Source: a virus
DNA: 30,676 nucleotides
Virus record (IMG/VR): IMGVR_UViG_3300031578_000233
Coordinates: 1-30,676 of that record
Strand: one strand, 5' to 3'
Below the pieces are notes generated by a model that made no database searches, had not been told where the DNA came from, and worked only from the letters and a program-made list of their open reading frames with translations. The stretch's first letter is position 1, and each line of letters begins with the position of its first letter. The position numbers and the translations under genes are program-made. Below, one piece after another: positions 1 to 30,676 of this stretch.

Positions 1-54
1 ATATAATATGATATCGAGCTACACTACTTTTTTACCTACTTTTCTTTTTCACTT

Positions 55-80
55 GGGGTGTACTTTCTGGATAGGGGTGT
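55..80 (+). repeat. Two GGGGTGT boxes, 19 bp apart, in left end repeat
   Basis: GGGGTGT occurs at 55-61 and 74-80, about two helical turns apart and so on the same DNA face. The pair recurs inverted at 30597-30622. A protein-binding role at the ends is inferred only from the spacing. Confidence 0.4.
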
Positions 81-81
81 T

Positions 82-111
82 TTGTCAAATGTAACACTTA
101 TTATTTAAAAT
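82..111 (+). promoter_or_regulatory. Inward sigma70-like promoter in left end repeat
   Basis: TTGTCA (82-87) and TAAAAT (106-111) are separated by 18 bp, each one base from the sigma70 consensus. The predicted start near 118 would transcribe rightward toward the first gene at 318. Confidence 0.45.
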
Positions 112-140
112 CAATAACTTAGTTCAACCAGATATGTCAT

Positions 141-317
141 GTAACAATTTCTTACAATTATCTAGTAAATAATTACAAAAAGGATAGATTAATAAGTTAA
201 GATAATATATACTTATATTTCACTGAGTAAATAAATAAGTTAGTAAATATTTAAGAAACCAGTGGAAGAATAGTTTAAAATAAAATATACTTAAAACACT
301 AACCAATGGAGAACTAA
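141..317. other. AT-rich non-coding leader before first gene
   Basis: There is no start codon with a credible reading frame here. The stretch is rich in TAAATA-type words. A TTTAAAAT box near 275-281 could be a -10 element for the gene at 318, but I see no good -35. GGAGA before 318 is a normal ribosome binding site. Confidence 0.4.
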
Positions 318-638
318 ATGAAATCAGCTACCAAACTACAAAACTACGCACCGGAAACAGAAGCTACACAACGCAGAACAATAGAGAAAGACCTCATGCA
401 ATCATACGAAGCTAACCAAGTAAATCCAGGTAGGGATGAGAAAATTTCCGAGATAATTATGAAGGAAAAAGTAGTTTACAAAGAATATACACAAGATAAG
501 AAAGAACTTACACCAACACAACAAGCAAACCTATCTAAAACAGCGTTAGAAGCAGAGTTATCACTTTTAAAGCTTTACGAAGGAACAAAGTTTGGAAATC
601 AAATTCAACACTCCCTACAAATAAGAGGATTACTATAA
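318..638 (+). CDS. Hypothetical charged helical protein
   Basis: This 106-residue protein is not one I recognise. It is hydrophilic and mostly predicted helical, with alternating Lys/Glu stretches (about residues 40-65) and a Leu/Ala-rich helix near residues 72-90. It has no cysteine, membrane segment or signal peptide. The start has GGAGA about 7 bases upstream. Its TAA stop overlaps the ATG of the next gene (TAATG), which implies translational coupling. It is the first gene inside the left end, where early or regulatory genes of linear phages often sit, but nothing in the sequence shows such a function. Confidence 0.7.
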   Translation: MKSATKLQNYAPETEATQRRTIEKDLMQSYEANQVNPGRDEKISEIIMKEKVVYKEYTQDKKELTPTQQANLSKTALEAELSLLKLYEGTKFGNQIQHSLQIRGLL

Positions 639-1075
639 TGAATTATGAGGAAGCAACACAGGAGTTGGAGGATGCCACTATAGCGTTGTCCCAAGCTATG
701 ATTAACAAAGTATCATCTAGGGAGTTAGGGGTAGCTCAAGCTAAGTTTAACAAGGCTAAGAAGAAGAAACATATGGCTCATATGAATAACCTCTCTAAAT
801 TAGCTAGAATAGTTAACAAGGGTAACTCTTATGCTTCTAACCACGTTGTTACCGAGGAACATAAAGCTAAGGTTAGAGAGGCTAACTCTCATCCACAAAC
901 TGAAGAACACAAAGAAAAACGTAGATTAGCCATGATAGGGAAGAATATTGCCTCTAAGCCTATCGTGTCCTGCCCCCATTGTGATAAAGAAGGTGGTGTT
1001 AATATGATGAAACGTTGGCACTTCGATAATTGTAGACTGAGCCCTAACTTCGATCCACGTACAAGAGGAGAATAA
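638..1075 (+). CDS. Homing-endonuclease-like DNA-binding protein lacking a nuclease domain
   Basis: In this 145-residue protein the C-terminal two thirds look like the DNA-binding end of phage homing endonucleases. There are two NUMOD3-like segments (TEEHKAKVREAN at 72-83 and TEEHKEKRRLAM at 88-99), then a zinc-finger-like motif CPHC (112-115) with RWHFDNC (126-132). This finger is known from the tails of GIY-YIG and HNH homing endonucleases. The first 65 residues are helical and lysine-rich, with no HNH or GIY-YIG catalytic motif. It is therefore either a remnant of a mobile endonuclease or a DNA-binding protein made from one. It is coupled to the upstream gene by TAATG and followed 1 base later by the next gene. 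Confidence 0.75.
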   Translation: MNYEEATQELEDATIALSQAMINKVSSRELGVAQAKFNKAKKKKHMAHMNNLSKLARIVNKGNSYASNHVVTEEHKAKVREANSHPQTEEHKEKRRLAMIGKNIASKPIVSCPHCDKEGGVNMMKRWHFDNCRLSPNFDPRTRGE

Positions 1076-1076
1076 A

Positions 1077-1460
1077 ATGTTTAATTTCACATACGCAATA
1101 TCAGTTATAACTGGGTTTAAGAAGGCTAAGGAAATAGAAGATAATATTCAAGAGGAACTGAGAGCCAATGATAAGAAATTCGAAAAAGAGAAATCCAAGT
1201 ATGAGTTAGAGAAAGAAGAACGTAGATTAGTCTGGGAAAAAGAAAATGATCTAAAGAAGAGGATTGATGCTTGTTATCTTGGATTTAGACATGAGGCGTT
1301 CTATGGAACATATGAGGAATTCTTAAATAGAACTAATAGGTTTATGCCTATCCCTAATATGAATAATATGTTCAGGGATCAGAGTTTAGCTAATGCTCAG
1401 GCAGCAGCGTATAATCGGTATGTATATAACCCTACCAATGGCTCTTGTTTTCCATTCTAA
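1077..1460 (+). CDS. Hypothetical coiled-coil protein
   Basis: This 127-residue protein is not recognised. Residues 15-60 form a strongly charged helix (repeated Glu/Lys with hydrophobic spacing) consistent with a coiled coil. The second half is rich in Asn, Tyr, Phe and Met, with a FRHEAFYGTYEEF stretch and an aromatic C-terminus ending CFPF. No signal peptide is clear, though the first residues (MFNFTYAISVITGF) are hydrophobic and could contact a membrane. The ribosome binding site AGAGGAG lies in the end of the preceding gene. A structural or scaffold-like role is possible but unsupported. Confidence 0.65.
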   Translation: MFNFTYAISVITGFKKAKEIEDNIQEELRANDKKFEKEKSKYELEKEERRLVWEKENDLKKRIDACYLGFRHEAFYGTYEEFLNRTNRFMPIPNMNNMFRDQSLANAQAAAYNRYVYNPTNGSCFPF

Positions 1461-1479
1461 GGGGCCTACAACGCATCAA

Positions 1480-1513
1480 AACCTAGTTAAGGTACCTTCA
1501 CCCCTTCTAGGTT
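1480..1513 (+). other. Intergenic hairpin with nested palindrome
   Basis: AACCTAG (1480-1486) pairs with CTAGGTT (1507-1513). The loop contains the palindrome AAGGTACCTT (1489-1498). No T-run follows, so it is a weak candidate for a terminator and may be an RNA-processing or protein-binding site. It occupies most of the 83-base gap between 1460 and 1544. Confidence 0.35.
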
Positions 1514-1543
1514 AAAACTAAGTCTTAAACAAGGATTAAAAGC

Positions 1544-2110
1544 GTGGATAACTTCAAACCAACATACTTATACATAAAGCAACACGAAGTAACTGGATTA
1601 CAGTACTTTGGTAAAACTACTAGAAAAAACGTAGAAGGATATCTTGGATCTGGAAAACACTGGAAAAGACATATTCGTAAACATGGAACTAACTATGTTA
1701 AGACTACTTGGTATATGCTTTTCACTAACTCCGTTGATCTTACGGCATTTGCGCTTAAGTTCTCCCAAGATAACGACATAGTTGAATCAAAAGAATGGGC
1801 TAATCTCATAGAAGAAAATGGAATTGATGGTGGATTTACTGGTAGTTACGCGGGCTGCTTTAAAAAAGGTGTCCGTAATAGTCCAGAAACAGAGTTTAAG
1901 AAAGGTGAATGTAAAGGAAATCCACGTATAGGACCTTGTTTAAAATGTGGATCAGAAGAACGAGGACCTAAAGGATGTTGTAAGCCCTGTAAAAAAGTTA
2001 TGGATGCAGCTTGGAAGAAGGAAAACAAAGGGAAACATAATGCTTATAACGCAATTTACAATAAGGCTACTAAACTACAGAAGGAATTCAATGATCTTAT
2101 ATTTAATTGA
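1544..2110 (+). CDS. GIY-YIG-like endonuclease fused to zinc ribbon and repeat module
   Basis: This is a 188-residue protein with a GTG start preceded by AAGGA. The N-terminal domain resembles phage GIY-YIG homing nucleases: YLYIK (8-12), YFGKT (21-25) and GSGKHWKRHIRKHG (35-48), with a Glu near 90-91 as the likely metal ligand. Residues 132-149 form a zinc ribbon, CX2C-X10-CX2C, followed by one clear and one degenerate 15-residue AAW-type repeat. The ribbon-repeat module is shared with three HNH proteins in this window, while the catalytic domain differs. This suggests that a targeting module was swapped between unrelated nuclease folds. It is likely a selfish homing endonuclease cutting related phage DNA. 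Confidence 0.75.
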   Translation: MDNFKPTYLYIKQHEVTGLQYFGKTTRKNVEGYLGSGKHWKRHIRKHGTNYVKTTWYMLFTNSVDLTAFALKFSQDNDIVESKEWANLIEENGIDGGFTGSYAGCFKKGVRNSPETEFKKGECKGNPRIGPCLKCGSEERGPKGCCKPCKKVMDAAWKKENKGKHNAYNAIYNKATKLQKEFNDLIFN

Positions 2111-2116
2111 TAATTC

Positions 2117-2125
2117 TGTTAAAAT
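2117..2125 (+). promoter_or_regulatory. Extended -10 promoter giving a leaderless transcript
   Basis: TG-T-TAAAAT: an extended -10 hexamer at 2120-2125, with a weak -35 (TTATAT, 2097-2102; 17-bp spacer). The usual start point, 7 bases after the hexamer, is 2132, the A of an ATG. No Shine-Dalgarno is present. Confidence 0.55.
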
Positions 2126-2131
2126 ATGGTA

Positions 2132-2350
2132 ATGAACCTAACTTCCATTAAAACAGTACTAAAAGGTGCGCTGACCGAACAAGACGGCAAAACCTTCTGT
2201 CTAATATCGCTATTCATCTATATAGCTATGGCAGCTGTAACCTATAAATTCCTAACCGGAGGGGCAACAACGTATCAAGACTACGCTTTATCTATGACTA
2301 TATTAGCCGGTGGAAAAGCTATTAAGTATATGTCTGATTCCCAAAATTAA
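2132..2350 (+). CDS. Small two-helix membrane protein, possible holin
   Basis: The product has 72 residues. I prefer the ATG at 2132 over an in-frame ATG at 2126, because 2126 abuts the -10 box while 2132 is the predicted transcription start. A charged N-terminal segment (KGALTEQDGKT) precedes a strong membrane helix (about residues 20-40) and a second weaker one (about 48-64). The tail is polar. Small podovirus membrane proteins with a D/E-rich N-terminus and two membrane segments are often annotated as holins. That role is inferred from topology only, and it lies far from the lysis cassette at 28-29.5 kb. There is no ribosome binding site. Confidence 0.65.
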   Translation: MNLTSIKTVLKGALTEQDGKTFCLISLFIYIAMAAVTYKFLTGGATTYQDYALSMTILAGGKAIKYMSDSQN

Positions 2351-2352
2351 CC

Positions 2353-2766
2353 ATGGCTATAGTTACTCTAAACCCAGAAGATTACTCCCTACCAGACTTT
2401 GTAAGAGAAGCCTGTGAAAAACCTATTGTTAAAGTCAACGAAACTATAGTAGAAGCTATGGCTGAGAAGGGGGCTACGTGGGAAACCTTGGAAGCTAAAT
2501 TCCTAGTTCATAAAGAGGATTTACAGAGGATAGTATCAGTTGCGTATACACAGGGTAGAGAGAGGTTCAAAGACGAGATGCTACGGAAGATAATCGACGT
2601 TGCAACCGAGGATCGTAACCCAGTGCTCTTGAAGTTTATAGGATCAACGTTGCTTGATCTAAATGAAAAAACCACGATTAAAACTGAGACTGAGACTGGG
2701 CCAGTAGATGAGGAAGCATTGAATATAAAGATAAATTCCCTATTAAAAAAACATGCTAAAAAGTAA
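2353..2766 (+). CDS. terS: Probable terminase small subunit
   Basis: This 137-residue protein has a helix-turn-helix-like segment at about residues 37-65 (WETLEAKFLVHKEDLQRI) and then a helical region. A characteristic stretch, DRNPVLLKFIGSTLLDL (about 93-109), resembles the GNPTMLIWLGKQ pattern in many small terminase subunits. The acidic, Thr/Glu-rich tail ends in lysines. Its role would be to bind the viral DNA and present it to the large terminase encoded 1.8 kb downstream. Between them lie small genes and an HNH nuclease. It starts 2 bases after the preceding stop with no clear Shine-Dalgarno, so it may depend on translational coupling. It is divergent, and the call rests on pattern and position. 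Confidence 0.65.
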   Translation: MAIVTLNPEDYSLPDFVREACEKPIVKVNETIVEAMAEKGATWETLEAKFLVHKEDLQRIVSVAYTQGRERFKDEMLRKIIDVATEDRNPVLLKFIGSTLLDLNEKTTIKTETETGPVDEEALNIKINSLLKKHAKK

Positions 2767-2795
2767 TAAATAAGATAGTAAATAATCTTTGAGTA

Positions 2796-2804
2796 TGTTA
2801 AAAT
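2796..2804 (+). promoter_or_regulatory. Extended -10 promoter giving a leaderless transcript
   Basis: TG-T-TAAAAT: the hexamer is at 2799-2804, with no good -35. The start point, 7 bases downstream, is 2811, which is exactly the A of the next gene's ATG. The geometry is the same as for the promoter at 2117-2125. Confidence 0.55.
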
Positions 2805-2810
2805 ACATAT

Positions 2811-3029
2811 ATGAACAAAGTAAATAAATCTTTCGAGGATCATATGGTAACTAAAGAAGATGTAGCAGCAAATAACTTTCTCCACGCTCAATTCATAGCT
2901 TCAGGCTACGATTATATCGACGGAGAATACCAATCCAAACCCTATCAGGCAATGTTAGCACTCAATGCTCAAGCCCTGAAACTAACAGAAGAAGCTAATA
3001 AACTAATCGAGGAAATTAAACGTGGTTAA
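2811..3029 (+). CDS. Hypothetical small acidic protein
   Basis: This 72-residue soluble protein is not recognised. It is mainly helical, with a conserved-looking central segment (FIASGYDYIDGEYQSKPYQAML) and a C-terminal helix rich in Leu, Glu and Lys suited to oligomerisation. It lacks a Shine-Dalgarno, and its ATG coincides with the predicted transcription start, so it is probably translated from a leaderless mRNA. The next gene overlaps its end by 8 bases. It belongs to a run of small genes between the terminase subunits, whose products are commonly packaging or head-assembly accessories. No direct evidence for that exists here. Confidence 0.65.
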   Translation: MNKVNKSFEDHMVTKEDVAANNFLHAQFIASGYDYIDGEYQSKPYQAMLALNAQALKLTEEANKLIEEIKRG

Positions 3030-3225
3030 TCCAACAGAGTACATTGTTACGATTAGACTGGGTTTAAGAGACGACGATAATAACTTAGTTGCAGGCCAGG
3101 CAGGGGTAGATGCGTTATTAACTACGACTAGTAAAGGTCACTTAGTATTTCCGCATGATATCTTCGTTTCAGCAAGAGATATTCTAATCAAAGAATATGA
3201 AAAACAAGAAGTAGAAGCAAAATAA
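3022..3225 (+). CDS. Hypothetical small protein
   Basis: This 67-residue protein has a GTG start preceded by GAGGA inside the previous gene, which it overlaps by 8 bases. It is not recognised. The N-terminal half looks like beta strands (TEYIVTIRLGLRDDDNN, LVFPHDIFVSA) and the C-terminus is a charged helix (KEYEKQEVEAK). There is no membrane segment or cysteine. The tight overlap indicates co-translation with the preceding gene. Confidence 0.6.
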   Translation: MVNPTEYIVTIRLGLRDDDNNLVAGQAGVDALLTTTSKGHLVFPHDIFVSARDILIKEYEKQEVEAK

Positions 3226-3252
3226 TAACTTAACCCTTAAAGGAAAATATAA

Positions 3253-3435
3253 ATGTCACAGAATCAAACAGTAACTTTCTCACTTGAACAGATCAACCAA
3301 ATCATTGCTACACTAGGAGAAATCCCAGCTAAATATTCAGCTAATCTGCTTATGTTCGTAGCAGAAGTAACCAAGGCCCAAGTAGCTCCAGCCGAGGCTG
3401 CACCAGCACCAGTAGAAGTGGAAGCAGCAGTTTAA
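3253..3435 (+). CDS. Small phage protein with Ala/Pro-rich tail
   Basis: This 60-residue protein has a good ribosome binding site (AAAGGAAA). The first 42 residues form two amphipathic helices (SLEQINQIIATLGEIPAKYSA, then NLLMFVAEVTKAQ). A low-complexity tail of Ala, Pro, Val and Glu follows. Small proteins of this shape (FT.EQ.N.I...LG.IP) recur near phage packaging genes without an assigned role. Its stop overlaps the ATG of the GroES-like gene (TAATG). Confidence 0.6.
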   Translation: MSQNQTVTFSLEQINQIIATLGEIPAKYSANLLMFVAEVTKAQVAPAEAAPAPVEVEAAV

Positions 3436-3824
3436 TGGCCACTCATAGATTAGCAGGTAAACCCACTACCTCCTGGCCTGTGGAACTTAGACGTGAAACC
3501 ATAGACCTGAACAAAATAACGCTACTAGGTAAACGGCTAGTACTATTCCAGTTTGTGGACGAACTGGAGGGTCAGCAAGAGTTTAAAACTAGTTTTGGCC
3601 TAGTCATAGAGCGGAAACTGAATAAAAACAAACCACGCTGGGGCAAGTGCATTAAATCTACGTCTGATTCTGAGATTAAAGTCGGGGAGTATTTCTTACC
3701 TGAAAATACGATAGAGCCATTTGGCTGTAATATTAATGGTGTAGAACTCTGGCGCTGTAAGGACTCAGATATAAGCTTGGTTGCCGATAGCCTAGAGACT
3801 ATTAACGAGTATAACGAGGAGTAG
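3435..3824 (+). CDS. GroES-like co-chaperonin
   Basis: This 129-residue protein matches the order of GroES features. ITLLGKRLVL (28-37) corresponds to the first strand; KTSFGLVI (51-58) to the Gly-Leu/Ile-Val segment after the mobile loop; RWGKCIKS (68-75) to the GxVxAVG segment; IKVGEYFLPE (81-90) to the VGDxV motif; and GVELWRCKDSDISLV (102-116) to the C-terminal EDIL motif. The region between the first strand and KTS (about 38-50) would be the mobile loop that docks onto GroEL. Phages such as T4 (gp31) encode a GroES replacement to fold their coat protein, so a similar role with the host GroEL is inferred. The N-terminal 27 residues are an extension. It is translationally coupled on both sides. 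Confidence 0.6.
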   Translation: MATHRLAGKPTTSWPVELRRETIDLNKITLLGKRLVLFQFVDELEGQQEFKTSFGLVIERKLNKNKPRWGKCIKSTSDSEIKVGEYFLPENTIEPFGCNINGVELWRCKDSDISLVADSLETINEYNEE

Positions 3825-3827
3825 TGT

Positions 3828-4031
3828 ATGACAACCCTAGCCGAGGACCTGCCAAAGGAGATAGCACGAGTTAGGGTTATTCTTGGTCACTACGAAGAAC
3901 TGGGCCATCCTGGAATGTTTGGTGCTGCGTTTATTAGAAACGATATTGAAGAGGCTATAGAAGCGATTATATCAGGGGATGTAGTTAAGATGATAACCTC
4001 GTTTAAAACGTTGCAAGAAATAAAAGACTAA
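3828..4031 (+). CDS. Small conserved-type phage protein near terminase
   Basis: This 67-residue helical protein has a strong ribosome binding site (GAGGAG). Its pattern (LPKEIARVRVILGHYEELG, then GMFGAAFIRNDIEEAIEAI, then SGDVVKMITSFKTLQEI) is one I associate with small phage proteins of unknown function encoded beside terminase genes. It has no cysteine or membrane segment. Its stop overlaps the ATG of the HNH gene (TAATG). A packaging accessory role is guessed from location only. Confidence 0.65.
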   Translation: MTTLAEDLPKEIARVRVILGHYEELGHPGMFGAAFIRNDIEEAIEAIISGDVVKMITSFKTLQEIKD

Positions 4032-4531
4032 TGAATACAACGAAGACTAAAACTATGGTTAAACCTTGTGTAAAATGTGGTGCTCAGGACAGAAATAAGC
4101 GTGGGCAGTGTAAACCCTGTAGGAAGGCTATGGCTGCAGCCTGGTACCTAGCCAACAAGGAGCGGGCTAAGTCTAAGGCTACGAGCGCAGCCTGGCGTAA
4201 AAATAACCCTGAGAAGGCTAAGGCTAAGGATGCAGCTTACAGAAAGGCTAATCTTTATAGGCGTAATACTCACGAAGCCAAACGCAGAGCTGCCAAGCTT
4301 AATGCAGTACCAACCTGGGGAAACAACTGGTTAGATAAAATCAAAATTCAGGAGCTATTTTTAATAGCTAAAATTAGATCAAAGGTAGAAGGCATTCAAT
4401 ATCAAGTCGACCATGCAGTTCCACTCCAGTCAGATCTAGTCTGTGGGTTACACTGCTTTAACAACCTACAGATTTTACCAGCCTCCGAGAATATCTCTAA
4501 AGGTAATAGAACTTGGCCCGACATGCCTTGA
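4031..4531 (+). CDS. HNH endonuclease with zinc ribbon and three 15-residue repeats
   Basis: This 166-residue protein begins with an N-terminal zinc ribbon with Cys at 13, 16, 27 and 30. Three AAW-type repeats follow (about residues 36-82, the first two residues longer than the others), then a basic linker and an HNH core: VDH (126-128), PLQSDL, GLHCFNNL (139-146) and ASENISKGNR (151-160). It ends TWPDMP like its two paralogues in this window. It sits directly before terL, only 2 bases away. HNH proteins next to terminases can be packaging partners in some phages, but the close similarity to two other copies makes a mobile homing nuclease at least as likely. Confidence 0.85.
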   Translation: MNTTKTKTMVKPCVKCGAQDRNKRGQCKPCRKAMAAAWYLANKERAKSKATSAAWRKNNPEKAKAKDAAYRKANLYRRNTHEAKRRAAKLNAVPTWGNNWLDKIKIQELFLIAKIRSKVEGIQYQVDHAVPLQSDLVCGLHCFNNLQILPASENISKGNRTWPDMP

Positions 4532-4533
4532 TT

Positions 4534-5952
4534 ATGAATAATCTATCCATACCCGAAAAGTTAGAATTGCTGCGCAGCCTGGAAACCTTAGACTACATAA
4601 AATCCGGTCGTAAGGTAGATACCATATTTGCCACAGAAGAGGTGCGTAGTCAATACCCCAAGCATATGGAATGGATTAAAGCGACGTCTGACCATTCTCA
4701 AGTATTGGCATTAGGAGCAAATCGTTGCGGAAAGACAGTACTCGGTGCATTTGCTATAACCTGTTTTTTAACAGGGGTATACCCCGATTGGTGGAACGGA
4801 ATTCGTTTCGATACCCCAGTAAATATCTGGGTCGCAGGCATTAGCAATCGTACAGTAAGAGACATTCTGCAGTTTGAATTGCTAGGTCCAATAGACGATC
4901 TTGGAACCGGAATGATCCCAAGGGACAATATAGGACCATATTCTAAATCGTCTGGGGTCTCGGATTTAATCGACGTTATTGATGTACTACACACCTCTGG
5001 TGGTAGATCCACGCTTGGTTTCAAAAGTTACGAATCGGGTAGAAAGAGTTTCCAAGGAACTGCAAAACAAATTATTTGGCTAGACGAGGAATGTCCCCAG
5101 GAGATTTTTGAAGAGTGTCTATTGCGCACTATGACAACTAGTGGGGTAGTGTTGTTGACTTTTACTCCATTATTTGGAATGACTCAACTTGTGCAGGACT
5201 TCATCTCCGCTGAGGATAATTCTGGTAAGGCAACAATCTCAATAAATTGGGATGATTGTGGTCACTTAACCAAGAAACAAAAAGACGCTATGTTCCTGGC
5301 TCTACCACCTCATCAAAGAGATGCTAGGTCTAAGGGTATACCCTCTCTTGGCGCAGGTGCTATATATCCAGTCCTAGAGGATAACTTCGTTATAGCTTCG
5401 TTCGAAATACCTAAACATTGGAAGAAAGTGGCAGGTTTTGACGTTGGTTGGAACTGGACTGCATGTGTTTGGTTAGCTATAGACCCAGAATCTGATACAA
5501 TGTACATTTATAGTAGTTATAAGCAAGGTGAACAACTTCCATTGTTTCACGCAGACGCATTGAAAGCTAGAGGTAAGTGGATTCCAATATGTATTGATCC
5601 GGCAGCTAGGGGAAGATCGCAGATTGACGGCATGAAAATCATAGACCAATATAAGGAACATGGTTTAAATTTATCAATTGCTAATAACTCAGTTGAGGCT
5701 GGGATATATTCTGTGTGGGAAGCTTTGAGCACGGGAAAGCTTAAAATATTTAATACGATGCCTAACATCTTAGAAGAATTTAGAATGTATCGTAGAGATA
5801 CTAAAGGTAAGGTAGTTAAGAGTAACGACCACCTTATGGACGCAATGAGATACGCAGTTATGACCAAGGACAAAGCTACGACTGACTTAGTTAAAGTCGT
5901 GGATCCATACCAATACACAACTATCAACCAAGGAACTAGAGTGACACTCTAA
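4534..5952 (+). CDS. terL: Terminase large subunit
   Basis: This 472-residue protein is the DNA-packaging ATPase and nuclease. Walker A is GANRCGKT (61-68) and Walker B is IIWLDEE (180-186) with the catalytic Glu. The coupling motif lies in LLTFTPLFG (about 207-215). The nuclease domain has Asp in GFDVGW (303), in CIDPAARG (355) and in NDHLMDAMRY (432 and 436). The length fits P22-like enzymes. I chose the ATG at 4534, 2 bases after the HNH stop, over a TTG at 4513 inside that gene. No clear Shine-Dalgarno is present, so translation may be coupled to the HNH gene. The enzyme would dock on the portal encoded next and cut concatemeric DNA. That fits poorly with a protein-primed linear genome with exact ends. 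Confidence 0.96.
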   Translation: MNNLSIPEKLELLRSLETLDYIKSGRKVDTIFATEEVRSQYPKHMEWIKATSDHSQVLALGANRCGKTVLGAFAITCFLTGVYPDWWNGIRFDTPVNIWVAGISNRTVRDILQFELLGPIDDLGTGMIPRDNIGPYSKSSGVSDLIDVIDVLHTSGGRSTLGFKSYESGRKSFQGTAKQIIWLDEECPQEIFEECLLRTMTTSGVVLLTFTPLFGMTQLVQDFISAEDNSGKATISINWDDCGHLTKKQKDAMFLALPPHQRDARSKGIPSLGAGAIYPVLEDNFVIASFEIPKHWKKVAGFDVGWNWTACVWLAIDPESDTMYIYSSYKQGEQLPLFHADALKARGKWIPICIDPAARGRSQIDGMKIIDQYKEHGLNLSIANNSVEAGIYSVWEALSTGKLKIFNTMPNILEEFRMYRRDTKGKVVKSNDHLMDAMRYAVMTKDKATTDLVKVVDPYQYTTINQGTRVTL

Positions 5953-5964
5953 TAGGAAAATAAA

Positions 5965-8223
5965 ATGGCAACCAAACCTAAAGAAGAAAATTCTGAAGAA
6001 TCAAAGATATTACGTGAAGCTAAACAACGTTTTAGCATAGCTCAAGAAGCTTGGAGTTCATTCTTCAAGGAATACAAAGATATAATGAAGTTCCTGAATG
6101 GGGACCAATGGGATCATCAACTAAGACAGAACCGTGAGAGTGCTGGTATACCTGTACTTTCAGTTAATGTACTTCCTACATATCTTCGCCAAATAACAAA
6201 CGAATCTCGTCAGAATTGCCCAGCTATACAAGTAGACCCTAAAGATACAGATGCTGACCAAGAAACAGCCGAAGTTTATTCTGATCTAATTCGTGGTATT
6301 GAACAAGACTCTAACGCAGCTACAGCCTATGATAACGCATCTTGGTACGCAGCTGGGACTGGTCTAGGCTTCTTCAGAGTTATATCTGAGTATGAAAGCC
6401 CTACTTCTTTCTTCCAGAAGCTGGTAATTAAGGGTATAGATGATCCTGAGACAGTTCTTATGGACCCTAATCATAAGTGTGTCGACGGTAGTGACTCAGA
6501 ATATTGCTTCGTTGTAACTACGTATACCAAAGAAGAATATAAGCGTCAGTTCTCCACCTCTAAATTAGCTACAGACATAGACGTAAAAGGGTTCTCAACT
6601 AACCAATCACAGTGGATACGTGAAGATGAAGTAGTTGTAGCAGAGTACTACTACAAGGACCATAAACCTGGTAAATTATATAAAGTCTTTAATACTAAAA
6701 CACTTGAGACAATTGTTGCCAGTGAAAAACCAAGCGAAGACTTAGTTAAAAGCGGCGTTTTAGTCGTGGTTGATACCCGTGTTATAGACGAAATTACAAT
6801 TAAATGGGCTAAGATAAACGACGTTGAAATCCTAGAAGAAACGTCTTGGCCTGGTGAATTCATCCCAGTCATAGCTGTAAAAGGTGATGAGTCTTGGGTA
6901 GATGGTAAACGTCACCTTAAAGGTGCAGTTAAGGATGCTATAGACTCGCAACGTGCATTTAACTACTTCTTCTCCTTACAGGCTGAGTTACTAAGCCTAG
7001 CTCCTAAAGCCCCGTTTATAGGTGAAGTTAGACAGTTTGCTAACTACGAACATATCTGGAGGGATGCTAATACTGCTCCTTCTGCTTATCTGCCCTATAA
7101 CGCCGTAGAATCTGCTAATGGACAAACTTTACCACCTCCAATGCGTCAGACAGCCGAAGTTCCAATCCAAGCTGCTATGGCTATGTGTGGTCAGGCCAGA
7201 GATAACATTAAGGGGGTGTTTGGAGTATTCGATGCTTCTATGGGGGCACAGGGTAACGAAGTTTCAGGCAAAGCTATACTGGCACGCACTGAGCAAAGTC
7301 ATACAACTACGTACCACTTCTACGACAACTTAGCTAAGGCAGTTCAGCAAGCTGGTCGTATATTGGTGCAAAGTATACCTACGTTCTACGCAGATGAAAG
7401 AAGTGTTCAACTTATTAAGCGTAATGGTCAATCTTCTACATCTCGTATAAATGATGGAAGTCCTGAACGCGATATAAACAAGGGTAACTACGGTGTAGTC
7501 GTAGAAACTGGTCCTAGTTATGCAACCCGTAGACAAGACTCAGTTGCCCATATGATTACTCTTGGTGAAGCTTATCCTCAAGCTATGCCTTTAATCGCAG
7601 ACTTAATCGCATCTGAAAGTGATTGGCCTGGTAGCAAAGCTATTGCAGCTAGGTTACGTATGGCTCTACCTCCTGAAATACAGCAACAAGAAGCTGCTAG
7701 TGGCAAAGGTATTACTCCAGAAGCCCAAGCTCAAATGGCAATAAGCCAAGTTAAACAACTTACTGGTCAACTACAACAATTACAAGGACAGGACCAGAAG
7801 GCCCAGGAACTTTTAAAGAATGCTGACGAGGAGATTAAGTTGCTTAAACTTAAATCTGGCGTAGAGTTAGCTAAGGCTGATAAAGACTTTGAGATTAAAG
7901 AGAAGCAAATGATGTTGGATGAACTGGAAGCCGAGCTAAGCTATAAGGTTAAATTAAGGGAATTAGATCTACAGAAAGAACAACTGGATATAGAAAGAGC
8001 TAAAGTTGGTATTAAAACCGTAGAGACTATGAGCGATCTAAATGATAACATGCATGACCGTACGATGGCTCATATCGACAAGGTAACTAAGGTTATAGAC
8101 GTGCCAGCACCTACTAAGCCTCATACTGATTCTGTATCTGAGAACGTAAGCCCATCAGGTAACTTAGAGGGTATTGATAAGTCCTTCCAAACCATGTCAG
8201 GTGAAGACGTTACTAATGGATAG
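5965..8223 (+). CDS. Portal protein, P22-like
   Basis: This 752-residue protein is close in size to the P22 portal (725). The N-terminal region carries the P22-portal-type pattern: FLNGDQWD (43-50), then GIPVLSVNVLPTYLRQITNE, then a DADQETAEVYSDLIR segment and WYAAGTGLGFFRV. These residues build the wing and stem of the dodecameric ring at the DNA-entry vertex. From about residue 570 to 700 the chain is a long Gln/Glu/Lys-rich helix with coiled-coil spacing, like the internal barrel of the P22 portal. A polar tail follows. AGGAAA precedes the ATG. It lies between terminase and scaffold, as in P22-like phages. Confidence 0.92.
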   Translation: MATKPKEENSEESKILREAKQRFSIAQEAWSSFFKEYKDIMKFLNGDQWDHQLRQNRESAGIPVLSVNVLPTYLRQITNESRQNCPAIQVDPKDTDADQETAEVYSDLIRGIEQDSNAATAYDNASWYAAGTGLGFFRVISEYESPTSFFQKLVIKGIDDPETVLMDPNHKCVDGSDSEYCFVVTTYTKEEYKRQFSTSKLATDIDVKGFSTNQSQWIREDEVVVAEYYYKDHKPGKLYKVFNTKTLETIVASEKPSEDLVKSGVLVVVDTRVIDEITIKWAKINDVEILEETSWPGEFIPVIAVKGDESWVDGKRHLKGAVKDAIDSQRAFNYFFSLQAELLSLAPKAPFIGEVRQFANYEHIWRDANTAPSAYLPYNAVESANGQTLPPPMRQTAEVPIQAAMAMCGQARDNIKGVFGVFDASMGAQGNEVSGKAILARTEQSHTTTYHFYDNLAKAVQQAGRILVQSIPTFYADERSVQLIKRNGQSSTSRINDGSPERDINKGNYGVVVETGPSYATRRQDSVAHMITLGEAYPQAMPLIADLIASESDWPGSKAIAARLRMALPPEIQQQEAASGKGITPEAQAQMAISQVKQLTGQLQQLQGQDQKAQELLKNADEEIKLLKLKSGVELAKADKDFEIKEKQMMLDELEAELSYKVKLRELDLQKEQLDIERAKVGIKTVETMSDLNDNMHDRTMAHIDKVTKVIDVPAPTKPHTDSVSENVSPSGNLEGIDKSFQTMSGEDVTNG

Positions 8224-8240
8224 CATAGTTATAAATAATA

Positions 8241-8249
8241 TGTTAAAAT
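8241..8249 (+). promoter_or_regulatory. Extended -10 promoter before scaffold gene
   Basis: TG-T-TAAAAT: the hexamer is at 8244-8249, predicted start near 8256. The downstream AATGTAT and the leader resemble the coat-gene promoter region (10073-10118). The -35 position (TAGCAT, 8221-8226) is poor. Confidence 0.6.
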
Positions 8250-8273
8250 AATGTATTCGTAGCAGCAAGTTTA

Positions 8274-8301
8274 CTGGTTCTTGTACCACCCAAAAAACCA
8301 G
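8274..8301 (+). other. Leader hairpin before scaffold gene
   Basis: CTGGTT (8274-8279) pairs with AACCAG (8296-8301) in the roughly 80-base leader. The flanking TTACTGG...ACCAGG pattern recurs in the coat-gene leader. A role in transcript stability or translation is inferred. Confidence 0.4.
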
Positions 8302-8335
8302 GATTAACTACTTTAACTAAAGGAAGAAACAAAGA

Positions 8336-9208
8336 ATGACAACCGAAAATCAAGCAGTAGAAGCAGCAACACAGGTAGGTGGAGTACCCGCAGAACAAGA
8401 AGTAACAGAACAAGTAGTACCAGGACTAGGTGCAGACGAACAGGGAACTGAGCAAGTAGCTAAGACTGATGAAGAAGTAGCAGCAGAAGCCCAGGCTGAA
8501 ATAGAACACGAAGAAAAGCAGAAGAAATCTGGGTTTGAGCGTAGAGTACAGAAGCTTAATAGTAAGATAGAAGCAGCTAAGAACGAAGCAGAATACTGGC
8601 GTGAACAAGCCTTGAAGAATTCTAAGGCACAGGACGTTCAACAAGCACCACAAGAGGCCCAAGAGCAAGCTCTAGCTAAACCAGCTATGGCTAACTACTC
8701 TAATATCGAGGAATATACAGAGGCTCTAACAGATTATAAGTTAGCCTTGCGTGACCAGCAACAGGCACAGCGTAATGAGCAAGCTCAACGTCAAAAAGCA
8801 CTGGATAACTACAACGCTAAAGTCAAGGACTTCGTTAAGACAACACCAGACTTTGCCGAAGCACTAGACGATGTTTCTGACATGGCTATTGCACCTGAAA
8901 TTCATCAGGCTATTCTTGGTAGTGATGCTGGTCCACAACTAGCTTATTACATGGCTAAAAACGTAGATGAAATTGATAGAATCAATAGTCTCAGTCCCCA
9001 ACGTAGACTAATTGAAATGGGTAAAATAGAGGATAGGTTAGCCAAGACAGCACCAGTTGTTGCACGTGTAACTAAACCTGCTCCAGCCCCAGTTAAGCCT
9101 GTCGCTGGTGGTGCTCCGATATCTCAAAAGTCTGTATACGAAATGACAGCGCAGGAACTCATGCGGCACCGAAATGAACAAGAGGGTCGTATTGGAAGAC
9201 GTCGCTAA
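8336..9208 (+). CDS. Capsid scaffolding protein
   Basis: This 290-residue, highly charged, Gln/Glu/Ala-rich protein has the composition of a scaffold. An acidic disordered N-terminus (1-60) is followed by a coiled coil (about 65-100, ERRVQKLNSKIEAAKNEAEYW), a second helical region (about 125-165), a Pro/Ala-rich linker (APVVARVTKPAPAPVKP, about 240-256) and a small basic C-terminal segment (about 265-290, ending GRIGRRR). Basic C-termini bind coat protein in P22-like scaffolds. Its place between portal and coat supports the call. It has its own promoter and leader, and AAGGAAG as ribosome binding site. Its last 35 bases overlap the next small gene in another frame. Confidence 0.85.
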   Translation: MTTENQAVEAATQVGGVPAEQEVTEQVVPGLGADEQGTEQVAKTDEEVAAEAQAEIEHEEKQKKSGFERRVQKLNSKIEAAKNEAEYWREQALKNSKAQDVQQAPQEAQEQALAKPAMANYSNIEEYTEALTDYKLALRDQQQAQRNEQAQRQKALDNYNAKVKDFVKTTPDFAEALDDVSDMAIAPEIHQAILGSDAGPQLAYYMAKNVDEIDRINSLSPQRRLIEMGKIEDRLAKTAPVVARVTKPAPAPVKPVAGGAPISQKSVYEMTAQELMRHRNEQEGRIGRRR

Positions 9209-9335
9209 ACCTAGAAATTACGTGGCCCTAGCTTTGTCTAAGCGTGGTGGTAAAGGGCCACATATTAAATCAACTAAGTCTAAACGTAGATTAAGCAAGG
9301 TTAAACTAAAGGAAGAAGATCATGGCAAAGAGTAA
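9174..9335 (+). CDS. Small basic phage protein overlapping scaffold end
   Basis: The 53-residue frame starts at an ATG inside the scaffold gene and continues past its stop. The product is strongly basic. Its pattern (KPRNYVALALSKRGGKGPHIKS, then TKSKRRLSKVKLK; shown here in parts) resembles small podovirus proteins with RNP.V..A..RK.G.H.KS.KA.R found between scaffold and coat genes. The function is unknown. No strong Shine-Dalgarno is seen, so reinitiation or coupling with scaffold translation is likely. Its end overlaps the next gene by 14 bases. Confidence 0.6.
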   Translation: MNKRVVLEDVAKPRNYVALALSKRGGKGPHIKSTKSKRRLSKVKLKEEDHGKE

Positions 9336-9483
9336 GTTTAAGAAACTAGAAGAAAAAATAGATAAACAAAAGGGTATTGATAAGGACTCAGCTGCTGCTA
9401 TAGCTGCTTCTATAGGACGCAAGAAGCTAGGAGAGAAGGAAATGGTCCGTAGGGAAAAGACTGGTATTAAAAAGGCTAAATGA
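9322..9483 (+). CDS. Small basic phage protein
   Basis: This 53-residue protein begins MAKSKFKKLEEKIDKQKG and contains SAAAIAASIGRKKLG. That pattern is common in very small lysine-rich proteins encoded near the heads of podoviruses. The role is unknown; nucleic-acid or capsid-interior binding is plausible from charge alone. AAGGAAG lies upstream, and the TGA stop overlaps the ATG of the HNH gene (ATGA). Length and overlap fit a real compact gene. Confidence 0.65.
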   Translation: MAKSKFKKLEEKIDKQKGIDKDSAAAIAASIGRKKLGEKEMVRREKTGIKKAK

Positions 9484-10040
9484 TAAAACCCTGTGTAAAA
9501 TGTGGTAGCACAGATAGGTATAAGAATGGGGCTTGTAAACCTTGTGCAAAGGCTGGTATAGCAGCCTACTACCAGGCAAACAAAGAGAGTATTAAGACTA
9601 GGCATACAGCTTACAGAAAGGCAAATCCTGAAAAGCATAATGCTAGGAATGCAGTCTGGGCTAAGGCAAATCCCGAGAAGGTTAAGGCTAAGAACGCAGT
9701 TATTTACCAGGAAAACAAAGAGAATATTAAGACTAGGCATGCAGCGTATAGAAAAGTTAATATACACAAATATAATGCGCTAAGCGCAAAACGTCGCTCA
9801 GCTAAGCTTAATGCAATCCCAGCCTGGGCCAATAACTGGTTAGAGAAATTAAAAATCCAGGAGCTATTTCTAATAGCTAAAGTTAAATCGAAGGTAGAGG
9901 GAATACCCTACCACGTCGATCACATAGCTCCCCTTCAATCTGACTTAGTCTGCGGCTTACACTGTTTTAATAATCTAAGAGTAATACCAGCCTCTGAGAA
10001 TATCAGCAAAGGCAACAGAACTTGGCCGGATATGCCTTAA
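9480..10040 (+). CDS. HNH endonuclease with zinc ribbon and five 15-residue repeats
   Basis: This 186-residue protein has a zinc ribbon with Cys at 5, 8, 19 and 22. Five 15-residue repeats follow (about residues 28-102), each with an aromatic residue at position 3 or 4, Asn near 7, and Lys-rich ends. The HNH core has VDH (146-148), PLQSDL, GLHCFNNL and ASENISKGNR, with the shared ending TWPDMP. It is a clear paralogue of the genes at 4031 and 29583. It is inserted between the scaffold block and the coat gene, just upstream of the coat promoter, a typical place for homing nucleases beside essential genes. It is coupled to the preceding gene by ATGA. Confidence 0.87.
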   Translation: MIKPCVKCGSTDRYKNGACKPCAKAGIAAYYQANKESIKTRHTAYRKANPEKHNARNAVWAKANPEKVKAKNAVIYQENKENIKTRHAAYRKVNIHKYNALSAKRRSAKLNAIPAWANNWLEKLKIQELFLIAKVKSKVEGIPYHVDHIAPLQSDLVCGLHCFNNLRVIPASENISKGNRTWPDMP

Positions 10041-10051
10041 TAATAAATATT

Positions 10052-10081
10052 TTTACAAATATGGAATTTATGTGTTAAAAT
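10052..10081 (+). promoter_or_regulatory. Strong promoter for the coat gene
   Basis: TTTACA (10052-10057), 18-bp spacer, TAAAAT (10076-10081), with an extended -10 TG at 10073-10074. Predicted start near 10088. This is the best-matched promoter in the window, as expected for the most abundant virion protein. Confidence 0.75.
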
Positions 10082-10087
10082 AAGGTA

Positions 10088-10295
10088 TAGAATTAAAGTT
10101 ACTGGACTTACAACCAGGCTAATAACAAGTTTCTAACTTGGTCTAATAGTAATACCCTCAGCTGCAACAAAGTTAATACTTTGTTTGGAACAGTATCCAG
10201 ATCTCAGCAATCGGAAATTCGGTAATACAAAACAAACAATACAGTAGCTAAGAAAGCTACTTACAATTAACTTTATAAGAAAGGTAACAAATATT
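10088..10295 (+). other. Long structured leader of the coat mRNA
   Basis: The roughly 207-base untranslated leader has four simple hairpins: CTGG/CCAG (10102-10117), CAAGTT/AACTTG (10126-10140, 3-base loop), AACAAAG/CTTTGTT (10166-10185, 6-base loop) and GTAGCT/AGCTAC (10244-10260, 5-base loop). It carries no open reading frame. The first hairpin region resembles the scaffold leader. A role in RNA stability or translation control is inferred. Confidence 0.5.
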
Positions 10296-11525
10296 ATGGC
10301 AAACCAACTTTTAACTATTAGTATGATCACGGCCGAATCTGCACGTGTGTTGGGTAACAACATCGTTCTGGGTAAAACTGTAAATCGCGACTACGACGAG
10401 GACTTCGCTGTCAAAGGCGCCAAGATAGGTCAGTCAACCAACGTTCGTAAACCTGCACGTTATAAAACACGTACTGGAGCTGTCGTAGACATCCAAGCTC
10501 AAAATGAGACTTGGGCACCACTGACTTTCGTAGATCCAATCGGTGTCGATCTTGCGTTTACTTCGCAAGAACTGACATTCTCGTTGGATGATTTCTCTAG
10601 CCGTGTTGTTAAACCTTCTGTTGTGGCTATTGCCAACCAGGTGGATAATCTAGGTTTTGACCTGGTTAAACAAGCATTTAACTACGTTGGTGCTCCTGGT
10701 ACTGCTATTACTGCTTCTACTGCACGTACAGCCGTACTGCAAGCAGCTGCTAACCTGTATGACAATGACGCTCCTGTAGGTGGAGAGGACCTTCATTTCA
10801 TCTCTGGTTCTAGCTTTAACGCAGTTCTTTCTGATTCTAATTCTTCGTTGTTTAACCCAATGAAAGAGATTTCAGAAATCTACGTTAAAGGTATGCAAGG
10901 CGAATTTGGTGGTTTCAAACACTACATGGACCAATTAGTTCCTAGCCATACTGCTGGTACTTACACTGCTAAAGGTACAACTCTGACTACTGGTTCCCCT
11001 CAGTCTGGTTCTACTCTGAACACTGTAGGTTGGACTTCAGGTGGTACTAGCCTTAAAGCTGGTGACGTGTTCACCTTGGCAGGTGTGTATGCTGTTAATC
11101 CACAAACCAAATCGGCTTATAGCTGGCTGCAACCATTCACAGTTACTGCTGATATCTCGGACACAACTGGTGCAATCGCAGCTCTGCCAATCAGCCCAGC
11201 AATAGTTGGACCTGGTAATCCGTTACAAAACGTATCTGCACTGCCTGCTACTTCGGTTCAAATTAACCTGGTTGCTGCTTCAGGTAATGTATCTCAACAA
11301 GCTATCGGCTTCCACAGAGACGCATTCATGCTGGCAAACCAAGAGTTGGTTCTTCCGATGGGCGTAGAAAGAGCTGATTATGTTCGTGATGAACAAACTA
11401 AGGTTGGTATCCGTGTGGTATCTCAGTTCGATATCAGAACTAACCAGCACATCACTCGTTTCGATACGATGGTTGCTTGGGCTACTCTGTATCCTCAACT
11501 GTGCACAAGAGTATTCACAAACTAA
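10296..11525 (+). CDS. Major coat protein, P22 coat (HK97-fold) type
   Basis: This 409-residue protein is near the P22 coat length (430). The N-terminus (MANQLLTISMITAESARVLG) and the following IGQSTNVRKPARY and DLAFTSQELTFSLDDF segments are typical of the P22-like coat family. Residues about 215-325 are Gly/Thr-rich with GDVFTLAGVYAVNPQTK, matching the place and style of the inserted I-domain of P22-type coats. The rest resumes the HK97 core (FHRDAFMLANQELVLP). About 400 copies would build a T=7-like shell if it follows P22. The ribosome binding site is AGAAAGG. The gene has its own promoter and structured leader, and codon choice is more C/G-ending than in neighbouring genes, consistent with high expression. 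Confidence 0.93.
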   Translation: MANQLLTISMITAESARVLGNNIVLGKTVNRDYDEDFAVKGAKIGQSTNVRKPARYKTRTGAVVDIQAQNETWAPLTFVDPIGVDLAFTSQELTFSLDDFSSRVVKPSVVAIANQVDNLGFDLVKQAFNYVGAPGTAITASTARTAVLQAAANLYDNDAPVGGEDLHFISGSSFNAVLSDSNSSLFNPMKEISEIYVKGMQGEFGGFKHYMDQLVPSHTAGTYTAKGTTLTTGSPQSGSTLNTVGWTSGGTSLKAGDVFTLAGVYAVNPQTKSAYSWLQPFTVTADISDTTGAIAALPISPAIVGPGNPLQNVSALPATSVQINLVAASGNVSQQAIGFHRDAFMLANQELVLPMGVERADYVRDEQTKVGIRVVSQFDIRTNQHITRFDTMVAWATLYPQLCTRVFTN

Positions 11526-11529
11526 GAAA

Positions 11530-11551
11530 TGGCCTGGGGAAACCCAGGTCA
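11530..11551 (+). other. GAAA-tetraloop hairpin after coat gene
   Basis: TGGCCTGGG (11530-11538) pairs with CCCAGGTCA (11543-11551), 9 bp with one G-U pair, closed by a GAAA loop (11539-11542). No U-run follows, so it probably protects or punctuates the coat mRNA rather than acting as a full terminator. Confidence 0.65.
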
Positions 11552-11586
11552 CTCTAACTAACTAATTAACTAAAAAGGAACTTATT

Positions 11587-11787
11587 ATGTCAGCACCAAA
11601 TATTGAAATTTCGAGCAACCCAGATATCGTCTCTGGTGGTGGAGTTAATGGCTTCGGGGCAGGCTTCGCAGCTTACCTAGATGCTGATGCACCTCCTTAC
11701 GCACCTGGTGTCATCTACTTTAGTCTTACTGATAATAAACTAAAAGTAGGCGGAGCTACTGCGTACGAAACTATAACCTCTGCTTAA
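11587..11787 (+). CDS. Small protein encoded after coat gene
   Basis: This 66-residue soluble protein is rich in Gly, Ala and Tyr, with SGGGVNGFGAGFAAYLDAD and FSLTDNKLKVGG segments. The second part resembles the short beta-hairpin motif of phage fibre or decoration proteins. A strong AAAAAGGAA ribosome binding site, the place between the coat gene and a terminator, and G/C-ending codons suggest high expression with the coat protein. A decoration or minor head protein is possible. I do not recognise a family. Confidence 0.6.
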   Translation: MSAPNIEISSNPDIVSGGGVNGFGAGFAAYLDADAPPYAPGVIYFSLTDNKLKVGGATAYETITSA

Positions 11788-11817
11788 TCTTAGATTAAAC
11801 TAGGTTTAAAACAAAGC

Positions 11818-11852
11818 TAAAGGACTAGGAGTTAAAAGCCCTGGTCCTTTTT
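11818..11852 (+). terminator. Rho-independent terminator after coat operon
   Basis: AAAGGACTAGG pairs with CCTGGTCCTTT (one G-U pair) around a 10-base loop and is followed by further Ts, giving a run of five Ts (11848-11852). It ends the coat and small-protein transcript and probably reduces read-through to the tail genes. Confidence 0.8.
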
Positions 11853-11868
11853 GCATAAGGGTTATATA

Positions 11869-12009
11869 ATGCCTATACAGAAGTCCAAGTCTAACAAAGC
11901 TGTTAGCAAAAACATTAAAATAGAAATAGCTGCTGGAAAACCACAGAAACAAGCTATTGCTATAGCCTTGAGCGTTCAACGTGAGGCAAAGAAGAATAAA
12001 AGGAGATAA
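11869..12009 (+). CDS. Small basic phage protein
   Basis: This 46-residue, Lys/Arg-rich protein has the segment AAGKPQKQAIAIALSVQREA followed by a basic tail. The GKPxKQAIAIAL pattern is common in tiny proteins of podoviruses and bacteria that lack an assigned function. AAGG lies upstream. It sits 17 bases after the terminator stem and 3 bases before the gp4-like gene. It is likely real by pattern and fit, with function unknown. Confidence 0.65.
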   Translation: MPIQKSKSNKAVSKNIKIEIAAGKPQKQAIAIALSVQREAKKNKRR

Positions 12010-12012
12010 CAT

Positions 12013-13032
12013 ATGTCGTCCACTACGAGAGAACTAATTACAGGGGCACTACGACTAATCAACGTTGTGCAGGCTAATGAAACGCCTAGCCCAGACGACA
12101 TGAACATAGCTTTATCTGCTTTTGATGCTATGATTGATTCGTGGGCTAATGATAAGCTCATGGTATATTCTATTAAGCCATACCTATTTAATACAGTAGG
12201 GGGTCAGCAGGATTACTTTTTAGGTCCTGGTAATCCAGTTCAAATCTTAGATCCAACCTCATTAACTACTGGATTGGGATACGTGGATGGTATCTACTCT
12301 AATGTACCTCTTACTGGATCTGCTACCGGATCTGGGGCATTAGCTACGGTTATCGTAGCTGGTGGTGTAGTAACCTCAGTTTCAATTCCTCCGTCTAATC
12401 AAACACCTGGTAATGGTGGAACTGGCTATGTTGTAGGCGACGTTTTAACTGCGTCTAATTCGAATCTGGGGGGTAGTGGTATTGGATTTAGTATAACTGT
12501 TCTAACAGTAGGACCAGGAGATTGGAATATAACTCGTCCGTTAGTAATAGAACAGGCATTCGTTGTGTGGAGTTCTGGAGCACAAACCGTAGATTTACCA
12601 GTAGCTCTGTTAAATGATTCCCAATTCGCCTCTATAGCAGTTAAAGAAACTCCTAGCAGCTTCCCCTTTGCCATGTATGATAATGGTAATTTCCCCATTA
12701 AGACAGTATCTGTATGGCCTGTTCCTACAGTTTCAACGCCTATGCGTTTATGGCTGCGTGAACCATTACTTGATATGGCTAACCTAGATTCTGTCATAGT
12801 TTACCCTCCTGGCTATGAAAGAGCCTTCCGATTCAACTTAGCTGTGGAATTAGCACCTGAATTTGGTAAAGCAGTGGCACAATCAGTTTCCGCAACTGCG
12901 TTATCATCTAGGTTGGCTATAGCTAGACTTAATGCTACACCACAGTATTCTATAGGGGATGGTGGATTAAATGCCCAGCGTTCCCCTTTCAATTATATCA
13001 CTGGTGGATTTTTGCCTTTAACTAGGTTTTAA
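12013..13032 (+). CDS. P22 gp4-like tail accessory (head completion) protein with inserted domain
   Basis: This 339-residue protein starts with ELITGALRLINVVQANETPSPDD (shown in part as ITGALRLINVV), the usual helical start of gp4-like head-completion proteins, which are about 170-220 residues long. The conserved loop GPGNP (71-75) is separated from its usual continuation GPGDWNITRP (167-176) by about 90 residues of Gly/Ser/Val-rich sequence with GTGYVVGDVLTAS, a beta domain common in phage surface proteins. The C-terminal part (MRLWLREPLLDM, PPGYERAFRFNLAVELAPEFG) is typical of the family. It would form the first ring under the portal. The ribosome binding site is AAGGAGATA, the strongest in the window. 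Confidence 0.85.
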   Translation: MSSTTRELITGALRLINVVQANETPSPDDMNIALSAFDAMIDSWANDKLMVYSIKPYLFNTVGGQQDYFLGPGNPVQILDPTSLTTGLGYVDGIYSNVPLTGSATGSGALATVIVAGGVVTSVSIPPSNQTPGNGGTGYVVGDVLTASNSNLGGSGIGFSITVLTVGPGDWNITRPLVIEQAFVVWSSGAQTVDLPVALLNDSQFASIAVKETPSSFPFAMYDNGNFPIKTVSVWPVPTVSTPMRLWLREPLLDMANLDSVIVYPPGYERAFRFNLAVELAPEFGKAVAQSVSATALSSRLAIARLNATPQYSIGDGGLNAQRSPFNYITGGFLPLTRF

Positions 13033-13034
13033 TC

Positions 13035-14504
13035 ATGGCTGAGAATAAGACCCGCTTCCCAGAATTCGTTGGACCTTCTAATACTCTACGAGTAGAGCGT
13101 TTTGATAATCAACGTACGGTTAATATGTACCTTGAAAAGGATCCCCTTGGCTCAGGTAAAGGAGGAGAACCTTATGCGTTAGTAGGGACACCTGGATTAA
13201 AAATACTAGCTGGGTTACCTAGTGGAATTGGTACTGGTCCTATACGTGCTGTGTATTCTGTATCACTTAATAACGCAGTTTATGTCGTATCAGGAGCTGA
13301 GATATATAAACTAGACTCAAACTTAGATGATCCTGTTCTAGTAGGACCTATGCTCACATCTACTGGTTTTGTATCAATAGCTGATAACGGTAACTCCGGT
13401 AACGAGATTGTATTCGTAGATGGACAGTATGGTTATTATTCCAACCTTATTGGTATTCCAACTCTTACTAATATCATCGACCCCAACTTCTATCCAGCTT
13501 CTACAGTGTCTTACCAAGATGGATACTTCATCTTTTGTCAAACGGGGACTAGCTACTACTTTATCTCTGATCTATATAGTGTTAATTTCTTGCCACTAAA
13601 CCAAGCTAATAAAGCTGGTGATAGCGATGTTTTAATTGCCACCATATGTAATAACCGTATCCTATACTTGCTTGGTCAAAATACTATTGAAACCTGGTGG
13701 GATTCTGGTCAGTCAGGTTCTACACCATTTGCAAGACAAGATGGACAGTTTGCACAGACTGGTTGTACTGCCGTAGGTTCTGTAACTAGAATATTCAATA
13801 CTATAATGTGGTTAGGCACTAACCCTCAAGGTGGTGGTATTGTGTATATGATGGAAAACTCGCAGCCTATAAGAGTTTCTAACCACGCTATAGAATACTC
13901 TTTACAAAATGCCGGAGACTTATCCGGTAGTACTGCTTACTCTTGGCAGATAGAAGGACACTACTTCTATGTTCTAAACGTTCCCGGTCTAAATACAACC
14001 TGGGTTTATGACATAGCTACACAACAATGGTTTGAACAACAATCAGTAAGAAACGGAAAAGTAGGTAAACATCTAGGAGGGTGTCATACGTTTTATAATG
14101 GTACTCACTTGATAGGGGACCAAAACTCTAACCTAGTTTATGAATATGATTTTGATACCTATACCGATAATACTCAGCCAATTGAAAGACTTAGACAATC
14201 TCCACATATTAGCCAAGGATTAAATCGTATCTTTTATAAGTTATTCCAGGTAGATACTAGCCCTGGGGTTGGCTTAGCCGATGGTACTGATCCCCGTATA
14301 ACGTTAACTATATCTAACGATGGTGGAGAGACTTGGGGTAATCCTATTTTTGCATCTCTGGGTAAACAAGGTAAATACTTCACACGTGCTCGTTGGCAAC
14401 GTCTTGGTAGTTCTAGGGACAGAGTCTTTAGGGTTACTTGCTCAGACCCAGTTAAATTCAATTTATTATCTGCGTATTTAGACGTAGAAGCAGGGGAAGC
14501 TTAA
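13035..14504 (+). CDS. P22 gp10-like tail accessory protein
   Basis: This 489-residue protein is close to the 472 residues of P22 gp10. It shows the family's opening pattern: a PEFVGPSN segment, then RTVNMYLEKD, then PYALVGTPGL and IRAVYSVSLNNAVYVVSG. Multiple beta repeats follow with NxxYxY and WDSGQSGSTPF (about 224-234) motifs. The protein closes the head below the gp4-like ring and gives a platform for spike or fibre attachment. It starts 2 bases after the gp4-like stop without a strong Shine-Dalgarno, so the pair is probably made together, and it ends with TAATG overlap into the cupin-SET gene. Confidence 0.87.
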   Translation: MAENKTRFPEFVGPSNTLRVERFDNQRTVNMYLEKDPLGSGKGGEPYALVGTPGLKILAGLPSGIGTGPIRAVYSVSLNNAVYVVSGAEIYKLDSNLDDPVLVGPMLTSTGFVSIADNGNSGNEIVFVDGQYGYYSNLIGIPTLTNIIDPNFYPASTVSYQDGYFIFCQTGTSYYFISDLYSVNFLPLNQANKAGDSDVLIATICNNRILYLLGQNTIETWWDSGQSGSTPFARQDGQFAQTGCTAVGSVTRIFNTIMWLGTNPQGGGIVYMMENSQPIRVSNHAIEYSLQNAGDLSGSTAYSWQIEGHYFYVLNVPGLNTTWVYDIATQQWFEQQSVRNGKVGKHLGGCHTFYNGTHLIGDQNSNLVYEYDFDTYTDNTQPIERLRQSPHISQGLNRIFYKLFQVDTSPGVGLADGTDPRITLTISNDGGETWGNPIFASLGKQGKYFTRARWQRLGSSRDRVFRVTCSDPVKFNLLSAYLDVEAGEA

Positions 14505-15355
14505 TGAGCGCTGATTTAAAAGTAGTTGAAACCAAGTTTCCTACCGTAGATGAACTAGAGGTATTTATGCTAGAGCAGGAACAAGCTGAATGTCCAGTGA
14601 GACATATATTCGGTGATGGGTTATATATACGTGAAGTTACTTTTAAGGCTGATACTTGGGCCATAGGACACCATCAGAAGTTTACCCAGATGAATATAAT
14701 GATCAAGGGTAAGGTTAAGATGTATAATAGTGATGGTACTACTAAAATCCTAGAAGCCCCACTAACATTTATGGGTCCTCCTGGGCGTAAAGCAGGATAT
14801 ATCATAGAAGACACAGTGTGGCAAAACGTATACGCAACCAACGAAAAAGACGTAGGGAAATTAGAAGACTATTTCTTAGATAAAAGCGAGGCTAGTCTGT
14901 TAAAATATAAAGAGGATACCTTACTTCTAGAAGATAAATCAGACGACATTAAAGACTACGAACTACTCCTAGAAGAACTAGGTATGACGGAGGATCAAGT
15001 TCAGAACCAGGTTCAAAACTTGGAAGATAGAATTGATCTACCAAACGGTAATTATAAGTTTAGATCTGCTAAGTCTAATATAAGTGGTGAAGGTGTATTT
15101 GCCACATCATCTATTAAGCCTTGGGAGATAATAGGCCCGGCTAAAATAGATGGTTTAAGAACAATACTTGGTTATGGTGTAAACCATAGCACCAATCCTA
15201 ATGCTATAATGATGGAAGAAGGCGGGGATGTATTCCTCGTTTCTGTCGTGGATATAGCTGGGTCTACTGGTGGTAAACTAGGAGATGAAATAACCATCTC
15301 ATATAGAGAAACAATAAAAGCATTAAAAGATAATGAGAAGAGAGAACTAATATGA
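14504..15355 (+). CDS. Cupin and SET-domain fusion protein
   Basis: This 283-residue protein has two parts. Residues about 33-115 look like a single-domain cupin: FGDGLYIREVTFKADTWAIG, HHQKFTQMNIMIKGKVKMY (His 56 and 57), then GPPGRKAGYIIEDTVW. Residues about 120-175 are an acidic helical linker. Residues about 185-270 show SET-domain features: SNISGEGVFATSSI (191-204), GYGVNHSTNPNA (223-234, the NHS..PN motif that binds S-adenosylmethionine) and GDEITISYRE (260-269, the EExxxxY motif). SET proteins methylate lysines in proteins, and the target here is unknown. The gene is coupled on both sides (TAATG, ATGA) inside the virion operon, suggesting action on virion or ejected proteins. The SET call is from motifs only. 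Confidence 0.7.
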   Translation: MSADLKVVETKFPTVDELEVFMLEQEQAECPVRHIFGDGLYIREVTFKADTWAIGHHQKFTQMNIMIKGKVKMYNSDGTTKILEAPLTFMGPPGRKAGYIIEDTVWQNVYATNEKDVGKLEDYFLDKSEASLLKYKEDTLLLEDKSDDIKDYELLLEELGMTEDQVQNQVQNLEDRIDLPNGNYKFRSAKSNISGEGVFATSSIKPWEIIGPAKIDGLRTILGYGVNHSTNPNAIMMEEGGDVFLVSVVDIAGSTGGKLGDEITISYRETIKALKDNEKRELI

Positions 15356-16209
15356 GTGCAGTCGCTACAGCTATCATTGGAGGCTCAGTAATAACTGGTT
15401 ACATGGGAAGTAAAGCAGCTAATGGGGCAGCTCAAACACAAGCTAATGCAGCTAATAACGCAGCTCAGTTACAGAAGAAAACTACTGAGGAACAACTAGC
15501 CCAACAGAAGCAGATGTATGACCAGAACGTTGCTAGAATGCAGCCTTGGGTAACATCTGGACAAACCGCTAATAACACCCTTGCAGACCTTATGGGTACC
15601 AGTGGAAATTCTTCTGCTACAGGATATGGTTCTCTAGCTCATCAGTTCAATGCATCTGATCTTAATGCCAATATGGCACCTAATTATCAGTTTATGCTAG
15701 ATCAAGGTTTACAGACTCTTCAATCCAGTGCAGCTGCCAGAGGTGGACTACTTACAGGGCAAGGAGCTAAGGATATTAATAACTATGCTCAAAACGTAGC
15801 TCAAGGTGGGTATCAACAAGCGTATAATAACTACACTAATAACCAGAATCTGCTGTATAACAAACTTAATGGTATTAGTACTTTAGGTCAAAATTCAGCT
15901 ACTGGAGTTGGGGCACAGGGAACACAAGTAAGTTCTAACATGGCTAATACAGCTATGAGTGGAGTAGGAGCACAGAATAATTATACGACTAGCGGAGCTG
16001 CTGCTTCTGCTGCTGGTCAGATGGGAGCTGCAAATGCTTGGTCTGGTGCTTTAAACTCAGGTATAAACAACTATAATACTCTACAATATCTAAATGGGAT
16101 GAATACTACTGCCGCAATACCTTCTAATGCAGCGTATAATCCTTATAACCAGGTTAATCTAGGAAATAGCTCACAATATATGAACGGTTTACCAACACCG
16201 ACTTATTAA
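15352..16209 (+). CDS. DNA ejection-type internal virion protein
   Basis: This 285-residue protein starts with a Gly/Ala-rich hydrophobic segment (ATAIIGGSVITGYMGSKAA) that could enter a membrane. A Gln-rich helix (about 25-60) follows, then PWVTSGQTANNTLADLMG (about 62-79), PNYQFMLDQGLQTLQSSAAARGG (103-125; shown in part as FMLDQGLQTLQSSAAARGG) and Asn/Tyr/Ala-rich repeats to the end. This arrangement is that of the first of the podovirus proteins that leave the head before the DNA (P22 gp7-like type). It overlaps the cupin-SET gene by ATGA and is followed by two further ejection-type genes. Confidence 0.75.
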   Translation: MSAVATAIIGGSVITGYMGSKAANGAAQTQANAANNAAQLQKKTTEEQLAQQKQMYDQNVARMQPWVTSGQTANNTLADLMGTSGNSSATGYGSLAHQFNASDLNANMAPNYQFMLDQGLQTLQSSAAARGGLLTGQGAKDINNYAQNVAQGGYQQAYNNYTNNQNLLYNKLNGISTLGQNSATGVGAQGTQVSSNMANTAMSGVGAQNNYTTSGAAASAAGQMGAANAWSGALNSGINNYNTLQYLNGMNTTAAIPSNAAYNPYNQVNLGNSSQYMNGLPTPTY

Positions 16210-16225
16210 TAAAGGTAATTAAATC

Positions 16226-17437
16226 ATGGCATTAGATCCAAATATCGCACTAGGTTTCGCACCTACACAACTAGGCTTAGACGTAGGGCAATCTGCGCTT
16301 ATTGGTGCTGACTATCAAAATAAGATGGCTCAGATACCAGTAGCACAAGCTCAGGCTCAACTAACACAAGCACAAGTTCCGTTAGCTCAGGCTGACACTG
16401 CTATGGTTAACGCTAATATACCAGGTGCTATAGCAGATGCTGCTACTAAATCTAGAACCTTATCTGCCCAACAATGGTATGGGCGTAATGCTAATACCTG
16501 GACTGAGACAGATCCTACTACTGGTAAACCAGTTATAGACCCAGTTACAAACTTACCAAAAGTAGATTACTCCAAGCTTATGGCTGCTGCTAATACTGCT
16601 GGATTCTCTGATTTAGCACCTGAAATAGCTCAGAACTATCTTGGTACACAAGCTAAGATTTTATCTAATGCTACCTCTAGTACTGATCTTAATATAAAGA
16701 AAACAGACGCTGGTAATGGATATATTGCTTTAGCAGTTCAAGAAGCTAAGAACCTATCTCCTGCTGCACAAAAACCGTTTATGGTTAATGCGATCTCTCA
16801 TGCCGTTAGCTTATTTGGTTCTACTAATAACACTGATACCTTAACAGCAGCAGTAAATAACCCTGATCCTACGGCACTGCCTTCTACTATTGATGCTATG
16901 TATAAGGGTGAAATACCTGCTGAACAACAAACTAAGTTGAATCAGAATCAAGAAGGTATAACAATGGCAAAAAATGAACAGTTTGCTACTTCTACAGAGG
17001 CCTATAATGCCTCTATTACAGAAGGTAGTAATGCTAACCAATTAGGAAAAGTAAATGATGCTTTAGCTAACTTAAAAGGTCCTCCAATAGCAGCTAATTC
17101 TACTGACCTAGGTAAAAGACTAGGTTTAGGTTCTAATGTTATAGACGCTACTACCGCTATCATAAAACAAGAAATACCAGGATCTAATCCTAGTTTAGCT
17201 GACCTTGCTGGTTATAAGCAACTAGCTGCACAAGCCTTAGCTATAGCTAGGTCTAGGCAAGGTATATATAAAAGTAAAGGGGATATATTAAGTAATGGTA
17301 GTTCTATCAAACCCCAAACCCAATACACCCCTCCTCCTACTCCAACCCCCGCTGGTAATGGTCTAGAAGAGGGTTCTACAAGTACATATAAAGGTGCACC
17401 TATTATATTTCATAATGGAAAATGGCAATACAAATAA
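16226..17437 (+). CDS. Second ejection-type internal virion protein
   Basis: This 403-residue, Ala/Gln/Asn-rich protein has a long N-terminal helix with a QAQ/QAN rhythm (about 30-75: PVAQAQAQLTQAQVPLAQAD), a Thr/Pro segment (DPTTGKPVIDPVTNLPKVDY, about 95-114) and helical repeats thereafter. The tail is Pro/Thr-rich with STYKGAPIIFHNGKWQYK at the end. Composition and place match the middle member of podovirus ejection-protein trios. The ribosome binding site is AAAGG. Its stop overlaps the ATG of the next gene (TAATG). Confidence 0.65.
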   Translation: MALDPNIALGFAPTQLGLDVGQSALIGADYQNKMAQIPVAQAQAQLTQAQVPLAQADTAMVNANIPGAIADAATKSRTLSAQQWYGRNANTWTETDPTTGKPVIDPVTNLPKVDYSKLMAAANTAGFSDLAPEIAQNYLGTQAKILSNATSSTDLNIKKTDAGNGYIALAVQEAKNLSPAAQKPFMVNAISHAVSLFGSTNNTDTLTAAVNNPDPTALPSTIDAMYKGEIPAEQQTKLNQNQEGITMAKNEQFATSTEAYNASITEGSNANQLGKVNDALANLKGPPIAANSTDLGKRLGLGSNVIDATTAIIKQEIPGSNPSLADLAGYKQLAAQALAIARSRQGIYKSKGDILSNGSSIKPQTQYTPPPTPTPAGNGLEEGSTSTYKGAPIIFHNGKWQYK

Positions 17438-19170
17438 TGGCTAATATAATTCCAGATGGCCCTATAGTAGCCCCTTCAGGGTTAAATATTACTCCTGATG
17501 GTCCTATAGTTGCGCCTTTATATAATAGAGATACTACACCACAGGATCAGTATAATATACAACCTAGTGGGGGGGTTATAGCTACACCAAGTCAAGTAGG
17601 TCCAGTTAAATCCTCGTTTGATCAAGTATCTTTTGCTCCTGGTTCTTCCGCTAATACAGCTCTAGAAGGTCTTGGGCAAGGTATAACTGGAGGTTTATTA
17701 AATAATATAGCTGCTACTTATGCCCACGCTTTTGGTCCAGCTCAAGGTGTTAATACGGGTAGTTATTCTGATTACCTAAAAACAGCCCAGGATATAACCA
17801 ACCAAGATTATAATGCCCACCCGTTGATTTATTCTGGGACTTCTGCCGTAGGTAGTTTACCTCTTATAACAGCACTAGGACCTACTGCATCATCACTATC
17901 TAAGTGGAAGCAGGGATTAACTATTGGAGGGGAACTAGGGGCCTTACAAGGCGCAGGGGAGACTAATAACCAAGGTGAAGCTCCTAGCGTAGGGGAATTT
18001 GTTGGTAATGTAGCTAAACAAGCTGCTATAGGTACTACAATAGGTGGAGTTACCCAAGGACTTGGTAAAGTGTTTGATGCTGGTAGAACAAATGGACTAA
18101 GATCATTGGGTATAATTCCCCCAAAGGGAACATTTTTACCTAATGGGGCTAATGCTGCTGATACTGCTAGATTTAATACATCTCCTTTAGGAAAGGAAAT
18201 AGCTGCTGGTGAAGTTCCTGGGGCAGGAGTAGATTATAATAATGAGCAAGCTGGGAATATATTAGATAACTTTCTTAATGAACCTAATCCTGTTGTAAAC
18301 CCTTCTGGACTAGGTTCTACACCCAACATAGGAAGTACAAGTAGTCAGGCTATAGAACAGGCTGCTAATGATCATGCTAATATGATTACTGGGTTGGATC
18401 CTTTAAATATAAGTAACAGAAGAGATCAAGCCGCATATGATGCCGCTAGAGAATCTTATTTATATTTACAGGGTAACCCTACTATGGACAGTAGTATGGT
18501 GGCTGCAGCCCCCGTATCTGAGGCTGGGTCTACCTTAGATCCTCTTAGACAGACACATGCCGGGGCTTTATACGACTATGAAGCTAATAAACAGTCATTA
18601 GTATTTAATGGCCTAGTTAAATCGTGGGAAGAAACTCACCCAGGTGAATATCCTACTTCTGCTCAATATCAGGGATTTCAGGATCAAGCTAAAACTACAA
18701 TAAATAACACCAATACTGATTTTGCTAAACAAGCTGCAAAGTTCATAGCACTACAGATAGGTGTTCCGTTAGGGGGTTATTTGACCGGTATGGCAGCACA
18801 AACTGCTGGATTTCCTAATATAGGAAACTTTACCCCTCCACAATACATGGCTGGGGCAACCGATTTATTATCTAATATGGCGACTATAAGAAGTTCTGGT
18901 AATTTACTTAATACTGGTGTTAAAGCTATAGCCCCATATTTATCCAAGATTATACCGGAGACAAATATAACTAGCTCTCCATATATAACTATATTTCCTC
19001 ACTCAAACCCTATATTACCCCCTGGTGGAGCTGGGCTTGCTACATCTTCTGCTTTTAATGGAACTAACTCTAATGTATCACCACCCCAATTTCTTACTCC
19101 AGATGGTCCAATAATTCCCCCTGTACAAATCGGAGATAGATTAAAAGCTTTAAATAATAGTACACAGTAG
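17437..19170 (+). CDS. Third ejection-type internal virion protein
   Basis: This is a 577-residue protein. I chose the ATG at 17437, which overlaps the upstream stop (TAATG), over one 15 bases upstream. It begins with two copies of PDGPIVAP (about residues 5-12 and 21-28), and the motif returns near the C-terminus as PDGPIIPP. The centre contains a Gly-rich segment (about 70-90), a region of small and hydrophobic residues (about 125-210, GELGALQGAG, IGTTIGGVTQG) that may cross membranes, and a helical domain. It is likely the largest ejected protein. No lysozyme or transglycosylase motif is visible, unlike some podovirus counterparts. Confidence 0.6.
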   Translation: MANIIPDGPIVAPSGLNITPDGPIVAPLYNRDTTPQDQYNIQPSGGVIATPSQVGPVKSSFDQVSFAPGSSANTALEGLGQGITGGLLNNIAATYAHAFGPAQGVNTGSYSDYLKTAQDITNQDYNAHPLIYSGTSAVGSLPLITALGPTASSLSKWKQGLTIGGELGALQGAGETNNQGEAPSVGEFVGNVAKQAAIGTTIGGVTQGLGKVFDAGRTNGLRSLGIIPPKGTFLPNGANAADTARFNTSPLGKEIAAGEVPGAGVDYNNEQAGNILDNFLNEPNPVVNPSGLGSTPNIGSTSSQAIEQAANDHANMITGLDPLNISNRRDQAAYDAARESYLYLQGNPTMDSSMVAAAPVSEAGSTLDPLRQTHAGALYDYEANKQSLVFNGLVKSWEETHPGEYPTSAQYQGFQDQAKTTINNTNTDFAKQAAKFIALQIGVPLGGYLTGMAAQTAGFPNIGNFTPPQYMAGATDLLSNMATIRSSGNLLNTGVKAIAPYLSKIIPETNITSSPYITIFPHSNPILPPGGAGLATSSAFNGTNSNVSPPQFLTPDGPIIPPVQIGDRLKALNNSTQ

Positions 19171-19207
19171 GTATACTAAAATAAGAGTACATTATTTACA
19201 GATTATA

Positions 19208-19216
19208 TGATATAAT
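19208..19216 (+). promoter_or_regulatory. Extended -10 promoter before small membrane genes
   Basis: TG-A-TATAAT, a perfect extended -10 with the hexamer at 19211-19216 and predicted start near 19223. No good -35 is present. A second TAAAAT-type box lies upstream near 19177-19182. Confidence 0.6.
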
Positions 19217-19245
19217 AGTTCTTTAAATATCGAAGGAGAAGCAAA

Positions 19246-19416
19246 ATGTTATATATTATATTTTTCTTTGCAGTATTCACTATATACACTATATTAGCGG
19301 CAGCACTTATAGATAATAGCGTTAAAAAGCTTAATGCCCTGAATGAAGATTGGTTTAAACTCGGAATGCCTTACATGTGTAAAGATATAAATGGTAATTT
19401 CATTAACAAAAAATAA
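19246..19416 (+). CDS. Small single-span membrane protein
   Basis: This 56-residue protein starts with a strong membrane helix (YIIFFFAVFTIYTILAAALI, residues 3-22) and ends in a polar tail with NEDWFKLGMPYMCKDINGN. AAGGAGA precedes the ATG and a perfect extended -10 lies about 30 bases upstream, so it is very likely expressed. Together with the next gene it forms a pair of N-terminally anchored small proteins between the ejection and tail genes. A holin-type or superinfection role is possible, with no sequence support beyond topology. Confidence 0.65.
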   Translation: MLYIIFFFAVFTIYTILAAALIDNSVKKLNALNEDWFKLGMPYMCKDINGNFINKK

Positions 19417-19427
19417 CGGAGTTACAA

Positions 19428-19628
19428 ATGACATTCATTATATTAGCAGTACTAATTTTTATCACAATATGGGCTGGCATCCTAGCTGATGCAGCTACAG
19501 TTAGGTATAATAACAAAGTAGAAGAGAATGCTAAAATACAAAGAGAATATAGAGCTGAAGTTATAAAGATGGCTAATTCATTCAGTAACGATATACCGGT
19601 AGGTGGTGTATATAAACGTAGAGGATAA
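19428..19628 (+). CDS. Small single-span membrane protein
   Basis: This 66-residue protein has an N-terminal membrane helix (FIILAVLIFITIWAGILADA, residues 3-22) followed by a charged helix (VRYNNKVEENAKIQREYRAE) and a short basic end. GGAG precedes the ATG, 11 bases after the previous stop. It resembles its upstream neighbour in layout, not in sequence. The charged helix after the anchor would lie in the cytoplasm or periplasm depending on orientation. The function is unknown. Confidence 0.65.
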   Translation: MTFIILAVLIFITIWAGILADAATVRYNNKVEENAKIQREYRAEVIKMANSFSNDIPVGGVYKRRG

Positions 19629-19696
19629 TATCCTATAAAATTCAGCGTAGATACTGAAAAACAGTTAAAATAAGAGATACTTAAAAAGGAAATAAC

Positions 19697-21466
19697 ATGG
19701 CTTCAGTTTCATTATGCCCAATATATAACGCTTCTACGATCCTAGATAATAATGGAAACATATTAACTGGTGGATTTTTATACACGTATATTGCAGGGTC
19801 TACGTCTGCACTACAGACAACATACCAAGATTCAGCAGGGACTACACCAAATACTAACCCTATTGTGGTTAATAGTTCTGGTAGGCTCAATAGTGAAATC
19901 TGGATAGACACAACCAAGACTTATAACTTCGTTTTAACCTTAGCTGATGGAACAAGTGTTCTTCAGTCTACTGATAACGTTTCTACTACTGGCTTTGTTG
20001 GTGGTAGTGGTGGTGGCGTTGTTACTTCACTTATAGCAGGTCCGGGTATTGGTATAACCGGTACTGGTGTGGTAACAATATCTAATACTCAAACAGAATG
20101 GGTAGATGCTCCTACCACACCTACTTATATATCATCTACCTCTTTTTCTGTAACCGGTAATCAGACAGTAACGTATAACCCTGGTCGTAGATTTAAAGCT
20201 CTATGTACTGCTGGACTAGTATACGGAACTATAATTTCTTCTGTATCAACTACTCTAACTACAGTTAACGTAGTTTGTGATGGAACTTCTGCGTTAGACT
20301 CGGGTTTAGTAGCAGCAGTTTCCTTAGGCATACTTAATGGAACACCAACCTCTGCTCCTGCAGTGTTTGGCACTCAACCTATAACTTTAGCTGCTGCTGC
20401 CACCGTTAATATAGGTGCTGCTCCGACTTCTACCGTAGTTATTACTGGGACTACCGGTAATGTAGTTATAAATGCATTTGATACTGTCAATGCTGGTGTT
20501 ATTCGTAACGTAGTTATTAGCTTGGCTGCATCAACAGATACAATAACCCTAATTTACAACGCCACTTCTATGCTTCTTCCAGGTGGAGTAAGCTTAGTAC
20601 TATATAATGGTGATACCCTTACTATGACCTCTAAAGGGTCTGGTAATTGGCAGTGCACTTCTTATCAACCAGCATCTGGATATATCCTACAAACCCCAGT
20701 AACTAATTTATTTCCTATAGGAGCAACGTCTGCAGGTAACGCTATTACCCTTAGCCTATATCCGTGTTCTTTCTACTTTAGAGATACTATGGCCCAAGGG
20801 GATGTAGTCTTCGAAAGAACTATAGGTACAGTAATTAACTTAACAGTTCCCTATACCGCTACCCTTGGAACAGTTAATAATTCTACTGTTAGATTAGTTC
20901 TAGTAGCAATATATTATGGAGGACAGGTTGAACTAGCAGTTACTAATATGGCTGGGTATGGTGTTTTTGATGAAACCCAACTTATAAGCACAACTACTAT
21001 ATCTGCCTCTTCTTCTGCAAATAATCTATTTTATTCAACTACTGGTAGAACATCGGTTCCATATAAAGTTTTAGGTGTTGTAGATTTACAAATTGCTACT
21101 GCTGGAACCTGGGCGTATCCACCTTCGTTAATACAATCTTCTGGCGGAAATACTATTGTCAGATCTTTACCAGAAGTAATTACCTCTACTGCTGCTGATA
21201 CTGGAACTATAACTAGATCACATGTTGGTCCTGTATTGATCCACTATAGTGCCTATTGTTTTACTGGTGGTAATAACGCTTTGAACTGGGATTTCTACTT
21301 TGATGGGGCGGCGGTGTGGTCTCAGCATAACAGTGTTAATTACCAAGTTATGGCTAACCCAACCCATGATGTATCCTTTATATCTAATGGGTCTTTCTCA
21401 TTTAGAACATTGTGTTATGGGGATTCGGGCCAGTACCATTCACAGTTTACTATAACCTACTTATAA
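19697..21466 (+). CDS. Tail spike or fibre with podovirus head-binding domain
   Basis: In this 589-residue protein, residues 1-110 are a typical head-binding domain of podovirus spikes: CPIYNASTILDNNGNILTGG, then FLYTYIAGSTSALQTTYQDSAG (quoted in part), NTNPIVVNSSGRLNSEIW and a TKTYNFVLTLADG segment. A Gly-rich hinge (about 114-128) leads into Thr/Val/Asn-rich beta repeats consistent with a trimeric shaft. The C-terminal 110 residues (HVGPVLIHYSAYCFTGG, then a NFYFDGAAVW-like region) may be the receptor-contacting tip. No enzyme motif for sugar cleavage is obvious. AAAAAGGAA is the ribosome binding site. Confidence 0.85.
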   Translation: MASVSLCPIYNASTILDNNGNILTGGFLYTYIAGSTSALQTTYQDSAGTTPNTNPIVVNSSGRLNSEIWIDTTKTYNFVLTLADGTSVLQSTDNVSTTGFVGGSGGGVVTSLIAGPGIGITGTGVVTISNTQTEWVDAPTTPTYISSTSFSVTGNQTVTYNPGRRFKALCTAGLVYGTIISSVSTTLTTVNVVCDGTSALDSGLVAAVSLGILNGTPTSAPAVFGTQPITLAAAATVNIGAAPTSTVVITGTTGNVVINAFDTVNAGVIRNVVISLAASTDTITLIYNATSMLLPGGVSLVLYNGDTLTMTSKGSGNWQCTSYQPASGYILQTPVTNLFPIGATSAGNAITLSLYPCSFYFRDTMAQGDVVFERTIGTVINLTVPYTATLGTVNNSTVRLVLVAIYYGGQVELAVTNMAGYGVFDETQLISTTTISASSSANNLFYSTTGRTSVPYKVLGVVDLQIATAGTWAYPPSLIQSSGGNTIVRSLPEVITSTAADTGTITRSHVGPVLIHYSAYCFTGGNNALNWDFYFDGAAVWSQHNSVNYQVMANPTHDVSFISNGSFSFRTLCYGDSGQYHSQFTITYL

Positions 21467-21470
21467 TATA

Positions 21471-22946
21471 ATGGCTACTGTAACTGCTGCTCAAATACCA
21501 CAGTTACCGTTATCCACCGCAATTGTAGGGTCTAACGGTCTAGTAACAGCCCCCTGGTCCTTCTGGTTTACTAACATAGCTAATCAGGTTCCTGTAACAG
21601 GGGGCCCAGTATTGTCTATTAATGGTAGAAATGGCAACGTTATCTTAGTAGGTTCTGATATTACTAGAGCCTTAGGATTTACCCCAGTTAATAACTCGTC
21701 TCCAGCATTTACCGGTATACCTACTTCCCCTACAGCTATATTTGGTACTAATACTAATCAGATAGCAACTACTTCCTTCGTTCAAACTGCGTTATCAGCT
21801 GGGTTAGGTGGTGGATACTTACAAGGTTATGGAACTGGTTCTGGCAGTGATACTGCTCTATTCTTATATAATGGTATAATTAACAATTCTTATACCGTAG
21901 AGAATAACGATAATGTATTCACTATGGGTGATATCACCATAGAACCAGGTAGTACTGTAACCTTACTTGGGGATTCTAATTGGACTGTGGTTGAAACTGA
22001 GTTACCTAACCTAGTTTCAATAGCTAAGACAACGTATGCCCTCGATTCGGCTACAACTACTGTTAATACTAAGTTATCCCCGGCTCCAGCAGTTGGTAAT
22101 ATATTAAGAGCAACAAGTAGTACAACAGCTACATGGCAGACGTTTAACCCATTCACTTATCCTAGTGCCGGTATAACTAACTCAACTGGAACAGCTTGGG
22201 GAACTCCTTACTCTACAACAGGATCAGGAACGGTTCTAGCACTAGCTACAAGCCCCTCCTTTACTACTCCTATACTTGGTACACCAACTTCTGGTAATTT
22301 CTCTACAGGGACGTTTACCTGGCCTACCTTTAATCAAAATACAACTGGTAATGCCGCTACGGCAACGACTGCAACTACGTCTGGAACTACGTCTGCTCTA
22401 CTTTCAGCTACAACTACAGTCAACGTTTCAGCTTCGGCTGCTCCTTCAATAGGTCAGATACTAACTGCTACTAGTGGCACAGCTGCTACTTGGCAGACAC
22501 CGGCTATTAATCCTAGTCCGGTATTTAAAGCATATTTACCAACTACTAATCAGTCTATATCTACTAATACTGATACTCAGATTAACCTTACTGCTACTTC
22601 ATTTGATTCTAACTCTTTCTTTAATACTACTAGTAGTGTGTTTCAACCTACAATAGCAGGATATTACCAAATAAATTGGGCTGTGTATCTTACTAATGGA
22701 ACTACTAATGCTATGACCTATGCTGAGAGTTATATAAAGAAAAACACTACTATTAATTCCGCTGGGAATTTGCTAAGTACGAATTCTACTACTTCTGATG
22801 TATTAGTGTTTACCTCAGTTGGATCTGATATAGTGTATTTAAATGGAACTACAGACTACGTATCTTTATGGGTATTTGCTACCGGTACTTCATTAACAGC
22901 AAATTATGGATCTCAAAACACATTCATGAGTGGCGCTCTAGTATAA
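21471..22946 (+). CDS. Tail fibre with C1q-like tip
   Basis: In this 491-residue protein, residues about 40-75 hold a common fibre motif (VLSINGRNGNVILVGSDI, then RALGFTPVN). The centre is built of modules (TGTAWGTPYSTTGSGTV, then PILGTPTSGNFSTGTF, then WPTFNQNTTGNAATAT) that recur nearly unchanged in the next fibre gene. The last 145 residues (from about 345, VFKAYLPTTNQS, QPTIAGYYQINWAVYL, TDYVSLWVFATG) have the strand pattern of C1q/TNF-like trimer domains found at fibre tips. It starts 4 bases after the preceding stop with no clear Shine-Dalgarno. It would extend from the tail to contact the cell surface. Confidence 0.8.
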   Translation: MATVTAAQIPQLPLSTAIVGSNGLVTAPWSFWFTNIANQVPVTGGPVLSINGRNGNVILVGSDITRALGFTPVNNSSPAFTGIPTSPTAIFGTNTNQIATTSFVQTALSAGLGGGYLQGYGTGSGSDTALFLYNGIINNSYTVENNDNVFTMGDITIEPGSTVTLLGDSNWTVVETELPNLVSIAKTTYALDSATTTVNTKLSPAPAVGNILRATSSTTATWQTFNPFTYPSAGITNSTGTAWGTPYSTTGSGTVLALATSPSFTTPILGTPTSGNFSTGTFTWPTFNQNTTGNAATATTATTSGTTSALLSATTTVNVSASAAPSIGQILTATSGTAATWQTPAINPSPVFKAYLPTTNQSISTNTDTQINLTATSFDSNSFFNTTSSVFQPTIAGYYQINWAVYLTNGTTNAMTYAESYIKKNTTINSAGNLLSTNSTTSDVLVFTSVGSDIVYLNGTTDYVSLWVFATGTSLTANYGSQNTFMSGALV

Positions 22947-22960
22947 TTCTAGGGAAATAT

Positions 22961-22989
22961 TTGTACCTTCTGGTACAATACATTAAAAT
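22961..22989 (+). promoter_or_regulatory. Promoter before the large fibre gene
   Basis: TTGTAC (22961-22966), 17-bp spacer, TAAAAT (22984-22989), predicted start near 22996. A perfect 7-bp hairpin TTGTACC/GGTACAA with a TTCT loop (22961-22978) overlaps the -35 and spacer and could be a repressor site or an upstream RNA end. Confidence 0.55.
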
Positions 22990-23013
22990 AGTAAATACAT
23001 AACAGGAACCTAG

Positions 23014-26000
23014 ATGAGCACTCTAACAATAAATAACCTACAACTTGGTCAGAACGTTGTACCAAGCAACAACTTTACTCTACGTAATAACAACGTAGGT
23101 GGGTTGATATTCTCCGTTGGTAACTCTGGTGCTACAACCCTTGATATCCTTACTATGGATAATCTTGGTAATTTGTCATTCCCTGGTGTTACTAATCTTA
23201 GTATATCTGGAACTGTAACTGCTAATACCTTTGTAGGATTCAGTGTAACTCAAAACCCTGGTGATAATACCCTTAGCCTAGCTACTACTGCATTCGTATC
23301 TGCTGCTGTAGCTGCTTCTACGGTTGGTGTAAGTACTTTCAATACTAGATCTGGTAACGTTACCCTAAGTTCACTAGACGTAACGAATGCTTTAACTTTT
23401 ATACCACCATCAGTAACTGGTGCAGGTGCTAGTGGTAACTGGCCTATAACTATTACTGGTAATGCGGCTACTACCTTAGTGGCTTCTAATTCTTCTAATG
23501 CTTCTTTTTATCCAGTATTTACTAGTGCTACAGATGGTACTTTCGTAACTTTAACTAACTCAGGGTTATCATTTAATCCAAGTACTGAAACCTTAACTAC
23601 GACTAACTTCGTTGGATCGTTGACTGGAACTGCGTCTGGAAACTTAGTTGCTGGTGGTGCTTTAGGTACTCCAACTTCTGGTAATTTCTCTACAGGGGCC
23701 TTTACTTGGCCTACGTTTAACCAATCTACGACTGGTAATGCTGCTACTTCTACCATATCTACGAATACTAATGGATTAAACTCTGCTACAACTTCGATAA
23801 ATGTAAGTTCTGCAACTGCCCCAACTTCTGGGCAGATACTTACTGCTACTAGTGGTACTACGGCTGCTTGGCAAACACTAATTGCTTCATTTGCAGATGG
23901 TTTGAATTTCTCAGGTACTATACTTAATACTAGTGGAGCTTATGCCCCCACCGCTGGACAGATACTAACTGCTACAAGTTCTACTAACGCCTATTGGCAA
24001 GATGGGGTAAATGCTCTTAATACTGCTACTGGAATAGTTAATATAGGAACTTCTACTGCTCCTACAGCCGGGCAGATATTAATAGCTACTTCTGGAACTG
24101 CCGCAACCTGGCAGACATTAACTGTTTCCGGGGCTGCGACTGCTTTAAAATCTAACTCTACTACTATAGACGTTAGTTCTGCGGCTGCACCTGCTGCTGG
24201 ATATGTACTTACTGCTATAAATAGTACAAGTGCTCAATGGGCGCCTGGTGTGGCTGCGTCTACAACTAATGCTATTTCTTCTGCTACAACTACGATTAAC
24301 GTTAGTTCAGCTACTGCTCCATATGCAGGTCAGATCTTAGTTGCTGCCTCTGGTACAGCTGCCTTTTGGGGTAATAACATATTAGGGGAAGCTGGTTATA
24401 CTTCTGGTTTATACTCATCTAATGGTGGTATAGTAGATATTGGTCTAGGTGGAACTCCTACTACTGGTCAAGTTCTAGTTGCTACAAGTGGTACTACTGC
24501 TACTTGGCAGAGTATTACTGCTACTACTGCATTGACTTCCCACGCATTAAGTTCGGCTACAACCGTAGTTAATGTAAATACTGCAGCTGCCCCCTCAAAT
24601 GGACAGGTACTAACTGCTACATCTAGTACTTCTGCATCTTGGCAGACACCTGGTGCTGCATTAATGATATATCCAGGTGTTGGAATAGCTAACTCTACTG
24701 GAACTGGTTGGGGTACGTCTTACTCTACAACTGGAACTGGAACTGTTATTGCCTTAGCTACTAGCCCAACTTTTGTCACTCCAATATTAGGAACTCCTCA
24801 GTCTGGTAACTTCTCCACTGGAACATTTACTTGGCCTACGTTTAATCAAAATACAACTGGTACTGCGGATTCTTCCATCAACGCTAATAACACATATGTT
24901 AACGCTACTTCTGCTACTACTGGTATATTCTATATACCTTTCTTTAGTTCTAATGCTGGTGGATATCAACAGCCCTTTGTTAGTACTGCTAGTAAGTTAT
25001 CCTTTGATATTGCTACTAATACTCTATCTGGTAATATAAATGGCAATGCTACTACGTCTACTGCTACTAGTGGATTACAAAGTACAACAACAATAGTTTC
25101 TGTCTCAGCTGCTACTGCTCCTGCATCGGGTCAGGTACTTACTGCTACTTCTGGTACAGCTGCATCTTGGCAGTCTCTTCCTACTGGTTCTGGTACTGTT
25201 ACAAGCGTATCGGGTACGGGTACTATTAGTGGTATTTCTTTAAGTGGAACTATAACCACGACAGGATCGTTGACTTTAGGTGGAACTTTAGCAGTAACCC
25301 CATCTAATTTCTCTTCACAGGCTGCTAATACCTTCCTAGCTGCTCCTAACGGTGCTGCTGGTGTTCCTACGTTTAGAGCTATGGTTGCAACTGATATTCC
25401 TGTGCTTAACCAGAATACAACTGGTAATGCTGCTACAGCTACAAACGTAGCTTATACAGGTTTAACTGGTACAGTACCTACTTGGAATCAAAGTACAACT
25501 GGTAATGCAGCTACAGCTACAAACGTAGCTTATACAGGTTTAACTGGTACAATACCTACTTGGAATCAAAGCACAACTGGTAATGCTGCTACTTCTACAA
25601 CTACTAACGGTCTAAGTTCAGCTACTACTACAGTAGTTGTTTCTACCGCTACTGCTCCTACGTCTGGTCAAGTATTAACTGCTACTTCTGGAACTGCTGC
25701 TACTTGGCAGACTCCTTCTACGTTTGTGTACCCAGCTTCTGGAATAGTGAGTTCAACTGGTACAGCCTGGGGTTCTGCATATTCCACTACTGGTACTGGT
25801 ACTGTAATAGCCCTAGATACAAGTCCAACCTTTGTTACTCCTATACTTGGAACCCCGACTTCAGGTAATCTGGCTAATTGTACTTTCCCAACGCTTAATC
25901 AAAGCACAACTGGGTCTGCAGCTACTCTTACAACTCCTAGAACTATAAATGGAACTAGCTTTGATGGATCCGCCAATATTGTTATAGGTCAGATACCAAG

Positions 26001-26304
26001 TAATAGCCAAGTTGGAACTACATACACCTTCGTTTTAAGCGATGCTGGTAACTTCTGCTCATTCAACAATGCCGCAGCTGTGACTGTGACTGTTCCACCA
26101 GCTAGTTCTGTAGCCTTCCCAACCGATACTCAAATAGAATTAGCACAATACGGTGCTGGTAAGGTTACTATAGCAGCTGGGGCTGGGGTTACCATTAACT
26201 CTCTAGCAGGTAATCTAAGTTTAGCTGGGCAGTACGCTGGGGCTATGTTAGTTAAAACACCTACTGCGGATACGTGGACTCTTATCGGTAACTTAATAGC
26301 CTAA
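23014..26304 (+). CDS. Large repetitive tail fibre
   Basis: This 1096-residue fibre is made almost wholly of tandem Thr/Ser/Ala-rich modules. The commonest element is about 35-40 residues with ATTTVNVSSATAPTSGQ, then VLTATSGTAATWQT, seen roughly ten times with variation. Others are the PILGTPTSGNFSTG module (three copies) and a 26-residue TTGNAATATNVAYTGLTG unit duplicated in tandem. The N-terminus (about 1-60, NNLQLGQNVVPSNNFTLRN) may attach to the tail. The last 110 residues (SNSQVGTTYTFVLSDAG, VTVPPASSVAFP, a QYGAGKVTIAAG segment) form a separate beta domain common at fibre ends. It has its own promoter and AGGAA ribosome binding site. Confidence 0.85.
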   Translation: MSTLTINNLQLGQNVVPSNNFTLRNNNVGGLIFSVGNSGATTLDILTMDNLGNLSFPGVTNLSISGTVTANTFVGFSVTQNPGDNTLSLATTAFVSAAVAASTVGVSTFNTRSGNVTLSSLDVTNALTFIPPSVTGAGASGNWPITITGNAATTLVASNSSNASFYPVFTSATDGTFVTLTNSGLSFNPSTETLTTTNFVGSLTGTASGNLVAGGALGTPTSGNFSTGAFTWPTFNQSTTGNAATSTISTNTNGLNSATTSINVSSATAPTSGQILTATSGTTAAWQTLIASFADGLNFSGTILNTSGAYAPTAGQILTATSSTNAYWQDGVNALNTATGIVNIGTSTAPTAGQILIATSGTAATWQTLTVSGAATALKSNSTTIDVSSAAAPAAGYVLTAINSTSAQWAPGVAASTTNAISSATTTINVSSATAPYAGQILVAASGTAAFWGNNILGEAGYTSGLYSSNGGIVDIGLGGTPTTGQVLVATSGTTATWQSITATTALTSHALSSATTVVNVNTAAAPSNGQVLTATSSTSASWQTPGAALMIYPGVGIANSTGTGWGTSYSTTGTGTVIALATSPTFVTPILGTPQSGNFSTGTFTWPTFNQNTTGTADSSINANNTYVNATSATTGIFYIPFFSSNAGGYQQPFVSTASKLSFDIATNTLSGNINGNATTSTATSGLQSTTTIVSVSAATAPASGQVLTATSGTAASWQSLPTGSGTVTSVSGTGTISGISLSGTITTTGSLTLGGTLAVTPSNFSSQAANTFLAAPNGAAGVPTFRAMVATDIPVLNQNTTGNAATATNVAYTGLTGTVPTWNQSTTGNAATATNVAYTGLTGTIPTWNQSTTGNAATSTTTNGLSSATTTVVVSTATAPTSGQVLTATSGTAATWQTPSTFVYPASGIVSSTGTAWGSAYSTTGTGTVIALDTSPTFVTPILGTPTSGNLANCTFPTLNQSTTGSAATLTTPRTINGTSFDGSANIVIGQIPSNSQVGTTYTFVLSDAGNFCSFNNAAAVTVTVPPASSVAFPTDTQIELAQYGAGKVTIAAGAGVTINSLAGNLSLAGQYAGAMLVKTPTADTWTLIGNLIA
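25417..25572 (+). repeat. 78-bp tandem duplication in fibre gene
   Basis: Two adjacent 78-bp units (25417-25494 and 25495-25572) differ at only a few bases and encode the same 26-residue module with Val/Ile exchanged. A third partial copy follows. Near identity at the DNA level indicates a recent duplication. Confidence 0.85.
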
Positions 26305-26319
26305 GGCTAGGGGTAAACT

Positions 26320-27060
26320 ATGTTTGGATCTATGATTTTTGGGTATTCTTCAGTATCTTCTAATTTTGTGTATAACAAAAATATTTCTACTTCTATACAA
26401 AACTATGATATGTATGCAGATGCCTCGGCAAATGGGTGGGATACAACTAGTATACTAAATATGACTGTTACGGTTACCAGTACTGGCATAGTGGGGGGTA
26501 CTTCTACATATGCTTTAACTACTAATGCTAGTGGTACTTTTCCTGTAGGATCTACTCTTTCTCTAGTTATAATGTCTGGTGGGTATATAGTAGGTAAGGG
26601 TGGTAATGGTGCAAATAGTAGTAATAATCCATCCCCAGGAGCCCCAGGTTTAAATGCGATAAATGCTACTTATGCTATAAGCATAAATAATAGTGGTACT
26701 ATAGCCGGAGGGGGTGGAGGTGGTGGAGCTACTTATGGATCCTCAGGTAGTCAGGATGGTTGTGGTGGTGGTGGAGGAGCAGGTTATTCTGCAGGAACAG
26801 GGGGTAGTGGTATATACAACACTGCGGATAATGGAAGTTCTGGTACATTAACTACCGGTGGTATTGGTGGTAATGATGCTGCCGGCAGTCTGTCAGATAC
26901 TGGTGGTAACGGTGGTAATTTAGGGGTTGCGGGATCAGCCGCTAACGATGTTTCTAATCCTGGATATGGTTCTAATGGTGGATCACGAGGTTATTATGTA
27001 GTAGGAAATTCGCTAGTCACCTGGATAGCTACTGGGACATTACTTGGTGCCCAGTCCTAA
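26320..27060 (+). CDS. Glycine-rich adhesin-like tail protein
   Basis: In this 246-residue protein, residues 1-100 are ordinary beta-type sequence with FGYSSVSSNFVYNKNI and TLSLVIMSGGYIVGKGGNG. From about residue 90 on there are several Gly runs (GGGGGGG near 130, GCGGGGGAG near 148, GGNGGNLG near 193) separated by short variable segments rich in Asn, Ser and Asp. That layout resembles gp38-type adhesins of T-even-like phages, in which polyglycine helices pack together and the loops between them contact the receptor. The similarity is in architecture only. Its place at the end of the fibre block supports a host-recognition tip. AGGGGT lies upstream of the ATG. Confidence 0.65.
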   Translation: MFGSMIFGYSSVSSNFVYNKNISTSIQNYDMYADASANGWDTTSILNMTVTVTSTGIVGGTSTYALTTNASGTFPVGSTLSLVIMSGGYIVGKGGNGANSSNNPSPGAPGLNAINATYAISINNSGTIAGGGGGGGATYGSSGSQDGCGGGGGAGYSAGTGGSGIYNTADNGSSGTLTTGGIGGNDAAGSLSDTGGNGGNLGVAGSAANDVSNPGYGSNGGSRGYYVVGNSLVTWIATGTLLGAQS

Positions 27061-27241
27061 TACCTTAAAATATAATTATAAACAGACCAAAACTGGAACC
27101 CCACCTATTACAATAACTGGTATAACCTGGTTCGGAATACAGTTATCTGACTTGGCTCTTATAAACAATAACACATTCTTTCTAAATGGGGACAGTAGTA
27201 ATGATAGACTTGATTCAAGACTTAATACAATGGATACATGA
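27047..27241 (+). CDS. Short partial copy of downstream membrane-protein gene
   Basis: This 64-residue frame lacks an ATG and could start at GTG 27047 (GGGA about 9 bases upstream) or TTG 27044, overlapping the end of the adhesin gene. Its segment PPITITGITWFGIQLSDLAL aligns closely with PPVVVTSINWFGYHLSDIAL of the next gene, but the membrane helix that should follow is missing, replaced by NNNTFFLNGDSSN. It may be a decayed duplicate or a small soluble version. A -10-like TAAAAT lies at 27066-27071. Expression is uncertain. Confidence 0.4.
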   Translation: MPSPNTLKYNYKQTKTGTPPITITGITWFGIQLSDLALINNNTFFLNGDSSNDRLDSRLNTMDT

Positions 27242-27515
27242 TAAAACTAACACACATCCAGTTATTGTAGCAACTACAAGCGCTACCCCTCCTGTCGTTG
27301 TAACAAGCATAAATTGGTTTGGTTATCATCTCTCCGATATAGCTTTGTTTTTAACTATTGTTTATACATCCTTGTTAATAATAGTGTTACTAGTAACTAA
27401 TGTTATTAAGCTTATTAATTTTATAACCAAAGAAAAAGCCCCGGAAACCGAGGCTGAATCTTTAGAAGACTTGAAAGAGGCTGTTAAAACTCTTCAAGAT
27501 GAGATTGAAGGCTAG
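27201..27515 (+). CDS. Small membrane protein with acidic coiled tail
   Basis: I chose the ATG at 27201 (GGGGA 8 bases upstream) over one at 27186, giving 104 residues. An N-terminal amphipathic helix (MIDLIQDLIQWIHDKTN) and a Pro/Val segment lead to INWFGYHLSDIALF and one long or two short membrane helices (about residues 49-76, LTIVYTSLLIIVLLVTNVIK). A charged helix (APETEAESLEDLKEAVKTL) ends the protein. The role is unknown; holin-like function or membrane anchoring of a virion factor are options. It is the last rightward gene, and its TAG stop overlaps the TAG of the convergent gene. Confidence 0.65.
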   Translation: MIDLIQDLIQWIHDKTNTHPVIVATTSATPPVVVTSINWFGYHLSDIALFLTIVYTSLLIIVLLVTNVIKLINFITKEKAPETEAESLEDLKEAVKTLQDEIEG

Positions 27516-27898
27516 GCTGTAATCTTCGTTTTAGTCTTGGTTTTAGTCTCTGCTTCAACTTCCTTAATTTCCTCGACCTTTTCTGTTTCCTTATATTTAA
27601 CCATTACCTGTATAGTTAAGTATATAGCACCACCATCATGTTTTAGCATGGGATCCCTATATGGTTGAAACCCATAAGAAATATGCTTATTAATCTCCTC
27701 TTCTCCAGCACAGACCACGTAGTTAGTAACCTCTCGTTCTGAATCTAAGTTTTCTCCCCTAATCATCGGCTGTATAATTATGTTCTTGTTCCCGTTGCTC
27801 TTTAACATAGGTGAGCCATAGGGCTGCATGCCATATAATAAATATTGTTTGACCACTTCTGCACCTTCTATCACCACGTACTCTGTTACTCTACTCAT
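27512..27898 (-). CDS. Tandem DUF1737-like protein
   Basis: This 128-residue protein contains two copies of a roughly 45-residue unit: TEYVVIEG...GMQPYGSPMLK...QPMIR (about 5-47) and TNYVVCAG...GFQPYRDPMLK...QVMVKY (about 58-102). The pattern (YxVV.G, then GWxPxGxP, then QxMV) is that of small DUF1737-type proteins, which normally hold one unit. The tail is a Glu/Lys/Thr-rich helix (EEIKEVEAETKTKTKTK). The function of the family is unknown to me. It overlaps the upstream leftward gene by 8 bases, so the two are co-translated. Confidence 0.7.
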   Translation of the reverse strand: MSRVTEYVVIEGAEVVKQYLLYGMQPYGSPMLKSNGNKNIIIQPMIRGENLDSEREVTNYVVCAGEEEINKHISYGFQPYRDPMLKHDGGAIYLTIQVMVKYKETEKVEEIKEVEAETKTKTKTKITA

Positions 27899-28091
27899 CT
27901 TTAGTTTCCTTTTCTAGTTTTAATCTTAGTCTATATTGACGTTGGTACTCTCTGTTATATCTACGCATCCTATCCAGGTTATCAGCAAAATATTCTTTGT
28001 GATACTCCGCAGCTTTGCCTAGAAATTCTGGATCCTTTAACTTACGCTTCTCGTGTAAAGTTAATTTTGGTTTTTCTTCTTCTTCACTCAT
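27891..28091 (-). CDS. Small highly charged protein
   Basis: I chose the ATG at 28091, which follows AAAGGAAAG closely, instead of one at 28127 inside the previous gene, giving 66 residues. The sequence is acidic at the start (MSEEEEKPK) and otherwise dense in Lys, Arg, Glu and Tyr (KAAEYHKEYFADNLDRMRR, YNREYQRQYRLRLKLEKE). This is reminiscent of the repeat and linker helices found before HNH domains, without zinc ribbon or catalytic motif. It may be a relic or a small DNA-binding protein. The next leftward gene overlaps its end by 8 bases. Confidence 0.6.
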   Translation of the reverse strand: MSEEEEKPKLTLHEKRKLKDPEFLGKAAEYHKEYFADNLDRMRRYNREYQRQYRLRLKLEKETKDE

Positions 28092-28092
28092 A

Positions 28093-28488
28093 TTACTTTC
28101 CTTTAATAACGAGGGTAAACTCGTCAATACCTTCTAGTTCCTTCATGAACTCATCAAATGCTTTCTCTGATTCTAGAATCATAGTATCATTCCTAGATTC
28201 CCCTAGTAGAAAGCACCCTTCTGAATCTTTGTTGTAATTACCTTTGTGGAACAATATACCTGTATGCCCCTGAACATTGGTAACCTCGAAGGTAATAAAG
28301 GGATCTCCATGTTCCAACTGGTGTTGGCCTCGTTTACATATATACGCGTCTGGTTGTGTTGCAGGATAAGGCGGGGATTGATCTATGAAAGCGTGGGTTA
28401 GAACTGAGAATTTAGTCCCTGATTCCATTACTAGTTCTCCGAAGATCCCGTCTTCGTTATAGTCTGTGTATGTTAGTATGTTTAACAT
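28093..28488 (-). CDS. DUF5675-type protein in lysis cassette
   Basis: This 131-residue protein matches the DUF5675 pattern. A GIFGELVMESG strand (14-24) is followed by YICKRGQHQ (49-57), FEVTNVQGHTGILFHKGN (65-83 region) and KDSEGCFLLG (86-95), corresponding to the family's HxGN...DTxGCxLxG motif. The His and Cys arrangement recalls L,D-transpeptidase active sites, so a cell-wall role is possible but not established for the family. With no lysozyme or amidase in the window, it is one of two candidates for the wall-degrading enzyme. The start has a TAATG-type junction with the upstream gene. Confidence 0.7.
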   Translation of the reverse strand: MLNILTYTDYNEDGIFGELVMESGTKFSVLTHAFIDQSPPYPATQPDAYICKRGQHQLEHGDPFITFEVTNVQGHTGILFHKGNYNKDSEGCFLLGESRNDTMILESEKAFDEFMKELEGIDEFTLVIKGK

Positions 28489-28814
28489 TAATTGGTTCCT
28501 GTTATGTATTTTGATACGGCTGGGTCATTATCCTCGAATATCGCTATTAGGCCATGAGCAAGTGCTGTTACTTGAGTCTCGTTTAGTTCTAAGCACATAG
28601 TATCTGATAGGGCGTGGATTGTTTCGTGTAGGAATGTATCTCGTTCTTCTAATTTCTCCTGGCCTTCCCTTATATTGATCACCATGCTGTTGTATTGCAT
28701 AAGACCTAAGGTAATCATCCCATCATCTAAAGCTGTGTATTTAACATTGAAATCTCTTCCTAGTATCCTAACGTGCTCTGGTCTACTTACTTTAGTTCTA
28801 CTCACTTTTATCAT
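28488..28814 (-). CDS. Small HExxH putative metallopeptidase
   Basis: This 108-residue protein contains HETIHALSD (64-72), an HExxH zinc site, in a helix preceded by EERDTFLHETIHAL context. A second helix follows with LNETQVTALAHGLIAIFEDN, in which a His or Glu could be the third ligand. The N-terminal half is beta type (VRILGRDFNVKYTAL, MVINIREGQ). I know the layout from small phage HExxH proteins of about 100 residues with LHExxHAI and a QV..LA.GL helix. The substrate is unknown. In this cassette it might cleave peptidoglycan peptides, or act on host proteins. Its ATG overlaps the end of the tiny membrane gene by 17 bases. Confidence 0.7.
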   Translation of the reverse strand: MIKVSRTKVSRPEHVRILGRDFNVKYTALDDGMITLGLMQYNSMVINIREGQEKLEERDTFLHETIHALSDTMCLELNETQVTALAHGLIAIFEDNDPAVSKYITGTN

Positions 28815-28941
28815 TCCTATGTATAAATATCTGATATAAAACGAAGATTACTGCTGCGACTACTACTAAGGTAATTCCCCCAGCTAGTTCTGCGAATGGG
28901 CGAAGGAACCAAAACCAGAAGCTATCACTGCATGTCGTCAT
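28798..28941 (-). CDS. Tiny membrane protein, possible holin
   Basis: This 47-residue protein starts MTTCSDSFWFWFLRPFAEL and has one strong membrane helix (GGITLVVVAAVIFVLYQIFI, residues 21-40) and a short charged tail (HRNDKSE). GAGAGGG precedes the ATG, which overlaps the stop of the outer spanin gene (TAATG). Its position directly after the spanin pair and the single helix with a charged end fit a small holin or pinholin. No family is recognised. It is easy to miss because of its length. Confidence 0.65.
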   Translation of the reverse strand: MTTCSDSFWFWFLRPFAELAGGITLVVVAAVIFVLYQIFIHRNDKSE

Positions 28942-29189
28942 TATTTTAACCCTCTCAATATATTCTCTAACTGTAGAGAGTAAAGCATTAGAGAATTCTC
29001 GTCTAACTCAACGCTTTTTAGTACCTGGTTATAATCTCCTTTTCCATCTGAGATTAGAGTTGGTCTCCTAGGAATAATAATGTTAGGCTTAGTGTATACA
29101 GGTACATCCACTACCTTCGGTATATCCGACGCACAGCCTGCTACTGATAGAAGTGTTAAAACTATTATTGCTATTACCCAGTGATTCAT
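28941..29189 (-). CDS. Outer-membrane spanin lipoprotein (Rz1-like)
   Basis: This 82-residue protein has a lipoprotein signal sequence (WVIAIIVLTLLSVAGCASD), with the lipobox VAGC giving Cys19 as the lipidated residue. The mature part starts with Asp at position 3 after Cys and has a Pro-rich stretch (IPKVVDVPVYTKPN, IIPRRP), then a helix. Such proteins sit in the outer membrane and join the inner spanin to fuse the two membranes at the end of lysis. The gene starts 4 bases inside the upstream inner-spanin gene (ATGA), the usual coupled layout. It strongly suggests a Gram-negative host. Confidence 0.85.
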   Translation of the reverse strand: MNHWVIAIIVLTLLSVAGCASDIPKVVDVPVYTKPNIIIPRRPTLISDGKGDYNQVLKSVELDENSLMLYSLQLENILRGLK

Positions 29190-29557
29190 TTTTGTACCCC
29201 ATTGAATTCTGTTGATATTTTATTGGCCACAACACTAAGATTAGATACCGCCTCTTCACAAGTCTTGGCTTTAGGCTGATTTTTAATCTCGGTAATCAAC
29301 CTACTGTTTTTATTAGATAAATCTTGGTTCTCGGAGTTAGCGTCGTTTAGCTTATTTTGAGTATCTTTAGCAGCAGATGCCTCTGTTATAACAGCTGCGT
29401 TCTGAACTTCGATCTTTGAACTAAGTTCTGATATGGTAGCTTTCTGGGAGATAACGACGTTATGAAGGTGATAAACGTATATGACCCCAATTAGACTAAC
29501 TATGCCTAAAACCATAGCTATAGCTATTTTCACCTCCATTGTTATTTGATCTAGCAT
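29186..29557 (-). CDS. Inner-membrane spanin (Rz-like)
   Basis: This 123-residue protein has one N-terminal membrane helix (VKIAIAMVLGIVSLIGVIYV, residues 9-28) with the rest predicted periplasmic: a long coiled-coil helix with heptad-type spacing (SQKATISELSSKIEVQNA, SAAKDTQNKLNDANSENQDL), a Cys at about 99 and a short C-terminal segment. The layout and the coupled lipoprotein gene downstream identify an inner spanin. It is the second gene of the leftward block, 25 bases after the HNH gene, with AAAAGGAAA as ribosome binding site. Confidence 0.82.
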   Translation of the reverse strand: MLDQITMEVKIAIAMVLGIVSLIGVIYVYHLHNVVISQKATISELSSKIEVQNAAVITEASAAKDTQNKLNDANSENQDLSNKNSRLITEIKNQPKAKTCEEAVSNLSVVANKISTEFNGVQK

Positions 29558-29582
29558 TTTATTTCCTTTTAGTTAGGGTATG

Positions 29583-30254
29583 TTATGGCATGTCTGGCCA
29601 AGTGCGATTGCCTTTGCTTAGATTTTCTGAAGCTGGTATTACTCTTAAGTTATTAAAGCAGTGTAACCCACAGACCAAGTCAGACTGTAAAGGCACTGTA
29701 TGGTCGACGTGGTAGGGTATACCAGTGTGAATTGACTTTTCCTTTGCAAACCAATAAACAAAGTCTATAAGGTCCTTTTCTTCCTTAGTCTTAGCCCAGG
29801 CTGGGATTGCTTGAAGCTTAGTTGAACGACGTCTGGCAGCTAGAGCATTCACTTTGTCTGGGTTGGCTTTTTGGTAGGATGCCATATTTGCCTTAATATT
29901 CTCTTTGTTTGCCTTCTGCCAGGCTGCTACAGTAACTTTAATCTGTTCCTTATTTTCCTGGTAGTAGGCTGCCTTATTTGCCTTAATATTCTCTTTGTTT
30001 GCCTTCTGCCAGGCTGCCATATTAGCCTTAACTTTGTCTAGGTTGGCCTTCTGCCAGGCTGCATTCATAACCTTAATATTCTCTTTATTTGCCTGGTAGT
30101 AGTCTGCCGTATTAGCCTTAATATTTTCTTTATTTGCTTTATACCATGCTGCATTAGTAGCCTTTGCACACGGTCTACAATTCCCAGACTTGTTACGATC
30201 TGTAGCACCACACTTAACACAAGGTTTACTTTGTTCGCCTAACATTCTTTTCAT
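29583..30254 (-). CDS. HNH endonuclease with zinc ribbon and seven 15-residue repeats
   Basis: In this 223-residue protein the zinc ribbon has Cys at 12, 15, 26 and 29. Seven 15-residue repeats of the AAWQKANKENIKANM type run from about 35 to 139, the largest array among the paralogues here. A basic linker, a helix (KTKEEKDLIDFVYWFAKE) and the HNH core follow: VDH (183-185), PLQSDL, GLHCFNNL and ASENLSKGNR, with the shared ending TWPDMP. The gene lies nearest the right end with its own extended -10 promoter, upstream of the lysis genes. It is a probable homing nuclease. The longer array could set spacing or hold more DNA. Confidence 0.87.
   Translation of the reverse strand: MKRMLGEQSKPCVKCGATDRNKSGNCRPCAKATNAAWYKANKENIKANTADYYQANKENIKVMNAAWQKANLDKVKANMAAWQKANKENIKANKAAYYQENKEQIKVTVAAWQKANKENIKANMASYQKANPDKVNALAARRRSTKLQAIPAWAKTKEEKDLIDFVYWFAKEKSIHTGIPYHVDHTVPLQSDLVCGLHCFNNLRVIPASENLSKGNRTWPDMP
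29886..30017 (-). repeat. Identical 42-bp stretches within the HNH repeat array
   Basis: The 42 bases starting at 29886 recur unchanged at 29976, exactly two 45-bp units away. DNA identity beyond protein need shows recent duplication or gene conversion inside the array. Confidence 0.8.
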
Positions 30255-30275
30255 CTTTCTGTCTACGTTTTACCT

Positions 30276-30304
30276 ATTTTAACACATTTAAAAATTATTT
30301 ACAA
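30276..30304 (-). promoter_or_regulatory. Extended -10 promoter for rightmost HNH gene
   Basis: On the minus strand: TTGTAA (30304-30299), 17-bp spacer, TAAAAT (30281-30276) with TG at 30284-30283. Predicted start near 30269, 15 bases before the ATG. The box TGTGTTAAAATA is the same as in the coat promoter. Confidence 0.65.
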
Positions 30305-30536
30305 AGATTATTATTATAGCTAGGTTTATTCCTAATCTGTGATCTAGGTTAGAAAACTATTCTATGTAGGTATCAACATAGAGAAATTATAGCCCTAGGA
30401 GGGGTTTTAAGGGTGGTAGAAGACGTCGGAGGGTAGTAGGTGAGGTAAGGCCTACCTTGGGGTAAACTTGGTCTAGAATCGCCTTAAAATGAATTAGTCT
30501 AGGTTTTAGGATATGTTTTAAGCTTGGTTTTAGTAT
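30305..30536. other. Non-coding stretch inside right end
   Basis: No reading frame is supported. It contains three CTAGGTT words (30320-30326, 30344-30350, 30499-30505), a hairpin CTATGT/ACATAG near 30362-30381, a G-rich purine stretch (about 30396-30454) and a near-palindrome AGGTAAGGCCTACCT (about 30444-30458). With the end repeat it makes a gene-free end of about 420 bases. Confidence 0.4.
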
Positions 30537-30676
30537 ATGACATATCTGATTGAACTAAGTTATTGATTTTAAATAATAAGTGTTACATTTGACAAAACAC
30601 CCCTATCCAGAAAGTACACCCCAAGTGAAAAAGAAAAGTAGGTAAAAAAGTAGTGTAGCTCGATATCATATTATAT
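30537..30676. repeat. Right copy of terminal inverted repeat
   Basis: This is the reverse complement of 1-140 with one difference (30549). The innermost part lies beyond a non-coding stretch that follows the last leftward gene, and no gene is interrupted by the repeat. Confidence 0.95.
30566..30595 (-). promoter_or_regulatory. Inward sigma70-like promoter in right end repeat
   Basis: Mirror image of the left promoter: TTGTCA and TAAAAT with an 18-bp spacer on the minus strand. The predicted start near 30559 would transcribe leftward toward the HNH gene and lysis cassette. The HNH gene also has its own closer promoter. Confidence 0.45.

Follow-up and report, generated by a model that had tools for sequence, protein, structure and literature searches.

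The marking of histones is the best-known task of SET lysine methyltransferases. For cupins, the second kind of domain considered here, a short tail fibre with an RmlC-like cupin has been mentioned, without tests, in Ralstonia phage phiAP1 (PMC8703784). A sequence search found no solved phage cupin, and BcepIL02 gp64, a virion protein of the genome region discussed below, gave no cupin match. In P22 and T7 the gene slot just 5' of the first ejection gene holds P22 gp14 (locus L110, 8911-9366) and T7 gp13 (locus L111, 4408-4824), both poorly understood assembly proteins. The open-access literature yielded no phage cupin-SET protein and no virion lysine methylation by a SET domain. Matches to "SET domain" in phage-structure papers referred to immunoglobulin domains of the C2-set and I-set types. 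Both domains of the protein described here are of known kinds, and the PHROGs database already groups the fusion as a family of unknown function (phrog_34170).

Position of the fusion gene in the virion operon

The virus record analysed here (IMG/VR IMGVR_UViG_3300031578_000233; 30,676 nucleotides, or 30.7 kb) is hereafter called the window. Its gp10-like and ejection genes, together with genes for terminase, portal, scaffold and a P22-type coat protein, mark the virion module of a short-tailed phage of the P22-like kind. A first-pass annotation, made from the letters alone, had placed a gene encoding a SET domain joined to a cupin between the gp10-like and first ejection genes, overlapping both (Table 1). 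The junctions bear this out. The TAA stop of the head closure gene and the ATG of the fusion gene have one nucleotide in common (TAATG, 14502-14506), and the TGA stop of the fusion gene overlaps the next ATG by four nucleotides (ATGA, 15352-15355). The motifs quoted in that annotation (GVFATSSI, GYGVNHSTNPNA and GDEITISYRE) are all found in the translation. A P22 gp26-type tail needle was considered for this protein and rejected: the position between gp10 and the ejection genes fits, but there is no long coiled coil, the model consisting of a cupin, short helices and a SET domain.

Table 1 Features of the cupin-SET locus, in positions of the window
Feature	Position	Strand	Basis
Possible Shine-Dalgarno AGGGGA, 5' of the fusion ATG	14491..14496	+	Read from sequence
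Head closure Hc3 / P22 gp10-like gene	13035..14504	+	phrog_578 5e-98; Pfam Phage_stabilise 7.5e-13; solved gp10 relatives 3.7e-25
Cupin-SET fusion gene, 283 aa	14504..15355	+	ORF translation; phrog_34170 (unknown function) 7.7e-81
Cupin (RmlC-like) domain, ~aa 25-130	14576..14893	+	PHROG "short tail fiber protein" and "tail fiber adhesin" relatives
Helical linker, ~aa 117-179	14852..15040	+	AlphaFold helices 117-124, 129-141, 146-159, 163-170
Mini-SET domain, ~aa 183-270	15050..15313	+	Profile, fold and motif matches
First ejection gene (gp7-like)	15352..16209	+	phrog_598 4.5e-22; adjacency conserved

Two other regions of the window were also noted. A Gp38-type tail fibre adhesin (26320-27060, forward strand; PF05268 3.6e-14) lies 3' of a 1,096-residue protein without a Pfam match. 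The two ends of the window each hold an endonuclease VII-like gene, one on the forward strand (4031-4531) and one on the reverse (29583-30254); the two share 45% identity and almost the same C-terminal end, and the second carries additional internal repeats of the AAWQKANKENIKAN type.

Prediction of a SET domain

The window protein alone scored 17.4 bits with the Pfam SET model, against a cut-off of 22.4, and a Pfam SET search of its own genome was empty, so that the motif-based call of the first-pass annotation needed testing. The empty search reflects the divergence of this single sequence and was solved with a profile of relatives, among which the protein of Pseudoalteromonas phage PH1 (34.3 bits) and that of locus L029 (27.5 bits) pass the Pfam cut-off themselves. 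A leave-one-out SET profile, built from 49 relatives with the window excluded, scored the C-terminus of the window protein at 120.9 bits, and 2,000 shuffles of the same C-terminus at 10.4 bits or less. Compared with solved structures, the family SET profile matched MLL1 (9e-8), vSET (7.8e-5) and EZH2 (2e-4).

AlphaFold models were made with 50 sequences and were confident both for the whole protein (pLDDT 92.7, pTM 0.88) and for the SET domain alone (pLDDT 89.2). The first Foldseek match of the SET model was vSET (2e-5). Realignment with VIA gave Z scores of 12.0 to MLL1 and 11.2 to vSET, with SMYD2 and SMYD3 also within Z 11-12; the model superposed on SMYD3 with an rmsd of 1.4 over 75 residues at 28% identity, and on SMYD2 with a similar rmsd (about 1.4). 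The predicted model has the SET fold, in which the C-terminal motif would be threaded; absence of the fold would have spoken against the original call, and on this basis the C-terminal domain is assigned to the SET type (PF00856). The sub-threshold Pfam score is what one would expect of a fortuitous match or of a decaying remnant. The separation from the shuffled sequences already refutes the doubt about homology, and the confident predicted fold and the conservation of the active site likewise oppose that explanation, which we regard as having a negligible chance of being correct.

Conservation of the predicted active site

The cofactor and catalytic motifs of SET domains (GxG, NH and E..T..Y) are represented in the window by G195, G197, N227, H228, E262 and Y267 and are conserved in relatives. 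Conservation was counted in 91 different SET domains of the family, two of them standalone. N227 and G197 occur in all 91 and H228 in 90; Y267 is kept in every complete row, one of the 91 rows lacking the end of the domain. Overall identity of the relatives to the window in the SET domain is only 33-52%. Loss of the NH(S) and Tyr residues in homologues had been named beforehand as an outcome that would count against a SET enzyme, and these residues (N227, H228 and Y267) were found to be kept in essentially all of the sequences. This is the pattern expected of a working enzyme, and the domain appears to be active.

Residues 224-225 of the window protein, directly beside the active site, are Tyr-Gly. 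Among 70 close relatives, 68 carry Arg at the first of these positions, and at the second Tyr or Phe is almost universal. Because this pair is unusual, the window copy may be altered in activity. SMYD enzymes likewise have no Arg-Phe pair at the equivalent position, so Tyr224-Gly225 need not abolish activity. The domain is also very compact, at about 85 residues. Only about 17 residues separate the first strands from the NH motif, which leaves almost no SET-I insert. Ahead of the GEE motif, members of the main clade carry a GCxGG loop that is missing from the PH1 clade.

These features bear on the suggestion that the SET domain is catalytically idle and serves as a lysine- or S-adenosylmethionine-binding clamp in assembly, the structural work being done by the cupin. 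The very small size of the domain with its near absence of a SET-I insert, the missing Arg-Tyr pair before NH in the window and the existence of cupin-only homologues that manage without a SET domain would all suit such a clamp. The retention of N, H, Tyr and GxG across the 91 relatives would not, and a Tyr kept without exception is not expected of a mere clamp; we therefore consider an idle domain unlikely.

The cupin domain

The N-terminal domain matched phrog_12032 (6.6e-28) and phrog_24280 (6.3e-26), and phrog_12032 was matched by all 50 relatives. Its predicted model has the double-stranded beta-helix fold, with Foldseek matches to cupins at 1.5e-5 and VIA Z scores of about 8. The candidate metal ligands at positions 56, 58 and 62 vary: they are His, Gln and Gln in the window, relatives have His at 62, and position 56 is Arg or Gln in the BA3 and PH1 groups (Arg in the BA3 group). 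The canonical second His motif of enzymatic cupins was not seen in the cupin alignment. The first-pass annotation had offered two roles for this domain, as a sensor of a small molecule or as a docking part of the tail. The variation of the candidate metal ligands, at position 56 as well as in Gln62 of the window against His in relatives, does not support the first. The second gains support from SET-less homologues annotated as "short tail fibre" or adhesin that occupy the same slot in many podophages; for this cupin family, the short tail fibre or adhesin role is a name taken from annotation and is to be read as putative. Thus of the original interpretation the SET-cupin fusion, its coupling within the operon and a docking role of the cupin were supported, and small-molecule sensing was not.

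Distribution and modularity

Relatives were found at a minimum of 288 loci in IMG/VR by pattern and tblastn searches, and 80 of the 288 were retrieved. Five more occur in genome contigs of metagenome bins, which are probably phage contigs, and full-length matches were found in eight phage records. Homologues are encoded by Rhodoferax phage P26218 and Pseudoalteromonas phage PH1, both of them cultured and completely sequenced. In the record MW202557 (locus L009, 3932-4816) the cupin-SET gene had been missed, and a reverse-strand ORF a short way 5' of it is labelled "contryphan-vn-tryptophan".

The neighbourhood of the gene, a survey of which had been proposed in the first-pass annotation, showed that coupling to the next gene is nearly always kept: of 93 loci, 73 have the start of the next gene at -4 to +3 relative to the stop of the SET gene, and in 90 the distance is no more than 30 bp. 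Where enough flank was available, this next gene was in most cases a recognisable homologue of the first ejection gene. The preceding gene varies and may encode small tail proteins, tailspikes, a tail fibre assembly protein or terminase. Three architectures were distinguished. The first is the P22-like one of the window. The second is BPP-1-like (loci L008 and L077) and runs from terminase, through a GNAT gene in L077, to cupin-SET, one or more small genes and a head-tail adaptor, so that the fusion gene does not adjoin an ejection gene. The third (locus L071) consists of tail fibre, tail-fibre chaperone, cupin-SET and a virion structural protein. A GNAT acetyltransferase gene lies directly 5' of, and overlaps, a cupin gene in BPP-1 (Bbp24-Bbp23; locus L099, 7444-8363) and a cupin-SET gene in L077 (2398-3782), which places two possible amine-modifying enzymes side by side in the latter.

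Cupins without a SET domain occupy the same slot in the P22-like phages BA3, X14, VvAW1, VPMS1, 234P9 and DSL-LC05; in the first five the cupin-only gene lies 5' of a DNA ejection gene. In the T7-like phages Sphaerotilus R1 and Variovorax VAC_51 a SET-less cupin lies between the tail tube and an internal virion protein, and Bbp23 of BPP-1 is a further cupin-only homologue. Cupin-only homologues were also found on the Acinetobacter seifertii plasmid pAS6-2 (CP061693, locus L275) and on five A. baumannii plasmids, which are 40-56 kb long and may be phage-plasmids. In a 78-row tree of the cupins, the presence of the SET domain requires six changes (four to six in bootstraps), at least two of them forced by strong branches. 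The cupins of PH1, with a SET domain, and of BA3, without one, are 54% identical. Read from the sequences, the linker-SET modules of PH1 and the window look homologous (TEEQVQEQVQNTADMVDLP and TEDQVQNQVQNLEDRIDLP, respectively), and for this reason loss of the SET domain or exchange of the module seems likelier than independent invention. Insofar as cupin-only homologues fill the same slot and the tree calls for several gains or losses of SET, these comparisons identify the cupin as the core virion-module protein and the SET domain as a modular, apparently active addition.

Candidate substrates

The search for a conserved lysine in the SET-bearing phages covered Hc3, the three ejection proteins (1-3), gp4, coat and portal. 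With a threshold of 75%, no lysine column qualified in the 69 sequences of Hc3, the 88 of ejection protein 1 or the 45 of gp4, and it is consequently unlikely that one universal target lysine is present in these proteins. The coat (16) and portal (4) sets were too small for such an assessment. Lys211 of gp4, a candidate with 34 sequences, did not survive the larger set of 45. Lineage-specific lysines, coat or portal, the protein itself and host proteins remain as candidate substrates.

Two lysines within the protein were considered in connection with self-methylation, by which the SET domain would modify its own cupin or linker and so switch the assembly state. Lys127, at the junction of cupin and linker, is present in 98% of the main SET clade and is rare in SET-less cupins, as this model would predict. 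The PH1 clade, however, has the SET domain and no Lys127, and Lys96 of the cupin is kept whether or not a SET domain is present; self-methylation is accordingly judged very improbable.

An active methyltransferase could also be directed at a host protein, late in infection or after ejection with the DNA. Standalone mini-SET proteins of about 100 residues, hypothetical or unannotated, were found in Pelagibacter phage Kolga (locus L100, 4956-5264) and Prochlorococcus phage P-SSM7 (locus L101, 2962-3261), and also in P-RSM6 and AG-345-P14. Since these marine phage proteins are encoded outside virion operons, the domain has no obligatory link to virion proteins, and phages, cyanophages among them, can use it on other targets. 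A host target would also be in keeping with the lack of a conserved lysine in Hc3, ejection protein 1 and gp4. It is harder to reconcile with a gene so constantly coupled to the one that follows, in most cases an ejection gene, and with the fused cupin, whose SET-less relatives sit in virion modules; the varied samples from which the related phages come would likewise argue against one specific host target. We see this as a minor possibility.

Proposed role

The observed basis for a role comprises the fusion itself, predicted models of the two folds, a retained SET active site, a constant position within the virion operon, and a SET domain gained or lost as a module on a conserved cupin. Counting against the role proposed below are the absence of a widely shared lysine in Hc3, ejection protein 1 and gp4, the unusual Tyr224-Gly225 of the window copy, the standalone mini-SETs outside virion operons and the BPP-1-like loci, in which no ejection gene adjoins the fusion. 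At about even confidence, we propose that the protein is a late protein-lysine methyltransferase of a P22-like podophage, docked by its cupin and acting on a virion protein during assembly. The protein would be made late, together with the virion proteins. The cupin would dock it onto the tail or ejection module, and the mini-SET, for which catalysis is predicted, would use S-adenosylmethionine to methylate a lysine of the substrate, presumably a virion protein modified in assembly rather than a host protein. A more general form of this proposal, to which we give tentative and somewhat lower credence, is that a widespread group of podophages uses a cupin-docked mini-SET during assembly to methylate lysines in its tail or ejection proteins, a histone-type system that would mature or protect the injection machine.

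The preservation of a SET active site in a tail-operon fusion, across some 300 related viral sequences, suggests that phages chemically mark a protein of their own particle or of the host. Were a compact SET domain kept by selection in the virion operons of several podophage architectures, phages would be modifying particle or ejection proteins enzymatically, and the question would be which lysine is modified and whether infection depends on it. The comparisons also show the podophage "short tail fibre" cupin to be a platform that has acquired and shed an enzyme domain.

Comparison with known systems

In T7 and P22, only the gene slot is common to gp13, gp14 and the fusion. T7 gp13 and P22 gp14 belong to unrelated Pfam families (PF11090 and PF11039), neither of which was matched by the window protein; profile comparisons were weak and no sequence link was found. 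A single acetyltransferase-like family for this slot, comprising T7 gp13, P22 gp14, Bbp24 and BcepIL02 gp65, was also considered; Bbp24 is a GNAT protein, but profile comparisons could not link the others, and such a family is at most a tentative lead.

The podophage cupins of phrog_12032 and phrog_24280, for example those of Bbp23, BA3 and VPMS1, have the cupin domain and the gene slot in common with the fusion, the slot being either 5' of the first ejection gene or the Bbp23 position, but they stop after the cupin, whereas the window protein adds the linker and the SET domain. Members of phrog_34170 are full-length cupin-SET proteins like that of the window, and one of them, in MW202744, is annotated as "pbcV-1 histone H3-lys 27 methyltransferase structure".

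The standalone phage mini-SETs of P-SSM7, P-RSM6, Kolga (gp27) and AG-345-P14 have the same mini-SET with the signature RTPLG.[FY].NH. They lack the cupin and, where annotated, lie beside nrdB or hypothetical genes and not beside tail genes. With vSET of chlorella virus PBCV-1, MLL1 and SMYD2/3 the phage domain has in common the predicted fold and the GxG, NH..PN and E..T..Y motifs. It differs from these in its length of about 85 residues with hardly any SET-I insert, in the main-clade GCxGG insert before GEE, in that no post-SET zinc cysteines were seen, and in its fusion to a cupin within a tail operon.
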